Source of the DNA: Candidatus Rokuibacteriota bacterium
GTDB taxonomy: Bacteria; Methylomirabilota; Methylomirabilia; Rokubacteriales; CSP1-6
Assembly (NCBI GenBank): GCA_023248995.1
Contig: JAHFDN010000015.1
Span: 1 to 63,268 of the forward strand
Direction of reading: 5' to 3'
Length of the DNA: 63,268 nucleotides
The notes beneath the pieces were generated by a model. It worked only from the letters and a program-made list of their open reading frames with translations. It was not told where the DNA came from and made no database searches. A program made the translations under genes and the position numbers. Shown piece after piece: positions 1-63,268 of the stretch (position 1 is its first letter; each line of letters begins with the position of its first letter).

Positions 1-560
1 ATCGAGTGCCCCAGCTTCGTGATCTCGAAGATGCTCCGACCGATGTCCGGGATGATCGCCGGTGAGAGCCCTTCGAAGGGCTCGTCGAGCAGGAGCATCG
101 TCGGATCGAGGGCCAGGGCCCGGGCGATCGAGAGCATCTTCCGCTCGCCGCCGCTGATCTGGGTCCCCTTCCGCCCCTGATAGCGGCGGAGCGCCGGAAA
201 GGCCGCATACGCTTGGGCGAGCCGGTCCCCGGCAGGCCGCGCGGTCTTCCGCGTCCAGGTGGCGATCTCGATGTTCTCCCCCACCGTGAGGTCGGCGAAG
301 ATCGCGCTGTCTTCGGGAGCGAAGCCGAGCCCCAGTTGCGCCACCGCTGACGGACGAGCACCAACGATATCTCGGCCGCGAAACCTGATGTGGCCGGAGT
401 GGGGGCGCCGGTAACCCATGATGCTCCGGAGCGTCGTGGTCTTGCCGGCTCCGTTCCGCCCGACGAGACAGACGACCTCGCGCTCCCCCACGGCGAGCGA
501 GACGTCCCGCAGAATGTGGCTCGCCTCGATATACACGTTCAGGCGCTCCACCGCGAGCAT
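1..560 (-). CDS. livF: Branched-chain amino acid ABC transporter ATPase LivF (3' end outside window)
   Basis: This is one of the two ATPases that power a Liv-type importer at the inner face of the cytoplasmic membrane. The translation begins MLAVERLNVYIEASHILRDV and continues with a Walker A GRNGAGKTT, an ABC signature ISGGERKM and a Walker B LLLDEPFEGL, in the order expected of LivF. The ATG at 560 overlaps the livG stop (TGATG), showing translational coupling. About 186 codons are visible. The family is about 235 residues, so roughly the last 50 lie beyond the left edge. Family assignment is firm; the transported substrate is not shown by the sequence. Confidence 0.93.
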   Translation of the reverse strand, partial: MLAVERLNVYIEASHILRDVSLAVGEREVVCLVGRNGAGKTTTLRSIMGYRRPHSGHIRFRGRDIVGARPSAVAQLGLGFAPEDSAIFADLTVGENIEIATWTRKTARPAGDRLAQAYAAFPALRRYQGRKGTQISGGERKMLSIARALALDPTMLLLDEPFEGLSPAIIPDIGRSIFEITKLGHS

Positions 561-1330
561 CACGCCCCCCGCTCGAACGCGCCCGCCTTCCGACCCACGA
601 CCGTATTCACCACGTCGTCGTTCGCCCTGATCTCCTCCGGCGGGCCGTCAGCGAGCACTTTCCCTTGATGAAGCGCCACGATCCGATCGGAGTATCCGAA
701 GACAATATCCATGTCGTGCTCGACCTGGATGATGGACTTGATCCCGAGCCGCTTGGATGCGGACACGAGGATTTCCATCACAGCGTGCTTGTCCCGGGTG
801 CTCACGCCGCTGGTAGGCTCGTCCAGCAGGATGATCTCCGGATAGAGAGCGAAGGCCGAGGCCACGTCCAAGAGCTTCTTGTCCCCCTGGGGGAGATGCT
901 TGGCCGGGGTATGAGCCTTGTCTGCCAGCCCGAACAGCTCCGCCACCTCCAGCGCGCCCTCCCTCACCTCGCTATCTCGTCCTAACCAGGCAAACACGCG
1001 GGTTCCGCGCCCCAGCCGCGACACCACCGCGGCTTGCAGTGTCTCGACCACGGTGAGATCGGGGAAAACCTGGACGAGCTGGAAGCTCCGCGCCATGCCG
1101 AGCCGCGCCAGGCGGACGGGGCCGATGCCGCTGATGTCGCGCTCCTTGAAGCGGACCGTGCCCCCGCTCGGCTTGAGCGCCCCCGTCAGGACGTTGATCA
1201 GCGTGGACTTGCCGGCGCCGTTCGGGCCGATGATGGAAACGAATTCGCCGGTGTCAACCCGGACGCTCACGCCGTCGAGGGCGCAGAAGTCACCGTAAAA
1301 CATCCGCACGCCCTCCGCCCGGAGGATCAT
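560..1330 (-). CDS. livG: Branched-chain amino acid ABC transporter ATPase LivG
   Basis: LivG is the second ATPase of the Liv importer. The 256 residues show Walker A IGPNGAGKST near 35-44 and Walker B IILLDEPTSG near 167-176. The C-terminal part has the extended LivG form with EHDMDIVF and a GRKAG tail. The usual LSGGQ signature is degenerate here (KHLPQGDKKLLDV), as often seen in this subfamily of Liv ATPases. The start ATG overlaps the livM stop by four bases (ATGA), and the stop overlaps livF. Transcription runs livK-like, livH, livM, livG, livF. Confidence 0.93.
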   Translation of the reverse strand: MILRAEGVRMFYGDFCALDGVSVRVDTGEFVSIIGPNGAGKSTLINVLTGALKPSGGTVRFKERDISGIGPVRLARLGMARSFQLVQVFPDLTVVETLQAAVVSRLGRGTRVFAWLGRDSEVREGALEVAELFGLADKAHTPAKHLPQGDKKLLDVASAFALYPEIILLDEPTSGVSTRDKHAVMEILVSASKRLGIKSIIQVEHDMDIVFGYSDRIVALHQGKVLADGPPEEIRANDDVVNTVVGRKAGAFERGA

Positions 1331-2280
1331 GCGCGCGCGACCTCCGCCGGGCGCCGGCGGGCGACGAGCCCCATGAGCCCGGTCGGCGCGAAGATCACCA
1401 CGAGCGCGAGGATGGCGCCGAAGATGAGCCGCCAGTACGGGACCACCGCCATCACCGTGTCCTGAAGGAAAATGAAGACGAAGGCTCCCAGCACCGGCCC
1501 GAAGAAATTGGCGAACCCTCCCAAGAGCGTCATGAACACGATGTTTCCCGAGTGAGTCCAGTAGGCGAGCGTCGGGTCCACGTTCCCCGTCGGCGGGCCG
1601 AGCAGCGCGCCCCCCACCGCGGCGTACACGGCTGAGATCACAAACGCCGACCAGCGGTAGCGCACAATGCTGATTCCCAGCGCCTCAGCCTTCGTCGGGT
1701 TGTCGCGGATCGTCCTAAGGCAGAGGCCGAAGGGCGAATGGACGATGCGCCACATCACGAGCCCGGCCAGCACCAGGACCGCCAGCGAATAGTAGTAGTA
1801 CGGCCCCACCAGGTAGTCGGTTTTCGGTATCCCCCCGAGATCCTGGCCCAGCAGCGTGGGGCGGAGGACCTGCATCCCCTCATCCCCGCCGGTCAGCCGG
1901 TAGAACTTCAAGAGGAACGTGTAGAAAACCATCCCGAACGCCAGCGTGAGCATGCCGAAATAGATCTTCACGTAGCGGACGCAGAGGGCCGCCACGGGCG
2001 CCGCAATGAGCGCTCCCAGCGCCGCGGAGGCCAGGAGCATCAACTCCAGCGACCGAACACCCAGGTGCGTGGTGAGGACCGCGCCGGTATAGGCGCCGAT
2101 TCCGATGAAGAGCGCATGACCGAAGGAGACCAGCCCCGTGTAGCCGAACAGCAGGTTGAGCCCCAGGACAATGACGGCGTACGCCATGAAGGGGAGCATG
2201 AGCAGGACGTGGTAGGCGGGGGCCAGGAGCGGCAACACGAGGATGACGCCCGTTACCACCCCCAGCACCAGGCGGCTCAT
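1327..2280 (-). CDS. livM: Branched-chain amino acid ABC transporter permease LivM
   Basis: This is an integral membrane permease of the Liv transporter, 317 residues. The chosen start, MSRLVLGVVTGVILVLPLLAP, overlaps the livH stop by four bases (ATGA). The frame is open further upstream, but that extension is arginine-rich antisense-like sequence inside livH. About eight to ten hydrophobic segments are present. The permease loop includes the recognisable stretch NPTKAEALGISIVRYR near residue 205, matching the conserved EAA-like loop of LivM proteins. It partners with LivH in the membrane and with LivG/LivF in the cytoplasm. Confidence 0.92.
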   Translation of the reverse strand: MSRLVLGVVTGVILVLPLLAPAYHVLLMLPFMAYAVIVLGLNLLFGYTGLVSFGHALFIGIGAYTGAVLTTHLGVRSLELMLLASAALGALIAAPVAALCVRYVKIYFGMLTLAFGMVFYTFLLKFYRLTGGDEGMQVLRPTLLGQDLGGIPKTDYLVGPYYYYSLAVLVLAGLVMWRIVHSPFGLCLRTIRDNPTKAEALGISIVRYRWSAFVISAVYAAVGGALLGPPTGNVDPTLAYWTHSGNIVFMTLLGGFANFFGPVLGAFVFIFLQDTVMAVVPYWRLIFGAILALVVIFAPTGLMGLVARRRPAEVARA

Positions 2281-3164
2281 ACGGCCGCCCCTCCGAAGAG
2301 ACCCCGCGGCCGGAGGACCAGCACGGCGATCACGATCAGATAGATGAGCAGCATCTCCAACGCGGGGTACACGGCAATGGCGACGGCGCGGAAAACGCCC
2401 ACCACCAGCGCGCCGACGAAGGCTCCCCGCATGCTCCCGAGGCCGCCGATCACGACCACGGCGAAGGCCTCCACGATCAGCTCGATCCCCATCTCGCTCA
2501 TGGCCGCCGTCGTCGGGATGACCAGCGCGCCGCCCAGCGTCCCCAGGGCCGTGCCGAGGGTAAAAACCTTGGCGTAAACCCACCGCATGTCAACGCCCAG
2601 CGCCTCCGCCATCTCGCGGTTGTCGGCGGTGGCGCGGATGATGCGGCCGAAGGCAGTGCGCGTCAGGAGCCAGCCGATACCGACCGCGATGCCGAGGCTG
2701 GCCCCGATGACGATGAGGTTATAGACGGGGACCTGGGCGCCGAGCAGGGTGACCTGACCGTACACGAGGTAGAGCCCGGCGGTGGAGTACGGTGCCGTGC
2801 CCCAGGTCAAGCGGATCACATCCTCGAGCATCAGCACCAGGGCGAAGGTCAGCAAGAGCTGGAACGCCTCGTCGCTGTCATAGACGAAGGAGAGGAGGCC
2901 CCGCTCGACCACCACCCCCACGAGGCCCACCAGGAGACCGCCGAAGACCAGGGGGACAATGAAGAGCGCCGGTGAGCCGCCGGCCCCGGTGAAGGCCCTG
3001 ACCGCTGTGACGCCGACGTAAGCGCCCAGGGCGTAGAAGGACCCGCAGGCAAGGTTGAAAATCCGCTGGACCCCGAAGACGACCTGGAGCCCCGCCGCGA
3101 CTAGAAAGAGGATCGCGGCGTGGAAGATCCCGCCCAGCAGAATGTTGACGAGATTCGCGGTCAT
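2277..3164 (-). CDS. livH: Branched-chain amino acid ABC transporter permease LivH
   Basis: LivH is the other permease of the importer, 295 residues with about eight transmembrane segments. The N-terminus MTANLVNILLGGIFHAAILF and the motif GVQRIFNLACGSFYALGAY are typical of LivH, where the family usually has NFAHG. A loop ATADNREMAEALGVD near 180 is the ATPase-contact region. It starts 139 bases after the stop of the binding-protein gene. That spacer is GC-rich, with several short hairpins but no gene. Coupling to livM by a four-base overlap supports co-translation. Confidence 0.92.
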   Translation of the reverse strand: MTANLVNILLGGIFHAAILFLVAAGLQVVFGVQRIFNLACGSFYALGAYVGVTAVRAFTGAGGSPALFIVPLVFGGLLVGLVGVVVERGLLSFVYDSDEAFQLLLTFALVLMLEDVIRLTWGTAPYSTAGLYLVYGQVTLLGAQVPVYNLIVIGASLGIAVGIGWLLTRTAFGRIIRATADNREMAEALGVDMRWVYAKVFTLGTALGTLGGALVIPTTAAMSEMGIELIVEAFAVVVIGGLGSMRGAFVGALVVGVFRAVAIAVYPALEMLLIYLIVIAVLVLRPRGLFGGAAV

Positions 3165-3303
3165 GCGTCAGGGGAGGCGTGGGCCGGCGGGTGGCGCGGC
3201 GAGCGGGGGGCCCCAGCCGCCCGCAGCGGGAGGGCGGGCGGGTAAAGCGAGGACGGATGGGGCTGCTCGCGGCGACAGGACCCGCCGGCCCAGACGCCCA
3301 AGG

Positions 3304-4596
3304 CTAGCCCTTGAGAGGAAACGTGGCGTTGATCCAGTCGAGGAGCTTGCCGCCGGCAGGCTTCATCGCGACCTTCGTGGACATCACCTCGACCGGGTTG
3401 ATCGTGACGAAGTCGTACGGATTCTTGTGGGTCGTCACCCCCTGGAAGAAATTGCACATCTGGATGTGGTCCCCCCGCCAGCTGCGCCTGCCGGAGAGAG
3501 ACTCCACCTCGATCCCCTCCAGCGCCTTGACCACCTGGGCCTTCGTCGGCCACTGGCCGGCCGACGCATACGCCTTCTCCGCCGCCGCCTTGAACGACTC
3601 GGCACAGAAGTAGGCGTGGTCGCACTCGTAGGGGGGGTACTCGTTGTGCTTGGCCTTGTACTCCCGGACGAACTGCTTCAGGAGGGCGCTGCCTTTCGGG
3701 TCGTCGAAGTACATCGAGTTGTAGCCGAGGAGGAGGCCCTCCGGCGTGAACTCCTTTTTGAGCGAGTCGTGGACGCCGCCCCCGGTGGTGAAGACGGCCT
3801 TCATGGTCTTGAAGAGGCCCACTGCCGCCGCCTGCTTCATGATGATCGTCGTGTCCCCCGACCAGAAGGAAGACATCAGCAGGTCCGGCTTCGCCTGCTG
3901 GATGGACGCGATGTGGGAGGTGAAATCCGTCACGCCGAGCTTGGGGAACAGCTCCAGGACGAACTTCACGTCCGGCGTGTAGCGCCTGAGCACGTGCTGG
4001 TAAGTCTCCCAGCAGTCGTGACCATACGAGTAGTCGTTATTGATGCCGGCCACTGTTTTAATCCCTTTGAAGTATTTCGCCGTCAAGACGGCGGCCACGA
4101 TCGCCTCGAATTCGTTGTCCACGCTCTTGAAGGCCCACTTGGGGTTCGGCATCGTCTCCTCGACGCCCTTCTGCGTCGTGCCGTCCCAGGAGAGCCACGG
4201 CGCCCCCATGTCCTCCGCCACCGGGCCCAGCGCGAGCGTCACGCCCGTCGAGATCCCGCCGAGCACCACCTCCACCTTCTCCTGGAGGATCAGCCGTCGG
4301 TACCGCTCCACCGTGTCCTTCGGGTTCGACTCCTCCTCCACGATCAGCTGAACCGGACGGCCGAGGATGCCGCCGGCCTTGTTCACGCGCTCCGCCCACC
4401 ACTCGGTCCCCCGGAGGCCCGCGGTGCCCACCGCGGCCGCGATCCCCGCCCGGATGGCAAGGACCCCAACCTTCACCGGCTCGGACGGAACGCCTTTCCT
4501 CGCCTGAGCCCGCGCGACGGCCGGAAACCCCACCGCGCCCCCGCCCACGGCGGCCGCGCCCACTGCCTTCAGGAACTCGCGCCTGCTGCTCTTCAT
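3304..4596 (-). CDS. Tat-exported Liv-type substrate-binding protein
   Basis: This is a periplasmic ligand-binding protein of the Leu/Ile/Val-binding (Periplasmic_binding_6) type, 430 residues. The N-terminus MKSSRREFLKAVGAAAVG carries a twin-arginine motif (SRREFLK) followed by a hydrophobic stretch and an ARA cleavage site, so export is through Tat. The start at 4596 is preceded by AAAAGGGGGATCAC, a strong ribosome site; an in-frame ATG nine codons upstream is less likely. Conserved features include the GGISTGVTLALGPVAED region and NNDYSYGHDCW. It feeds LivHMGF encoded just downstream. The ligand cannot be read from sequence; amino acids, amides or aromatic acids are all bound by relatives. 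Confidence 0.88.
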   Translation of the reverse strand: MKSSRREFLKAVGAAAVGGGAVGFPAVARAQARKGVPSEPVKVGVLAIRAGIAAAVGTAGLRGTEWWAERVNKAGGILGRPVQLIVEEESNPKDTVERYRRLILQEKVEVVLGGISTGVTLALGPVAEDMGAPWLSWDGTTQKGVEETMPNPKWAFKSVDNEFEAIVAAVLTAKYFKGIKTVAGINNDYSYGHDCWETYQHVLRRYTPDVKFVLELFPKLGVTDFTSHIASIQQAKPDLLMSSFWSGDTTIIMKQAAAVGLFKTMKAVFTTGGGVHDSLKKEFTPEGLLLGYNSMYFDDPKGSALLKQFVREYKAKHNEYPPYECDHAYFCAESFKAAAEKAYASAGQWPTKAQVVKALEGIEVESLSGRRSWRGDHIQMCNFFQGVTTHKNPYDFVTINPVEVMSTKVAMKPAGGKLLDWINATFPLKG

Positions 4597-4619
4597 GTGA
4601 TCCCCCTTTTCGTGTGTTT

Positions 4620-5786
4620 TCAAGACGCCGGAACGCGGATGAACCCTTCCATCAAGCGCCGCGCGGTGCGGTACGCGGTGACGTGACGCGCGACCGGGGC
4701 GCCGCTCGCATCGCGCCCAACGGCGGCGGCGACCGGCAGGACCCCCGACGGATGACCGAGGCGCAGGTCCCCCCCCTCACCTTTATCCTCTCCCCCGAGG
4801 GGGAGAGGGCGGGGTGAGGGGGCGAGGCACTCAGACACCACCGTGCCGTCGATCCGCGCCGCGACGGCCAGGCACATGGCCGCGGTCAGCGCGAAAGCGC
4901 GGTGGCACCTGCCCATAGACATGACGCGGGCGACCACGTCCACCTCACGCGCGGCGACCTCACGCCCGTCGAGCGTCCTGAAGGCCGCCGGCCGCGCCAC
5001 CACGGCCACCTTCGGGATCGCGGGGCTTCCCGGGATACCCATCCGCGCAGCGCCCGCCAACCGGATAGTCTCCAGCCTGTCGAGGAGGGCCGGCTCCCGG
5101 TCAATCGCCTCCGGCGCCTCGGTCCCCTGGAGCCCCACGTCCTTGGCGCGGACGAACACCATTGGATTGGTCGCGTCCACCAGCGACGCCTCGATCCCGC
5201 CAAGCCCCGGCACCTCGAGCGTGTCGCGCGCCCGACCAGTTGGAAGAAGTCTTCCGGTGGCGGCGCCGCCCGGGTCGAGAAAGTCCAGCGCGATCCGGGC
5301 GCCCCGCCCCGGCACACCCGGCAGCTCAAATTCTCCTCCGACGGACGCCTCGCCCGCCGCCACGGGCACCCGCGCGACGACGAGCTTCTTCGTGTTGGTG
5401 TTGTGGAGCCGGACGGTGGTCAGCGGCTCCACGGCCGGCACCAGCCGCTCGTCGATGGCAAAGGGACCCACCGCGCTCGTGCAGTTACCACAATTCCCCC
5501 GGTAGTCCACGAGCGGTTCCGCCACGCTCACCTGCGCGAAGGTGTAGTCCACGTCCGCGTCCGGGTGGCTCGCCGGGCCGACGATCACGGCCTTGCTGAG
5601 CGATGAGATCCCGCCGCCCAGACCGTCGAGCTGGCGGCCGTAGGGATCCGGGCTCCCGAGGGCGGCCAGGAGGATCATGTCCCGCTCGTGGGCGTCCCGC
5701 GGGAGGTCGGCCTCGTGGAAGAAGAGCGCCCGGCTCGTCCCGCCGCGCATGAAGACCGCCCGGATACGCCGCTGGCTCATACTCAA
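4620..5786 (-). CDS. PrpF-family (2-methylaconitate / 4-oxalomesaconate) isomerase, with a repeat-encoded insertion
   Basis: The 388 residues match the PrpF / DUF453 family, whose members isomerise 2-methylaconitate or 4-oxalomesaconate with a diaminopimelate-epimerase-like fold. The N-terminal RAVFMRGGTSRALFF and the central CGNCTSAVGPFAI (the catalytic-cysteine region) are characteristic. Near residues 322-338 the protein carries PSPRPLPLGGEDKGEG, encoded entirely by a palindromic repeat present twice more in this window. The flanking CLA and GDLRLGHPSG are normal family sequence, so the repeat has inserted in frame into a loop. Neighbours are an aconitase and a citrate synthase. This suggests a methylcitrate-cycle or related tricarboxylate role, but prpB and a clear prpC/acnD type are not seen, so the substrate is open. 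Confidence 0.8.
   Translation of the reverse strand: MSMSQRRIRAVFMRGGTSRALFFHEADLPRDAHERDMILLAALGSPDPYGRQLDGLGGGISSLSKAVIVGPASHPDADVDYTFAQVSVAEPLVDYRGNCGNCTSAVGPFAIDERLVPAVEPLTTVRLHNTNTKKLVVARVPVAAGEASVGGEFELPGVPGRGARIALDFLDPGGAATGRLLPTGRARDTLEVPGLGGIEASLVDATNPMVFVRAKDVGLQGTEAPEAIDREPALLDRLETIRLAGAARMGIPGSPAIPKVAVVARPAAFRTLDGREVAAREVDVVARVMSMGRCHRAFALTAAMCLAVAARIDGTVVSECLAPSPRPLPLGGEDKGEGGDLRLGHPSGVLPVAAAVGRDASGAPVARHVTAYRTARRLMEGFIRVPAS
4773..4821. repeat. Palindromic repeat family 1, copy A (inside prpF-like gene)
   Basis: An inverted repeat with outer arms CCCCTCACC / GGTGAGGGG and inner arms CCTCTCCCCC / GGGGGAGAGG. It is near-identical to copies at 5790-5837 and 7777-7826, all in the same orientation. 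This copy lies within the coding frame of the PrpF-like gene and keeps it open. Confidence 0.85.
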
Positions 5787-5789
5787 ACG

Positions 5790-5837
5790 CCCCTCACCTC
5801 TTCTCCTCTCCCCTGAGGGGAGAGGCAGGGTGAGGGG
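5790..5837. repeat. Palindromic repeat family 1, copy B (aconitase C-terminus)
   Basis: Second copy of the CCCCTCACC...GGTGAGGGG palindrome. It begins a few bases before the prpF-like start and extends into the 3' end of the aconitase gene. It encodes the last residues of that protein (TPHPASPLRGEEKR) and contributes its stop region. Confidence 0.85.
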
Positions 5838-7761
5838 TGGCCTTGGTGTGGGCGACGAGGCCGCCGGCCAGGAGGACGTCTCTCTCGCGGGAGGTGAGCG
5901 GACACCGAACCGTGAAGCGCGCGCCGCTCCGCTCGTTGACCACCGTCACCGGCGCCCCGGCTGAAAGTCCAGACCGGCACCGCTCGATCCTCAACCGATC
6001 TCCCCCGGCGATCGCCTCGTAGTCGGCCGCGTCGCCGAACTCGAGGGGAATGATCCCCCAGTTGATCAGGTTGGCGCGGTGGATGCGCGCGAACGACTTG
6101 GCCAGGACGGCGCGCACGCCGAGCGCCATCGGCCCCGAGGCGGCCGACTCGCGCGACGAGCCCTGACCGTACGTCTCGCCCGCCACGATGATGCCGCCCC
6201 TGGCCGCCCTGGCGCGGCCGACGAACTCGGGGTCCAGCCGCTTGAAGCAGAACTCGGCCAGCGCCGGGATGTTCGAGCGGAACACGAGCGCCTGGACGCC
6301 GGAAGGCGAGATCTCATCGGTCGAGATCTGGTCGCCGACCTTGAGGAGCACAGGAGCGACCAGCGTTTCCTCCACCGGCACCCCCGGCGGCACCGGCTTG
6401 ATGTTGGGTCCCTTCACGACCTCGATCGCGGCCGCCTCGGCCTCGGGGGCGGGCGGCGTCAATCCTGCCGACGATGCGTCGAAGTTTCTCGGGAACACCA
6501 CCAGGGGCGGCGCACCGCGGGTGCGGGGATCGCTAATCACGCCCGTCAGGGCCGAGGTCGCCGCGACCACCGAGGAGCAGAGGTACACCTGGTCGTCCTT
6601 CACGCCGCTCCGTCCCGGAAAGTTCCGGTTGAAGGCGCGGAGGCTCTTGGCCCCGGCCGCCGGCACGTGGCTCAGCCCCGGGCACGCCCCGCACGTGGAC
6701 TCCGAGATCACTGCGCCCGCCGCGAGCAGATCGGCCACGAGCCCCTCACGGGCCATGACCTCCAGGACCCGATGGCTGCCCGGGAAGAGGATGAAGGAGA
6801 CCGACGAGTGGACCATCCGTCCCTTCACGACCTGGGTCACCGCATACATGTCCTCCCAGGAGCCGTTGGTGCAGGACCCGACCATCACCTGCTCGATCGG
6901 AGTCCCGGCCACCTCGCGGACAGGCACCACGCGGTCGGGCGAGCCCGGAAGCGCCACGAGCGGCTCGATCCGGGAGAGATCCACCTCGATCTGGTCGTCG
7001 TACTCCGCATCCGGGTCCGCGGCCAGCGCCCGCCAGTCATCCTCCCGCCCGAGGAGCCGGAAGTACTCGCGAGTCACCTCGTCCGACGGGAACGCGCTCG
7101 TCGTCAGGCCGAGCTCGGCGCCCATGTTGGCGATGGTCGCCCGTTGCGGGGCCGAGAGGGTGGCGACGCCCGGCCCCGCGAACTCGAAGATCTTCCCGCT
7201 CCCCCCCCGAACCGTCAGGCGGCGGAGCAGCTCCAGGATCACGTCCTTCGCCGTCACCCACGGGCCAAGCTTCCCCGTGAGCCAGACCCTCACCACGGCA
7301 GGCATCGGGAGCCAGTAGGGTCCCCCGCCCATGGCCACCGCCACGTCGGTGCCGCCCGCGCCGATGGCGAGCATGCCCGCGCCGCCGCAGAGCGGCGTGT
7401 GGCTGTCGCTGCCGAGGAGAAACTCCCCCGGGACGCTGAAGCTCTCCAGGTGCACCTGGTGGCAGATGCCGTTGCCGGGCTTGGAGAAGATGGCGCCGTA
7501 ACGCGCTGAGGCAGTTTGCAGATAGCGATGATCGTCCGCATTTCTCGAATCAACCTGGTAGACGTTGTGGTCGATGTACGTGACCACACGCCCGGCGCGG
7601 AGGCGCGGGAACCCCATGGCTTCGAACTGGAGGAAGGCCATGGGGCCGTTGGTGTCGGTGAGAAGGATCTGGTCCACGGCGAGCGCGATTTCCTGCCCGG
7701 CCACGGGCGTGCCGGCGAGCAGGTGGGACTCAATTAGTTTTTGAACAAGACTTCGTCCCAT
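5794..7761 (-). CDS. Aconitate hydratase family protein (655 aa, single-chain)
   Basis: This is an iron-sulfur hydratase that isomerises citrate/isocitrate or a related tricarboxylate in the cytoplasm. Cluster ligands are visible in GSCTNGSWEDM and STCGACPG (CxxC). The swivel domain follows in the same chain (GDQISTDEISPSG, then YGQGSSRES). At about 650 residues it is the short form, not the roughly 860-residue AcnD type. One position is odd: the usual SREHA of the active site reads SRESA. The last residues TPHPASPLRGEEKR come from repeat copy B, so the native C-terminus was probably extended by the repeat. The gene sits between citrate synthase and the PrpF-like gene on one transcript. Confidence 0.85.
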   Translation of the reverse strand: MGRSLVQKLIESHLLAGTPVAGQEIALAVDQILLTDTNGPMAFLQFEAMGFPRLRAGRVVTYIDHNVYQVDSRNADDHRYLQTASARYGAIFSKPGNGICHQVHLESFSVPGEFLLGSDSHTPLCGGAGMLAIGAGGTDVAVAMGGGPYWLPMPAVVRVWLTGKLGPWVTAKDVILELLRRLTVRGGSGKIFEFAGPGVATLSAPQRATIANMGAELGLTTSAFPSDEVTREYFRLLGREDDWRALAADPDAEYDDQIEVDLSRIEPLVALPGSPDRVVPVREVAGTPIEQVMVGSCTNGSWEDMYAVTQVVKGRMVHSSVSFILFPGSHRVLEVMAREGLVADLLAAGAVISESTCGACPGLSHVPAAGAKSLRAFNRNFPGRSGVKDDQVYLCSSVVAATSALTGVISDPRTRGAPPLVVFPRNFDASSAGLTPPAPEAEAAAIEVVKGPNIKPVPPGVPVEETLVAPVLLKVGDQISTDEISPSGVQALVFRSNIPALAEFCFKRLDPEFVGRARAARGGIIVAGETYGQGSSRESAASGPMALGVRAVLAKSFARIHRANLINWGIIPLEFGDAADYEAIAGGDRLRIERCRSGLSAGAPVTVVNERSGARFTVRCPLTSRERDVLLAGGLVAHTKATPHPASPLRGEEKR

Positions 7762-7776
7762 CAGCCGCGTCTCTCC

Positions 7777-7826
7777 CCCCTCACCTTAATCCTCTCCCCC
7801 GAGGGGGGAGAGGGCAGGGTGAGGGG
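7777..7826. repeat. Palindromic repeat family 1, copy C (between citrate synthase and aconitase)
   Basis: Third copy of the palindrome, in the 67-base gap between the citrate synthase stop and the aconitase start. Outer arms CCCCTCACC / GGTGAGGGG, inner arms CCTCTCCCCC / GGGGGAGAGG. In this position it would form a strong intercistronic hairpin in the mRNA. Confidence 0.85.
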
Positions 7827-7828
7827 AC

Positions 7829-8959
7829 TCAGCGCCTCTCCAGGGGCACGAACTGCCGGCGGGGAGGACCGGTGTACTTCCCCCTCGGCCGGATCAGGCG
7901 GTTGTCCTGGTACTGCTCGAGGAGGTGGGCGGTCCACCCGGCGATGCGTCCGGCCACGATCACGGGCGTGAAGAGGTCCACGGGGATCCCGAGGGCGTAG
8001 AAGAGCGGCGCCGAGTAGAAGTCCACGTTCGGGATGAGCCCCTTGGCCCGGTTCACCCGCTCGTGGAGCCGGACCGCCATCTCGAACCACATCCCCTCCC
8101 CCGACAGCCGGCACGCCTCCTCCGCGAGCCCGCGGAGGACCGCCGCCCGCGGATCTCCCGCCCGATACACGCGGTGGCCGAACCCCATGAGCCGGCGCTT
8201 GGCGCCGAGTGCCTTCTCCACGAAGGCATCGACGTTCTCCACTCGGCCGATTTCCTTGAGCGTGAGCATGACCGCCTCGCCGGCCCCGCCGTGGAGCGGC
8301 CCCTTGATCGCCCCGATCCCGCCCGCGATCGCCGAGTGCATGTCGGAGAGCGTGGACGAGATCACGCGCGTCGTGAAGGTCGAGGCATTCATCTCGTGCT
8401 CGGCGTAGAGGATCAGGCTCGCGTCGAAGGCGCGGGCGTTCACCGCCGGCGGCCGCTCCCCCGTCAGCATGAAGAGGAAGTTGGCGGCATGACCCAGGTC
8501 CTTGGCGGGCGGGACCGGCTCTTTGCCGAGCCTGATTCTGTGGTGGGTGCAGATCGCCGTCGCGAGCTGGGAGGTCAGGCGCATCGCCTTCCGGACATTG
8601 GCCTCCGGCGAGTTGTCGGCCGCATCGGGATCGAGCGCCCCCAGCATCGCGGCCGAGAGTTGAAGCGCCCTCATCGGGTCCGCGGCCTTCGGAAGGAGGC
8701 GGAACGCGGCGTGAAGCCCGTCGGGGATGGGACGGGCGGCCACGAGCTCGGCCGAAAACGCGTCCAGCTGGGCCTTAGTCGGCAGGTCCCCGCGCCAGAG
8801 GAGGTGGGCCACCTCCTCGAAGGTCGCCCGCCGCGCCAGGTCGGCGATGTCATAGCCCCGGTAAGCCAGGCGCCCGCCCGCCCCGTCCAGGTCGCAGAGC
8901 GCCGTCTCGGCGGCGACGACTCCCTCCAGCCCTCTGATCAGCTCCGGCGCCTCGCTCAT
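7829..8959 (-). CDS. Citrate synthase / 2-methylcitrate synthase (type II-like, 376 aa)
   Basis: The enzyme condenses an acyl-CoA (acetyl- or propionyl-CoA) with oxaloacetate. The N-terminal GRLAYRGYDIADLA is the form found in the short bacterial/archaeal enzymes. Catalytic residues are visible in LYAEHEMNAS, GPLHGGAGE, GFGHRVYR and NVDFYSAPLFYALGIP (catalytic Asp), and the C-terminus has QYQDNRLIRPR. At 376 residues it lacks the N-terminal zinc domain of the E. coli-type GltA. Sequence alone does not separate citrate from methylcitrate synthase. The aconitase and PrpF-like genes downstream make methylcitrate chemistry a reasonable alternative. Confidence 0.88.
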   Translation of the reverse strand: MSEAPELIRGLEGVVAAETALCDLDGAGGRLAYRGYDIADLARRATFEEVAHLLWRGDLPTKAQLDAFSAELVAARPIPDGLHAAFRLLPKAADPMRALQLSAAMLGALDPDAADNSPEANVRKAMRLTSQLATAICTHHRIRLGKEPVPPAKDLGHAANFLFMLTGERPPAVNARAFDASLILYAEHEMNASTFTTRVISSTLSDMHSAIAGGIGAIKGPLHGGAGEAVMLTLKEIGRVENVDAFVEKALGAKRRLMGFGHRVYRAGDPRAAVLRGLAEEACRLSGEGMWFEMAVRLHERVNRAKGLIPNVDFYSAPLFYALGIPVDLFTPVIVAGRIAGWTAHLLEQYQDNRLIRPRGKYTGPPRRQFVPLERR

Positions 8960-8971
8960 GCGTCTGGCCCC

Positions 8972-9502
8972 CTATGGCGTGAGGACTTCGATAATCTTCA
9001 CCGATTTCATCTTGTCGCCGACCTTGATCTTATCCACGTGCTCCATCCCCGAGACCACGTGGCCGAAGACCGTGTACTGCCCGTCCAATCCCGGCTGAGG
9101 GCCGAAGGTGATGTAGAACTGGCTCCCCGCCGAATCCGGCTGCTGGGAACGGGCCATGGCCACGCTGCCCCGTACGTGCTTCTGCTTGTTGAACTCCGCC
9201 TTGACGGTGTAGCCGGGGCCCCCGGTGCCGTTCCCCTTGGGGTCTCCGCCCTGGGCGACAAACCCGGGAACCACCCGATGGAACGTCAGGCCGTCGTAGA
9301 ACCCCTTCTTCGTCAGCGCGACGAAGTTCTCCACGGTCTTCGGGGCATCCTCGGGGTAGAACTCGATCCGGATCTCCCCGCCCTTCTCCAGCGTGATGAC
9401 GGCGGTCTGCTTCACCTTTTTCCCCCCTTGTGCGTGCGCTCCCGCAACGCCGCCCAGAGCGACGGCGACAGCCATGGCGAGGACGAGGAAGCGGTTGAAC
9501 AC
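8972..9502 (-). CDS. Secreted cyclophilin-type peptidyl-prolyl isomerase
   Basis: A periplasmic prolyl isomerase of 176 residues. The start is GTG at 9502, eight bases after AAGGAGG; a longer frame upstream lacks a ribosome site. A Sec signal peptide (FNRFLVLAMAVAVALGGVAGAHA) precedes the cyclophilin domain. Diagnostic cyclophilin residues are FHRVVPGFVAQGGD (catalytic Arg), GSQFYITFGP and the closing VFGHVVSGMEHVDKI. It lies 12 bases upstream of citrate synthase in transcription order, so it may head that transcript. Its role would be folding of exported proteins. Confidence 0.9.
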   Translation of the reverse strand: MFNRFLVLAMAVAVALGGVAGAHAQGGKKVKQTAVITLEKGGEIRIEFYPEDAPKTVENFVALTKKGFYDGLTFHRVVPGFVAQGGDPKGNGTGGPGYTVKAEFNKQKHVRGSVAMARSQQPDSAGSQFYITFGPQPGLDGQYTVFGHVVSGMEHVDKIKVGDKMKSVKIIEVLTP

Positions 9503-9678
9503 GGTCAGGCCTCCTTGACGGGGCGGGCGACCCGCCCCTTCCAGATGGTCGCGGCCATTATATGAGAGCCGCGCGAGCCCGGCAACGGGCTCGCTTCCTT
9601 GCTGCTTGGGGGGATCGCGTGGTAGAGTACAAAGGCGCGATTTGGCGCTATTTTTATTCACGGGAGGTGGTTTTGCCC

Positions 9679-9936
9679 ATGCCGCTCTGGCCGACCGAGA
9701 CGCTCATGCCGTTCGTCCGCTTCGTGTTTCCCGGGTGGGCGCTCGCCTTCCTCGGCGGGCTCCTCCTCCTGGGCGCCGCGGGCTACTGGACCTGGAAGAG
9801 CGACGGCGTCCGGCTCCACGCCAAGCCGGGCTGGTGGCGCGCCGCGGTGACCGTGGGCACCCTTTCGTTCATCGTCGGCGTCGTCTGGCAGCTCGCGGGC
9901 TATGTCCGGATCGGGGCGGTGACGTGGCCCCGCTGA
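9679..9936 (+). CDS. Small membrane protein with two hydrophobic helices
   Basis: An 85-residue protein starting [15 protein letters not shown] after GGGAGGTGG. Two hydrophobic segments are predicted by eye (about 16-36 and 55-75), linked by a short basic loop ([14 protein letters not shown]). It overlaps the typA start by 13 bases, so the two are probably co-translated. I do not recognise a family. Function is unknown. Confidence 0.55.
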
Positions 9937-11732
9937 TCTCGCGCCCGGACATCCGCAACGTGGCGATCATCGCCCACGTGGACCACGGCAAGACGACGCT
10001 GGTGGACGCCATGCTCTGGCAGTCCGGCATCTTCCGCGAGAACGAGTCGGTCCCCGAGCGCATCCTGGACTCCATCGACCTGGAGCGCGAGAAGGGGATC
10101 ACGATCATGGCCAAGAACACGGCCATCACCTACCGGGGCACCAAGATCAACATCGTGGACACGCCCGGGCACGCCGACTTCGGCGGCGAGGTCGAGCGGA
10201 CGCTCACCCTCGTGGACGGCGTGCTCCTCCTCGTGGACGCGGCCGAGGGACCGCTCCCCCAGACCCGGTTCGTCCTGAAGAAGGCGCTCGAGGCCGGGCT
10301 CCCGCCGATCGTGGTCATCAACAAGATCGACCGGCGGGACGCGCGGCCGGCCGAGGTGCTGGACGAGATCTACGATCTCTTCATCGACCTCGACGCCGGC
10401 GAGGACCAGCTCGATTTCCCGATCCTCTACACCGACGCCAAGCGCGGCATCGCCCGGCACAAGCCCGACGACGCCTCCCGCACCCTCGAGCCCCTCTTCG
10501 AGACCCTGGTCGCCACGATCCCGCCGCCCCGGTTCGACCCGGCCGTAGGCCTTCAGCTCCGGGTGGCGAGCCTCGACTGGGACGACTACGTCGGGCGGCT
10601 CCTGATCGGGCGCATCGTCAACGGCACCGTGCGCCCGTCCGACCGGGTGGCCGTCGTCAGGCGGGACGGGTCGGTGGAGTTCGCCAAGGTCACCGTCCTC
10701 TACGGCCACGAGGGGCTCAAGCGCGTCGAGGTCCCCCAGGCGGGGCCCGGGGAGATCGTGGCCCTCGCGGGGATCGAGACCATCGAGATCGGCGAGACCG
10801 TGGCGGACGCCGACACCCCGGTCGCGCTCCCCCCCATCCGGATCGACGAGCCGACTGTGGCCATGCGCTTCTCCGCCAACGCCTCGCCCTTCGCCGGGCG
10901 CGAGGGCAAGTACGTCACCTCCCGCCATTTGAGGGAACGCCTCCTGAAGGAGGCGCGCATCAACGTCGGGATCCGCGTCGAGGAGACGGAGTCGCCGGAC
11001 ACGTTCACGGTGGCGGGGCGGGGCGAGCTCCAGCTGGCGATCCTGATCGAGATGATCCGCCGCGAGGGGTACGAGCTGGAGGCCGGCAAGCCCGAGATCA
11101 TCACGCGCGAGGAGCACGGCGTGGTCCTCGAGCCCATGGAGCTCCTCGTCGTAGACTGCCCGGAGGAGTTCATCGGCGCCATCACTCAGAAGGTCGGGGT
11201 GCGCAAGGGGCAGATGCTCCGGATGGTGAACCACGGCACCGGCCGCGTCCGCCTCGAGTACCGGATCCCGGCCCGCGGCCTGATCGGCTACCGCTCTGAG
11301 TTTCTGACGGATACCAAAGGGATGGGCCTCTTGAACCACCTGTTCGACGGCTGGGAGCCCTGGCACGGGGAGATCCCCCACCGGAAGACCGGCGCCCTGG
11401 TGGCGGACCGCACCGGCCACACCACGGCCTACGCCATCGATCACCTGCAGCCGCGCGGGGAGCTCTTCGTCCGCCCGGGGGACCCCGTGTACGAAGGCAT
11501 GATCGTGGGTGAGCACTCCCGCGACAACGACCTCGACGTCAACATCACGAAAGAGAAGAAGCTCACCAACATGCGCTCGTCCACCTCGGACGAGGGGATC
11601 CGCCTCACCCCGCCCCGCCTCATGAGCCTCGAGCAGGCGCTCGAGTGGATCAAGGAGGACGAGCTCGTCGAGGTCACGCCCCAGGCCCTCCGTCTCCGCA
11701 AGCAGGCCCTCTCCGACCGCCAGCGCTTCTAA
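9924..11732 (+). CDS. typA: Ribosome-associated GTPase TypA/BipA
   Basis: TypA is a translational GTPase that binds ribosomes and aids assembly, especially under stress. The 602 residues start at GTG 9924 ([16 protein letters not shown]). The G1 motif [10 protein letters not shown]3 [15 protein letters not shown] and G4 [10 protein letters not shown] are intact. The C-terminal half has the TypA-specific [18 protein letters not shown] and [27 protein letters not shown]. Length is typical for the family. The upstream frame is open but lacks family similarity. The stop overlaps the convergent BTAD gene by four bases. Confidence 0.95.
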
Positions 11733-12466
11733 GAGGAAGTCCCGGGTAGAAGCCGCTCGTAAAGCTGAATCGTTTCCGCTTCGGGCCCGACCCCCAACTC
11801 CGCTTGCAGCCCGTCGAGGCAGAACTGGTATTGCCGGCGCGCCGCCCCCCGCCTCCCCTGCCGGACGTACAGACGCATGAGGGCCCGGTGAACGCTCTCC
11901 TGCAAGGGATCCAGCGCGAGAAGACGGCCGGCAGTCTGGATGGCGGCCTCGACCACCCCGGCTCGCATTTGGTGGGCTAACAGTCTCCCCAGGGTCTGGA
12001 TCGCGAGTTCCCGTAATCGGTCCCGTTCCACACGGAGCCATTCTTCGAACGACTCCTCTTCAAGGGCGAACCCCTCGAGCAGATCGCCTCGATAAAGGAG
12101 GGCGGCCTGTTCGAGCGCCCGCGGCGTCCCCGCCGCGGCAAGCTCTTGGAAGTTCGCGGCATCGACGTCCGCAGCAGCAGGGTTCAGTGCGACGCTATCC
12201 CCCTGGATGACCAGCGCCGAGGGCTTCCCGTCGGGCAGCACCTGGCGGAGCGCGAAGAGGGCTTGGCGGAGGCTGTGGTGCGCCTCCGCCGCCGCCCGGT
12301 CTCCCCACAAAAGAGTCGCCAGCGTCTCCCGAAAGTGCGGCTGACCGGGCCTCAGGGCGAGGTACGCCAGGAGCCCTTGCGCCTTCCTCAACGGAAGAAG
12401 GAGCGTCCGGCCCGAGGCTGGTTGAACCCGAAAGCTCCCGAGGAGCGTCACGTGAAGCCGCGCCAT
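11729..12466 (-). CDS. Stand-alone BTAD-domain (SARP-like) regulatory protein
   Basis: The 245 residues combine an N-terminal winged-helix of the OmpR-like DNA-binding type ([15 protein letters not shown]...[27 protein letters not shown]) with a bacterial transcriptional activation domain made of TPR-like helices. The latter ends [28 protein letters not shown]. This is the layout of SARP activators. In many large genomes the same module is fused to an AAA or cyclase domain; here it stands alone. The 287-base gap upstream (12467-12753), shared with the divergent beta-helix gene, is the likely promoter region, but no clear -35/-10 pair stands out. Target genes are unknown. Confidence 0.8.
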
Positions 12467-12753
12467 TAGCCGACTGGCCTCGCAACCCCGATGCCAAAGA
12501 GGAGAAGCAGGGAAAACGGAGACTTAGCCCGCCCACCCGGCTCCGGTCATCTCTTCACTGGTCAGAAGTTCACCAGTTCCCCCTGCACCGCCCTCTGCCA
12601 CCGCGCCAGCGCACTCCCGGCGCTTTTTTGACGAAGCCGTGACAGCGTCTTGACGCCCCCTCCGCTATAAACGTCGGTAGGTGAAACCTTTCAAGGGGGA
12701 GACCCCGGACGGGGCTGGCCGACGAACAATCCGACGAACAAGGAGGGAGCGCG

Positions 12754-14157
12754 ATGAAACCAAAAGGGGTGTTCAAGATGCATCGATGGGAACAGTGGGG
12801 CTCGATCTTCCCACTGGTGATGGGGGTGGTCCTGGTCGTTCTTTCTTCGGCGGTACCGGGTACTACCCGGGCCGACGGTGGGGACCCGAATCTCGTCCAT
12901 GCCTGTGTCAATCCGAGCGGGCTCACCCGCATCGTCGGTCCGCCCGACCCGTGCCGCCCGAACGAGGAGACATTTCACTGGCCGAAGCCAGTGGGCCCCG
13001 CGTCCGTCGAAGTGGACTGCGCGCTGGGGCAAAAAATCGCCGAGGCGCTGGAGAGTCCCGGCAACCCCCTCACCATCACGGTCAAAGGCACGTGCAACGA
13101 GAATGTAACCGTCGCCCGTGACACCGTGACGTTGCAAGCCGATCCTCCAGCCAGCGGGACAGTGAACGGGCCGGATCCCGCCCTCGCCACGATCAGGGTG
13201 GCAGGCCAGGATGTCCTGATCGACGGGCTCCGGGTCACGGGAGGGCGGAATGGCATCGAGGCCGTCGGAGCTGTCCGGCTGCTCATCCAAAACTGCACCG
13301 TCGAGAGCACCGGACGCAATGGAATCACCTTCGATCAGGGCGCAAACGGAGTGGTGGACCATTGCACAGTTCAGAACAACCTGTTCCGCGATGGCATAGC
13401 CGTGGTGAACGGGTCCACCGCGATTGTGACCCGCAATACGATCACAGGAAACGGCCGCCGTGGCGTGCACCTCTTTCAAAACAGCAACGCGCTGATCGGG
13501 ATCACCAGCACCAGTCAGGCGGCCGGAAACACGATCACTGACAACGGAGGCCGGGGCATCTCCATCGTAGTGGGGTCTTCCGCTTCGATCGGTGCGAATA
13601 TGATCAGCAGAAATGGCACCGCCTCTAACCCTGATGCTTCTCAGAGAGGCGGTGTCGTTGTCTTCCAAGCCACTGCCGACATTGTAGGGGGGAACACCAT
13701 CAGCGATAACGCTGGCAGTGGCATCCTCGTGATCAGCGGGAACGCGGTGGTTGGCGACCCGGGTTTTATCTCCACCAGTGCCAATACGATCACCGGGAAC
13801 GGCGCAGGGGTCATCATGCCGGGCTTCGGCGACGGCGGGGTCTTTGCGTTCCAAGCCGCCTCGGTCAACATCCGGGAGGCGACCATCAACGGGAATACCG
13901 GCAACGGAGTGACCGCCCAACTGCGATCGACGGTCCAGCTCCGTGGCGGCAGCACCGTAAATAACAATACGGGCAGCGGGATCTTGATGAATCTGGGCAG
14001 CGGCCTGCTTTTCGATACCTCCGTCGGGAGCATCACGGTCATGGGGAACACGGTATCCGCCCTTCTGTGCAACTTACCCGAGGCGAGTGTGTTCCCGTTT
14101 CCTGTCGCCGCTTCTGGGCTCACGATCGTTGGGACGATAATCTGCAGCTCCTTCTAG
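12754..14157 (+). CDS. Secreted right-handed parallel beta-helix repeat protein
   Basis: A 467-residue exported protein following a strong ribosome site (AAGGAGGGAGCGCG). The signal peptide (LVMGVVLVVLSSAVPGTTRA) is followed by a short Cys-containing segment (HACVNPSGLTRIV...CRPNEETFHW). From about residue 100 on come repeated short strands rich in N, G, T and V (NTITGNGRRG, NTITDNGGRG, NTISDNAGSG, NTITGNGAG). This is the periodic pattern of NosD/pectate-lyase-like beta helices. Such folds act as polysaccharide-active enzymes, adhesins or copper-site maturases. No catalytic residues are apparent, so an adhesin or matrix-binding role is as likely as an enzyme. Confidence 0.8.
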   Translation: MKPKGVFKMHRWEQWGSIFPLVMGVVLVVLSSAVPGTTRADGGDPNLVHACVNPSGLTRIVGPPDPCRPNEETFHWPKPVGPASVEVDCALGQKIAEALESPGNPLTITVKGTCNENVTVARDTVTLQADPPASGTVNGPDPALATIRVAGQDVLIDGLRVTGGRNGIEAVGAVRLLIQNCTVESTGRNGITFDQGANGVVDHCTVQNNLFRDGIAVVNGSTAIVTRNTITGNGRRGVHLFQNSNALIGITSTSQAAGNTITDNGGRGISIVVGSSASIGANMISRNGTASNPDASQRGGVVVFQATADIVGGNTISDNAGSGILVISGNAVVGDPGFISTSANTITGNGAGVIMPGFGDGGVFAFQAASVNIREATINGNTGNGVTAQLRSTVQLRGGSTVNNNTGSGILMNLGSGLLFDTSVGSITVMGNTVSALLCNLPEASVFPFPVAASGLTIVGTIICSSF

Positions 14158-14619
14158 CAGAGTCGGTTTCTCACTGGCGGTTGCCCCTGCACGCCACGGG
14201 CGTCGAGTCCCCCTCGGCGCTCGTGGCTCGGTGCGGGGGTCGCCCACCCGCTCTGTGTGGTGGCTAGGCATCTGTCCGTGTTCTGTCCGTGAACCCCTGC
14301 GAAAGGACCCAACTCAAGCCAAAACGGGGAGGCGAGCTGCACGGATTCTTATGGGTTACGAACCCCACCCCTTCGATCCGGCGAACCCGACGCTGAACGG
14401 CAACGAGCGCGGTCAGGCTCTGGCGGTCGTCGTGGAGGTCTCCAAAGAGCGGAAACCCCGGCCTCGTCCTGGGCACGGCCGCAACCGGTCGCGCCAGCGC
14501 CTTCAGCCCTCGCCCGGCGTGGTCATCCAAGGAGGGGAGGTCTCGAGCAACATCATCCAGTGCTTCCCGGTGAAGTAACCGGGGCGAGTCGTAACTCGAT
14601 CCGATAGGTCACTCGACAA
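14158..14619. other. Intergenic stretch without a convincing gene
   Basis: This 462-base stretch lies between the convergent beta-helix and DEAD-box genes. A plus-strand frame ending at 14578 contains a slightly gene-like end (GNERGQALAVVVEVSKERK), but it has no ribosome site and no recognisable family. I see no clear terminator, RNA gene or repeat. Confidence 0.4.
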
Positions 14620-15921
14620 CTACCGCCGCCCGCCGCGCCTCCCGTGGGCGTGCTCCGGCCGGTCGTGACGACCGGGCCCGCCGGGGCGGCGGCCACCGCG
14701 CGCGGCGAGGCGCTGGCGGCGCTCTTCGGCGTAGCGGCGGCGCTCTTCGGCGCTCGGCTTGATCTCCGGGAGGAAAAGGTCGTCCTCCGCCCACCCCACC
14801 GGGATCTTCTGGTTGATGAACTTCTCGATGGGCTCAAGCATGAGCGCAGTCGCCTCGTCCACCAGGCTGATGGCCTTGCCCTCGGCCCCCATCCGGGCCG
14901 TCCGGCCGATCCGGTGGACGTAGTCCTCCTGGTCCTGTGGCAGATCCCAGTTGAACACGTGGCTCACGCCTTCGATGTGGAGCCCCCGCGAAGCGACGTC
15001 CGTCGCCACGAGGACGGGCAGCTGTCCCTCCTTGAAGTCGTTCAGGATCCGGAGCCGCCGCTTCTGGTCCATGTCGCCCGTCAGCGCGCGGGCCCGCCAG
15101 CCGTTGCGGCCCAGGCGGTCCTCGAGCCGCCGCGCCTCCTCCCGCGTGTTGGTGAAGATGAGGATCCGGCTCCCACCTTCGCGCTTGAGAAGTCCCAGGA
15201 GGAGGTTGAACTTCTCCTCCCGTCCGACGTGGTAGAGCAGCTGGACGACCGTCTCCACGGTCTTCTGCCGGGGGGTGATCGTGATCTGGGTCGGGTTGTT
15301 CATGAACTCCCAGGTCAGCTCGAGGACCCGGAACGAGAGCGTCGCCGAGAAGAGGAACGATTGCCGCCGGTCGGGAGGCGGCAGCCGCCGCAGGATGAAG
15401 CGAAGATCCTTGATGAATCCCATGTCGAACAGCCGGTCGGCCTCGTCGATGACCAGCACCTCCACCTTCCGCGGGGACCAGATGTTCTGCTTGAGATAGT
15501 CGATGAGGCGCCCTGGAGTGCCCACCAACAAATCGGCGCCCTCCCGGAGCGTGTCCCGCTGCTTGGCGTAGTCGATCCCGCCGTAGACCGAGAGAATGCG
15601 AAAGCCGGTGCGCTGCCCCAGAAGCCGCGCGTCCGCTTCGATCTGAACCACGAGCTCCCGGGTCGGGGCGATGATCAGCATGCGCGGCGTGGTGACGGGA
15701 CCGCGGGAAGGCGGCGGCGTTCGGAGAAGCCGGGTGAATCCGGCGATCAGGAAGGCCGCGGTCTTGCCGGTTCCGGTCTGGGACTGGCCGGCGACATCCT
15801 TGCCCTTGAGGGCGACGGGGAGCGCCACCTCCTGGATCGGCGTGCACTCCAGAAAGCCGGCGCCCCGGATCCCCTGAAGGACCGGCTCCGGGAGGTCGAG
15901 GGCACTGAACGGCAGGGCCAG
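14620..15921 (-). CDS. DEAD-box RNA helicase, probably with a CTG start
   Basis: This is an ATP-dependent RNA helicase of the RhlE/RhlB-like group. Motifs in order are the Q motif (FSALDLPEPVLQGIRGAG...CTPIQE), I (GQSQTGTGKTAA), Ia (APTRELVVQ), II (VLVIDEADRLFDMGF), III (SATLS), IV (ILIFTNTREEARRLEDRL), V (VATDVASRGLHIEGVSHVFNWDLP) and VI (YVHRIGRTARMG). The tail is Arg/Gly-rich, as in RNA-binding helicases. The first ATG/GTG in frame is GTG 15828, which would cut off the Q motif. The frame opens only after a stop near 15965, and no ATG, GTG or TTG lies before the Q motif. CTG at 15921, after GGAGAAG and one codon past the upstream gene's stop, is my choice. Confidence 0.85.
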   Translation of the reverse strand: MALPFSALDLPEPVLQGIRGAGFLECTPIQEVALPVALKGKDVAGQSQTGTGKTAAFLIAGFTRLLRTPPPSRGPVTTPRMLIIAPTRELVVQIEADARLLGQRTGFRILSVYGGIDYAKQRDTLREGADLLVGTPGRLIDYLKQNIWSPRKVEVLVIDEADRLFDMGFIKDLRFILRRLPPPDRRQSFLFSATLSFRVLELTWEFMNNPTQITITPRQKTVETVVQLLYHVGREEKFNLLLGLLKREGGSRILIFTNTREEARRLEDRLGRNGWRARALTGDMDQKRRLRILNDFKEGQLPVLVATDVASRGLHIEGVSHVFNWDLPQDQEDYVHRIGRTARMGAEGKAISLVDEATALMLEPIEKFINQKIPVGWAEDDLFLPEIKPSAEERRRYAEERRQRLAARGGRRPGGPGRHDRPEHAHGRRGGRR

Positions 15922-15923
15922 GG

Positions 15924-16193
15924 CTACTTCTCCGGGTGGTGGACCGATTCCGCGGCCCGCCGGTCAACCAGCTGCGCCTTGAGCAGCGCCGCCTCGAGCG
16001 CCGAGATCGCCTCCTTGAGCCGGGGGAAGAGCTCCGGACTCAGCGTGACCCCCTTCTTCGTCGGGCCCGGCTCGCCGTCCGGAGGCTTCCAGTAGACCCG
16101 GATGTCAATGAACGGATGCCCCTTGAATTCCCGCAGCGACACGCGGATCTCTTCGTCGGCGTTCTTCTCGATGGTCGCGATCAGCTGATCCAT
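15924..16193 (-). CDS. PC4/p15-like single-stranded DNA-binding coactivator homologue
   Basis: The 89 residues resemble the PC4 C-terminal domain (RVSLREFKGHPFIDIRVYW...PTKKGVTLSPELFPRLKEAI). This fold binds single-stranded nucleic acid as a dimer and occurs in a minority of bacteria. The gene sits between tatC and the helicase. The helicase start follows its stop immediately, so the two products are probably made together, which suggests a shared nucleic-acid role. The last residues (RRAAESVHHPEK) are not part of the fold. Confidence 0.7.
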   Translation of the reverse strand: MDQLIATIEKNADEEIRVSLREFKGHPFIDIRVYWKPPDGEPGPTKKGVTLSPELFPRLKEAISALEAALLKAQLVDRRAAESVHHPEK

Positions 16194-16212
16194 GAGGTTC
16201 TCCCGGCGGCCC

Positions 16213-16980
16213 TCACGGGGCCGCTTCCGGCACCGGCTCCGCGGCCGGTCGCGCGCGGCGACCGACGATGCGCGCCGAGATGATGCCCAGCTCGTACAGA
16301 ATGATCATCGGCCCCGCCATCAGCGTCTGGTTGAAGACGTCTGGCGTCGGCGTCAGGATCGCGGCGAGGATGAAGTTGATGAGGATCGCGTATTTCCGGT
16401 TCTTCGCCAGGAACTGCGGGGTGACGAGCCCCATCCACGTCGCCAGCGTGATCAGGACGGGCAGCTCGAAGATCGCCCCGAACGCGAGCGTGAACTTCAA
16501 CACGAAGTCCACGTACGACCCGACGGAGATCATGGGCGCCAGATCCGGGCCCGGGAACGTGACGAGGAAGCGCATCGCGAACGGAATCACCACCAGCTGC
16601 GCGAACGTCGCCCCGATCAGGAAGAACAACGACCCGGCGATCACGAACGGCGCCGCGTAGCGCCTCTCGTGCGCGTGGAGCCCCGGCGCGACGAACGCCC
16701 AGATCTGATACAGCACCATCGGCATCGCCAGCACGATGCCCGCGATCAGCGCGACCTTCATGTAGACCCAGAATGCCTCCGTGGGATACAGGAAGACCAG
16801 CTTCATCCCCGGAAGGGCCTGGTCGAACGGGCGGCGCACGAACTTCATGAGGCGATCGGTGAAGTTGAGCGCGATGGCGAGCCCCCCCATGATGGAAAAG
16901 AGAGTCCAGAGGATGCGCTTGCGGAGCTCCCCCAGGTGCTCCAGAAACGACATCCTCTGGTCCGCTGACTCGCCGGCCAT
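16213..16980 (-). CDS. tatC: Sec-independent translocase subunit TatC
   Basis: TatC recognises twin-arginine signal peptides in the cytoplasmic membrane. The 255 residues have six transmembrane segments. Hallmarks are the N-terminal SFLEHLGELRKRI, the conserved Glu in YPTEAFWVYMK, and FAFGAIFELPVL-type sequence in the fourth helix region (LAFGAIFELPVLITL). The start lies directly at the thiD stop. Several proteins in this window carry Tat signals (the Liv binding protein, the MopB protein, the Rieske protein), so it has clients here. tatA/B are not in the window. Confidence 0.95.
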   Translation of the reverse strand: MAGESADQRMSFLEHLGELRKRILWTLFSIMGGLAIALNFTDRLMKFVRRPFDQALPGMKLVFLYPTEAFWVYMKVALIAGIVLAMPMVLYQIWAFVAPGLHAHERRYAAPFVIAGSLFFLIGATFAQLVVIPFAMRFLVTFPGPDLAPMISVGSYVDFVLKFTLAFGAIFELPVLITLATWMGLVTPQFLAKNRKYAILINFILAAILTPTPDVFNQTLMAGPMIILYELGIISARIVGRRARPAAEPVPEAAP

Positions 16981-17769
16981 CTACCACTCCGTCAGGAAAT
17001 GCCGGAGCGCCCCGACCCCCCGCCCGGCGCTGAACCCTTCGCGAATGGCGCGGGTCACGTAGGCCTTGGCCTCCCGCACCGCCTCGGCCAAAGGGCGCCC
17101 CTGGGCCAGCCCCGCGGCGATGGCGGCCGAGAAGGTGCAGCCGGTGCCGTGAGTGTTGGCCGACTCGATCCGGGGCACGCTGAACGCCGTGAACTCCCGT
17201 CCGTCGAACAGAATATCCACCGCCTCGCCCTTCAGGTGGCCGCCCTTGACCAGGACGTGGCGGGGCCCCAGCTTTCCGATTTTCCGCGCGGCCTCCTCCA
17301 TGTCCTCGCGGCTGCCGATCGGAATGCCCCCGAGGGCGCTCGCCTCGTGCAGGTTCGGCGTGACGACCAGGGCCAGGGGGAGCACTTCGGCGATCAACGC
17401 CTCCCGCGCGTCCCGCTCGAGCAGCGCATCGCCCGACTTGGCGATCATGACGGGGTCCACCACGAGCTTCTCGACCCGGTACTCCCTCAGCTTGGCGGCC
17501 ACGACGCGGATAATGGCGGCCGTGGACAGCATGCCGCACTTGGCGGCGTCGGTCCCGAAATCGGAGAGCACCGAATCGAGCTGCATCGAGACAAATTCCG
17601 GCGGGACGTTGTGCACGCCCTGCACGCCGACCGAGTTCTGCGCCGTGATCGCGGTCACGACCGACATCCCGAAGACGCGGAACGCGGAGAATGTTTTCAG
17701 GTCGGCCTGAATCCCGGCGCCTCCGCCGGAGTCGGAGCCGGCGATCGTCAGGGCCTTGGGAAGCCTCAC
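16981..17769 (-). CDS. thiD: Hydroxymethylpyrimidine / phosphomethylpyrimidine kinase ThiD
   Basis: ThiD phosphorylates HMP and HMP-P in thiamine synthesis. Conserved elements are LTIAGSDSGGGAGIQADLKTF near the N-terminus, the GMLSTAAII region, DPVMIAKSGD, and the ribokinase-type anion hole NTHGTGCTFSAAIAAGL near the C-terminus. I place the start at GTG 17769 after GAGGGAATGGAGC, giving 262 residues, the family norm. A GTG at 17817 is possible and would overlap rsmI. No TPP riboswitch is visible; the gene is embedded in the rsmI-tatC transcript. Confidence 0.92.
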   Translation of the reverse strand: MRLPKALTIAGSDSGGGAGIQADLKTFSAFRVFGMSVVTAITAQNSVGVQGVHNVPPEFVSMQLDSVLSDFGTDAAKCGMLSTAAIIRVVAAKLREYRVEKLVVDPVMIAKSGDALLERDAREALIAEVLPLALVVTPNLHEASALGGIPIGSREDMEEAARKIGKLGPRHVLVKGGHLKGEAVDILFDGREFTAFSVPRIESANTHGTGCTFSAAIAAGLAQGRPLAEAVREAKAYVTRAIREGFSAGRGVGALRHFLTEW

Positions 17770-17794
17770 GCTCCATTCCCTCGTGGCAACCGGC

Positions 17795-18493
17795 TCAGTA
17801 TACGCCGGGGCGTCCACCCGGACAACCCCGCGGGATCGCCAGCGTGAACTCTCCCCTGACTGCTCGCCCCTCGAAATGACGGATCAGCGCGGTGGGGGTG
17901 CCGACGCGGATTTCTTCGAACTGCTTGGTCAGCTCGCGAGCCACCATCAGCTCGACGTCTCCGAAGACCTGCCTGATCGCCTCGAGCGTCTTGAGCAGCC
18001 GGTGCGGCGACTCGTACAGCACCACGGTCATGTCCAGATCCCGGAGGGCGGCCAGCCGGTTGAGCCGCCGGCCGGCCTTCACCGAAAGGAACCCCTCGAA
18101 GACGAAGCGATCGGCGGGAATCCCCGCCGCCGAGAGCGCCGCGATGAGCGCTGACGGGCCTGGCACCGGCACGACCGTCACGCCGGCCGCGCGCGCTTCT
18201 TTCACCAGGAGGAAGCCCGGATCCGAGACGCCCGGCGTGCCGGCATCGGTGACGAGCGCCACCGACTTCCCCTCGTCGAGCAACGTCAAGAGGTGTTTCC
18301 CCTTGCGGAGCTTGTTGTGCTCGAAATAGCTGGTGACGGGGGTGGCGATGCCGAAGCGCGCCAAGAGAATGCGCGTGCGGCGCGTGTCTTCGCAGGCGAT
18401 CAGATCAACCGCGCGCAGGACCCGCAGGGCGCGGAGCGCGATGTCCTCCAGGTTCCCGATCGGCGTGGCGACGACGTAGAGGGTCCCGCTCAT
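17795..18493 (-). CDS. rsmI: 16S rRNA (cytidine1402-2'-O)-methyltransferase RsmI
   Basis: RsmI methylates C1402 of 16S rRNA in the ribosomal P site. The 232 residues carry the tetrapyrrole-methylase fold with [49 protein letters not shown] and [13 protein letters not shown], all diagnostic of RsmI. The C-terminal extension found in some members is short here. The gene follows clpX in transcription order, separated by a structured repeat (18503-18570). Confidence 0.94.
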
Positions 18494-18502
18494 TGCAGCT
18501 GT

Positions 18503-18570
18503 TTCGAGCGCCGGCTCTGCCGGCGCAACCTTGGGGGGAGGAATCGGAGGGGGCCGCCGAGGCCCCCGCC
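18503..18570 (+). repeat. Structured repeat family 2, copy 1 (between rsmI and clpX)
   Basis: A unit of about 70 bases with two hairpins: arms GCGCCGGC / GCCGGCGC with a short loop, a conserved linker AACCTTGGGGGGAGG, then arms GGGGGCC / GGCCCCC. The same unit occurs in opposite orientation at 36687-36754. There the first hairpin has changed to GCGCGGGC / GCCCGCGC with pairing preserved. Confidence 0.8.
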
Positions 18571-18575
18571 GAAGA

Positions 18576-19823
18576 TTATGCCGACTCGGCCTTCTGCTCC
18601 ATGATCATGATCGGGCGGTCGTGGCTCACGATCACTTCCCGGGTGATGATGCACTCCCGGAGCCCCTGGATGGACGGGAGCTCGTACATCACGTCCAGCA
18701 TGACCTCTTCCAGGATCGCCCGGAGGCCGCGCGCGCCCGTCCCCCGCTTCAGAGCCTTCTTGGCGATGGCCAACACGGCGTCGTCGGTGAACTTGAGGCG
18801 GACCTTCTCCAGGTCGAAGTACTTCTGGTACTGCTTCATGATGGCGTTCTTCGGCTCCTTGAGGATTCGCACGAGCGCGGCTTCGTCCAGATCGTTGAGC
18901 GTCGCCACGACCGGCAGGCGCCCGACGAATTCCGGGATCAGCCCGTACTTCAGGAGGTCCTCGGGCTGCACCAGCGCCAGGAGATCGCCGATCCGTCGCT
19001 CCTCCCGACCCCGGATCTCGGCGCCGAAGCCCATCCCGCTCTTCCCCACCCGGTTCTCGATCGTCTTCTCCAGCCCCACGAAGGCGCCGCCGCAGAGAAA
19101 CAGCACGTCGCTGGTGTCCACCTGGATGAACTCCTGGTGCGGGTGCTTCCGCCCGCCCTGGGGCGGCACGTTGGCGACCGTGCCCTCCAGAATCTTCAGG
19201 AGCGCCTGCTGCACGCCCTCCCCGGACACGTCGCGCGTGATGGACGGGTTCTCCGATTTTCGCGCAATCTTGTCGATCTCGTCGATGTACACGATCCCCC
19301 GCTCGGCCCGCTCCACATCGTAGTCCGCGGCCTGGAGGAGCCGCAGGATGATGTTCTCCACGTCCTCGCCGACGTAACCCGCCTCGGTCAACGTCGTGGC
19401 GTCGGCGATCGTGAACGGCACGCGGAGCATCTTGGCGAGGGTCTGCGCGAGCAGTGTTTTCCCCGATCCCGTCGGTCCGATCAGGATGATGTTCGACTTC
19501 TGGAGCTCGACGTCACCAACCTCGCCGCCGGCCTCGATCCGCTTGTAGTGATTGTGCACCGCCACGGCCAGGATTCTCTTGGCCTGCTCCTGGCCCACCA
19601 CATACTGGTCGAGCACGTTCTTGATCTCGGTCGGCTTCGGGAGGCGGCGGATCTCGCGACTCTTCTCCTCCTCCCACTCCTCCGCGATGATATCGTTGCA
19701 GAGCTCGATGCACTCGTCGCAGATGTACACGGTGGGGCCGGCGATGAGCTTCCGCACGTCGTTCTGGCTCTTGCCGCAGAACGAGCACTTCAGCACGCCG
19801 TTCGTCTCCCGGGTGCGGGCCAT
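18576..19823 (-). CDS. clpX: ATP-dependent Clp protease ATPase subunit ClpX
   Basis: ClpX is an AAA+ unfoldase that feeds tagged proteins to ClpP. The 415 residues begin with the zinc-binding domain ([18 protein letters not shown]...CDECIELC). Next come Walker A GPTGSGKT, Walker [11 protein letters not shown], the pore loop GYVGED, the IGF-type ClpP-docking region ([22 protein letters not shown]) and sensor motif GTGARGLR. Everything expected is present at normal length. It lies nine bases downstream of clpP and is co-transcribed with tig and clpP. Confidence 0.97.
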
Positions 19824-19832
19824 GGGCGCGCT

Positions 19833-20468
19833 CTACTTGGTCCCCGCGCCGATCAGGGCTGGGGCTTCCGTGACCGCCCGGGTGGTCGGCTTGGAGGAGA
19901 TGACCTCGTCCACGATCCCGTAGTCCTTCGCTTGGTCGGGCGTCATGAAGAAGTCCCGGTCCGTGTCGCGCTGGATCCGCTCTAGGCTCTGGCCGGTGTG
20001 GTGGACGAAGATCCGGTTGAGCTCGTCGCGGACGCGGAGGATTTCCCTGGCCTGGATGTCAATGTCGGTGGCCTGCCCCTGCACCCCCCCCAGCGGCTGG
20101 TGGATCATGATCCGCGCGTGGGGGAGGGCGAAGCGTTTGCCCTTGGCACCGGCGGCCAGGAGCAGGGCGCCCATGGAGGCGGCCTGTCCCATGCAGATGG
20201 TGGAGATGTGGGGCTTCACATACTGCATGGTGTCGTAGATCGCCATCCCAGCCGTCACCGAGCCGCCCGGCGAATTGATGTAGAGGAAGATGTCCTTGTC
20301 CGGGTCCTCGGCCTCGAGGAAGAGCATCTGGGCGATGACCAAATTCGCCAGCTCGTCCTCGATGTAGGTGGGCAGGAAGATGATTCGCTCCTTGAGAAGC
20401 CGCGAAAAGATGTCGAAGGCCCGCTCGCCGCGGGGCGTCTGCTCGACCACGATAGGGACCAGGGCCAT
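19833..20468 (-). CDS. clpP: ATP-dependent Clp protease proteolytic subunit ClpP
   Basis: ClpP is the serine peptidase of the ClpXP protease. The 211 residues hold the catalytic Ser in [16 protein letters not shown], the His in [11 protein letters not shown], and the Asp in the [10 protein letters not shown] region. The N-terminal axial loop ([26 protein letters not shown]) is standard. There is a single clpP here. The gene lies 30 bases after tig and 9 before clpX. Confidence 0.97.
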
Positions 20469-20498
20469 GTGCGTCTCCTTACCTTCCCCTAGTGTACA

Positions 20499-21767
20499 TC
20501 AGGATTCGATCCGCGCGTGCTGAATCAGAAAGTCGAGGGTCCGGGCCTCCCGGAGCGAGAAGCGGAGCGCGTCAAGGTCGCCGCTCTTCTCCATGAGCCG
20601 CCGGACCGCGGGCGCCGGCCGCTGGCTGGCCCGGGCGATCTTCTCCACCTCGGCCTCCACGTCGCCGTCGGCCGGCGCCAGGTCCTCCTTCTCGGCAATG
20701 GCCTCGAGCAGGAGCGCGCGCCGCACCGCGCGCAGGGCGCCCGGCCGGAGTTCCTCGGTCAGCTTCTCGTAGTCCCACCGGATGTGGTCGGGATCCACCC
20801 CTTGCCGGCGCATCCCCTCGCGGGCGTGCTCGATCATGCGCGCCACCTGACGGAGCACCATGGCCTCCGGTACCCCGAAGTCATGTTGAGCCAGGAGCGC
20901 GTCCACCACCACGTCCTCCAGCGCCCGCCGATTGTCCCGCTCCCGCGCCGCCTCCAGTTCCTTGCGCACAGCCGCCCTGAGCTCGTCCAGCGTCGCGTGC
21001 TGGCCCAGGGCCTTGGCGAACTCGTCGTCGAGCGGTGGGACCGTCTTTTCCTTCACCTCCACGACCCGTACCAGGGCAACGCCGCTCTTGCCGCGGAGCT
21101 CCTCGCGCCGGTGGTCGTCGGGGAAGCGCACGCGCGTCTCCCGCTCGCCGCCGGCCGCGAGCCCGATCGCCGCCTCGTCGATCTCGGGGAGAACGGCTTG
21201 CGAACCGACGAGGAAGGCGTACCCCTGCTCGCGCCGGGGCTCCATCCCCTCCGGCGTGAGGACGTAGTCAACGATCACGAGATCTCCCACGTCGGCCGAG
21301 CGCGTCACGCTCCGGAACTCGGCGTGCTGCTCGCGCAGGTGCTCCAGTGCCCTCTCGCCGTCCTCGTCGCTCACTTGGCTGGGCGCGTGCCGGACGACGA
21401 ATCCCGTGTAGGTCCCCAGGTTGATCGCGGGCTTGATCTCGACAACCGCGGTGAACTTGAGGGGGGAGCCCTCCTCGAGCGTCACCTCGTGGAAAGCCGG
21501 ATCCTCCACCGGGTGGAGCCGGGCCTCCACCACGGCCTGATGGTAAACTTGAGGGATGAGCCGCCGGGCCACCTCCTGGCGCACCTCGTCGGCGAAGTGG
21601 AGCCTGACGAGATTCCGTGGGACGTGGCCCTTCCGGAAACCGGGCAGCCGCGCCTCACGGCCGACCCGCCCGTAGGCCTCCTCCCACGCCTTCCGGACAA
21701 GGTCCTCCGGCGCCTCGACCTGGAGGCGGCGCTTACAGGCCTCAAGCTCTTCGACGGCGACTTTCAT
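20499..21767 (-). CDS. tig: Trigger factor (ribosome-bound chaperone / PPIase)
   Basis: Trigger factor binds nascent chains at the ribosome exit. The 422 residues have the ribosome-binding signature (LPGFRKGHVPRNLVRLHF; the family motif is GFRxGxxP), a central FKBP-like PPIase domain (GDLVIVDYVL to about 245) and the helical C-terminal chaperone domain. It is the first protein gene after tRNA-Leu, followed by clpP and clpX, a common arrangement. No strong ribosome site precedes the ATG. Confidence 0.95.
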   Translation of the reverse strand: MKVAVEELEACKRRLQVEAPEDLVRKAWEEAYGRVGREARLPGFRKGHVPRNLVRLHFADEVRQEVARRLIPQVYHQAVVEARLHPVEDPAFHEVTLEEGSPLKFTAVVEIKPAINLGTYTGFVVRHAPSQVSDEDGERALEHLREQHAEFRSVTRSADVGDLVIVDYVLTPEGMEPRREQGYAFLVGSQAVLPEIDEAAIGLAAGGERETRVRFPDDHRREELRGKSGVALVRVVEVKEKTVPPLDDEFAKALGQHATLDELRAAVRKELEAARERDNRRALEDVVVDALLAQHDFGVPEAMVLRQVARMIEHAREGMRRQGVDPDHIRWDYEKLTEELRPGALRAVRRALLLEAIAEKEDLAPADGDVEAEVEKIARASQRPAPAVRRLMEKSGDLDALRFSLREARTLDFLIQHARIES

Positions 21768-21803
21768 CGGGTTACGTGATCACCAGAGCGGGCAGTATCC
21801 GAA

Positions 21804-21892
21804 TGGTGCGAGAGGGGGGACTTGAACCCCCACGGGCTTGCACACCCTCTGGATCCTAAGTCCAGCGCGTCTGCCAATTTCGCCACTCTCGC
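21804..21892 (-). tRNA. tRNA-Leu (anticodon TAG)
   Basis: The cloverleaf can be folded by eye: acceptor GCGAGAG / CTCTCGC, a long variable arm as in class II tRNAs, and a TPsiC arm with GGTTCAAGTCC. The anticodon arm is CTGGA / TCCAG with loop CTTAGGA, giving TAG. The discriminator A and CCA are encoded (positions 21807-21804). It lies 36 bases upstream of tig on the same strand. Confidence 0.95.
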
Positions 21893-21932
21893 GGGTGTCG
21901 AACGATTCAAAACCGCCTCCAATCGGCGTTTC

Positions 21933-21961
21933 AGTATACCCAGGCCGACCGGCCCTCGCAA
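21933..21961 (-). promoter_or_regulatory. Sigma-70-type promoter for tRNA-Leu / tig-clpPX
   Basis: On the minus strand, a -35 TTGCGA (21961-21956) and a -10 TATACT (21938-21933) are separated by 17 bases. The element sits about 40 bases before the tRNA 5' end. Both boxes are close to consensus in otherwise GC-rich DNA. Confidence 0.65.
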
Positions 21962-21987
21962 GAATCGGCGGAGCGGGGCGGGCCGGA

Positions 21988-23406
21988 CTACTTCCCCGGA
22001 CACGCCTCCCGCGCCGCGAACTCCAGGATCCGGCTCACGATCCTCGGATTGTCGAAATCGCCGTGCCGGCGGGGATCGTCCCGGCCCCGCCCGTCGAACC
22101 GGAGGAGGAAGATCCGGCGTTCCAGGCCGGGCGGGAGGCTGAAGTGCCGCCTGAGATTCTGCGCGCGCCCGAACGTCCGCTGGCCCGGGACATTGAGGCG
22201 CTCGAAGAGGTTGTCGATCCACACGAGGAGGCTTCCCCGCTCGTAGACGTCCAGGCCGGAGATCTCTCGGGCCTCGTCGCTTTCCGAGAGACTGAACCCC
22301 CAGAAGTTCGCCGCGGCGTGGCGCCGGAGGTAGGGAACGACCGCCCCCTCGAAATCCTCGAGGCTCGAGGCGGCGCCCAGGAACACGATGCGACGGACGG
22401 GCATCTCCGAAAACTGCTCCAGGAGACGGCTCAGGACGATAGTGCCCATGCTGTGGCCCACCAGGAAGATCTCCAGGTCCTTCTCCGCCTCCGGATCATT
22501 GCCGACTCTCCACCGCCCCTCCCGGGGAATGCGCTCCCCGAGTCTTCGAAAGAGGATGTGGCCCGCCCCCTCCCGCGCGGTCCCCTCGTCCGTCATCGTC
22601 CGGATGCGCGCCGCGACCAGGGCGGCGCGCCGCTTCATCTGGTCCCAGGCTGGGGTGCCGAACGCCTGGATGACGGAGGCCGACAGCGCCCGGAGGGGAT
22701 AGAAGAGGAAGTACGACGCGATCTTCTCCGGCTCCAGCGGCCTCTCCGCCGCCTCGACCACCGGCACGTCGCACACGTCGCCGCGGACCCCGCCGGGTTC
22801 GACAAATCCGTCCACCGCGTTTTCGCCCTGGTACCACCAGGCCCGCGGCGCCAGCAGGACGCTCTCCGCCAGGTGCGCGGCGCCGACGAACGGGGAAGTC
22901 AGGAGCCCGCCAAGGACGTCCCGATCGCCGCGCCGGATGCAGCAGAGGTCGTCCACGAGCGACCCCAGCAGGTCGCTATTCCAGTTGACGAACAGCCAGT
23001 GGGCCGACACGATTGCGGGGTGCTTCGCTCCCTCGCCGCGGGCGCCGACGAACTGCTCGACGCGCTGGATCCCGTTCCTATACGGATTGAGCCCGCCGTG
23101 CACGAAGATGACGAGCCGTCGCGGACGGTCCGGCGCCGCATCTTTCTGGACGTAGTCATCAATCCCCCGGAGAATTTCTCCAACGTCCTGCTCCTCGAAC
23201 TCCTGGTCGCCGATGCGATCGAGCTTGACGTCGGGACTGCCAAGGTTGACCTCACCGCCGCTCAACCGCGCGGCGCCGGGCTGGACGAAGCCCAGCGGGT
23301 AGCCGTCCTCGTGGACCATGATGAAATGGCCGGGGTGGAGCGGCAGCTGTCCGGCGCAGCCGGTCGCCACGAGCAGCGGGAGCAGCGCCAGGACTTCCCT
23401 TCTCAC
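21988..23406 (-). CDS. Putative lipoprotein alpha/beta-hydrolase
   Basis: A 472-residue protein starting at GTG 23406 with a lipoprotein signal (lipobox LVATGC near residues 12-17), so it is probably anchored to a membrane facing the periplasm. An oxyanion-type stretch LVIFVHGGLNPYRNG near residue 97 and a nucleophile elbow VGHSMGTIVLSRLLEQF near 316 mark an alpha/beta-hydrolase fold with catalytic Ser. The candidate His is near the C-terminus (RRHGDFDNPRI). The middle region, with CCIRRGDRDV, is unassigned. The start overlaps the upstream gene by one base (TAGTG). Substrate is unknown. Confidence 0.7.
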   Translation of the reverse strand: MRREVLALLPLLVATGCAGQLPLHPGHFIMVHEDGYPLGFVQPGAARLSGGEVNLGSPDVKLDRIGDQEFEEQDVGEILRGIDDYVQKDAAPDRPRRLVIFVHGGLNPYRNGIQRVEQFVGARGEGAKHPAIVSAHWLFVNWNSDLLGSLVDDLCCIRRGDRDVLGGLLTSPFVGAAHLAESVLLAPRAWWYQGENAVDGFVEPGGVRGDVCDVPVVEAAERPLEPEKIASYFLFYPLRALSASVIQAFGTPAWDQMKRRAALVAARIRTMTDEGTAREGAGHILFRRLGERIPREGRWRVGNDPEAEKDLEIFLVGHSMGTIVLSRLLEQFSEMPVRRIVFLGAASSLEDFEGAVVPYLRRHAAANFWGFSLSESDEAREISGLDVYERGSLLVWIDNLFERLNVPGQRTFGRAQNLRRHFSLPPGLERRIFLLRFDGRGRDDPRRHGDFDNPRIVSRILEFAAREACPGK

Positions 23407-23795
23407 TATTTGGGATTCAGCCGCGCCAATTCGCTAGCCACGCACTGTCTCACCCACTCGCTTCTCCTGGCGTCCGGGACCACGTCCTGGGGGCTCTGTG
23501 GCGCATACCGAGCCAGTGCCTCCCAGCAGCGCGCTCGCACCTGGGACACTTCCAGGTCGGCCTGGAGGAGCCGCAGTGTCCGCCGGTGCTGGTAATCCCA
23601 CCGAAGGGCGAGAACGGTCACCACCACGGAGACTCCCACGACGACACCGACGAACAGGACCAGCGCCGCCGCCCGCCACCGCCGCACCCGCCGCTCGGCG
23701 GCCTCAACGAGCCCGGAGAGTTTGATCTCGAGCGGTCCCTCAGGATGGCGGACAATTTCGACCCCTGGGACGCGCGCTACCGCATGGCTTTTCAT
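23406..23795 (-). CDS. Single-pass membrane protein of unknown function
   Basis: The 129 residues have one strongly hydrophobic segment (about 43-65, AAALVLFVGVVVGVSVVVTVLAL), a basic cytoplasmic side (RRVRRWR) and a helical C-terminal part. It is coupled to the lipoprotein hydrolase downstream by a one-base stop/start overlap, so the two probably act together at the envelope. I do not recognise a family. Confidence 0.6.
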   Translation of the reverse strand: MKSHAVARVPGVEIVRHPEGPLEIKLSGLVEAAERRVRRWRAAALVLFVGVVVGVSVVVTVLALRWDYQHRRTLRLLQADLEVSQVRARCWEALARYAPQSPQDVVPDARRSEWVRQCVASELARLNPK

Positions 23796-24194
23796 CGCTC
23801 CACTTCATCCTTTCCATCGAACGGGCCGGGTCCCTTGATCCCCTGAGCTGGCCCGGCAGCCCCACCCGATTCCGAAGACCGCCGGAGCCGACTTCAGGGA
23901 GAAGGCGAGAATGTCAGGATAGGGATCCCATCGGTGGCCCCTTCTCAGAAAGAGGAGCCTTGGGGAAGACTCCACCTCGGGACCCCCTAGGACCAGCCTA
24001 GCGGGGGCCCCGGACACTGAGTCACCTGGGGGCAATTACCCTAAGGCCTGTCGAGACCCCGGTCAAGCCCCATCCCGTTAAAAAATCTTGACTTCTACAG
24101 GATATGGGGCTCACATTCGGACAGACATCAATACGTAGTGGAACTCTGGCGTCCCCGGCGGCCAAGCAAATTGCGGACGAAGGAGATCGTTCAG
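23796..24194. other. Intergenic stretch without a recognisable feature
   Basis: A divergent gap of 399 bases between the membrane-protein gene and the coiled-coil gene. A TTGACT near 24089 could be a -35 box but has no good -10 partner. No RNA gene, repeat or terminator is evident. Confidence 0.4.
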
Positions 24195-24770
24195 GTGGAC
24201 ACGCCCGGCGGCTCGCTCCAGGAGGCTCGGCGGGCACTGTTGGCAGGGGAGCGGGAAGAGGCCGCGGAGCGGCGCAAGCTCATCGTCCTAGAGATGGAGG
24301 AAGAGCAGCTGTGTTTGGAGATCAGGCGAGGCATGGAGAAAGCCGCCCTGGCCCCCGGCGTCATGGAGGCGGCGAAAAAGCGACTGCACGACCTTTCGAG
24401 GAAGAGGGAAGAGTTCGCGCGCCAGAAGGCCGACCAGTGGAAAGTGGTGCGAGGGGTCCGGGAACGTCTCCATGCAGCCCGCAGGACCTATGAGGAGCTC
24501 CAACGCCACGCCCTGGGACTCCAACAAATAATCCGACGAGAAGAACGAACCGTGGTGCAGTGGCAACGGCGGGTCAAAGAGACGGAGGAACAGCTGGCTC
24601 GTTGGCAGCGGATACTAGGTGAAGCACAGGCCCGGCTTGGACAAGCCCAGTGGGAGCTCGCCGAGTTGGCCGGCCTCCCTTGGCAACCGGCCTTTGCGTC
24701 GGACAACCCCTTCTCCCCCAGCGATCCGCGCGGCTTCACTCCGGCAGGAGGCGTTCCGCTCCAGGGGTAG
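24195..24770 (+). CDS. Coiled-coil protein of unknown function
   Basis: I place the start at GTG 24195, nine bases after AGGAG; this gives 191 residues. From about residue 5 to 160 the sequence is almost continuous charged heptads (EREEAAERRKLIVLEMEEEQ and later RRVKETEEQLARWQRILGEAQ), so a long coiled coil is likely. The C-terminus is Pro/Phe-rich (PWQPAFASDNPFSPSDPRG). The size and pattern recall FliJ-like or type III stalk proteins, but no flagellar gene is nearby and I do not assign it. Confidence 0.55.
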   Translation: MDTPGGSLQEARRALLAGEREEAAERRKLIVLEMEEEQLCLEIRRGMEKAALAPGVMEAAKKRLHDLSRKREEFARQKADQWKVVRGVRERLHAARRTYEELQRHALGLQQIIRREERTVVQWQRRVKETEEQLARWQRILGEAQARLGQAQWELAELAGLPWQPAFASDNPFSPSDPRGFTPAGGVPLQG

Positions 24771-24795
24771 GGCCAGAACGTCGCCGCTCCTCATC

Positions 24796-25401
24796 TCATC
24801 GCCCCTTCTCCGGTGGCTCGACCTCATGCCGCTTGAGAAACTCCCGCCATTGCCGCGCCAGGGTGCCATCACGAGGCAACTGAATATGCTCGAATCCGAG
24901 GCGGAGAAGCAACGCCTGCCATCGTTCCCTTTCGGCCTCGCCGTCGTCGGCCGGCTCTCTCGGCCTGAGAGGGCGTTCCCCCTCGGCAGACTTGGGTGTT
25001 GGAACGGCACTTGTGGCAGCCGCGCCTACTTTCTCCGGCGTCTCTGCATCCACGAGTTGGGAAGCCAACTCCTGCCACTCTCGAAGTAGGAGAGCATCCA
25101 CCAGGTCCTTGAGACGCTGCAACTGTTGATCTTCAAGGCCGGGGAAGCTCAGGGCTATCCCATCGGACTCGGTTCGTTCCACGTTTGCTGCCAGGCAGAG
25201 TGGGGGTTCCTGACCGACCGCGGGAAGCCGCAACTGCACACTCGTCCCGCCTAGCAAGGTCCCCACGTTCGGCAGCCGCGCGACTTTTGCCCCATAGGGG
25301 CTCAGATTTATTGTCTTGGCCTGCCACTGTCGCCCGGCGACCTCTAGGCTGATATCCACCCCCAGGGTGGTGCGATGATACCGTCGCCGCTCTCGTCCCA
25401 T
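24796..25401 (-). CDS. PilZ-domain protein (c-di-GMP receptor candidate)
   Basis: The 201-residue protein starts MGRERRRYHRTTLGVDISLE. The PilZ c-di-GMP motifs are visible: RRRYHR (RxxxR type) near residue 5 and INLSPYGAKV (N/D-x-S-x-x-G) near 31. A C-terminal helical region from about 90 on (QQLQRLKDLVDALL and REFLKRHEVEPP) is unassigned. It is divergent from the PilZ-AAA+ gene at 25866 and its first 90 residues are clearly paralogous to that protein. The two may share a ligand or titrate each other. Confidence 0.8.
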   Translation of the reverse strand: MGRERRRYHRTTLGVDISLEVAGRQWQAKTINLSPYGAKVARLPNVGTLLGGTSVQLRLPAVGQEPPLCLAANVERTESDGIALSFPGLEDQQLQRLKDLVDALLLREWQELASQLVDAETPEKVGAAATSAVPTPKSAEGERPLRPREPADDGEAERERWQALLLRLGFEHIQLPRDGTLARQWREFLKRHEVEPPEKGR

Positions 25402-25680
25402 ACTTACCACTCCCTTCCCGCTTGAGACCTCAACCACCGCAGAATCCCGAGCGCGTTCACCCGCGCACCGAGAACAGTATCGCCCGGGAACAACTCGTCG
25501 CCCAACTTAAAAGGATAGACGGCACTCCGGCGCTTGGCGCAATTCTCCCTCGCTGCAGATCAGCTCTGCAGTGTTCATGCCGAGGGAACCTGGATGAGCG
25601 GGCTCCCCCAAAACGCTTAACTTATTGGCGCTGTCATGAATATGGGTCTGGTGGAAACAGTGGCGCCAAGGTCATCGTGG

Positions 25681-25699
25681 CACTCCATAGGCCGGAGTG
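25681..25699. promoter_or_regulatory. Inverted repeat CACTCC-N7-GGAGTG, possible enhancer site
   Basis: Perfect 6-bp arms spaced by seven bases, flanked on both sides by the direct repeat GTGGCAC/GTGGCAC. It lies about 83 bp upstream of the -24 element at 25783. That is a typical distance for the binding site of a sigma-54 activator, perhaps the PilZ-AAA+ protein itself. Confidence 0.45.
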
Positions 25700-25781
25700 G
25701 CACCACGCCAGAAGAGACGTTTCCGCCGCCTGCTCGGCAAAGCTCCTTTGTTTCTAAGGACGTTGGCGGAGTTGCCTCCGA

Positions 25782-25797
25782 TGGCATCTTCGTTGCT
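25782..25797 (+). promoter_or_regulatory. Sigma-54 promoter of the PilZ-AAA+ gene
   Basis: TGGCATCTTCGTTGCT matches the -24/-12 consensus TGGCACG-N4-TTGCW in all but two positions, with the required GG-N10-GC spacing. Predicted transcription start is near 25808, 58 bases before the GTG start at 25866. Confidence 0.65.
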
Positions 25798-25865
25798 CTC
25801 AAAGGTCAGCGGACTCGTGATCGACCGGCAACGAAAGCACCTCAAGCGAGAAACCAGGAGTCATC

Positions 25866-27305
25866 GTGGCGAGAGATCGGCGACGCTATGCTCGGCTGGA
25901 CATGGCGCTAGACGTCTCGGTCGAGGCTGGAAGCAGCCAGTGGCAGGCACAGACCATCGACCTGAGCCCGTACGGTGTCAAAGTCGCGTGGCCGACGGAG
26001 TCAATCACGCTCGCACCCGATGCGGCTGTTCAACTGCGGCTCGCACCCTCCAACCAGCATCCCCCGCTTTCTCTGCCAGCACACGTGCAACGAATGGATC
26101 CCGATGGCCTCGCACTGACCTTCGAACGGCTCGGCTCCCATGACTTGCAGCATCTCGAGAATCTCCTGGAGTCCCTCCGCGAACGCCTTGAGGCCGACCC
26201 GCCGGCAGCAAGAGCGGCGAGAACTAACGGTCCGGGCAGTGGCCCGCGCCCGCGGCAAGCCCCGGGAGCGCTGCACCCAAGGGAGCACTATCGCCACCAG
26301 TACGCCCCCCTCCTGGATCACAGCCCGGCCATGCGGGCTATCAAGGACATCATCGAGCAGGTCGCCGACACCAACGCGACCGTCTTACTCCGTGGCGAAA
26401 GTGGAGTAGGCAAGGATCTCGTCGCGCGGGCTGTCCATTCCGCTTCTCCCCGATTCGATAAACCATTCGTGAAGATCAACTGCGCCGCCCTGCCCACAGA
26501 GCTCCTGGAGTCGGAGCTGTTCGGCCACGAGAAAGGTGCGTTCACCGGCGCGTATCGCCGGAAACTCGGTAAATTCGAATTCGCCGACAAGGGAACGCTG
26601 TTCCTCGACGAGATCGGTGATCTTCCCCTGGCCCTTCAGGCAAAACTCCTCCATGTCCTTCAAGACCACGAGTTCGCCCGGGTTGGCGGGCGCGAAATGA
26701 TCAGAGTAGATACGCGGGTCGTCGCCTCGACCAACCGCAACCTAGAGGCCGCCCTCAGCAGCGGGGAATTCCGCGAGGACGTCTATTACCGCCTCAACGT
26801 AGTCGAGATCCGCGTGCCCCCGTTGCGCGAGCGGAAGGAAGAGATTCCGATCCTCGTCCGCTACTTTCTCCAGACATTCCAGCGGGAGTACCGACGAGAG
26901 GTGACCTTACCGGCCGACACGCTCGGCTGCCTTACCGAATACAGCTGGCCGGGAAATGTCCGCGAGTTGGAGAACGTGATCCGGCGCCTCGTGGTTCTCG
27001 GCAACATCCAGCAAATCAATGGAGAGATCTTCTCCCGTCTCACGGCCACGGGAGCCGCGCAATCCGAACGATCTGCGGTCGAAGAATCCGTCGCGCCCGC
27101 CTCCCCGGGGGATGCGACGATGGGATTACGCGAGATCGCCAGGCGCGCCGCCCGGGCGGCCGAACGACAAGTTATCCTGAAGGTCCTCGAGGAAGTTCGC
27201 TGGAATCGGACACGGGCCGCCCGCCTCCTCAAGGTCAGCTATAAAACCCTGCTCGCAAAAATGGCCGAATGCGCTCTGGCGCCGAGGCGCCGGCACACAT
27301 CATGA
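25866..27305 (+). CDS. PilZ-AAA+ sigma-54-dependent transcription activator
   Basis: A 479-residue enhancer-binding protein with an unusual sensor. Residues 1-90 are a PilZ domain with RRRYAR and [10 protein letters not shown], the c-di-GMP-contact motifs. A linker follows, then the AAA+ domain with Walker A GESGVGKD, the sigma-54-contact loop GAFTGA intact, Walker [12 protein letters not shown] and R-finger region. A Fis-type helix-turn-helix ends the protein ([21 protein letters not shown]). GTG start after AGGAG. It is probably controlled by c-di-GMP rather than by phosphorylation, since there is no receiver domain. It has its own sigma-54 promoter, suggesting autoactivation. Confidence 0.88.
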
Positions 27306-27496
27306 GCTCACCTCGCCACGCAAGGAACGGCGGAGAGTCTCGTCGACCCGAGGCCATAACGCATACCGACCAGGGCGCCGGGCGAACTGGCGGGTCTATG
27401 GAGTGGAGTTATCTAAATAGGTAAGTCTTTCCATAGAATGCGCACTCGCGGTAGCGGTCCTTCCTCACACGTGTCGGTTTTCGTTGCCTTTGGACC

Positions 27497-27904
27497 ATGG
27501 CACGAGACATGCCGTATCTGAAGAGGGCTATCATGGACGAGGTCCGTACGCGCATCGAACGAGAGCTCGGAGAGGCGATGGAGCGCTTGCGCCAGCTGGG
27601 CGGCGCGGTCGTCATCGAGGAGTTTTCCGACCCCGTGGGCGACCCCAGCCCCCCGGCAGACCCCGCGGACCAGGGGCAGTTACGCGAGGAACAAGAGCTC
27701 AGTCTTCTGACTCGCGGCCTCCTCGTGGAGCGCGCCAACCAACTGGCCGAGGCGTTGAAGCGGTTGCGGGAAGGTGCGTATGGGATCTGCGAAGAGTGCG
27801 GCGAGCCCATCGCCCCGGCGCGGCTCCAGGCCATGCCCGAAGTGACCACCTGTATCCGCTGCCAGGATGGACGGGAACGAAGCGTTCGGCATTCTTCTCG
27901 CTGA
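27497..27904 (+). CDS. DksA/TraR-type zinc-finger protein
   Basis: The 135 residues have a coiled-coil N-terminal half and the C-terminal zinc ribbon CEECGEPIAPARLQAMPEVTTCIRC, which is the TraR/DksA C4 form. DksA-like proteins bind the RNA polymerase secondary channel and modulate ppGpp-responsive promoters. The acidic coiled-coil tip of true DksA (DxxDxA) is not obvious; EEFSDPVGDPS lies in the corresponding stretch. It could be one of the shorter DksA paralogues of general stress control. The 191-base gap upstream holds no clear promoter. Confidence 0.82.
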   Translation: MARDMPYLKRAIMDEVRTRIERELGEAMERLRQLGGAVVIEEFSDPVGDPSPPADPADQGQLREEQELSLLTRGLLVERANQLAEALKRLREGAYGICEECGEPIAPARLQAMPEVTTCIRCQDGRERSVRHSSR

Positions 27905-27917
27905 GGAGGGAGAAACA

Positions 27918-28130
27918 ATGCGCACAGGTCCGATACACGCGACGAGTCGCGTCGTGCTGGGGGCTGGCCTCGGAGGGCTGCTCGTGTGGCTGGGGATGCG
28001 CGCGTCGCGCTGGCTGCAGAGCGAACTGGCCTACCAGCGTTGGCGCCGGGCACGCACTCCGCACCACGAAATCCTGGGGATAGGAGCTGTCATGCCCCTG
28101 AATTATCAACACCAGAAGTCCGCCCGTTAA
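27918..28130 (+). CDS. Small single-helix membrane protein
   Basis: A 70-residue protein starting 13 bases after the DksA-like stop, with GGAGGG before the ATG. One hydrophobic segment (VVLGAGLGGLLVWLGMRA, about 11-28) is followed by a basic region. No family is recognised. It is probably co-transcribed with the DksA-like gene. Confidence 0.5.
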   Translation: MRTGPIHATSRVVLGAGLGGLLVWLGMRASRWLQSELAYQRWRRARTPHHEILGIGAVMPLNYQHQKSAR

Positions 28131-28218
28131 GCACAGGGAGCCCTGACGCGACGCCCGCCCGCCTGTTCACCGCGACGCAAGACCATTCGGGATCCCGGAG
28201 GAAATTGCAACCAAAACA

Positions 28219-28252
28219 AATCGGGCACTCCGGACGTCCGGAGTGCCCGATT
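28219..28252 (-). terminator. Rho-independent terminator of the tRNA cluster
   Basis: A perfect 34-bp palindrome (arms AATCGGGCACTCCGGAC and its complement) begins four bases after the tRNA-Lys CCA. On the minus strand it is followed by TTTGTTTTGG. The stem plus T-tract fits intrinsic termination of the tRNA transcript. It may also stop the convergent plus-strand transcript. Confidence 0.8.
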
Positions 28253-28256
28253 CAAA

Positions 28257-28332
28257 TGGTGAGCCGTGGAGGAGTCGAACCTCCAACCTACTGATTAAGA
28301 GTCAGTTGCTCTACCAGTTGAGCTAACGGCCC
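28257..28332 (-). tRNA. tRNA-Lys (anticodon CTT)
   Basis: Acceptor GGGCCGT / ACGGCTC (one G-T pair). Anticodon arm ACTGA / TCAGT with loop CTCTTAA, giving CTT. TPsiC arm with GGTTCGACTCC. CCA is encoded. It is the last tRNA of a four-gene cluster. Confidence 0.95.
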
Positions 28333-28344
28333 GCCGAGCGTAAA

Positions 28345-28421
28345 TGGTACGCCTGAGAGGATTCGAACCTCTGACCTTCGGATCCGGAGTCCGACGCTCT
28401 ATCCAACTGAGCTACAGGCGC
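28345..28421 (-). tRNA. tRNA-Arg (anticodon CCG)
   Basis: Acceptor GCGCCTG / CAGGCGT with encoded ACCA. Anticodon arm TCGGA / TCCGA, loop CTCCGGA, anticodon CCG. It reads CGG codons, frequent in this GC-rich genome. Confidence 0.95.
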
Positions 28422-28449
28422 ACCACGCTGTTTCACGTCCCCGCAATTC

Positions 28450-28526
28450 TGGTACGCCCGGAAGGAATCGAACCTTCGACCTTCGGATTCGAAGTCCGAC
28501 GCTCTATCCAACTGAGCTACGGGCGC
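28450..28526 (-). tRNA. tRNA-Arg (anticodon TCG)
   Basis: Acceptor GCGCCCG / CGGGCGT with encoded ACCA. Anticodon arm TCGGA / TCCGA, loop CTTCGAA, anticodon TCG. Much of its D and anticodon arms is identical to the neighbouring tRNA-Arg(CCG), indicating local duplication. Confidence 0.95.
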
Positions 28527-28532
28527 CCGAAC

Positions 28533-28610
28533 TGGGGTGAGCGAAGGGAATTGAACCCTCAACCCCTGGAGCCACAGTCCAGTGCTCTAACCAATTGAGC
28601 TACGCTCACC
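28533..28610 (-). tRNA. tRNA-His (anticodon GTG)
   Basis: Acceptor GTGAGCG / CGCTCAC, with the extra encoded G at -1 opposite C73 that is specific to tRNA-His, and encoded CCA. Anticodon arm CTGGA / TCCAG, loop CTGTGGC, anticodon GTG. First tRNA of the cluster. Confidence 0.95.
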
Positions 28611-28639
28611 GCGATGTGCCGGATCGAAAAGGACGCCGT

Positions 28640-28669
28640 ATCTTACCGCGGCCGTTCCGGAAATGTCAA
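28640..28669 (-). promoter_or_regulatory. Sigma-70-type promoter of the tRNA cluster
   Basis: Minus-strand -35 TTGACA (28669-28664) and -10 TAAGAT (28645-28640) with an 18-base spacer, ending 30 bases before tRNA-His. It also lies inside a long-armed inverted repeat (GGCCGTTCCG / CGGAACGGCC, 28650-28701) that follows the cytochrome operon. Confidence 0.75.
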
Positions 28670-28719
28670 TCCGAGCGCGGACTTCGGCAAACGGAACGGC
28701 CTCGCCAGGGCTAGGGTTG

Positions 28720-29907
28720 TCACCGACCTTCTACGCGTCCGAGCGACTGAAGGAAGGCCACGAGGTGAGCCATCTCTTCGGGGCGCAACCGGGGCCAGGC
28801 CACCTGCCGGCGCTCGGCGCGCTCCGCCATGATGAAGCCATGGTTCCACAGCGCGGCGATGACAGCAGCGACCGAGCCGAGACCCTTCACCTTGGCGAGG
28901 TCCGGAGCGATCTTGCCGCCCGTGGCCTCGAGCGAGTGGCAGCCCAGGCACCCCTTGGCCGTCGCCAGTTCCCGCCCCTTCCTGGCGTCGCCGGGCTCGG
29001 CGAAATACCGGACGGCGTAGAGGTAGGCGACGAGGTCTGCCATCTCGCGGGCTTGAAGGCGGGGAACCAGGATGGCTCTCGCTTTCATCTCCCTCATCAT
29101 CGCGGGCGCCTTGTTCCACATGGCTGCCGCAAACTGGGTCAGGCTCCGGTGAAGCCCCCGCTCCGCGAGGTCGGGCCCCACCCGGCCGCCTTCCCCCCCC
29201 ACGCTGTGGCAGAGGATGCAGCCTTTCTCCGCGAACAGCCGGTGACCCTCGTCGGCGCGGCCGGGCAGGACGTAGAGCGGCTCCTCCGCCCGGCCGGGCG
29301 AGGCGGCTTTGAGGTAGGCGATCAGGTCGCGAAGCTCCACGTCCTTGAAGGTCGGGCGCGCGATCCCCTTGGCGCGCATGCTCTCGGCCATCGCGGGGCC
29401 GTGGTTCCACAGCTCGGCCGCGATCAGGATGGGCGAGCCGAACTGCTTGAGGAAGTCGAGGTTCGGGCCGACGACCCCACCGGTTCCGCCCGCCTGGTGG
29501 CAGAGGACGCACTTTTTCTCGGTGAAGAGCCGCCGACCAGCCTCGACGTTCCCGGAGGGATCAAAGTAGTCGAGCGTGTAGAGGAACCCGATGAGGTCGC
29601 CGGTCTCCCGCGGGTCCAGCTGAGGACGAGCGATCCCGAGCTCTCGCATGCGCTCGCCCATCTTCGGCAGATGGTTCCACATCTCAGCGGCCAGCTCGTA
29701 GAACGACCGGGGACGGGGGATTCGACCCAGGTCAGGCCCGACCTTGCCGCCCACGCCGTTGACCGAGTGACACTTGACGCACTCCTTAGCCCCGAAGACT
29801 CGCGACCCGGCGAGCGGGTCTTGTGTGGGACTGAAGAGCGACTGGGCGAACGCTGCCCCGGGACCCCAGAGAAGCAGGAAGGACGCAGCGGCAACCAACC
29901 ACTTCAT
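28720..29907 (-). CDS. Tetraheme cytochrome c built of four tandem 'WNH' monoheme domains
   Basis: An exported electron carrier of 395 residues; signal peptide MKWLVAAASFLLLWGPGAAFA, start after GGGAGGCTAGGGCC. Four domains of about 90-95 residues each carry one heme site: CVKCH, CVLCH, CILCH and CLGCH. About 30 residues after each CXXCH is WNHxPxM or a variant (MWNHLPKM, LWNHGPAM, MWNKAPAM, LWNHGFIM), whose Met or His is the likely distal ligand. The domains end DLIGFLYTLDYFDP-like. It is the last gene of the Qrc-like operon and a close paralogue of the protein at 54520. Probable role: a periplasmic wire between the quinone-linked complex and outer-membrane partners. Confidence 0.88.
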   Translation of the reverse strand: MKWLVAAASFLLLWGPGAAFAQSLFSPTQDPLAGSRVFGAKECVKCHSVNGVGGKVGPDLGRIPRPRSFYELAAEMWNHLPKMGERMRELGIARPQLDPRETGDLIGFLYTLDYFDPSGNVEAGRRLFTEKKCVLCHQAGGTGGVVGPNLDFLKQFGSPILIAAELWNHGPAMAESMRAKGIARPTFKDVELRDLIAYLKAASPGRAEEPLYVLPGRADEGHRLFAEKGCILCHSVGGEGGRVGPDLAERGLHRSLTQFAAAMWNKAPAMMREMKARAILVPRLQAREMADLVAYLYAVRYFAEPGDARKGRELATAKGCLGCHSLEATGGKIAPDLAKVKGLGSVAAVIAALWNHGFIMAERAERRQVAWPRLRPEEMAHLVAFLQSLGRVEGR

Positions 29908-29948
29908 GGCCCTAGCCTCCCGCTCCACGACAGGAGCAACGCGCTTCG

Positions 29949-30788
29949 CTAGAACCCTTTCGTGAGGATGACGATGAGGTTGTAGTCGAACTCCTTTGCG
30001 CTCGTCACCGGGAGCTGGATCCCGGCCCGCAGGTTCCAGCCCTTGGCCGGCTCAACGCTCACCCCAGGCGTGAGATAGACCTGCACCCGTTCCCTCAGCT
30101 CGTCGTCCCCGCGGATCCTCGTCACGCTGTTCAACTCGAGGATTGGACCCAGCCATTCGAGAAGGGAGTAGGTGGCCGTCAGGTTGGCGGTGACCGCCTG
30201 CGCCTTGTCCGGTCGCACCCGGGGTTCACCTTCCTCTTCCGGCTCGACGCTTCGAGGCACGTTGAGCTGCCAGCTATAGGCGGCATCGGCCTGGAGACTG
30301 AACGGGCCGAACACTTTGCCGGCGGCCAGGAACGGCGCGACGGCGAACTCGCCCCCCAGCTCCCGCCGTTCGCTCCCTGTGGGGAAGGTCAGCTTGAGGC
30401 CTCCCGAGAGGGCAAACTGACGCGCGGGAAGAAGCAGGGGAGCATATTTGACCATGAGGCTGACGTCGCCGACCCCTGCCACGGTGGGCTCGGTGTCTCG
30501 CGGGTCGCGGACGGCGAACGGGATGGCCAGCTTGAGGCCGAACCAGGGCACCGGGGCGTACTGGATACTGCTGAAGCCGAACCCGTACGCCCTTTCTGTT
30601 CTGGACTTGGACATCGTGAACGTTCCTTCGACCTCGGTCGCGGGCGTGGCCCCCTCGGTCACGAAGGTCGAGGGCAGGCTGACCTCCTCGGCCTTCTCCT
30701 CCTCCCCGCGAGCGAGGGCGGGGAGAGCGGCGCTCAGACCCATTATGATGAGCCCGACGGCTGCGATTCCCTTCGCCCTGTTCATCAC
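29949..30788 (-). CDS. Outer-membrane beta-barrel protein (MetA/phenol-degradation-like)
   Basis: A 279-residue exported protein (signal peptide ending ALPALARG). Alternating strands with aromatic ends and a C-terminal EFDYNLIVILTKGF (final Phe) indicate an outer-membrane barrel. Strand sequences such as VPWFGLKLAIPFAVRD, VGDVSLMVKYAPLLL and LSGGLKLTFPTGSERRELGG resemble the transporter-like barrel family annotated as MetA pathway of phenol degradation. It lies within the cytochrome operon, 48 bases downstream of the EBDH-like gene. It may be a porin for a substrate or a partner for secreted cytochromes; neither is proven. Confidence 0.7.
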   Translation of the reverse strand: MMNRAKGIAAVGLIIMGLSAALPALARGEEEKAEEVSLPSTFVTEGATPATEVEGTFTMSKSRTERAYGFGFSSIQYAPVPWFGLKLAIPFAVRDPRDTEPTVAGVGDVSLMVKYAPLLLPARQFALSGGLKLTFPTGSERRELGGEFAVAPFLAAGKVFGPFSLQADAAYSWQLNVPRSVEPEEEGEPRVRPDKAQAVTANLTATYSLLEWLGPILELNSVTRIRGDDELRERVQVYLTPGVSVEPAKGWNLRAGIQLPVTSAKEFDYNLIVILTKGF

Positions 30789-30836
30789 GTCGCTCCTCCC
30801 TCCACCGCCCGTTCGCGAGCGCTCGGCGAAGGCGTT

Positions 30837-31910
30837 CTAGCGGAAGATCAGCGTTAACACGTCAGAGAAGCTGTGGTCGGTGGCCTCGGCATTATCGAAG
30901 ACCGAAATCCCAAAGTGATAGGTCTTGCCGGGCTCGAAGACCACGTCGATCTTGTTCCCGTCCTTGACCGCGTTGGGGCCCGGGTTGAGAGCCCTCGACA
31001 TCTCCAGGGTCCAGACTCCCTTCACCCACCGCCCATAAGCCTTGATGTCGGCGTTGGACCCGGTGGGCTCCTGAAGGATCGCCACCGGAACCTTGTCCCC
31101 CTTGGCCCAGGGCTTGCCGGTGAGAGGGTTGCTCGGCCCATAGGCGGCCGCGTCGGCGCTCAAGAGAAAGAGACCTGCCTTGGCCGCATCGACAGCCGGG
31201 GGTTTGCCAGGAGTGCCCTTCCAGACGAGTTCGGGGGCCCCGTCCTTCATCTTGTTCCCTTTATAGACCCGGGTCCCGCCGTCGGCGTGGTGGGCGACCT
31301 CGTCGTCCTTCGGGTCCACGGCGTTATCCAAGTACTTGTCGTCCACGTACCCCATGGGGTTGGACCTAGCCGCTTTCCAGTGCCACTCGTCGGTGAACTC
31401 GCCGGGGGCGTTCGTGTGCATGCGGGGCTTCTTGTCAGGATACCGCGTCCCCGTATGGCAGAGGACGGCACACCCCTTCCGCTCGAAGTCGGCCACCGAG
31501 ATGTTCCACTGGATGGCGAAGCGGTCTTCCAGGGGGTCCTCCGGCTTGGTCCACTTCTGGCCATCGAAGGTGTAGGGGTGGTGCTCGATGGTCTCGGTCT
31601 TGTCAGGCCACTGGGCGAGAAGATAGATATGGGTATCGGTATAGATGGCCCTCAGGGTCACAATGATGTCTCCGATGGCTCCTTCCTTGACCGGCACCGC
31701 CAGGGGCTGAGCCTTGGCCCACGCCTCGTCCTTGGCGTCGCCGTCAACCGTCGGGGGAATGGTAACCTTGACGGCTGTGAGGGTGGAGCCCCGGCCCTGC
31801 GCCCCCGCCTTCAGGGGCGCACCCAGGAAGGCCAGCCCCGCGAGGAGGACCACAAGGGCCACCCCGCCCAGAAAAAGAAGTCCCTTCCATTTCATCGTCT
31901 TTGCTTTCAT
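30837..31910 (-). CDS. Ethylbenzene-dehydrogenase-gamma-like heme protein with CX3CH
   Basis: A 357-residue protein with an N-terminal hydrophobic anchor or signal (WKGLLFLGGVALVVLLAGLAFL). The body is of the EB_dh / DMSO-reductase-like heme-binding domain family (TIPPTVDGDAKDEAWAKA, LRAIYTDTHIYLLAQWPDKT, TLEMSRALNPG, KTYHFGISVFDNAEATDHS). These bind heme b in EbdC and relatives. Here residues 147-152 read CAVLCH, a CX3CH motif that could attach heme covalently. The start at 31910 follows AAAAGGAGGC. A paralogue is at 52435. In known enzymes the family passes electrons to or from a MopB catalytic chain, and a MopB gene lies in this operon. Confidence 0.82.
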   Translation of the reverse strand: MKAKTMKWKGLLFLGGVALVVLLAGLAFLGAPLKAGAQGRGSTLTAVKVTIPPTVDGDAKDEAWAKAQPLAVPVKEGAIGDIIVTLRAIYTDTHIYLLAQWPDKTETIEHHPYTFDGQKWTKPEDPLEDRFAIQWNISVADFERKGCAVLCHTGTRYPDKKPRMHTNAPGEFTDEWHWKAARSNPMGYVDDKYLDNAVDPKDDEVAHHADGGTRVYKGNKMKDGAPELVWKGTPGKPPAVDAAKAGLFLLSADAAAYGPSNPLTGKPWAKGDKVPVAILQEPTGSNADIKAYGRWVKGVWTLEMSRALNPGPNAVKDGNKIDVVFEPGKTYHFGISVFDNAEATDHSFSDVLTLIFR

Positions 31911-31961
31911 CTCGAGCCTCCTTTTGGTTACGGAACGTCCATCCACGTGCCGGCTTCTGCC

Positions 31962-33161
31962 TCAGAGGCAGGCCGGAGCCTTCCCCACGTGGATCGTCTC
32001 GATGACTTTCAGCGCGGCGACATCGATGACCGAGACATCATCGCTGTCACTGTTGGTCACGTAGGCGTGCTTGCCGTCGGGGGTGAACGCGATCCCGTGC
32101 GGACCCTGGCCAACCCGGATCCGGGCGCGGGCCTGATAGCTCGACGTGTCCATCACCGCGACCACTCCCTCCCCTCCCACGGCGATCCAGAGGCTCCCCC
32201 CATCGGGGCCTACCTTCACCTGATTGACTCCTCTCCCGATCGGAACGGTCGCAATGACTTTCAGGGCCGCCGCATCGATCACCGACACATCACCGGACCC
32301 GGTGTTGGCCGAATAGACCCGGGCGCCGTCAGGGCTCATCGCCAACCCCAGGGGCGCCTTCCCCACCGGGATCGTGCCTCTCACCTTCAGCGTGGTCCGG
32401 TCGATCACGGAGAGGTCGCCGGAGCCGATGTTGGAGACCCACAGGGAGCGATCGTCCGAGCTGACGACCAGGTTGTGCGGAGCCTGTCCCACCGGGATCG
32501 TGGCGATCACCTCCCGGACGATCCCGTCGATGATCTGGACGGCGTTTGCGCCGTGGCTGGCCACAAAGATGTACCGCCCCTCCACGCTGAAGGCGCAATG
32601 CATCGGGTACCCGGCGGTCTGAATCCGTGCGACCACCCCATCGCTCACGGTGTCGATGACCTGGACTCCCCCCGCCTCGGTGTGGTTTGAGACGTAGACG
32701 AACCTGCCATCCGGGCTCCGGCAGAGGGCGTGGGGCCGGGGGATTCCGGGGAGGGTTCTCAGAACCGCATGGGTGCCGGTATTGATCACCGACAAGGTAT
32801 TGTCGTGCTCGTTAGGAATGTAGAGACGGGTCTTTGAGACTTCTTCCCCAAGAGCCGGATAGGCGGTCGTCAGGTACTTCACGATCGATGTGGCCTCTGC
32901 GTCGGTCGCCTGAAGGCCGAAGAGCTTCATCTTCTCGATGGTCGCCTGCCACCCTCTCAGCGTGTGCTGAGCAGATCTCACGCGCCCCAGGGGATGGCAC
33001 ATTGCGCAACGCTCCTTCACGAGGGCCTCGCCGCTCACTTCCCCGGATTCTCCCCCCTCCTTCTGAGGCGCCCCGCCGCCGGGCCACGCCGCCCGACCGG
33101 GCAAGAACAGCGCGCCCGCCCAGAAGATCAGCATCCCCAGAATCACCGCGATCCAGCTCAC
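31962..33161 (-). CDS. Monoheme cytochrome c fused to a YVTN beta-propeller
   Basis: A 399-residue periplasmic protein with an N-terminal membrane helix (WIAVILGMLIFWAGALFLPG). A monoheme domain follows (CAMCH near residue 52, Met ligand candidates downstream, LQATDAEATSIVKYLTTAYP). From about residue 110 a seven-bladed propeller of YVTN type runs to the end, with repeats such as VYVSNHTEAGGVQVID, IFVASHGANAVQIID and AYVTNSDSDDVSVIDVAALKVI. Similar heme-propeller fusions occur in nitrite-reductase-like and metal-respiration proteins. The heme d1 site residues are not evident. The start overlaps the tetraheme gene stop by four bases. Confidence 0.85.
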   Translation of the reverse strand: MSWIAVILGMLIFWAGALFLPGRAAWPGGGAPQKEGGESGEVSGEALVKERCAMCHPLGRVRSAQHTLRGWQATIEKMKLFGLQATDAEATSIVKYLTTAYPALGEEVSKTRLYIPNEHDNTLSVINTGTHAVLRTLPGIPRPHALCRSPDGRFVYVSNHTEAGGVQVIDTVSDGVVARIQTAGYPMHCAFSVEGRYIFVASHGANAVQIIDGIVREVIATIPVGQAPHNLVVSSDDRSLWVSNIGSGDLSVIDRTTLKVRGTIPVGKAPLGLAMSPDGARVYSANTGSGDVSVIDAAALKVIATVPIGRGVNQVKVGPDGGSLWIAVGGEGVVAVMDTSSYQARARIRVGQGPHGIAFTPDGKHAYVTNSDSDDVSVIDVAALKVIETIHVGKAPACL

Positions 33162-34393
33162 CGCCGCTCGCCTCTGGGCTCCGGGCCTTTGGACCCGGCC
33201 GACCGGGGCGCTCCGCCGCGAGCTTGGAGCAGATAGGCGATCAGGTCAGCCATTTCTCCACCCTTGAGGATGGGCCACGCGACGTTCGCCCCCAGCATCA
33301 CCTCCTCCATCGTGGCCGCGTGATTCCACATCCCGGTGATGACCTCCAGGGACGTGTCGAGCTTTTCCACCATCGCAAGATCGGGTCCCACCTTTTCGCC
33401 AATCCCCCGGAGAGCGTGACAGGTGCCACACCGTTTCTCCTTGTAAACGGCCAACCCCCGTCTCGCATCGCCCGGCGGGTCGATAAACTGGAAAAAATAA
33501 AGATAGCTGATGAGGTCCGACATCTCCTGCGTGCTGAGAACGGGAACCTGAATCCCCCGCTCGGCCATCTTCGCCCACATCTTGGGGCCGTGGTTCCACA
33601 TGGACCCAGCGATCCGCATGAGGCTCCCCTTGAGGGTGACCCCGAGGTCGGGCCCCACGTTGCCGCCATGGCCCCTGACCGAGTGGCATTCGACGCAGCG
33701 CTTTTTCGTGAACAGCGCCTCCCCGCGCTTCGGGCTCCCCGGCGGTACGTACACGCGCTCCGTCCCTCCACCTGCCGCCCGGATATAGGCCAGGAGGTCG
33801 GAAATGTCGGTTCCCTGGAATGTCGGGCGGGGGATGTTCAGCTTCTCCATTGCCTCGGCCATTGGCCTCCCACGGTCCCAGAGGGCAGCGGTCAGGAAGA
33901 GCGGGGAGGTGTACCGGCTGTATTTGTCCAGCCCGGGACCCACGCTCCCGCCCTTCCCTCCCAACGAGTGGCAGGTCTGGCATCCCTTCTCGCTGAAGAG
34001 GCGGGCCCCGACCGACGCGTCTCCGGGCGGGTCCAGGGAGCCGAGGTAGTAGAGGAACGAAAGCAGGCTCGCCATCTCCGACGGCTCGAACTTGGGACGA
34101 GGAACCCGTTTTTCCTGGAAGACGTGCTCCATGCCCGGCGAGTGGTTCCACATGACACCCGCGATCTCGAGGAGGGGGCGGTTCAGGACCCGCCGGCCCA
34201 GATCGGGCCCCGCGGTCCCTCCTACTCCGTGGACCGCATGACAGCGGAGACACCCCTTCCCGGTAAAGAGTCGGCTCCCCTGCAGCGGATCGGCGGGGAG
34301 GAGGACGGAGAGGCTCTCGTGGCTGGCGAGGACGGGAGCGACGTTGATCCCGACCCCCGAGAGCACGATCAGCCCGACAACCAGGAGCTTCAT
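33158..34393 (-). CDS. Tetraheme cytochrome c of the tandem 'WNH' family
   Basis: A 411-residue exported protein (signal peptide MKLLVVGLIVLSGVGINVAPVLA) with four heme domains: CLRCH, CQTCH, CVECH and CGTCH. Each is followed by a MWNHxxxM element, except the second, which reads LWDRGRPM. The start ATG overlaps the upstream small membrane protein by four bases, and the stop overlaps the heme-YVTN gene. Compared with the paralogues at 28720, 48622 and 54520 it is more divergent. It probably serves as the electron acceptor nearest to the NrfD/MopB complex. Confidence 0.87.
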   Translation of the reverse strand: MKLLVVGLIVLSGVGINVAPVLASHESLSVLLPADPLQGSRLFTGKGCLRCHAVHGVGGTAGPDLGRRVLNRPLLEIAGVMWNHSPGMEHVFQEKRVPRPKFEPSEMASLLSFLYYLGSLDPPGDASVGARLFSEKGCQTCHSLGGKGGSVGPGLDKYSRYTSPLFLTAALWDRGRPMAEAMEKLNIPRPTFQGTDISDLLAYIRAAGGGTERVYVPPGSPKRGEALFTKKRCVECHSVRGHGGNVGPDLGVTLKGSLMRIAGSMWNHGPKMWAKMAERGIQVPVLSTQEMSDLISYLYFFQFIDPPGDARRGLAVYKEKRCGTCHALRGIGEKVGPDLAMVEKLDTSLEVITGMWNHAATMEEVMLGANVAWPILKGGEMADLIAYLLQARGGAPRSAGSKGPEPRGERR

Positions 34394-34668
34394 CGTTCGC
34401 TCCGATCTCCGAGGAGCCCCACGAAGACGTAGAGGATCACGCCCAGGAGGGTCAGGAAGACGGGGATCGCGACGAGCGAGATCCCGATGGAGGCCGAGGG
34501 GACATCTCCGAGCCGCCAGGCGGTGCGGATCAGGTGAGTGATCCAGGTGATGATCCCTCCGATGAAGAGGACGGCCAGCCCCGCCATGGCCCACTGGATG
34601 ACCCTCACCGTTCGATCAGACGCTCCCGGCGCGCGGCGCACGTCACCACCCCCGCTCGGGCTCGGCAT
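34390..34668 (-). CDS. Small two-helix membrane subunit of the NrfD complex
   Basis: A 92-residue protein with two hydrophobic helices (about 28-48 and 60-84) and basic ends. The start at 34668 overlaps the NrfD-like gene by 26 bases; a GTG at 34608 is an alternative. It is translationally coupled on both sides. By position it may be an accessory membrane subunit, comparable in place to small Act subunits, but I see no sequence family. Confidence 0.6.
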   Translation of the reverse strand: MPSPSGGGDVRRAPGASDRTVRVIQWAMAGLAVLFIGGIITWITHLIRTAWRLGDVPSASIGISLVAIPVFLTLLGVILYVFVGLLGDRSER

Positions 34669-35998
34669 GTCGCGGCTCCGCCGTGTCAGGCAGGTAGGTC
34701 AAGAGCCGCTCCTCGACCTCCTTGAGCCCCACCTCCCGGCCCTCGCGGATCTCCCAGATGGAGATGACGGGGAAGAGCTTGGTGAAGAGAACGTAGAAGA
34801 GGGCGAAGAGGGCGAAGCTCCCCGCCAGTTCGCCCCATTCGACCCAGGTCGGCCAGTAGATTCCCTCCCCGAACGGCAGCCGTGGGTTGGAGAGGGTCGG
34901 GACAACGATGATGAAGCGCTCGAGCCACATCCCCACGGTCACCGACAGGGAGGCGATGAGGACCTTCCCGATGGTGCGACGGCCCAAGCGGACGAGGCAG
35001 AGGATCGGGATAATAAGGTTGGTGAGCACCATCCCCCAGAAGAACGGCCAGAAGGGGCCGCTGAACTTGGCCTGGAACACCTTCATCTCCTCCGGCTCGG
35101 CCCCGTAGTACCCCGTCAAATACTCGGCGAAGGTGAAATAGAACCAGAGAAGCGCCATGACCAGGAGAAGCTGTCCCAGATAACGGAAGTGGATCGGCTT
35201 GAGGTAGCCGTGGAGCCCGTAGGCCTTCCTGAAGGCGACCATCGCCACGATGAGGGCCGCGATCCCCGAGAAGATCGCCCCGACCACGAAGTAGGGGCCG
35301 AAGATCGTCGAGTGCCACATCGGCTGGAGCGTCATGGAGAAGACGAAGGAGACCACCGAGTGCACTGAGACCGCAATGGGGATCACCAGGACCGCCATGA
35401 TGGCGATGGCGCGGTTCAAGACCTTCTGCTGATGCTCGGTCCCTTGCCAGCCCAGGGCCAGGACGGTGTAGAGGAGCTTCCGCTTGCCGACGCGGTCTCT
35501 CAGGATGGCGATGTCGGGAATCATGGGGATGTAGAGATACACGATGCTGGCGGTCAGATAGGCGCTGATGCTGGTGGCATCCCAGAGGAGCGGCGACTGG
35601 TATCGGCCGTAGCGGATGATGTTCAGCATGCGGTCGGGACGACCCAGGTCCACCAGGATCTGACCGGCACCGATGAAGAGGACCATCACCGTGATCACTT
35701 CGGCCATCCGGGTGATGGGCCGTCGCCACTCGGCTTTCGAGAGCCGGAGGATGGCCGAGATCAGAGTGCCCGCGTGGCTGATCCCGATGAAGAAGACAAA
35801 GTTGGTGACGTAGAACCCCCAGGAGACCGGCTGGTGGAGGCCCGTGACCCCCAATCCCTCGTCGAACTGGGTCCAGTAGGCGATGGCCCCCCAGAGGATG
35901 AGGAGCGAGAGCAGTCCCACGGTCAAGTAGAAGCCGCGCCCCGTCAGCTCGATGGGAGCGAGGAGAACCGCGTCGCGGGTGTCGGCGCGATCAGCCAC
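34643..35998 (-). CDS. NrfD/PsrC-family quinone-interacting membrane subunit
   Basis: A 451-residue integral membrane protein with about ten transmembrane helices. It belongs to the NrfD/PsrC/ActC/QrcD family, which exchanges electrons with menaquinone and contains no heme. Family-like stretches include WGFYVTNFVFFIGISHAGTLISAILRL, DLGRPDRMLNIIRYGRYQSPLLWDATSI and HSVVSFVFSMTLQPMWHSTIFGPYFVVGA. The C-terminus is cytoplasmic and charged. It overlaps the FeS-protein gene by eight bases. Within the order pentaheme, MopB, FeS, NrfD it corresponds to QrcD. Confidence 0.92.
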   Translation of the reverse strand: MADRADTRDAVLLAPIELTGRGFYLTVGLLSLLILWGAIAYWTQFDEGLGVTGLHQPVSWGFYVTNFVFFIGISHAGTLISAILRLSKAEWRRPITRMAEVITVMVLFIGAGQILVDLGRPDRMLNIIRYGRYQSPLLWDATSISAYLTASIVYLYIPMIPDIAILRDRVGKRKLLYTVLALGWQGTEHQQKVLNRAIAIMAVLVIPIAVSVHSVVSFVFSMTLQPMWHSTIFGPYFVVGAIFSGIAALIVAMVAFRKAYGLHGYLKPIHFRYLGQLLLVMALLWFYFTFAEYLTGYYGAEPEEMKVFQAKFSGPFWPFFWGMVLTNLIIPILCLVRLGRRTIGKVLIASLSVTVGMWLERFIIVVPTLSNPRLPFGEGIYWPTWVEWGELAGSFALFALFYVLFTKLFPVISIWEIREGREVGLKEVEERLLTYLPDTAEPRHAEPERGW

Positions 35999-36677
35999 GG
36001 CCTTCTCCTTCGGTGAGGTAGATCACCTTCGGTTTGGTCCCCAGCTCCTCTAGGAGCCTGAAGGCCCGGCGGCTCTGCGCGAGCCGGGAGACCTCGCTGC
36101 CGGGGTCACTAAGGTCTCCGAAGATAATGGCGCGCGCCGGGCAGGCTTCCGCGCACGCCGGGACATACTCCCCGGGGGCCACCTCTCGCCCCTCGGCCAG
36201 TGCCCGCTCCCGCGCATGCTGGAGCCGGTGGTGGCAGAAGGTACACTTCTCCACGACACCCTTGGGGCGGACGGAGACGTCCGGATTCTGCCCCGGGCCT
36301 TCTTTCTGATAGCGGTGCCAGTTGAAGTACTTGGCGTTATAGGGGCAGGCGGCCATGCAGAAGCGGCAGCCGATACAGCGGGCGTAGATCTGCGCCACGA
36401 TCCCCTCCGGGTTCCGGTAGGTGGCGTAGACAGGGCAGACCTTGGTACAGGGCGGGTCATCGCACTGAAGACACGGCCGCGGCACGAACCGCATCTGCTC
36501 GCCGGGGTGATCGTGATCCTCCACCTCGGTGAGCACCTGCATCCAGCTGATGATCCGGCCCCGGACCGCCTCCTTCGCCCCGACGGCGGGCACGTTGTTC
36601 TCGGCCTTGCACGCGATGACGCAGGCCTGGCAGCCCGTGCAGCGGTCAAGGTCGATCACCATCCCCCAGCGCGCCAT
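35991..36677 (-). CDS. Four-cluster ferredoxin subunit (PsrB/QrcC-like)
   Basis: A 228-residue iron-sulfur protein with sixteen cysteines arranged for four [4Fe-4S] clusters: CTGCQACVIAC (13-23), CLQCDDPPCTKVC (69-81), CIGCRFCMAAC (101-111) and CTFC plus CAEAC (145-179). The start MARWGMVIDLDRC at 36677 is chosen because the open frame upstream is encoded by structured repeat 2. There is no Tat signal, but the catalytic partner has one, so it may be exported by hitchhiking. It passes electrons between the MopB chain and the NrfD subunit. Confidence 0.93.
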   Translation of the reverse strand: MARWGMVIDLDRCTGCQACVIACKAENNVPAVGAKEAVRGRIISWMQVLTEVEDHDHPGEQMRFVPRPCLQCDDPPCTKVCPVYATYRNPEGIVAQIYARCIGCRFCMAACPYNAKYFNWHRYQKEGPGQNPDVSVRPKGVVEKCTFCHHRLQHARERALAEGREVAPGEYVPACAEACPARAIIFGDLSDPGSEVSRLAQSRRAFRLLEELGTKPKVIYLTEGEGRG

Positions 36678-36686
36678 ATCACTCCT

Positions 36687-36754
36687 CGGAGGGGGACTTC
36701 GCCCCCCTTCCGACACCTCCCCCCAAGATTGCGCGGGCAAAGCCCGCGCTCGAA
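36687..36754 (-). repeat. Structured repeat family 2, copy 2 (between MopB and FeS genes)
   Basis: Minus-strand copy of the two-hairpin unit found at 18503-18570. First stem GCGCGGGC / GCCCGCGC, linker AATCTTGGGGGGAGG, second stem GGGGGGCGAAGTCCCCC. Its end (CCGAGGAG) lies 10-15 bases before the FeS-protein start and may supply the ribosome site. Confidence 0.8.
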
Positions 36755-36811
36755 CGCGCCCGATCGGCACCTAGCGGTGAAGTTCCTCGTTCCACGGGCG
36801 TTCGCATGCCG

Positions 36812-39226
36812 CTACGCCTTCAGGAGGCGGACGCGGGTGGTGTTGAGGAGGCCGAAGCCCCTAAAGGGATCTGTCTCGTTGGCGATCAGGTCGTTGGGGT
36901 TGGCCCCCTCCCCGCCGAAGAGGGGGATGTGAACCACATCGGGAAGGGTCCCGGCATAGAGCTTGGCCCTGAGTCTGACCCTCCCCTTGGCCGATTCCAC
37001 CCAGACCGGCTCCCCACCTTTGATCCCAAGCTCGGAGGCTGTCTTCGGATGAATCTCCACCCACCCTTCCCAAGATGCACGGACGTGAACCGCCGGCTGC
37101 TCGAGGAGCCAAGGCTGGTTCCTCCCGCCCCCAATTGGCCGGCTCATCAGGCGATAGGTGTTGAGACGGAGGGGGAACGCTCCAGGCTCCCGCACGGGAG
37201 GAATCGCCACGACGGGGAGGTAGAGGAGATCGCCCCGGTCGGCTCCGCCGAGGGCTCGCACGAAGACCTCCCCCGTTCCTTCTCGTTTCACGGCCTCGTC
37301 CACCCGCCGCTTGAGACCGCTGGCGTAGAACTCGAACTTCCGAGACGGCGTTGTGAGAAGCGCCTCCCGGCTGACCGGTAGTCCGGTGGGGTCCCACCAG
37401 GCCCCTCGCTTGCCGAGCGCGCCCCAGAACTCGTCGTAGGACTTGAACTCCGGAGTCCAGTACCCCTGGCGCTCCAGGATCCTCCTGAGCGACTCCTCTG
37501 CGGGAGCAGAGACTACATAGCCGCGCCCCGCCTCGTAGAGCCCCCGCGCCCTCTCATGGAGAAAGTCTTCGAACTTCTCCCACGGCAGGCTCTTCGCGAG
37601 GCTCCCGCCCAATGCCTTGGCGATCTGAAGCACCACGTCGGCGGTGCTGCGCGTCTGGTGAAGGGGCGCCGTGGCCGGCCGGGCCAGGCTGAAGCAGGTG
37701 AAGCCGGCCAGGTGTGTCACCTGATCGTCCTGCCACCGCTCGAGATAGGTATGGTCGGGGAGGATCAGGTCGGCTCTGGCCGAGCTGTCATCGAGGAACG
37801 GCGAAAAGCTCACGATGAAGGGAATCTGGTCGAAGGCCCTGGCGAACGCCTCCTTCGCCGGATGATTGCCCAGCGGGTTGGTGGCAAAGAGCAAGAGCGC
37901 GTTGATCGGGTACGGCTTCGCGCCGAGGATCCGCTCAGGAAGGGCCTGGGGAGCATCGGAGACCAGGAAATATTCCCCCCACCCCGCCCCATCGATCCTG
38001 GGATGCTCCAGGCCGCGCTTCGCCGCCTCATCCTGTTGAACCGGCCGGAGCGGGCTCAGGGGCAGTTCTCCCTGGATGAGGAGCCCGCCCCGGACGCCGA
38101 TGCTGCCGGTCAGGGCGTTGAGGCTGTGGATGGCCATCCGGGTGTGGAGATCGTCCGGACCGTAGGCGGGACCCCGTTCCCCGATCACGACGGCGGGCTT
38201 GATCGTCCCCAGGTCGCGCGCGATCTCGAGGATGGCCTTGACGGGGACTCCGGTGGCCGCCGACACGGTAAGGAGCCCGTACTCCCTGAGGACCAGATTC
38301 CTGAACCCCTCGTGGCGTTCGCCGCGCTGGTCCACCCAGTCCTCGAAGCCGAAGGCATGCCGCTCGATGAACTCTTTGTCGTATAGCTCTTCCCGGATCA
38401 GGGCGTTGGCGATCCCCAGCGCGAGGATCCCATCGGTTCCCGGGACGATGGGGACCCAGCGGTCGGCCTTGACCGCGGTCGGCGAGCGCCGCGGATCCAC
38501 CTGGACGAACCTGCCGCGGGGACGTTCGCCGCTTCGACGCAAACGCGCGAACGCCTGCGAGGCGTGAACCGGACCGAGCCAGGCCTCCAGGAGGCCGGCT
38601 CCGAAGGAGAGAATCAACTGGGCTTCCCCCAGGTCATAGCCCAGGGGGGTCGTCACCCCCTGCATGAGCTGATGAGCGAGGGCGGGTCGCTCCGGCGGGA
38701 GACAGCGAACGCGGATGTAGTTCGGCGTACCGTACGCGTCGGCGAAGCGCCGCCAGAGCGTGTCCCGGGAGCCGCGGTACTGCCCCCCCAGGATCGCCAC
38801 CGTGTGAGCGAGACCTTTGGCTCTGAGGCCAGACAACCGCGCGGTCAGCATCGAAAGGGCTTCGTCCCACCCGATGGGGCGGAAGCGCCCACGCTCGCCG
38901 TTGCGCGCCATCGGCCCCTTCAGGCGGTTCTCATCGTAGAGGAGCTGAAGCCCGCCAAATGCCTTGGGGCAGAGCGCTCCGCGGTTGACCGGGTGAAGGG
39001 GATTCCCCGAAAGCCCCGCGGCCTTCCCGTCGAGCGTTCGGACCATGAGTCCGCACCCGCCCGGACACTGCTGGCAGATGGAGGGGACCATGACTTCCTC
39101 GGGAGTGGCCCACCGCCCGAGATCCTCACCTGCCTGCTCAGCCTTGGCCAGCTTTCCCCTGATCAGGGCCGCTGCCCCGGCTGTTCCCCCGATTGTTTGA
39201 AAGAACCCCCGTCGCGTGACTCTCAT
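36812..39226 (-). CDS. Molybdopterin-oxidoreductase (MopB) family catalytic-type subunit, Tat-exported
   Basis: An 804-residue member of the DMSO-reductase superfamily. The Tat signal RVTRRGFFQTIGG and the [4Fe-4S] ligands C51, C54, C58 and C86 (CX2CX3CX27C) are intact. C175 (IRVRCLPPERP) lies where Cys-type molybdenum ligands are found. In the Qrc complex of sulfate reducers the homologous subunit carries no cofactor, and this protein could also be structural. Its FeS motif and Cys175 leave catalysis possible. The C-terminal domain (VWVESAKGRVRLRAKLYAGTLPDVVHIP, NDLIANETDP) is the usual MGD-binding cap. The gene follows the pentaheme gene after two strong hairpins. Confidence 0.9.
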   Translation of the reverse strand: MRVTRRGFFQTIGGTAGAAALIRGKLAKAEQAGEDLGRWATPEEVMVPSICQQCPGGCGLMVRTLDGKAAGLSGNPLHPVNRGALCPKAFGGLQLLYDENRLKGPMARNGERGRFRPIGWDEALSMLTARLSGLRAKGLAHTVAILGGQYRGSRDTLWRRFADAYGTPNYIRVRCLPPERPALAHQLMQGVTTPLGYDLGEAQLILSFGAGLLEAWLGPVHASQAFARLRRSGERPRGRFVQVDPRRSPTAVKADRWVPIVPGTDGILALGIANALIREELYDKEFIERHAFGFEDWVDQRGERHEGFRNLVLREYGLLTVSAATGVPVKAILEIARDLGTIKPAVVIGERGPAYGPDDLHTRMAIHSLNALTGSIGVRGGLLIQGELPLSPLRPVQQDEAAKRGLEHPRIDGAGWGEYFLVSDAPQALPERILGAKPYPINALLLFATNPLGNHPAKEAFARAFDQIPFIVSFSPFLDDSSARADLILPDHTYLERWQDDQVTHLAGFTCFSLARPATAPLHQTRSTADVVLQIAKALGGSLAKSLPWEKFEDFLHERARGLYEAGRGYVVSAPAEESLRRILERQGYWTPEFKSYDEFWGALGKRGAWWDPTGLPVSREALLTTPSRKFEFYASGLKRRVDEAVKREGTGEVFVRALGGADRGDLLYLPVVAIPPVREPGAFPLRLNTYRLMSRPIGGGRNQPWLLEQPAVHVRASWEGWVEIHPKTASELGIKGGEPVWVESAKGRVRLRAKLYAGTLPDVVHIPLFGGEGANPNDLIANETDPFRGFGLLNTTRVRLLKA

Positions 39227-39301
39227 GGCATCACTGAACCTCTCACCGTCGCCACGTTTTCTCCGTTCGTTCGCCCCTCGCGGGGGGAGCAGGCCCCAGA
39301 G

Positions 39302-39369
39302 CCTTTCGCTGAAGAGCGAAAGGTCGGCTTTGCCGAGGGCCGTCGAGGGGGGACAAGGTCCCCCCTCGA
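39302..39369 (-). promoter_or_regulatory. Two intercistronic hairpins between pentaheme and MopB genes
   Basis: Just after the pentaheme stop lies TCGAGGGGGGAC, its complement and a three-base loop (39343-39369). A 9-bp hairpin CCTTTCGCT/AGCGAAAGG (39302-39323) follows. There is no T-tract, so these are more likely mRNA stabilisers or attenuators than full terminators. Confidence 0.6.
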
Positions 39370-39373
39370 AGTG

Positions 39374-39913
39374 CTAGCGATGGCAGGCGTTGCAATCCGT
39401 GGAGACTCGCCTTGCCACCGCCTTCACCACACCTCCGCCCTTCTCGTTGGGCCACTCCCACTGCTCGTGACAGCCGATGCAGTCGTTCATCGCGAGAGTC
39501 TTGAGGGGGCGCGCGGGTGGCCGGTCAAGGGTCTCCATCGCCCCATGACACGTCTGGCACTTCACCTTCGCCACCGCCACGTGGGTCCGATGCGAGAAGA
39601 AAACGTGAGGCGGCAAACGCCAGACTCGCTTCCACGGGATCTCCTGGCCCTTCTCCCCGAAGGCCTGGATCTTCTTGATTTCTTCGCTCTTGGCCTCTCC
39701 TCCCGAGTGGCAGGCAACACACAGCGCTGTCGGAGGGCGGCCCGCGACGGCATCCTTCTCCGCCCGCTGATGGCAGCTCGTGCATGGGAGTTTCAGCTGC
39801 TGCACGTGGGTCTTGTGGGGGTACTCGATCGGCTGCTTCACGGCGGGCTCCCACCAGAACCCCCACGTCAAGAGGGCCACGGCAATCACCCCGATCACCG
39901 CCAGCCACTTCAT
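39374..39913 (-). CDS. Membrane-anchored pentaheme cytochrome c (QrcA/ActA-like)
   Basis: The 179 residues have one N-terminal transmembrane helix (MKWLAVIGVIAVALLTWGFWW) and five CXXCH motifs (CTSCH, CVACH, CQTCH, CIGCH, CNACH). His-rich stretches YPHKTH and FFSHRTH could supply distal ligands, as in cytochrome c3/c7 proteins. It is the first gene of the operon and matches the position of QrcA or ActA. I chose ATG 39913 rather than GTG 39925 because the sigma-54 promoter at 39940-39955 predicts a transcript start near 39929. Neither start has a good ribosome site, which is odd for an operon's first gene. Confidence 0.87.
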   Translation of the reverse strand: MKWLAVIGVIAVALLTWGFWWEPAVKQPIEYPHKTHVQQLKLPCTSCHQRAEKDAVAGRPPTALCVACHSGGEAKSEEIKKIQAFGEKGQEIPWKRVWRLPPHVFFSHRTHVAVAKVKCQTCHGAMETLDRPPARPLKTLAMNDCIGCHEQWEWPNEKGGGVVKAVARRVSTDCNACHR

Positions 39914-39939
39914 TTCGCCATACACCCGAAAGCGCGGCG

Positions 39940-39955
39940 AGCAAGGCAGGTGCCA
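39940..39955 (-). promoter_or_regulatory. Sigma-54 promoter of the Qrc-like operon
   Basis: On the minus strand TGGCACCTGCCTTGCT matches TGGCACG-N4-TTGCW at all but one position, with GG-N10-GC spacing. The predicted start is near 39929. The inverted repeat at 40029-40046 lies about 75 bp upstream. Confidence 0.82.
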
Positions 39956-40028
39956 ATCGCTGAAGCACGCAGAATCTCAGCGTTCAGCCGGCAGGTTGCT
40001 CACCGAAAGCTCTGGTACTCCTGAGAAG

Positions 40029-40046
40029 GTGGGGAAAAATCCCCAC
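40029..40046. promoter_or_regulatory. Inverted repeat GTGGGG-N6-CCCCAC, putative enhancer site
   Basis: Arms GTGGGG and CCCCAC flank AAAAAT. It sits between two divergent sigma-54 promoters, about 75 bp from the leftward and 107 bp from the rightward one. The core TGGGG-N6-CCCCA recurs at 44124-44139 and, with one mismatch, at 44102-44117. Confidence 0.7.
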
Positions 40047-40152
40047 AGGTGAGGCAGACTCTCCTCAGAGGGAAGCGTCCCGCAAAGAGTGGCCCCCGGG
40101 CCACGCCATTTTAACTAGCTAATTTCCCGAAGGAATGGTTCTTGGATCTCCC

Positions 40153-40168
40153 TGGCACAGGCCTTGCT
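40153..40168 (+). promoter_or_regulatory. Sigma-54 promoter of the two-component operon
   Basis: TGGCACAGGCCTTGCT matches the -24/-12 consensus at all but one position, with exact GG-N10-GC spacing. The predicted start is near 40179. Kinase starts upstream of this point are therefore ruled out for this transcript. Confidence 0.82.
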
Positions 40169-40245
40169 GCCCGTCCACGACAGACATTAAACCCATCTAC
40201 CTTAACGATCCGAAAGCCGCCTTGACGGCCGAGCAGGGGATCGAG

Positions 40246-41673
40246 GTGGAGAAGATCAAAGAACGGGTCGAACCGCTGCAGCGCTGGCTCAAATTCTGGT
40301 CGGGCCTTGATCCGGCGGATCGCTGGCTAGCGGCCCTTAGAGGCGTGGCGCTGCTCGGTGGCGCGGTCTGGGGGATAGTCCACCCCCTGGATCATCCCTT
40401 CGATCAGGAGGCCCACCGTCAGGTCGTGTGGCTGTTTGCGACCTTCGCCGCGTATAGCGCCGTCCTTTACGTCATCAACGCGCTCCGTCCCGGGCGGCTT
40501 CCGCTGCTCTACCGCATCGCGATGGTCCTCGACCTGGCGTTTATTTTCATTTTGGTGCGGCTCACGGGAGGGATGGCGAGTAACTTCTACCTAGCCTTCT
40601 ACCTCCTGATTGCGCTCCACGCTTTCTACTTCGGTCTCGCCACGGGTGGAATTGCAGCCCTCCTGGCCAGCCTCCTTTACCCGTTCGCGGACACCTGGCC
40701 GCCACCGATCGGCCTGAGCGATCTGGGCCTTCGCGTGGGATTCTTCCTGCTGGTCGGCCTCTGCATGGGGGGTCTGGCTGAGCGCGAGCGGCGCGAGCGG
40801 CGCCTCGTGGAGCACCTCAACCGGGAGCTCCGAGAGAAGCAGCAGCGCTTGACCGAGGCTCAGGAGCAGCTGATCCGATCCGACCGCCTCGCCACGGTTG
40901 GGGAGCTCGCCGCCGGGCTGGCCCATGACCTGAGGAATCCTCTGGCCGGCGTTTCGGGCGCCCTTCACGTTCTCGCCGGCCAGCTCCCGGACGCTGACCC
41001 CAGGCAGGCTCTGCTCGCGGAGATCCAGTCTCAGATCGCCCGGATGAACAAGACGCTCAGCGACCTGCTCTGGCACGCGCGGCCTCCCACGCCTCAGTAC
41101 CTCCCCCTGAACGTGAATGAGGTGGCGGAGCAGACGCTCTGGTTCCTGCCCATGGCGTCAGGGTTGGGGATCGAGGTCCTGAAGCGCCTTCAGCCGGGTC
41201 TCCCGCCCTTGCGTCTGGATCCGAACCTCCTCCACCAGGCCCTCCTGAACATCCTGGTCAACGCACGCCAAGCCATGCCGAACGGCGGGCAGCTCACGGT
41301 CAGCACGCGTCTTCGCCAGAACCTCATCGGCAAGGGGGAGGTCGTGGAGGTAGCCATCTCCGATACCGGCGTCGGCATCCTTGAGGAAAACCGGTCCCGC
41401 ATCTTCCAGCCCTTCTTCACGACCAAGGCCCAAGGCACCGGGCTCGGTCTGGCGATTGCCGCCCGGATCGTCGAGCAGCACGGGGGAAAAATTGCAGTGG
41501 AAAGCGAAGTGGGAAAGGGCACCACGTTTCGGATCGTCTTTCCGGTTCCTGCCGAAGACCGGGCCCCGACGCACGACGATGCCATCGCCACCTCTCTGCG
41601 TGACGACCGAAGCCCGACCAGCTCCTCCGTGGGGCAACCCTTGGCCAAGCAGAGCCGCGGGTTCGCGCCATGA
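40246..41673 (+). CDS. Membrane sensor histidine kinase
   Basis: A 475-residue kinase with about six N-terminal transmembrane helices (residues about 25-185) and little periplasmic sequence, so it may sense within the membrane, for example quinone state. The cytoplasmic part has a short coiled coil, the H box ELAAGLAHDLRNPLAGV, an N box HQALLNILVNARQAMP, G1 ISDTGVGI and G2 GTGLGLAIAARIVEQHGG. The start is placed at GTG 40246 after AGGGGATCGAG. An in-frame ATG at 40135 lies upstream of the sigma-54 promoter. The stop overlaps the next kinase-like gene (ATGA). Confidence 0.87.
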   Translation: MEKIKERVEPLQRWLKFWSGLDPADRWLAALRGVALLGGAVWGIVHPLDHPFDQEAHRQVVWLFATFAAYSAVLYVINALRPGRLPLLYRIAMVLDLAFIFILVRLTGGMASNFYLAFYLLIALHAFYFGLATGGIAALLASLLYPFADTWPPPIGLSDLGLRVGFFLLVGLCMGGLAERERRERRLVEHLNRELREKQQRLTEAQEQLIRSDRLATVGELAAGLAHDLRNPLAGVSGALHVLAGQLPDADPRQALLAEIQSQIARMNKTLSDLLWHARPPTPQYLPLNVNEVAEQTLWFLPMASGLGIEVLKRLQPGLPPLRLDPNLLHQALLNILVNARQAMPNGGQLTVSTRLRQNLIGKGEVVEVAISDTGVGILEENRSRIFQPFFTTKAQGTGLGLAIAARIVEQHGGKIAVESEVGKGTTFRIVFPVPAEDRAPTHDDAIATSLRDDRSPTSSSVGQPLAKQSRGFAP

Positions 41674-42716
41674 AGGCGCCGTCCCTGAGCTGGCTCCAGG
41701 GCTTCCTGCTCGCGAGCGCCGTGCTCATCAGCGCCGTGGTGATCATCTCCGGGCTGGCCGTGGGCTGGTTCTTCGAGCACCACGTGCTCACCCACGAGGA
41801 AGAGCACGCGGTCAACGTGGCCCAGACACAGGCCCTCCAGCACCTCGCCCCTGCTGATTTTGATCTGCCCCGTTGGTCGGGCAAGCGCAAAGTCTTCGAG
41901 GCGTTCTCCCGGGAGCTGCCCGGCGTGTTCAGGATCAAGGTCTACGACAGGACGGGGCGAATCGTCTGGTCTGACGAGCCGCGGCTCATGGGAAGGGCCT
42001 TCCCTGACGACCCCTACCTCGCCAGTGCCCTGAAAGGCCGAGTGGCCACGGTCCTTGGGCCTCCCACGGGGCTAGAGCACGTTTATGAAAAAACCAAGGG
42101 TCACGTCGCCGAGGTCTACGTCCCCATCACGTTTTCTCAGGTCCCGGGCGTCGTTGGCGTGATCGAGACTTACAGGGACGTCACCCAGGTTGTTGTGGGA
42201 ATCCGCCGGACTCAGCGACTGATCTGGGGGGTCGCCGGCGGCATGGGCCTCTTCCTCTACTTCGCCCTCGCGCTCATCGTCTGGAGGGCGTCGGTGAAGG
42301 AAAAGAAGGCGATCACCGCGATCCGCGAGGCTCACGAGCGGCTAGCGGAGTCTCACGCCGCTCTTCTGGCGAAGACGGAGGAACTTCAGCGGTCCAACGA
42401 GGCTCTCCGGAAGACTCAGGCTCAACTCGTGGAGAAGGAGCGCCTCGCGGCAGCAGGCGAGGTCGTGGTCGGGCTTCACCACGAGATCCTGAACCCACTG
42501 ACAGGCATCCTGGGCGCGGTGCAAGTTCTCAAGCAGGAGGGGATAGCCCAGCCAGAAAAGGCCGAAGCGCTCGCCGAAGCCGAAGCCGAGATCCGCAAAA
42601 TCGAGCGGCTTATCCGACGCCTGGCAAGGCTTCGGCGCACGACAGGCACGCCGTACGTGGGCGACGCGACCATGCTTGACCTTGAGCGCTCGTGCGCGGA
42701 GGGGGAGCGGACGTGA
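41670..42716 (+). CDS. Sensor kinase-like protein lacking the ATP-binding domain
   Basis: A 348-residue protein with two transmembrane helices (about 8-33 and 188-208) and a periplasmic sensor domain of about 150 residues (KVYDRTGRIVWSDEPRLMGRAF, YVPITFSQVPGVVGVIETYRDV). A coiled coil and a dimerisation/phosphoacceptor helix (VVVGLHHEILNPLTGILG) follow. It then ends after about 70 residues without the N, G1, F and G2 boxes of HATPase_c. The phosphoacceptor His is present, so it could be phosphorylated in trans by the complete kinase encoded just before it. It overlaps both neighbours (ATGA and GTGA), so all three proteins are co-translated. Confidence 0.82.
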   Translation: MKAPSLSWLQGFLLASAVLISAVVIISGLAVGWFFEHHVLTHEEEHAVNVAQTQALQHLAPADFDLPRWSGKRKVFEAFSRELPGVFRIKVYDRTGRIVWSDEPRLMGRAFPDDPYLASALKGRVATVLGPPTGLEHVYEKTKGHVAEVYVPITFSQVPGVVGVIETYRDVTQVVVGIRRTQRLIWGVAGGMGLFLYFALALIVWRASVKEKKAITAIREAHERLAESHAALLAKTEELQRSNEALRKTQAQLVEKERLAAAGEVVVGLHHEILNPLTGILGAVQVLKQEGIAQPEKAEALAEAEAEIRKIERLIRRLARLRRTTGTPYVGDATMLDLERSCAEGERT

Positions 42717-44104
42717 GCTTCCAGCTTCTCGTTGTTGACGACGAGCGGCTGATCCGCTGGTCCCTCGAGCAGACCCTGGCCAAGGGCGGCTACCAGGTTA
42801 CCAGCGCGTCGACGGGGGAGGCGGCGCTGGCCGCGGTCCGCGAGGATCCGCCCGACCTGATCCTGCTCGACCTCAAGCTCCCCAACATCGACGGGCTCCA
42901 GGTGCTCCGCCAGATCAAGGAGCTGAGCCCCCACGTTCAGGTTCTCATCATGACCGCCTACGCGGATGTTGGCACGGCGGTGGAGGCCATGAAGCTCGGG
43001 GCCTACGACTATCTGCCGAAACCCATCGACTTCGAGAATCTGGCCGTGACGATCCGCAACGCGCTCGAGGCCAGCCAGCTCAAGCGGAAAGTCCAGCTCC
43101 TCAGTGAGAAACACCTCTATCCGTACCATTTCGACCGGATCGTGGGCACAAGCCGAGGGATCCAGGAGGTCATTGCGATGGCGCGGAAGGTGGCCCGGAG
43201 CGAGGCCACCACGGTCCTTATCGAGGGCGAGAGCGGGACCGGCAAGGACCTGCTCGCCAAGGCGATCCACTACGAGAGCGCCCGCGCCGAGGAGCCGTTC
43301 ATGGAGATCGCGTGCACCGCCATGCCGGAAACGCTCCTGGAGTCCGAGCTCTTCGGTCACGAGCGCGGCGCCTTCACCGACGCAAAGATCCAGAAAAAGG
43401 GGCTCTGCGAGGTGGCCCACGGAGGCACGGTCTTCCTGGACGAGATCGGGGACATGAGCGGGGGACTCCAGGCCAAGCTCCTGAGAGTCCTGGAGGAGCG
43501 GAGCTTCCGCCGGGTCGGCGGCACCAAGGACATCACGGTGGACGTCCGTGTGATCGCCGCCAGCAACCGGGACCTCCGGCAGGCCGTGGAGAGCGGGGCC
43601 TTCCGCAAAGACCTCTACTACCGCCTCCAGGTCGTCACGATCACGATCCCGCCGCTCCGGAACCGGCGCGAGGATATCCGGCTCCTGGCCCGCCACTTCT
43701 TGGAGTATTTCAGCCGGGAGTTCAAGAAACCGCTCCCCTGCCTCTCTCCCGAGGCCGAGCGGCTGCTCGTTCAGTACGAATGGCCCGGGAACGTACGGGA
43801 ACTCCGGAATGTGATCGAGCGAGCCATGATCCTGGAGGACACCGGAGACCTCTTGCCAGGCCACCTGCCGCCGGACATTGCGCGGCTGACCGCCTCTGCG
43901 CTTCCGCCGCCCCCGAGGTTTCGGCTCACGGAGACCGGCGTCGTTCTCGAGGAGGTCGAACGGGAGTTCGTCCGCCAGGCCCTCGAATTGACCCAGGGGA
44001 ACCAGACCCGGGCGGCCCCGCTCCTGGGCCTCACGCGGGACGAACTTCGGTACCGAGTGAAAAAGTTTGGGCTGAACCAGAAGGCCGAGGAAGACGCGGA
44101 CTGA
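42713..44104 (+). CDS. NtrC-family response regulator (sigma-54 activator)
   Basis: A 463-residue enhancer-binding protein starting at GTG 42713 after GGAGGGGGAG. The receiver domain has VVDDE and the phosphoacceptor D53 (LLDLKLPNIDG). The AAA+ domain has Walker A GESGTGKD and Walker B GGTVFLDEIGDM. The sigma-54 loop reads GAFTDA (219-224) instead of GAFTGA. The C-terminal Fis-type helix-turn-helix is NQTRAAPLLGLTRDELRYRVKKFGL. It is the obvious candidate to bind the TGGGG-N6/8-CCCCA sites and activate the nearby sigma-54 promoters. Its own operon has such a promoter, implying positive autoregulation. Confidence 0.92.
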   Translation: MSFQLLVVDDERLIRWSLEQTLAKGGYQVTSASTGEAALAAVREDPPDLILLDLKLPNIDGLQVLRQIKELSPHVQVLIMTAYADVGTAVEAMKLGAYDYLPKPIDFENLAVTIRNALEASQLKRKVQLLSEKHLYPYHFDRIVGTSRGIQEVIAMARKVARSEATTVLIEGESGTGKDLLAKAIHYESARAEEPFMEIACTAMPETLLESELFGHERGAFTDAKIQKKGLCEVAHGGTVFLDEIGDMSGGLQAKLLRVLEERSFRRVGGTKDITVDVRVIAASNRDLRQAVESGAFRKDLYYRLQVVTITIPPLRNRREDIRLLARHFLEYFSREFKKPLPCLSPEAERLLVQYEWPGNVRELRNVIERAMILEDTGDLLPGHLPPDIARLTASALPPPPRFRLTETGVVLEEVEREFVRQALELTQGNQTRAAPLLGLTRDELRYRVKKFGLNQKAEEDAD

Positions 44105-44117
44105 GGAATTTTCCCCA
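44102..44117. promoter_or_regulatory. Putative enhancer site 1, TGAGG-N6-CCCCA
   Basis: TGAGG-AATTTT-CCCCA differs by one base from the core TGGGG-N6-CCCCA. It includes the regulator's own TGA stop. Its centre is 22 bp (two helical turns) from the next site. Confidence 0.55.
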
Positions 44118-44123
44118 TGCGAT

Positions 44124-44139
44124 TGGGGAAAATTCCCCA
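44124..44139. promoter_or_regulatory. Putative enhancer site 2, TGGGG-N6-CCCCA
   Basis: Perfect arms TGGGG and CCCCA around AAAATT, about 82 bp upstream of the -24 element at 44222. Together with site 1 it forms a tandem pair on the same helical face. The pair can also fold as one long hairpin and might terminate the regulator transcript. Confidence 0.65.
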
Positions 44140-44220
44140 CCGGGAATCATCTGCCGTTCCTGATCACTCCCGTCCATCGCTAACTCCGCAGCAAGTCAAT
44201 GGGTTACTGACTCGAAGCAA

Positions 44221-44236
44221 GGGAACGGCCTTTGCA
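44221..44236 (+). promoter_or_regulatory. Sigma-54 promoter of the monoheme cytochrome gene
   Basis: GGGAACGGCCTTTGCA has the GG-N10-GC spacing and a perfect TTGCA -12 box, with two mismatches in the -24 box. The predicted start near 44247 leaves a 29-base leader with the ribosome site AGGGAGG. Confidence 0.6.
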
Positions 44237-44275
44237 CTGCACGCGCGCGGGTAATTCTAAACAGGGAGGCCAGTT

Positions 44276-44635
44276 ATGCGGGGGGCGATCCTGAAAAGTG
44301 TGGTGGTCCTGACCGCAGTCGTGCTTCTCCCGGGCTTCGGCCTGGCGCAGGGGAACCCAGCGAAAGGTAAGGACCTGTACACCAAGCACTGCGCCGGCTG
44401 CCACGGGCCGACCGGGAAGGGGGACGGTCCGGCGGCCGCCGCGCTCACCCCAAAGCCCACGGATTTCACGAACAGGGCGTACATGACGGGGCTCAAGGAT
44501 CAGTACCTTTTCGACCTCGTCCAGAAGGGCGGGGCCGCCCTCGGGAAATCCCCGCTCCTCCCGCCCTTCGGCTCGAAGCTCAAGGACGGGGAGATCCGGG
44601 ACGTGATCGCCTACATCAAGACCCTGGCCAAGTAG
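44276..44635 (+). CDS. Small periplasmic monoheme cytochrome c
   Basis: A 119-residue class-I-type cytochrome: signal peptide (MRGAILKSVVVLTAVVLLPGFGLA), heme site CAGCHGPTGKGDGP and a C-terminal helix RDVIAYIKTLAK. Candidate Met ligands lie in AYMTGLKD. It is a likely soluble shuttle between the inner-membrane complex and the MtrA-like or tandem cytochromes. It stands alone between the regulator and the MtrAB genes, with its own sigma-54 promoter. Confidence 0.9.
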   Translation: MRGAILKSVVVLTAVVLLPGFGLAQGNPAKGKDLYTKHCAGCHGPTGKGDGPAAAALTPKPTDFTNRAYMTGLKDQYLFDLVQKGGAALGKSPLLPPFGSKLKDGEIRDVIAYIKTLAK

Positions 44636-44663
44636 TGAGACGGCCCATCGTGAAAAAACTCCC

Positions 44664-44693
44664 TTGACAACCTGTTTGGCGTCACCGTAGCAT
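44664..44693 (+). promoter_or_regulatory. Candidate sigma-70 promoter of the mtrAB-like operon
   Basis: -35 TTGACA (44664-44669) and -10 TAGCAT (44688-44693) with an 18-base spacer, about 120 bases before the decaheme start. An overlapping GG-N10-GC pattern is weaker. Confidence 0.5.
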
Positions 44694-44727
44694 GGCGGAG
44701 TTTTTCTGCCGATCCAGCGCATAGGCC

Positions 44728-44751
44728 GAACCAGTTCATTTGAACTAGTTC
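44728..44751. promoter_or_regulatory. Tandem 10-bp palindromes, operator candidate
   Basis: GAACCAGTTC and GAACTAGTTC are separated by four bases (centres 14 bp apart). Both palindromes are perfect or nearly so and lie just downstream of the predicted -10, in the 5' leader of the decaheme gene. This is a position where a repressor would block transcription. Confidence 0.45.
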
Positions 44752-44814
44752 AAGTGCGGGTTCGTAGTGCGGTCCCCAACGGCGTGTTCTCGTCGTTGCG
44801 ATAGGAGGCACCGC

Positions 44815-45774
44815 ATGAGGCGGCCGATCTGTCGACTGCTTGGCGTCCTCGGGGGCGTCGGAGTTCTGCTTTTCCTCTCCGTCCTCGCGTTCCCCTCTTC
44901 GTCCGCGGCCCAGCAAGCTCCTGCCAAGCCCGCCGCGGCGGCCCAGGCCACCGACGGCTTCATCGGCTCGGACACCTGCCGGGGCTGCCACGAGGAGGTG
45001 GACCAGAAGTTCGCGGCGACGAAGATGGGCCGCCTCCTCCTCAAGCATCCCAGAAACAGCCTGGAGAGCCGCGGCTGCGAGGGCTGCCACGGCCCCGGCA
45101 AGGCCCACGTTGAGGCGGGCGGGGGAAAGGGCGTAGGTGGGCTCATCTCGTTCAGCAAGAACGATCCCACTCCCGTCGAGAAGCGGAACGCCGTCTGCCT
45201 CCAGTGTCACGAGAAGGGTGCCCGCCTCTTCTGGCAGGGGAGCCCGCACGAGTCGCGTGAGGTAGCGTGCACCAACTGCCACAGGGTCATGGAGCAGGTC
45301 TCCTCCCGCTTCCAGCTTGCGAAGGAAAGCGTGATCGACACGTGCGGCCAGTGCCACCTCCAGAAGCGGGCCCAGACGATGCGCTCCTCCCACATGCCGC
45401 TCCGCGAGGGGAAGATGACGTGCACCGACTGCCACAACCCCCACGGCACGGTCACGCCGGCGCTCCTCAGAGAGAACTCCACGAACGAGACCTGCTACAG
45501 GTGCCACGCCGAGAAGCGCGGGCCGTTCCTCTACGTGCACCCGCCTGTCCAGGAGAACTGCGCGAACTGCCACGACCCCCACGGCAGTAACCACGAGAAG
45601 ATGCTGAAGATGGCGAAGCCGCGGCTCTGCCAGCAGTGTCACATCGAGACGCAACATCCGACGACCCCGTTTTCGAGAGCCGCCGAATCACGCGTCTTGG
45701 GCCGCTCCTGCACGACCTGCCACGCGAACATCCACGGCTCCAATCACCCGTCGGGCCAAAACTTCAAGCGATAG
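44815..45774 (+). CDS. mtrA: Decaheme cytochrome c of the MtrA/DmsE/PioA type
   Basis: A 319-residue exported protein with ten heme motifs in order: CRGCH, CEGCH, CLQCH, CTNCH, CGQCH, CTDCH, CYRCH, CANCH, CQQCH and CTTCH. Size, heme number and pairing with an MtrB-like porin identify the MtrA/DmsE family. These proteins form a heme wire inside the outer-membrane barrel. The start follows ATAGGAGGCACCGC. It is followed nine bases later by the barrel gene. Direction of flow (out for metal reduction, in for Fe(II) oxidation as in PioAB) cannot be read from sequence. No MtrC/OmcA-like surface decaheme follows. Confidence 0.9.
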   Translation: MRRPICRLLGVLGGVGVLLFLSVLAFPSSSAAQQAPAKPAAAAQATDGFIGSDTCRGCHEEVDQKFAATKMGRLLLKHPRNSLESRGCEGCHGPGKAHVEAGGGKGVGGLISFSKNDPTPVEKRNAVCLQCHEKGARLFWQGSPHESREVACTNCHRVMEQVSSRFQLAKESVIDTCGQCHLQKRAQTMRSSHMPLREGKMTCTDCHNPHGTVTPALLRENSTNETCYRCHAEKRGPFLYVHPPVQENCANCHDPHGSNHEKMLKMAKPRLCQQCHIETQHPTTPFSRAAESRVLGRSCTTCHANIHGSNHPSGQNFKR

Positions 45775-45783
45775 GAGGCCACC

Positions 45784-48012
45784 ATGCGAGCGGCGGCAAC
45801 GGCACGGCTGGTCGTCGCGGCGCTCGCGGCGCTCTGCGTGGCCGATCCGGCGGCGGCCCAGACCCAGGTGTTCGGCCTCGACGTCGAAGGCGACGTCGAG
45901 GCCGGGTTCCGCGGCTTCGCCGACCAACCGTCCTCCCAGCGCAGGGCGAAATTCGAGGAGTACCGAGACTTCCCGGCTGAGAGGCCCTTCCTCTACCAGC
46001 TCAACCTGAGGTTCTTCAAACCCGACGAGAGCTACTCGACCGAGTTCGGCGGCTCGAAGTGGGGCCAACAGGACCAGGAATTCTCCCTCAGGACGGGCCG
46101 CCTCGGCCTCTGGGAGTTCGGGTTCGACTGGGACCAGATCCCCCACACCTTCTCGACCAATGCCCGGATGCTGGCCACCGAGACACGCCGCGGAGTCTTC
46201 ACGCTGCCAGCAGGCCTCGCTGGGCGGGCTGCCAACGCGGGCCTTCCGGCGGACGGCCCGAGCTACAACGCCGCGCCGAGGCTCGACGAGATCAGCGTCC
46301 GGTGGGACACGGCCCGGATCCTGTTCAAGCTCACCCCCACGCCCGATCTGGAACTCAAGGCCGAGTACACGCGGATCAACAAGGACGGCGACCGCCCCAT
46401 GGGAGTGCCCTTCGGATTCAACTTCATCGAGGTGCTGGAGCCGATCGAGCAGACGGTCCACGACTTCAGGCTCCAGGGCACGATCGCGCGGGAGCGGTGG
46501 CAGCTCCAGTTCGGCTACACGCTCTCGATCTTCCAGAACTCTCTGAGCGCGCTCACCACCGACAACCCCGTCCGGGCCACGGACACCGCTGCCGCGTCCG
46601 CCTCAGGCACGATGTCCCTTCCTCCCGACAACACGGCCCACACGTTCAGCCTGGCCGGCGGGGTCAACCTGCCGTGGTGGCGCACCCGCGTGACCAGCAA
46701 CTTCTCGTACAGCCTCAGGCTCCAGAACGACGACTTCCTCCCTCACACGCGGAACCCCCTCATCATGGCTGCCGGGGGATCCGACCTGGTGCTGCCGCAG
46801 AAGAGCCTGAACGGCAACGTCCAGGTCTTCCTCTTCAACCTCAACGCGACGAGCCGGCCGCTCCCGCCCCTCACGCTCTCGCTGAAGTACCGGCTCTACG
46901 ACTACATGGATGTGAGCGACGTAATGCAGTTCGGCGCCACTGTGGATGCCGACACCACCCTCCATGCTGAGGACCGGCGACCGGGTCGGTGGAGCTTCAG
47001 GAAGCAGAACACCGACCTCGACGGCCGGTGGCAGATCATCCGGCCGGTGGCCTTCACCCTCGGGGTCGGCTGGGAGCGGTGGGATCGCAACGAGCACCGG
47101 GAGGTTCCCGAGAGCGACGAGTTCTTCGGCAAGGCCGCCCTCGACGTGACGCCCTCCGACTGGCTCCTCGTCAAGGCGAAGTACACCCCGTCGTTCCGGC
47201 GGATCAATCTCTACAACCCGAAGGCCCACCCCTCGCACACGGTCGTGGAAGATGTTGGGCCCTCGACCGCCGCGCAACAATCGTTCCTCCTCAGAAAGTT
47301 CGACGAGGGCGAGCGCGACCGGCAGCGCGTGGACCTGCTGGTCCAGCTCACCCCCACCGATACCTTCACCGTCACGCCGACTGTCGGCTACCGCTGGGAC
47401 GACTACATCCGGTCGGTGCTCGGCCTCCAGCAGGAAACGAGCTGGTCGGCGGGCATGGATGTGAACTGGAGCCCGGTGGAGCGCGTCTCGTTCTCCGCCG
47501 GCTACGTCCACGAGTCGATTTTTCAGAAGATGCGCTCACGGTCCCGGCCGAGTATCGGCGGCGTCGCCGTCGACTTCGCCGACTTCGATTGGATTTCCGA
47601 CAACACCGACACCATCGAGACCGTCCACGCGGGGATGAAGGCCACGCTGATCCCCAGGGTTCTCGACTGGACCTTCGGGGCGAACTACTCGTACGCGCTC
47701 GGAAGGATCGAGACGTGGAACCCCGTGGCACCGGCGAGCAGCACCGCCGCCAACAACTTGACCGCCACGGCCCGGCCGATGCCGGCGTTCACTGACAGCC
47801 TGCTCAGGCTGGAAACCGCCCTCAAGTACTACTTCTGGAAGAACTGGACGGCCAATCTCGGCTACGCCCTGGAGGAGTTCAACAAGCACGACTGGCGGAC
47901 AGACACGCTCAACCCGGTCAATACCGGGGTGAACGGCGTCTATCTCGGCAACGACCTGAAGAACTATACCGCCCACATCGTCGCCCTGAAGCTCGCCTAC
48001 CGCTTCAAGTAG
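45784..48012 (+). CDS. mtrB: MtrB/PioB-family outer-membrane porin of a porin-cytochrome conduit
   Basis: A 742-residue protein with signal peptide (VVAALAALCVADPAAA) and a long beta-barrel ending in KLAYRFK. The N-terminal region after the signal (FGLDVEGDVEAGFRGFADQPSSQRRAKFEEYRDFP) and the strand FRFFKPDESYSTEFGGSKWGQQDQ-like pattern are typical of the MtrB/PioB family. No CXXC pair is seen at the N-terminus (Shewanella MtrB has one). It sheaths the decaheme protein and spans the outer membrane. There is no third (surface cytochrome) gene, which resembles the two-gene PioAB layout. Confidence 0.88.
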   Translation: MRAAATARLVVAALAALCVADPAAAQTQVFGLDVEGDVEAGFRGFADQPSSQRRAKFEEYRDFPAERPFLYQLNLRFFKPDESYSTEFGGSKWGQQDQEFSLRTGRLGLWEFGFDWDQIPHTFSTNARMLATETRRGVFTLPAGLAGRAANAGLPADGPSYNAAPRLDEISVRWDTARILFKLTPTPDLELKAEYTRINKDGDRPMGVPFGFNFIEVLEPIEQTVHDFRLQGTIARERWQLQFGYTLSIFQNSLSALTTDNPVRATDTAAASASGTMSLPPDNTAHTFSLAGGVNLPWWRTRVTSNFSYSLRLQNDDFLPHTRNPLIMAAGGSDLVLPQKSLNGNVQVFLFNLNATSRPLPPLTLSLKYRLYDYMDVSDVMQFGATVDADTTLHAEDRRPGRWSFRKQNTDLDGRWQIIRPVAFTLGVGWERWDRNEHREVPESDEFFGKAALDVTPSDWLLVKAKYTPSFRRINLYNPKAHPSHTVVEDVGPSTAAQQSFLLRKFDEGERDRQRVDLLVQLTPTDTFTVTPTVGYRWDDYIRSVLGLQQETSWSAGMDVNWSPVERVSFSAGYVHESIFQKMRSRSRPSIGGVAVDFADFDWISDNTDTIETVHAGMKATLIPRVLDWTFGANYSYALGRIETWNPVAPASSTAANNLTATARPMPAFTDSLLRLETALKYYFWKNWTANLGYALEEFNKHDWRTDTLNPVNTGVNGVYLGNDLKNYTAHIVALKLAYRFK

Positions 48013-48014
48013 AT

Positions 48015-48034
48015 CTGGGGCAGCCGGTCCCCAG
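48015..48034. promoter_or_regulatory. Putative enhancer site, CTGGGG-N8-CCCCAG
   Basis: Arms CTGGGG and CCCCAG, eight-base spacer, two bases after the porin stop. It lies about 92 bp upstream of the sigma-54 promoter at 48126. It could double as a weak terminator. Confidence 0.5.
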
Positions 48035-48125
48035 GTGAGGCACCCGGATACCGCTCGCACTCCTGCCTTTGCCGCGCCTTCTGAGCAACCTCTGAATTTC
48101 GGGGTCGTTTCCAAACCCCCTTCTT

Positions 48126-48141
48126 CGGCACTTCCCTTGCA
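48126..48141 (+). promoter_or_regulatory. Sigma-54 promoter of the small Cys-rich protein gene
   Basis: CGGCACTTCCCTTGCA has exact GG-N10-GC spacing and a perfect TTGCA. Two positions in the -24 box differ from consensus. The predicted start near 48152 is 13 bases before the ATG. Confidence 0.65.
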
Positions 48142-48164
48142 GGACCTCTTCACTGGGGACAGTG

Positions 48165-48524
48165 ATGGCATTGGTTTCAACGATGGTCGTGGTCCTGCTG
48201 GTGGGACCGCTCCTGCTCATCGCGGCCATGGGGCTCTTGCTCCTCTCGACCGCTTTCTTCCCCAGCGGTCCGCAACGGATCAGGGAGACTTTCCAGTGCC
48301 CCTGGACCGGGCGAGTCGTGACCGCGGAGTTCCTGGTGCCGGAGGGGGCGGCGCACCCCTCGGATGTCGCCTCCTGCTCGGCGTTCCCGAATCCTGAACG
48401 CGTCATGTGCACGAAGCCCTGCCGGGAGCTCGCTGAGATCCGCTGGGGCTTGTCCCGGCCAGTCTTTCCTCGCTGGGCCTTGATCGCGGACCGTCTCGTC
48501 ACGTGGCGGAGCCCGACAGAGTAG
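48165..48524 (+). CDS. Small Cys-containing membrane protein, unknown function
   Basis: A 119-residue protein with one N-terminal hydrophobic helix (MALVSTMVVVLLVGPLLLIAAMGLLLL). A soluble part follows with four cysteines (FQCPWTGR, VASCSAF, RVMCTKPC), suggesting a metal site or disulfide pair. GTG 48162 is an alternative start. It has its own sigma-54 promoter and upstream inverted repeat, so it is probably part of the same regulon as the cytochromes. I do not recognise the family. Confidence 0.65.
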   Translation: MALVSTMVVVLLVGPLLLIAAMGLLLLSTAFFPSGPQRIRETFQCPWTGRVVTAEFLVPEGAAHPSDVASCSAFPNPERVMCTKPCRELAEIRWGLSRPVFPRWALIADRLVTWRSPTE

Positions 48525-48542
48525 GCTCGCTCCGCTCGCGGC

Positions 48543-48572
48543 TTGACGGCTCCAGGGCTGACGCCGTATTGT
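48543..48572 (+). promoter_or_regulatory. Candidate sigma-70 promoter of a tandem-heme cytochrome gene
   Basis: -35 TTGACG (48543-48548) and -10 TATTGT (48567-48572), 18-base spacer, 50 bases before the start at 48622. The -10 is AT-rich against a GC-rich background. This is a prediction by eye. Confidence 0.4.
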
Positions 48573-48621
48573 TATCATCGCCGATCATCCTCTCGAGAGC
48601 CTTCGCGAGAAAGGGTGCCTC

Positions 48622-49860
48622 ATGCTGCGAGTGAAACGAAGTGCCGCCAGCGCGGTGGCCGGGTTCGGCCTGCTGGTCGCTTCCGTCATCCTGCCCGCCC
48701 GGGCGGAGCAGCAACCCCCGCAGCCCTTTGCTCCCGACTGGGCCATGTTCGCGGGCGGGAAGGTCTTCGCGGAGAAGGGATGCGGAAAGTGTCACGCTCT
48801 TCGGGGAATCGGCGGGGGAGTCGGCCCTGACCTCGCTCGGATCCAGACGGGGACGAGCTTTTTCGAGCTGGGCGCTGACATGTGGAACCACTTGCCCCGC
48901 ATGGGCGCCAAGATGCTCGAGGCGGGAATCCAGCGCCCGACGCTCACGTCCACTGAGGTATCGAACCTGATCGCCTTCCTCTTCACCGTCCAGTACTACG
49001 ACGCCCTCGGCGACCCGAAGGCCGGCGAACGGCTCTTCGCGGCCAAGGGGTGCGTTCAGTGCCACGAGGTCGGCGGCCAAGGCGGGCGCGTCGGCCCGGG
49101 TCTGGACTTCCTCAAGCGCGCCAACTCCCCCGTGCTCGTCGCTGCGGCCATGTGGAACCACGGCCCGGAAATGGCCGAGGCCATGAAAGCCAAGGGGATC
49201 GCCCGGCCCACCTTCCAGGGACAGGAGCTGCTGGACATCATCGCGTACGTCGTGGCGGCCGCCAAGGACGCCGGCGGGGAAACGGCGCAGGTCGTGCCCG
49301 GAACTCCCGAGCGCGGCGGGAAGCTCTTCACGGAGAAGCGGTGCGTCGTCTGCCACCGGGTCGGCGGCAAGGGCGGCTCCGTCGGCCCCGAGCTCGGCCG
49401 GCGCGGCCACCACGTGAGCCTCACCCAGTTCGTGGCCCTCATGTGGAACCACGGGCCGGCCATGTGGGCGAAGATGAAGGAGCGGGGGATCCAGGTCCCC
49501 CGACTTACGGGGCAGGAGATGGCCGACATCGTCGCGTACCTGTACGTTTCCCGGTATTTCGATCAGCCCGCCATCAGCCGCGTAGAGGGTCAGCAACTCG
49601 TCCGGACCAAAGGCTGTCTCACCTGCCACTCCGTCAATGGGAAGGGCGGAAAGATCAGCGCCGACTTTGCCACCTCCAAGCTCGTCGGCTCACCGGCCAG
49701 CCTGATCGCGGGGATGTGGAACCACGGCCGCTACATGGAGGCCCAGGTTCAGAAACAACAAATCCCCTGGCCGCTTCTCACCGGCCAGGAGCTGGCCGAT
49801 ATCTCAGCGTACCTGGCCTCGATCTCGAAGGGCGGTGCCCTGAAGCAGCCGGCCAAGTAG
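48622..49860 (+). CDS. Tetraheme cytochrome c of the tandem 'WNH' family
   Basis: A 412-residue exported protein with the most regular version of the repeat. Heme sites are at C54 (CGKCH), C144 (CVQCH), C241 (CVVCH) and C332 (CLTCH); WNH tripeptides at about 88, 178, 275 and 366. Three of the four follow WNHxPxM; the last reads WNHGRYM. Between heme and WNH is a glycine-rich turn with GPDL or GPEL in the first and third domains. The protein is monocistronic. The strict periodicity suggests a rod-like arrangement of four hemes, suited to carrying electrons across the periplasm. Confidence 0.88.
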   Translation: MLRVKRSAASAVAGFGLLVASVILPARAEQQPPQPFAPDWAMFAGGKVFAEKGCGKCHALRGIGGGVGPDLARIQTGTSFFELGADMWNHLPRMGAKMLEAGIQRPTLTSTEVSNLIAFLFTVQYYDALGDPKAGERLFAAKGCVQCHEVGGQGGRVGPGLDFLKRANSPVLVAAAMWNHGPEMAEAMKAKGIARPTFQGQELLDIIAYVVAAAKDAGGETAQVVPGTPERGGKLFTEKRCVVCHRVGGKGGSVGPELGRRGHHVSLTQFVALMWNHGPAMWAKMKERGIQVPRLTGQEMADIVAYLYVSRYFDQPAISRVEGQQLVRTKGCLTCHSVNGKGGKISADFATSKLVGSPASLIAGMWNHGRYMEAQVQKQQIPWPLLTGQELADISAYLASISKGGALKQPAK

Positions 49861-49876
49861 CCGGCCGGCGTCAGGA

Positions 49877-49898
49877 AGTGGGGCGTGCGCACCCCACT
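49877..49898. promoter_or_regulatory. Putative enhancer site, AGTGGGG-N8-CCCCACT
   Basis: Seven-base perfect arms around an eight-base spacer, about 86 bp upstream of the sigma-54 promoter at 49984. It shares the GTGGGG / CCCCAC arms of the site at 40029-40046 but with a spacer two bases longer. Confidence 0.6.
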
Positions 49899-49983
49899 CG
49901 GCCCCCCCAAATACCCCTGTTCCGATCTGCCTAGTACCAAGATAATCACTTAGTTTCCAGCATGTTGGGGCCCACCAGCCGTA

Positions 49984-49999
49984 TGGCATAGCCGTTGCT
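49984..49999 (+). promoter_or_regulatory. Sigma-54 promoter of the selenoprotein operon
   Basis: TGGCATAGCCGTTGCT matches the -24/-12 consensus at all but two positions, with GG-N10-GC spacing. The predicted start near 50010 leaves an 18-base leader holding AAGGAGG. Confidence 0.72.
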
Positions 50000-50027
50000 T
50001 GTCACTTCATTCACAAGGAGGGGCACT

Positions 50028-50462
50028 ATGCGAGTTCCTCGCTACTGGTGGCTGGCCGTCCCCATTGCAATCGTGATAGGAGGGGTTGTGCTCCTGGGTC
50101 GAGTAGCAGCGCCCCCACCCCCGGTCTCGACAGGCCAGCCCACGTTGTCATCAAAGGCAATCACCCCGGCCGTGGCGCGCCGGGAGACCCGGCCCACGCT
50201 CGACCCGGCGCTCTTCGTCGGCAAAGCGAGGCTCGCCCACCAGATCGCGCGCGAAATCCCCGACACCCTCGATCAGCTCTACTGCTACTGCGAGTGCGAC
50301 AAGCACCTGGGCCACAAGAGCCTTCTCTCCTGCTACACCGACGGCCACGCCGCCACCTGAGACATCTGCATGGACGAGGCGCTGGACGCGTCTCGCATGG
50401 TGAAGGCGGGGGATCCGGTGGCGAAGATCCGGGCGGAGATCGACCGCAAATACGGCCGATGA
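50028..50462 (+). CDS. PCYCGC-family exported protein, probable selenoprotein (in-frame UGA, Sec111)
   Basis: Read through the TGA at 50358-50360, the gene encodes 144 residues. An N-terminal helix (YWWLAVPIAIVIGGVVLLG) exports or anchors the protein. The conserved body YCYCECDKHLGHKSLLSCY ... DGHAAT is followed by U-DICMDEALDASRM and KIRAEIDRKYGR. Members of the PCYCGC family have Cys where the UGA stands, giving a CxxC that is UxxC here. Codons after the UGA continue family-like sequence. The extended stop overlaps the next start by four bases (ATGA), as elsewhere in this operon, and a hairpin lies at the right distance. Stopping at the TGA would leave a 98-base gap and cut the motif. Redox or metal-thiol chemistry is likely; the exact role is unknown. 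Confidence 0.82.
50375..50395 (+). promoter_or_regulatory. Candidate bacterial SECIS hairpin
   Basis: CGAGGCGC pairs with GCGTCTCG (eight pairs, one G-U) around the loop TGGAC. The loop starts 23 bases after the UGA and has G at its second position. This fits the known bacterial SECIS rule of a short stem with G in the first two loop positions about 16-37 bases downstream. Confidence 0.65.
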
Positions 50463-52405
50463 TCATTCGCCTGCTCGGGGCCGCCCTCCTCCTCTTTCTC
50501 CCCGCCGCGGCGGCGGCTCACGGCGAGCACGGCTCGGCCAAGCCTCTCGGGGAGACGAGCGTCGTGACGGTTCAGGGGTATCAGCTCGAGCTCCTGAGCC
50601 ACCCGAGCCCCTTGGCCGTCGGCCAGGAGAGCCACGTGGTCGTCAAGGTCTTCAAGAACTCTCCCCTGACGCCTGTGTCCGGCGGCACGGTGTTCATCGG
50701 CTTGGCCGCCTCCGGCGCTCCGTACGATCTCCGGCCGGCCCCGGAGGAAGTCTGGGCGGGCAGCTACGCCGTCGGGGTGATTCCCAGGCGGAGCGGCGCC
50801 CACCAGCTTCGCGTGATCCTCGAAGAGCTCGAGGGACGCCACTTCCACCCGCCCCTGACCGTGGACTTCCACATTGCCATCGGGAGGGCACCCGGCCTCG
50901 GGGTGGCCGTCTGGACGCTGCTGGCGCTGGTGAGCGGCGTCGCCGCCTTGTCTCTCTACGGCGTGGCCCTCCGAGCGCGGATCGCGCGTCCTGGCGAGGG
51001 TGCTCTCAACCTCCTGGAGATCCCGTGGCTCCGCCGACTCCTGACCTCCCCGGCCCTCCAGCCGTCACTGCAGATCCCGCTGCTCCTGCTCATGGGGATC
51101 GTGGTGTTCGTCGGATTCGCGGACATCCAGGACGGCGGCGTCAACCTCGCGACCAAGCTCACCTGGACGATCTGGTGGGCCGGGATCATCTTCACGTTCC
51201 TGCTCATGGGGCGCGTCTGGTGCCTGGCCTGCCCGTTCGGGGCCCTGAACGAGTGGACCGCCCGCCTCACAGCGCCGCTGCGCCGGCTCCCCAAACCCTT
51301 CAGGAATATCTGGTGGGCCACCGGGATGTTCGTCCTCCTGACATGGGCCGACGAGCAGCTCGGCGTGGTGCGCTCGCCCCGGGTCACGGCCTGGATCGTG
51401 CTCTTCTTCGCCGCTCTGGCGGTGGCCGTCGGGCTCTTCTACGAGCGCCGGAGCTTCTGCCGCCACCTCTGCCCGATCGGGGGTCTCATCGGGATCTATT
51501 CCATGACGGCGCCGGTGGAGCTGCGCGCGAAAGACACCTCGGTCTGCGCGGCCGACAGGGAGAAGTTCTGCTACCGCGGCAGCGAGGCGGCCGTCGGGTG
51601 TCCGATGTTCGAGTTCGTGCCCGCCATGAACCGGAACAACTACTGCACCCTCTGCCTCCAGTGCGTCAAGGACTGCTCGCGCGACAACCTGGTGCTCCGC
51701 CTTCGCGCCTTTGGCAAGGACCTCTGGGCCTCCGGCCGCTGGCTCCTCGACGAGTCCTATTTGGCCGTCGCCCTAGTCGGACTCACCCTCATCGTGACAG
51801 CCCAGATGCTGACCGCCTGGCCCGCATGGATGTCGACCCTCGCCCGCTGGCTCCCTCTCGGGGTGCGCAGCGAGCTGAAGCCGGTCACCTATCTGGGGCT
51901 CGTGGAGTCCGCCGTCCTCCTCGGCGGCGCCCTCGTGGCGGTGCCGTTACTGATCCTCGCCGGCGCCGCACTCGCCGACAGGCTTGCCACACCCAACCGC
52001 CTCGGGCTGAGGCGGACGTTGGTCATCTTCGGCTACATGTTCATCCCGGTGGGGCTTGCCATGCACCTCGCCCACAACCTGGCCCACCTGCTCCTCGAGG
52101 GCGGCGGGATCGTCCCCGTCGTCCAGCGCGCGGTAGCGCTCTACACCCCGTTCTCCCTGGGCGAACCCGACTGGCAGGTTTCTCCGCTCGCTGCCGAGCC
52201 GGTCGTGGCGTTCATCCAGATGACGTTGCTCGTCGGTTTCTTCGTGCTCTCGCTGGTGGCCGGGCATCGACTCTCGCTCCGAGCGTATCCCGACCCTCGG
52301 ACCGCGAGCCGGGCCCTCGTCCCATTGGCCTTCCTAGCTTTCATCTTCACCGTGGCAGGCATCGTGCTGCTCAACCAGCCGATGGGCATGCGCCACGGGA
52401 TGTGA
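50459..52405 (+). CDS. Polyferredoxin-type membrane protein (NapH/NosR/CcoG-like) with N-terminal periplasmic domain
   Basis: A 648-residue inner-membrane electron-transfer protein. After the signal (MIIRLLGAALLLFLPAAAAA) comes HGEHG and an immunoglobulin-like FixH/YtkA-type domain to about residue 140, then several transmembrane helices. The cytoplasmic loops carry the NapH-type motifs WCLACPFGALNEW and SFCRHLCPIGG and a ferredoxin-like cluster (YCTLCLQCVKDCSRDN). Further cysteines in CAADREKFC and GCPMF could ligate another cluster. Such proteins deliver electrons from the quinone pool or ferredoxin to periplasmic acceptors. Its ATG overlaps the Sec-extended stop of the gene before, arguing for a functional unit. 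Confidence 0.85.
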   Translation: MIIRLLGAALLLFLPAAAAAHGEHGSAKPLGETSVVTVQGYQLELLSHPSPLAVGQESHVVVKVFKNSPLTPVSGGTVFIGLAASGAPYDLRPAPEEVWAGSYAVGVIPRRSGAHQLRVILEELEGRHFHPPLTVDFHIAIGRAPGLGVAVWTLLALVSGVAALSLYGVALRARIARPGEGALNLLEIPWLRRLLTSPALQPSLQIPLLLLMGIVVFVGFADIQDGGVNLATKLTWTIWWAGIIFTFLLMGRVWCLACPFGALNEWTARLTAPLRRLPKPFRNIWWATGMFVLLTWADEQLGVVRSPRVTAWIVLFFAALAVAVGLFYERRSFCRHLCPIGGLIGIYSMTAPVELRAKDTSVCAADREKFCYRGSEAAVGCPMFEFVPAMNRNNYCTLCLQCVKDCSRDNLVLRLRAFGKDLWASGRWLLDESYLAVALVGLTLIVTAQMLTAWPAWMSTLARWLPLGVRSELKPVTYLGLVESAVLLGGALVAVPLLILAGAALADRLATPNRLGLRRTLVIFGYMFIPVGLAMHLAHNLAHLLLEGGGIVPVVQRAVALYTPFSLGEPDWQVSPLAAEPVVAFIQMTLLVGFFVLSLVAGHRLSLRAYPDPRTASRALVPLAFLAFIFTVAGIVLLNQPMGMRHGM

Positions 52406-52434
52406 GACCTCTCCCAACGAGAAAGGAGACCATC

Positions 52435-53472
52435 ATGAATCGACCACGGCAATGGAAGTGGATACTCCCGGCGCTCCTGCTGATCACGGGAATCGGGCTC
52501 GGGCCCTGGGCCGGGCCGCTCGATGCCCAGCAGAAGAACATTCTGGTGTCCAAGAAGGTGGCCGTCCCGCCGACGCTGGACGGAACGTTGAAGGACCTCT
52601 GGAAGCAGGCCACCCCGCTCACGGTCAAGGTCGTGGGCGGCAGGAACCTGCCCGGTGGCTCGACGGAGGTGACGCTCCGCTCGGTCTACTCGGGAGACAT
52701 GGTCTATTTCCTCATGCAGTACAAGGACGAGACCCAGAGCCTCCGCCGGAGCCCGTGGCAGAAGCAGGCTGACGGCACCTGGCTGAAGCTGAAGGATCCC
52801 AATGACAAGGGCGGGGACAACAACCTCTACTACGAGGACAAGTTCTCGATCCTCTGGAACATCAGCTCGCCGGCTTTCGAGGCCAAGGGGTGCCTGTCGG
52901 CCTGCCACACCGGCGAGGGAAAGCCCTACGGCAACATGTACACCAAGGACGCTGGTGAGCGCCTGGACAACTGGCACTGGAAGAGTGTCCGCACCGGCCC
53001 CAACGGGCAGATCGATGACCAGTACATCGACAGCACCCGCTACGACAAGGACAAGGCCCCCGAGGCCGGTAGGAAGAGCGACCCCAAGACGGGCGGCGGC
53101 TACGTGGACAACGTGAGCGACGACAAGAAGGGACCGAAGGTCGCCCTCAAGGGAAACAAGCCGGCGCCGCCCTACTGGATCCTTGACGCGGAGAAGGAGG
53201 CGGTCGACGCCTCGAAGTACAAGGCCGGCGACGAGGTGCCCGGGATCATCGTGGCCCCCTTCACTGGCGACCGGGGCGACGTCTCGGCCAAGGCCGTCTG
53301 GAAGGACGGCGTCTGGACCATCGAGTTCTCCCGCAAGCTCGTGACCGGAAGCGAGTTCGACGTCCAGTTCAACGACTTGAAAAAGCAGTACGCCTTCGGC
53401 GTGGCGGTCTTCGACAACGCCGCGGTGCGCCACGCCTATAGCCCCGGCGTACTCAAGCTGACGTTCGAGTAG
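52435..53472 (+). CDS. Ethylbenzene-dehydrogenase-gamma-like heme protein with CX3CH (second copy)
   Basis: A 345-residue exported protein (signal [23 protein letters not shown]) of the EB_dh heme-binding family, paralogous to the product of 30837-31910. Conserved blocks are [47 protein letters not shown] and [18 protein letters not shown]. Residues 153-158 read CLSACH, again CX3CH at the same position as in the paralogue. The start follows AAAGGAGACC. No MopB gene is in this operon, so its partner is either the polyferredoxin protein upstream or the MopB complex of the other operon. Confidence 0.83.
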
Positions 53473-54419
53473 TGAGAATCTTCAACGACATTACCGAGAC
53501 GATCGGCCGGACCCCGCTGGTTCGCCTGAACCGCGTGAGCCACGGGGTCCCGGCTACCATCCTGGCCAAGCTGGAGAGCTTCAATCCACTCCATAGCGTG
53601 AAGGACAGGATCGGCGTCGCCATGATTCAGGCGGCTGAAGAGCAGGGAATCCTGACAAAGGACACCGTCATCGTGGAGCCGACGAGCGGGAACACCGGCA
53701 TTGCCCTGGCCTTCGTCGCGGCCGCGAGGGGGTACCGCCTGATCCTCACCATGCCGGAGACCATGAGCCTCGAGCGCCGGGCTCTTCTAAAGGCGCTCGG
53801 GGCCGAGCTCGTTCTCACGCCGGGGGTTGAGGGGATGAAGGGCGCGATCCGGAGGGCCGAGGAGATCGTCGCCAGCACCAAAAATGCGTGGATGCCCCAG
53901 CAGTTCGAGAACCCTGCCAACCCGGCGATCCACCGGAAGACGACGGCGGAGGAGATCTGGACGGACACCGAGGGCCGGGCCGACATTCTGGTCGGAGGGG
54001 TGGGAACCGGCGGGAGCCTGACAGGCATCGGGCAGGTGATCAAGAAACGGAACCCGAGCTTTCGCATCGTGGCGGTGGAGCCGGCCGAGTCGCCGGTTTT
54101 GAGTGGCGGCGGGCCTGCCCCTCACAAGATCCAGGGGATCGGGGCGGGCTTCATTCCCGGAGTCCTGGATCTGTCGCTCCTGGATGAGATCGTCCAGGTG
54201 AAAAGCGAGGAGGCCCTGGCGATGGCCAAACGGCTGGCCCGGGAGGAAGGGATTCTGGCCGGAATCAGCAGCGGTGCAGCCGTTCACGCAGCCCTGGCCA
54301 TCGCCGGTCGGCCGGAGGAGAGAGCCAGGCTGATCGTCGTCATCCTGCCTGATACCGGCGAACGCTACCTCTCGACGCCAGTCTTCCGCGACCTGGAGGG
54401 TGACTCGGCGACGCTCTGA
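53472..54419 (+). CDS. cysK: Cysteine synthase (O-acetylserine sulfhydrylase)
   Basis: This PLP enzyme makes cysteine from O-acetylserine and sulfide. The 315 residues show the PLP lysine in [11 protein letters not shown], the substrate loop [18 protein letters not shown], the phosphate-binding [12 protein letters not shown] and the C-terminal [14 protein letters not shown]. The GTG start overlaps the preceding TAG by one base, so it is co-translated with a cytochrome operon, which is unusual. A bypass for cysteine supply to heme and FeS proteins, or sulfide handling, are possible reasons. An inverted repeat CGACGC-N7-GCGTCG lies shortly after the stop (54457-54475). Confidence 0.94.
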
Positions 54420-54519
54420 TTGCCGAAATCCCGCCGAACGCGTAAGATACCGCTGGCGACGCTCACTAGGCGTCGGCAGGCCGAACCGCTGCTCTTCTGC
54501 TTAGGTCCCGGGGAGGACG

Positions 54520-55701
54520 ATGACCCTGGCCGTGAGGTGGGCAGTCGTCGCCGTTCTCGTGCTGCTCCTCTGGCCTCTCCAGCCTCTGCTCGCCCAGCCG
54601 CTCTTCAGCCCGACCCAGGATCCGCTCGCCGGCTCGCGCGTGTTCGGGACGAAGGGATGTGCCAAGTGTCACCCGGTCAACGGCGTGGGCGGCAAGATCG
54701 GCCCTGACCTCGGCCGCATCCCGCGCGCAAGGTCCTTTTATGACCTCGCGGCCGCCATGTGGAACCACCTCCCCCGGATGGCGGAGCGGATGCGGGACTT
54801 CGGGATCGCCCGCCCCCGGCTGGATCCGCAGGAGACCGCTGACCTCATCGCGTTTCTCTACACGCTGAACTACTTCGATCCCCCCGGCAAAGTCCAGGCC
54901 GGCCGGCGACTCTTCACGGAGAAGAAGTGCATCGCCTGCCATCAGGTGGGCGGGGTCGGCGGGGTGGTCGGCCCGAACCTCGACTTTCTCAAGCAGTTCG
55001 GCTCCCCTATCCTGATCGCGGCCGAACTGTGGAACCACGGCCCGGCCATGGCCGAGGCGATGCGGGCCGGGGGAATCGAGCGTCCCACCTTCAAGGACTC
55101 CGAGTTGCGCGACCTGATCGCCTACCTCAAGTCCGCCTCGCCCGCCCGGACGGAGGAGCCGCTCTACGTGCTGCCCGGCCGCGCCAATCAGGGGCGCCGC
55201 CTCTTCGTCGAAAAGCGCTGCCTCCAGTGTCACAGCGTTCGGGGACAGGGGGGCCGGGAGGGACCGGACCTGGCGGAACGGCAGCTCCAGCGCAGCCTGA
55301 CCCAGTTCGCGGCAGCCATGTGGAACAAGGCGCCGGCGATGATGGAAGCCATGACGGCCCGGGGAATCGCAATCCCCCAACTCCGGGCCGACGAAATGGC
55401 CGACCTCGTCGCCTACCTCTATGCCGTCCAGTATTTCGGCGAACCGGGCGATCCGAAGAAGGGCCGCCAGCTCGTGGCGGACAAGGGATGCCTCGGCTGC
55501 CACTCGGTGGACGGAGCGGGCGGCAAGGCGGCGAGCGACCTCGCCCGGGTGAAGGGCCTCGACTCTCCGGCCACCGCCATCTCCGCGATGTGGAACCACT
55601 CGTTGATCGCCGAGCGCCGGAAGGGCGCGTGGCCTCAATTCACTCCCGAAGAGATGGCGCACCTCGTGGCTTGGCTCCAGCTCCTGGAGCGAACCCGATG
55701 A
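54520..55701 (+). CDS. Tetraheme cytochrome c of the tandem 'WNH' family
   Basis: A 393-residue exported protein (signal VAVLVLLLWPLQPLLA) with heme sites CAKCH, CIACH, CLQCH and CLGCH and WNH elements after each; the third is MWNKAPAM. It is the closest relative of the protein at 28720-29907: both begin the mature part with PLFSPTQDPLAGSRVFG-type sequence and share the WNK exception. It starts the cytochrome-bc-type operon and overlaps the nonaheme gene (ATGA-type). The ribosome site is GGGGAGGACG. The duplication suggests that this family links both quinone-oxidising complexes to one periplasmic pool. Confidence 0.88.
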   Translation: MTLAVRWAVVAVLVLLLWPLQPLLAQPLFSPTQDPLAGSRVFGTKGCAKCHPVNGVGGKIGPDLGRIPRARSFYDLAAAMWNHLPRMAERMRDFGIARPRLDPQETADLIAFLYTLNYFDPPGKVQAGRRLFTEKKCIACHQVGGVGGVVGPNLDFLKQFGSPILIAAELWNHGPAMAEAMRAGGIERPTFKDSELRDLIAYLKSASPARTEEPLYVLPGRANQGRRLFVEKRCLQCHSVRGQGGREGPDLAERQLQRSLTQFAAAMWNKAPAMMEAMTARGIAIPQLRADEMADLVAYLYAVQYFGEPGDPKKGRQLVADKGCLGCHSVDGAGGKAASDLARVKGLDSPATAISAMWNHSLIAERRKGAWPQFTPEEMAHLVAWLQLLERTR

Positions 55702-57005
55702 TGCGGGCGGCGGGATTCGTCGCCGCCATGTGGGTCGCGCTCCTCTTCGTCTCGGCCTGGCCGTCACCGGCAGCCGCCGAGCCGCGGGGGGAGGGCTGCG
55801 TCACGTGCCACCTCGAGACCGGCGACGACCGTCTGGAGAAACCCGCGAAGGAGTTCGGGAAGGAGGACATCCACGCGGCCAAGGGGTTCGGCTGCACGGC
55901 CTGCCACGGCGGCGACGCGAGAGCAGCCGGCATGGAGGCGATGGACCCCGCCAAGGGGTATATCGGCAAGCCCGAGCGGGCGCAGCTCACGCAGGTCTGC
56001 GGGCGCTGCCACTCCGACGCGCGGTTTATGAAACAGTACAACCCCTCGCTCCGCGTGGACCAGGTGGCGGAGTACGTCACCTCGGTGCACGGCCGGCGGC
56101 TCAGGGAGCAGGCGGATCCCAAGGTGGCGACGTGCGTGAGCTGCCACCCCGCCCACGCGATCAAGCCGCCCTCGGACCCCCGCTCCAGCGTGCACCCGCT
56201 CCGGGTGGCGGACACGTGTGGCCGCTGCCACGGCGACGCCAAGTACATGGAGCCCTACAAGATCCCCACCGACCAGCTCCAGAAGTACAAGCAAAGCGTC
56301 CACTGGAAAACGATGTCGGTGAAGGGCGACCTGTCGGCCCCCACGTGTAACGACTGCCACGGTAACCACGGGGCGGCGCCGCCGGGAGTCTCCTGGGTGG
56401 GGAACGTCTGCGGACAGTGCCACACGGTGAATCAGGAGTTCTTCGCCAAGAGCGTGCACGCCAAGGCCTTCACCCAGATGGGCGTACCCGGCTGCGCTGC
56501 CTGCCACAACAACCACGAGATCCGGGAGACGAGCGACGCGATGCTGGGGACCGGCCAGGCGACCGTCTGCGCGGGGTGTCACGCGGCCAGCGACAAGGGC
56601 GGGAAGGCCGCCACCGACATGCGGGGGCTCATCGACGGGCTCCGCGGCGAGTCCGACAAGGCGCGCGCGATCCTGCTCCAGGCCGAGCGCGCGGGCATGG
56701 AGGTCAGCCAGGCCCAGTTCGATCTCAACGGCGCCAAGGACGCCCTGGTCAAGGCCCGCGCGGCGGTGCACACCTTCACCGTCCAGGGGGTGAAGAAGGA
56801 GGTGGAGGTGGGCCTGACCATCAGCGAGAAAGCGTACGCGCGCGGGGTGCGGGCGCTCGACGAGCTCCAGTTCCGCCGAAAGGGGCTGGCGATATCGCTG
56901 GTGATCATCCTGGCGCTCATCGCCGCGCTGGTGCTCACGATCCGACAGCTCGACCGACGGGGGGGAGCCCCCCAGGGGAAGACACAGGAGACTCGCCATG
57001 GTTGA
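55698..57005 (+). CDS. Membrane-anchored nonaheme cytochrome c
   Basis: A 435-residue protein with signal peptide (MMRAAGFVAAMWVALLFVSAWPSPAAA) and nine heme motifs (CVTCH, CTACH, CGRCH, CVSCH, CGRCH, CNDCH, CGQCH, CAACH, CAGCH) in the first 320 residues. A helical region with hydrophilic repeats (KARAILLQAERAGMEVSQAQFDLNGAKDALV) follows. A C-terminal transmembrane helix (LAISLVIILALIAALVLTI) ends it. It occupies the place that cytochrome c1 would have beside the Rieske and cytochrome b genes. Similar arrangements occur in Geobacter Cbc and anammox bc-type complexes. The stop overlaps the Rieske gene start. Confidence 0.9.
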   Translation: MMRAAGFVAAMWVALLFVSAWPSPAAAEPRGEGCVTCHLETGDDRLEKPAKEFGKEDIHAAKGFGCTACHGGDARAAGMEAMDPAKGYIGKPERAQLTQVCGRCHSDARFMKQYNPSLRVDQVAEYVTSVHGRRLREQADPKVATCVSCHPAHAIKPPSDPRSSVHPLRVADTCGRCHGDAKYMEPYKIPTDQLQKYKQSVHWKTMSVKGDLSAPTCNDCHGNHGAAPPGVSWVGNVCGQCHTVNQEFFAKSVHAKAFTQMGVPGCAACHNNHEIRETSDAMLGTGQATVCAGCHAASDKGGKAATDMRGLIDGLRGESDKARAILLQAERAGMEVSQAQFDLNGAKDALVKARAAVHTFTVQGVKKEVEVGLTISEKAYARGVRALDELQFRRKGLAISLVIILALIAALVLTIRQLDRRGGAPQGKTQETRHG

Positions 57006-57453
57006 GGGGACGCTGGGCCCTGAGCCCACCCGCAGGCACTTCATCAGCTGGTTCCTCGGAACGAGCGCGGGGGCGTTCCTGCTCTCGGTCTTCTACCCGG
57101 TGGGGAGGTATCTCATCCCCCCGAAGGTCGAGGAGTCCATGGCCGGAAGCGTCAAGCTCACCATCAAGCCCCAGGACGTCAAGCCCAACAGCGGGCAGAT
57201 CTTCAAGTTCGGCAGCCGCCCGGCGATCCTGATCCGCACTCCGGGCGGCGAGCTCCAGGCCTTCAGCGCCGTCTGCACGCACCTCCAGTGCACCGTGCAG
57301 TACCGGCCGGACCTCAGCCACATCTGGTGCGCCTGCCACAACGGGCATTATGACCTGAACGGCAAGAACATCGCGGGCCCGCCCCCCCGGCCGCTCGATC
57401 CCTACGTCGTCAATGTCCGCGGCGACCAGATCGTGGTGAGCAAGAGCGCGTGA
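56998..57453 (+). CDS. Rieske iron-sulfur protein
   Basis: A 151-residue [2Fe-2S] protein of a bc-type complex. The N-terminus has a twin-arginine-like anchor ([22 protein letters not shown]) and the soluble domain has the Rieske boxes CTHLQC and CACHNGHYD. The first disulfide-bridge Cys of classical Rieske proteins is present in each box. The ribosome site is CAGGAGACTCGCC. It takes electrons from quinol at the cytochrome b Qo site, here probably passing them to the nonaheme or diheme cytochrome. Confidence 0.93.
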
Positions 57454-58553
57454 CGATGGCGGCTCCGGATTCCCGACGCGGCCGCCTTCGAACGTGGCTG
57501 GACGAGCGGGTCGACCTGGCCGCGCTGGAGAAGCTGGCCAAGAAGAAGGAGATACCGGTCCACCGTCATACCGTCTGGTACTACTTCGGGGGGATGACGC
57601 TCTTTCTCTTGATGGTTCAGGTGGCCACCGGCATCCTGCTCCTGCTCTACTACCGCCCGAGCGCCGAGGAAGCGTACGAGTCCGTCCAGTTCCTGATGAC
57701 CGAAGTGCAGTTCGGCTGGCTCGTCCGCTCGATCCACTCCTGGGCGGCGAACCTCATGATGTTCACGCTGTTCGTCCATCTCTTCAGCGTGCTGCTCCTC
57801 AAGGCGTATCGCCCGCCGCGCGAGGTAACCTGGTTCTCGGGCATGGCGCTCTTGGCCCTGGCGCTGGGCTTCGGGTTCACCGGGTATCTCTTGCCGTGGA
57901 ACGTGCTGTCGTACTTCGCGACCCAGGTCGGGACCGAAATCCCGGGCGTCATCCCGCTCGTCGGGCCGTTTCTCCGGCGGCTGCTCCGCGGGGGGGACGA
58001 GGTCACGGGGGCCACGCTCACGCGCTTCTACGGGATCCACGTGGCGATCCTCCCGGCGCTGACCGTTTTGCTCCTGGGCCTCCACCTGTTCCTGGTGCAG
58101 AAGCACGGCATGAGCATCCCTCCGGGCGTCGAGCGCCGCGGGGGGGGCCGGCGGACGATGCCCTTCTTGCCGCACTTCCTCCTGCGGGACCTGGTGGGGT
58201 GGCTCTCGGCGCTGGCGATCTTGGCGGCGCTGGCCGCCTACCTCCCCTGGGAGCTCGGCCAGAAGGCGGACCCGTTCGCGTCGGCCCCCGCCGGCATCAA
58301 ACCCGAGTGGTACTTCATGTTCATGTTCCAGACGCTCAAGTACCTGCCGAGCTATATCCTCGGCATCGAGGGCGAGATCGTGGGCGTGGTGGGTTTCGGA
58401 CTGGGCGGCCTGTTCCTGCTGCTCATCCCGTTCCTGGACCGGCAGACGGCGCGGGGCCAGCCGAGCCGCCTGTTCACATGGATCGGGATCGTGATCATCA
58501 TCTACATGATCGTGCTGACGTACCTCGGCTACGCCGTGAGCCCGACCAAATGA
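57450..58553 (+). CDS. Cytochrome b of a bc-type complex (fused N- and C-terminal parts)
   Basis: A 367-residue integral membrane protein. Residues about 35-220 form the four-helix heme bundle with His pairs in [20 protein letters not shown] and [22 protein letters not shown]. The Qo-site motif is PEWYF ([19 protein letters not shown]). Three more helices follow in the same chain, so both halves of a b6f-like protein are fused, though shorter than mitochondrial cytochrome b. The start is GTG 57450 (GTGA overlap) or ATG 57456. It is linked to a Rieske protein before and a diheme cytochrome after. Confidence 0.93.
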
Positions 58554-59173
58554 GGCTTGCCCCCGCACTGGTGGCCTTCTTCCTCCTCGCCGCGCCGGGC
58601 GCCGGTCCCGCGACGGCGGCGGACGTGCCGGGGGATCCGGCCCGCGGCCGGGGCCTCTTCGCCGACAAGGGCTGCGCCCGCTGTCACCACCCCCGCGGCC
58701 AGCCCGGCCTCGGCCCGGCGCTCGAGGAACTCCGGCGACCCCAGGGGGCCCTGGAGCTGGCCGGGCGGCTCTGGAACCACGCCCCGGCGATGTTCGCGCT
58801 GCTCAAGCAGGAGGAGCGCGAATGGCCGCGGATCAGCGCCCAAGAGATGGCGGACCTTATGGCCTACCTCCAGGGTAACCCGGCCCGGGACCCGGTCCCG
58901 GACCTCTCGCAGGGGCAAGTGCTCCTGGTCAGAAAAGGGTGTCTGAAGTGCCATCAGCTCAGAGGAGAGGGAGGGACGGTCGGAATCGATCTGACCAAAT
59001 ACCACGGTCGCTATGCATCGCCCATTGCCTGGGCGACCACGATTTGGAATCATTCACCCCAGATGGCCGCCCACTCCGCGCGGCTGGGGCTGCTCTACCC
59101 GCGCTTTTCGGGGGAGGAGATGGGAAACCTGGTGGGGTTCCTCCGAGCCGCCACCCAGGCGTCGCCCCAATAA
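58550..59173 (+). CDS. Diheme cytochrome c, two 'WNH' domains
   Basis: A 207-residue exported protein ([23 protein letters not shown]) with heme sites CARCH and CLKCH. Each is followed by the WNH element ([16 protein letters not shown]), so it is a half-length version of the tandem tetraheme family. Its ATG overlaps the cytochrome b stop (ATGA). Being fixed inside the bc operon, it probably is the direct acceptor from the Rieske/cytochrome b module and hints at the origin of the longer proteins by duplication. Confidence 0.9.
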
Positions 59174-59196
59174 TCCCGACACGAAAGGAGTCAACC

Positions 59197-59559
59197 GTGC
59201 GTCAGACGCGCCTTGGAACTCTCGTCCTCGTCGTCGGCCTCGCCCTCGGACCGCTGACCTTCGCCCCCGGCGCCGCCCAGGTGAAGACGCCGCCGGACTT
59301 CGTCTTCGAGCAGGGAAAGGACGCTCCCGGGCCGGTGACCTTCAGCCACGAAAAACACAAAGAGAAGGTCGACAAGTGCACGGTCTGCCACACGAAGGTT
59401 TTCAAGTTCAAGCGCGGCACCTCGGGCACGCCCACCATGGCGGCGATGAAGGAGGGGAAATTCTGCGGCGCCTGCCACGACGGCAAGACGGAGGTGGGAG
59501 GCAAGGTCGTGTTCACGACCGATGACAAGGCCAACTGCGAGAGGTGTCACCGGAAGTGA
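59197..59559 (+). CDS. Triheme cytochrome c7-type protein
   Basis: A 120-residue exported protein starting at GTG 59197 after AAAGGAG, with three heme motifs (CTVCH, CGACH, CERCH). The SHEKHKEKVDKC pattern places His residues before the heme sites, as in cytochrome c7/c3 where they are distal ligands. A low-potential periplasmic shuttle is likely. The stop overlaps the next start (GTGA). Confidence 0.88.
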   Translation: MRQTRLGTLVLVVGLALGPLTFAPGAAQVKTPPDFVFEQGKDAPGPVTFSHEKHKEKVDKCTVCHTKVFKFKRGTSGTPTMAAMKEGKFCGACHDGKTEVGGKVVFTTDDKANCERCHRK

Positions 59560-60485
59560 GAGAAGGTCCGAAGACCCGGCGCGGACGGCTGCTCCTGCTC
59601 GTCCCAGCCGCCGCGCTGGTGACCGGGGTGGTCGCTCTCGCGGGACTCTGGGAGTTCAGCTCGAGCCCCCAGTTCTGCAACTCCTGCCACATCATGAGGC
59701 CCTACGTCCTAGCCTGGAAGGTCTCCAAGCACAACGCGGTCCCCTGCGTGCAGTGCCACTACCCGCCGGGCTTTCGTGACACGCTCTGGGTGAAGTACCA
59801 GGCCATCTCGCAGGTGGCGAAGTGGGCCACCCAGACCTACAGCTCCAAGCCGTTCGCCGAGGTCGAGGACGCCAGCTGCCTCCGTTCGGGCTGTCACTCG
59901 CGGGCCCGGCTCGAGACCGCGGGCACCCTGATCTCCACCCGGGGCATCATGTTCAACCACGGCCCGCACCGGGATCCGGCAAAGGTCGGCACGCAGCTCC
60001 GCTGCTCGAGCTGTCACTCCCAGATCGTCGTCGAACGGCACTTCGAGGTGAACCGATCCACCTGCTTCCTCTGCCACTTCAAGGGGATGAAGACCGGACG
60101 GGAACTCACTCCGATCGCGGGCTGCACGGGCTGCCACCAGGCGCCGAAAGGCGACATTTTCGTGGACTCGATCCGGTTCAACCACGAGGAGATCGTGCGG
60201 CGCGGCGTCGCGTGCCAGAAATGCCACCTCAACGTCATCGAAGGAGAGGGCGAGGCGCCGCGGGAGCGCTGCTTTACCTGCCACAACCAGCCCGAGAAGC
60301 TCCGGCGTTACCCGGACACCCCGTTCATCCACGACTTCCACGTCACGGGTCACAACATCGACTGCGCGCGCTGCCACACCGAGATCAAGCATAAGCTCCC
60401 CCCGCCGATCGGCGCGCCGAGCGTCCGGCGCGCTCCTAGCTCCCTCGCGCGCACGCATCTCGCAGCGGGGCCGCCGGGCCGATGA
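59556..60485 (+). CDS. NapC/NirT-like multiheme cytochrome c with one CX4CH site
   Basis: A 309-residue membrane-anchored protein: one N-terminal helix (LLLLVPAAALVTGVVALAGLW), then a NapC/NirT-like start (EFSSSPQFCNSCHIMRPYVLAWKVSKHNAVPCVQCHYPPG). Eight canonical sites are seen (CNSCH, CVQCH, CSSCH, CFLCH, CTGCH, CQKCH, CFTCH, CARCH). A ninth is non-standard, CLRSGCH (CX4CH). NapC/NirT proteins oxidise menaquinol and feed periplasmic reductases. The tail after the last heme (residues 283-309) is basic and unassigned. The start is GTG 59556 overlapping the previous stop; GTG 59544 is an alternative. Confidence 0.85.
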   Translation: MREGPKTRRGRLLLLVPAAALVTGVVALAGLWEFSSSPQFCNSCHIMRPYVLAWKVSKHNAVPCVQCHYPPGFRDTLWVKYQAISQVAKWATQTYSSKPFAEVEDASCLRSGCHSRARLETAGTLISTRGIMFNHGPHRDPAKVGTQLRCSSCHSQIVVERHFEVNRSTCFLCHFKGMKTGRELTPIAGCTGCHQAPKGDIFVDSIRFNHEEIVRRGVACQKCHLNVIEGEGEAPRERCFTCHNQPEKLRRYPDTPFIHDFHVTGHNIDCARCHTEIKHKLPPPIGAPSVRRAPSSLARTHLAAGPPGR

Positions 60486-61825
60486 ACCGCCCGCTTCGGC
60501 TCCTCGTCCTCCTGGCAGTCGCCCTGGGTGGAGCCGCCGGGCCCGCCGCCCCCGAGCAGCCGGACGTGCCCCGCTCTCCCGGGACGCCACACCGCCTTCG
60601 GGAGCTCGACTGCCGCAACTGCCATCAGCAGAAGCATCAGGGCGTGCTCCAGATGTACCTGGGCATGGGCGGGCTCGGCACGCCGATGATCCCGAGCCAC
60701 ATGTTCCAGGTGCGCGTGGAGTGCGTGGCCTGCCACATCGTGCCCAAGGAGGCGGAGGGCGCGGCGGCCATCGTGGGGCAGACGTTCAGGCCGAGCGAGC
60801 AGGCGTGCGTCAACTGTCACGGCGAGAAGTACCGGGGGATGCTCCAGCGCTGGGACGGCACGCTCGCCAAGATGCGCGAGATCCTCGCGCCCAAGCTCGC
60901 GGCCGCCCGCGCGGCCCTGGCCGCCGCCGACCCCACGGGCCCGAAGCGCCCCCGGGCACAGAAGCTCGCGGACGACGCGGAGTTCAACCTCCGGTTCGTC
61001 ACGCTCGCCAAGGGGGTCCACAACGTCTTCTACGCCGCCGACCTCCTCAAGCTCTCCAACGCGTGGCTCGACGAGGCGCAGTTGCTCCTCGGCAAGACGC
61101 CGGTCAAGACGGACGACACGCTGGTGCGCGGCGGTTACTGCGCGGTCCTCTGCCACGAGCAGGCGGGGGTGAAGCAACTCGAAACGGTGAGATTCGGCAA
61201 GCAGACAATCCCCCACGTCCGCCACGTGGCCGAGTTCGGCGCGGTCTGTACCGCGTGCCATTCGGCGGAAAAGCACAAGGCCGTCACCGCCACCGCCGCC
61301 ACGTGCGCCTCCTGTCACCACAGTCCGCAGAACGAGCGCTGCGAGTCCTGTCACCGCGCCCAGAGCGCGTTCTATCGCGGCGAGGCGAAGACAGACTTGG
61401 TGAAGATGGAGCCGAACGTCATGGTCAACGCAGTCGCCTGCACGGGCTGCCACGACTGGACGGGCAAGCACTCCCGCAAGGCTGTCGGCGAGAGGTGTCT
61501 CGCCTGCCACGACTCCGCCTACCTCGATTTCCTGACTCAGTGGACGGCGGGGATGGACACGCGGACGGGCGAGGTTCGAGACGCCCTCAGGCGCGCCGAG
61601 GCCTCGCTGGCAAGCGCACGGCGGACGGGGCGTGAGACCCGGGAGGCAGATGCCCTTTTAAAGCAGGCGCGCGAGGCGCTGGCTCTCGTGCGGACCGCGC
61701 GGGGCGTCCACAATCCATCCACGGCTGATGCGCTTCTCGACGCGGCCCGCAGCAAAGTCGAAGAGGCGCTCGTCCAGACCGGCAGGCGGAGTCGAGGTGG
61801 CTCGGGACAGGAGTCAGCGCACTGA
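60482..61825 (+). CDS. Octa-/nonaheme cytochrome c with a CX3CH site and GVHN helical repeats
   Basis: A 447-residue exported protein (signal LRLLVLLAVALGGAAGPAA). Canonical heme sites are CRNCH, CVACH, CVNCH, CTACH, CASCH, CESCH, CTGCH and CLACH; CAVLCH is a CX3CH variant in the middle. Two helical segments share a GVHN motif (VTLAKGVHNVFYAADLL near 174, VRTARGVHNPSTADALL near 398), as found in NrfA- and HAO-related multiheme proteins. A catalytic heme of the CXXCK type is absent. It could be a redox enzyme or storage cytochrome. It overlaps the NapC-like gene (ATGA) and ends the operon. Confidence 0.85.
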   Translation: MNRPLRLLVLLAVALGGAAGPAAPEQPDVPRSPGTPHRLRELDCRNCHQQKHQGVLQMYLGMGGLGTPMIPSHMFQVRVECVACHIVPKEAEGAAAIVGQTFRPSEQACVNCHGEKYRGMLQRWDGTLAKMREILAPKLAAARAALAAADPTGPKRPRAQKLADDAEFNLRFVTLAKGVHNVFYAADLLKLSNAWLDEAQLLLGKTPVKTDDTLVRGGYCAVLCHEQAGVKQLETVRFGKQTIPHVRHVAEFGAVCTACHSAEKHKAVTATAATCASCHHSPQNERCESCHRAQSAFYRGEAKTDLVKMEPNVMVNAVACTGCHDWTGKHSRKAVGERCLACHDSAYLDFLTQWTAGMDTRTGEVRDALRRAEASLASARRTGRETREADALLKQAREALALVRTARGVHNPSTADALLDAARSKVEEALVQTGRRSRGGSGQESAH

Positions 61826-61877
61826 AAAGTATTCGGCTGCCGACTTTCTGGCGCGGGCTGGAATGTTACGGCGCCAT

Positions 61878-63268
61878 CTACTGCATCTGGACGGGGGCGA
61901 GCCACGTCCCCCATTCGGAGCCGCCCTCGATCCGCGCGTACTCTCCCGCCACCCAGACCGTTGTTGAGTCGGAGGGGTCGAACGCCGCCCCCGAGTAGTC
62001 GCCCCAGCGGCTGGCGAACGGCTTGTAGGAACTCTCGCCCGTCTTGATCGGAAGCGGGTTCTGAAAGGTGTTCTTCTCAATTGTGGTGGGCCGCTGGCCG
62101 CTTGCGTATACGCCGGCGTACGTCCCAGCCGAGGACCCCGAGAAGACCGAGACGAGGTTCCCGCCGCCGTCGATCTGGATGGCTGGGTAGTAGTAATAGA
62201 ACCCGGACTGGCCGAAATCAAAATCCTGCGCTTTGGCGAGGCCGCTGCTGTTGGAGAACTGGATAAAACGGAGACACGCGCGCGTGCTGGTATCCGAGGT
62301 CGGGACGCAGGCGGAGTTCGCAGAAACCCAGAGTTTGCCGTCCCGGTAGACGGCATCCAGTAAGCGGTTGTCGTTCGTCTGGATCAGCGTGCTGGTCCCC
62401 TGCTGCTTGGCGTCCGGAGGGCTGGTGAGGGTCCCAATGGAGGAGTTCGCGGTCGAGAGCGTGACTCCGACCCCGACCCCCGGAACCCCCTTGACCGACC
62501 AGACCCGGATGCTCGTCGCCGAGTTGTAGGCGACCGCGGCCATATAGAGGGTGCAGACCGACGGAGTCCCGCTGCACGTGGTGGAGAGCGAGTGGGCGGG
62601 CTGGATCGTGAAGAGTCCCTGGGGTGGCGGGAAGTAGGTCGAGGCGGCGCTCGTGCCAGCGACGAGGCTGTCCTTGTTGATGACCAGGAACTCCGTCCCG
62701 AGGAAGCTGTTGCCTCGGAACGCGTTGGCCGTGAGGACGACCTTGTCGTCGTTGATGCCGATGGCGGGGAAGTCGGGAGCGCTCTTGCTCGTCGAGGCCG
62801 TCCAGTGAACGAAGGAACCTGTTGGATCCGAAGTCGTGGACACGGCCAGACGCCAGGCCCCTGCTGTGAACGAATTATTATAGCTGATCGCGGCGATGAA
62901 CCAGCGCTTCGACACCGGGTCGAAGCGGATCTTCGGGTCGCTGAGCTGGGCGGAGGTCTGAAAGAAACTGTTCAGGCTCGAGGTAGTGACCTCTCCCGTG
63001 GTCCTATTCCAGATCCGCATCTCGAGGTTTACTGCCTCGACGATGTGGTTGGGGCCTACGCCGATCTGGGTGTCGGGGGGAATCCAACCTCCGCTCTCAG
63101 AGAGGCGAAGGCCGATGATGCCTGCCGTCGGAGGAGACGCAACCCCAGTGGAGGTCACGTTGGCGGATGCGGTGGGCGCCGGCTGGGTCTTGGCCTGGTG
63201 CTGCGCCTTGGTGTCCCGGAGCTGTTGAAGGTCCGGGACGCGGAACGGCATCTCGCGGTGGACGGGAA
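61878..63268 (-). CDS. Secreted beta-propeller-like protein of unknown function (5' end outside window)
   Basis: The frame is open to the right edge; the first visible ATG (63251) is not preceded by a signal peptide or ribosome site, so the true start is probably beyond the window. The visible 457+ residues are rich in S, T, G and aromatic residues. They contain blade-like stretches (IWNRTTGEVTTSSLNSFF, DPKIRFDPVSKRWFIAAIS, GDYSGAAFDPSDSTTVWVAGEYA). Two Cys pairs (TTCSGTPSVCTLY, SACVPTSDTSTRAC) suggest disulfides in an exported protein. It is convergent with the cytochrome operon. I do not recognise a named family. Confidence 0.65.
   Translation of the reverse strand, partial: PVHREMPFRVPDLQQLRDTKAQHQAKTQPAPTASANVTSTGVASPPTAGIIGLRLSESGGWIPPDTQIGVGPNHIVEAVNLEMRIWNRTTGEVTTSSLNSFFQTSAQLSDPKIRFDPVSKRWFIAAISYNNSFTAGAWRLAVSTTSDPTGSFVHWTASTSKSAPDFPAIGINDDKVVLTANAFRGNSFLGTEFLVINKDSLVAGTSAASTYFPPPQGLFTIQPAHSLSTTCSGTPSVCTLYMAAVAYNSATSIRVWSVKGVPGVGVGVTLSTANSSIGTLTSPPDAKQQGTSTLIQTNDNRLLDAVYRDGKLWVSANSACVPTSDTSTRACLRFIQFSNSSGLAKAQDFDFGQSGFYYYYPAIQIDGGGNLVSVFSGSSAGTYAGVYASGQRPTTIEKNTFQNPLPIKTGESSYKPFASRWGDYSGAAFDPSDSTTVWVAGEYARIEGGSEWGTWLAPVQMQ

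Follow-up and report, generated by a model that had tools for sequence, protein, structure and literature searches.

A predicted selenoprotein of the known CYCXC (OS_HP4) family in a Rokubacteriales genome

A 2026 review (PMC13188914) lists a 'CYCXC family protein (hypothetical protein OS_HP4)', placed in PF13798, with a UxxC motif and one selenocysteine (Sec), and mentions 63 selenoprotein genes predicted in one Methylomirabilota assembly. The bacterial SECIS (bSECIS) model given in the same work sets a loop of 3-9 nt, a stem of 4-16 bp and a G within the first two loop positions, together with a spacing of 16-37 nt and an MFE of -7.5 or below (PMC13188914). The family also has a curated NCBIfam model, NF041379, named 'CYCXC family (seleno)protein'. 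The window, by which is meant the whole 63,268-nucleotide stretch of DNA that was analysed, contains a gene that was compared with these described systems. Its features are as follows.

50028..50462, + strand: predicted selenoprotein gene of the CYCXC (OS_HP4) family; 144-residue product with Sec as residue 111 and an N-terminal hydrophobic anchor; PF13798 34.2 bits, NF041379 132 bits
50283..50297, + strand: CYCEC cysteine cluster, with C86, C88 and C90 unchanged across 42 aligned relatives
50358..50360, + strand: in-frame UGA, probably read as selenocysteine, at the first position of UxxC; every family match listed for the phylum has TGA, and homologues from elsewhere have Cys
50375..50395, + strand: predicted bacterial SECIS hairpin, CGAGGCGC-TGGAC-GCGTCTCG, loop start 22 nt past the UGA; stem codons synonymously frozen
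50459..52405, + strand: next gene, overlapped through ATGA, a membrane protein with a Fer4_5 domain, weakly NapH/MauN-like (below cut-offs)

The start codon, ATG 50028, is preceded by the ribosome-binding site AAGGAGG. The original prediction, made from the DNA letters alone, held that a UGA interrupts the frame of a PCYCGC-family protein, that the extension beyond it is family-like and that the stop of the extended frame overlaps the next gene as ATGA. All three points were borne out. TGA 50358-50360 interrupts a PCYCGC-family frame, which after it is open for 34 codons (the UGA counted) and ends at TGA 50460-50462, overlapping the downstream gene's ATG at 50459. The Pfam PCYCGC match of the read-through product, above its cut-off of 25 bits, spans residues 76-143 and hence both sides of the TGA. 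PCYCGC was the sole domain listed by the Pfam scan, and the CxCxC cluster and the downstream UxxC are both present in the protein. Two related genes, at 48622-49860 and 54520-55701 of the window and each carrying about four domains of the cytochrome c type, lie on either side of the selenoprotein region, which suggests that the gene sits within a respiratory gene cluster.

On NF041379 (cut-off 90 bits) residues 54-142 of the read-through protein matched positions 1-89 of the 90 in the model. The protein from Olavius Delta 1 reaches 131 bits with this model, and TGA occupies the corresponding column there too. The original prediction knew of no described Sec form of this family, a claim that fails against the name of NF041379 and the listing of OS_HP4 in PMC13188914. 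Its reading of Sec at the UGA, a UxxC motif, a SECIS hairpin and PCYCGC membership was upheld, and the part that fell was the novelty of the Sec form. Given the NF041379 match and the OS_HP4 listing, the window gene would add a new member to a selenoprotein family that is already known.

Named relatives were obtained by scanning a sequence collection with the family alignment; those nearest to the host are Candidatus Rokuibacteriota records. PCYCGC matches were found in 70 of the 95 genomes of the phylum, and a survey of TGA against TGC in sister genomes, which had been proposed as a check, returned an in-frame TGA in every family match listed. Alignment with PCYCGC homologues, another proposed check, gave 106 U and 23 C at one and the same column among 129 family members. 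The U forms come from Rokubacteria, Methylomirabilis, Nitrospirota and several Thermodesulfobacteriota; C forms at that column are found in many other 'Deltaproteobacteria', in Pyrinomonadaceae and in others. Other phyla carry Cys where the window gene has its UGA, in agreement with the predicted exchange of UxxC for CxxC. On the tree of the 129 members, which is built on few columns and leaves many forks open, six Sec/Cys changes are needed against 21.7 in shuffles, and at least three of the six are forced by well-supported branches. The protein sequence downstream of the TGA is conserved across phyla, and the pattern of in-frame TGA in relatives is far beyond chance. One PCYCGC gene (L035, G009:C48) has two in-frame TGAs and an altered Cys cluster, CYCGLEG; it is possibly decaying.

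The original prediction had also described an 8-bp stem with a TGGAC loop downstream of the UGA. This hairpin was found at a spacing of 22 nt, with a 5-nt loop and an energy of -12.4 kcal/mol, and it lies within all of the published bSECIS limits. Folding 50358-50420 freely, as had been suggested, gave the identical hairpin, with a total energy that is ordinary (z -0.36). As the free-fold z-score was uninformative, the hairpin was judged against a synonymous-codon null and by the conservation of its codons. An equally good hairpin occurs in only 2% of synonymously recoded versions. Four stem codons that are four-to-six-fold degenerate (GCG, CTG, GCG and TCT) are identical in 18/18 cases, against 0/17 invariant among the comparable columns outside the stem. 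Among the relatives, a hairpin of -4.5 kcal/mol or below accompanies the U form in 98% of cases and the C form in 13% (p = 3e-12, which is indicative only, because related sequences are not independent). Nearly all the U-form hairpins have a spacing of 21-23 nt, and this position is constant while the stem sequence varies by lineage (GAGGCGC.., GGAGGCCC.., TACGC.., CATCACG..). The case for the hairpin is one of position and conservation rather than of energy.

The closest Cys forms are one gene with a complete hairpin (L120, 5001-5381) and one with a partial hairpin (L119, 3247-3537). These remnants could be the fossil of a recent Sec-to-Cys change.

The host genome, which is in 57 contigs and 97% complete, was searched for selA, selB, selC and selD, as had been recommended, and all four are present: tRNA-Sec with anticodon UCA (70.9 bits), SelB (380 bits), SelA (593 bits), which adjoins SelB, and SelD (347 bits). 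The frame of SelD (L211, 1285-2496) itself has a UGA as Sec codon, in ACAGUASK. Judged on its sequence, the window gene is almost certainly a genuine selenoprotein of the known CYCXC (OS_HP4, PF13798) family, and we infer that Sec is actually inserted into its product.

A mechanism can be proposed in which SelB and tRNA-Sec would recode UGA 50358 when the ribosome encounters the hairpin that lies 22 nt further on. The product would be a small, helical, envelope-anchored protein with UxxC as a redox pair in addition to the CxCxC cluster. Its chemistry would most likely be extracytoplasmic and involve thiols or metals; within complexes of respiration or of cytochrome maturation, it may reduce copper(I) or thiols or hand them on.

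The structure predicted for the family is helical, and its domain is modelled with good confidence (mean pLDDT 84). Searching solved structures by sequence gave no match, and a fold search against the PDB (Foldseek) gave none at E 0.001. In relatives the neighbouring genes encode an HMA-type P-ATPase, CusB-like and AcrB-family efflux proteins, YtkA, TlpA/AhpC-TSA, DsbD_TM and CcmH (the loci counted are not all independent, some contigs having been reached in two ways); the Bacillota Cys relatives adjoin genes for a P-type ATPase, a four-helix copper-binding protein and a multicopper oxidase. From these neighbours an extracytoplasmic thiol/selenol protein for copper handling or cytochrome assembly may tentatively be suggested, the role being uncertain because neighbourhoods vary between lineages.

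A variant of this role, and a rather unlikely one, is that the protein is a CcmH-like thiol reductant for cytochrome c maturation and not a copper protein. The Olavius Delta 1 gene adjoins ccmH and a DsbD_TM (CcdA-like) gene, CcmH ranks second in the PDB fold search, weakly (E 4.9), and comparison of profiles with hhalign aligned UxxC to the CxxC of CcmH, again weakly (43% probability). The fold and profile similarities are, however, both under the usual thresholds, and many members are adjoined by copper or heavy-metal genes instead. The extracytoplasmic thiol/selenol role in copper handling or cytochrome assembly is the one favoured here.

The host genome carries a second PCYCGC gene (L009, 1423-1851; G000:C4:30284-30628) with one TGA, at UxxC. 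It is flanked by SCO1-like and TlpA-like genes, labelled so from reading the sequences without a profile search, and falls within a separate clade that is all-Sec in the sampled tree. Members of this second branch that were tested on NF041379 scored 53-73 bits, under its cut-off. Relatives of L009 in the plasmid collection include Bacillota 'PCYCGC motif-containing (lipo)proteins' with Cys at the site. They also include TRD_RS14940 of the cultured species Thermomicrobium roseum (plasmid NC_011961.1; L216, 3375-3830), whose annotation ends at 573321, at its TGA. From the TGA the frame runs on as UGICIDITRDVM, continuing for 45 residues, and it has a hairpin, CATCACG-CGTGA-CGTGATG. This TGA resembles a Sec codon that is served by a SECIS element. 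No tRNA-Sec above cut-off was found on the plasmid, the only part of T. roseum searched. Taken together, the longer PC(F/Y/T/M)CGC proteins, which have an insert before UxxC and include L009 and the T. roseum protein, probably form a distinct Sec-using branch that the curated selenoprotein model fails to capture and that at least one public record truncates at UGA. Both branches appear to be fixed for Sec in the sampled Methylomirabilota.

The public record of TRD_RS14940 also bears on how the TGA of the window gene is to be read. Were that TGA an ordinary stop, the protein would have 110 residues and the frame downstream would be decay or chance. Annotation with table 11 would end the gene there, just as the public annotation of the T. 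roseum gene ends at its TGA. This is very improbable, as the downstream frame is conserved at the protein level across phyla, the frame of the Cys homologues has no interruption and the hairpin accompanies the U forms. A sequencing or assembly error hiding a true TGC or TGT might be suspected in a fragmented assembly, but the listed matches with TGA come from many independent assemblies and the long form has its TGA in a plasmid record that is complete and comes from a cultured species, which leaves error a negligible prospect. Genome-wide reassignment of TGA, for example to Trp or Gly, for which no support was found, can equally be set aside, since the gene's own stop at the ATGA overlap is TGA 50460-50462, tRNA-Sec and SelB are in the genome and the aligned residue is Cys.

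With the TGA read as Sec, the PCYCGC/CYCXC proteins would be selenoproteins throughout a largely uncultured phylum, and annotation still cuts some members of the family at UGA. The family also offers a clean Sec/Cys series, including the two Cys genes in which the hairpin survives wholly or in part, as material for the study of Sec loss.

Among known systems, the N-terminal domain of CcmH (PF03918) resembles the window protein in having two helices and an (R/K)YG motif after its CxxC; the similarity is weak, as the hhalign probability indicates, and the CYCXC cluster is absent from CcmH. The Cys forms of PF13798 in Bacillota have in common with the window protein the Cys cluster, the CxxC/UxxC pair and the C-terminal helices. 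Unlike it, they have Cys for Sec, a lipoprotein signal and, ahead of CxxC, an insertion about 10 residues long. With the CYCXC protein of NF041379 in Olavius Delta 1 (OS_HP4), the window gene shares both the UxxC column and the distance of the hairpin from the UGA, whereas the loop is TGGAC in the window gene and AGTTA in the Olavius copy.
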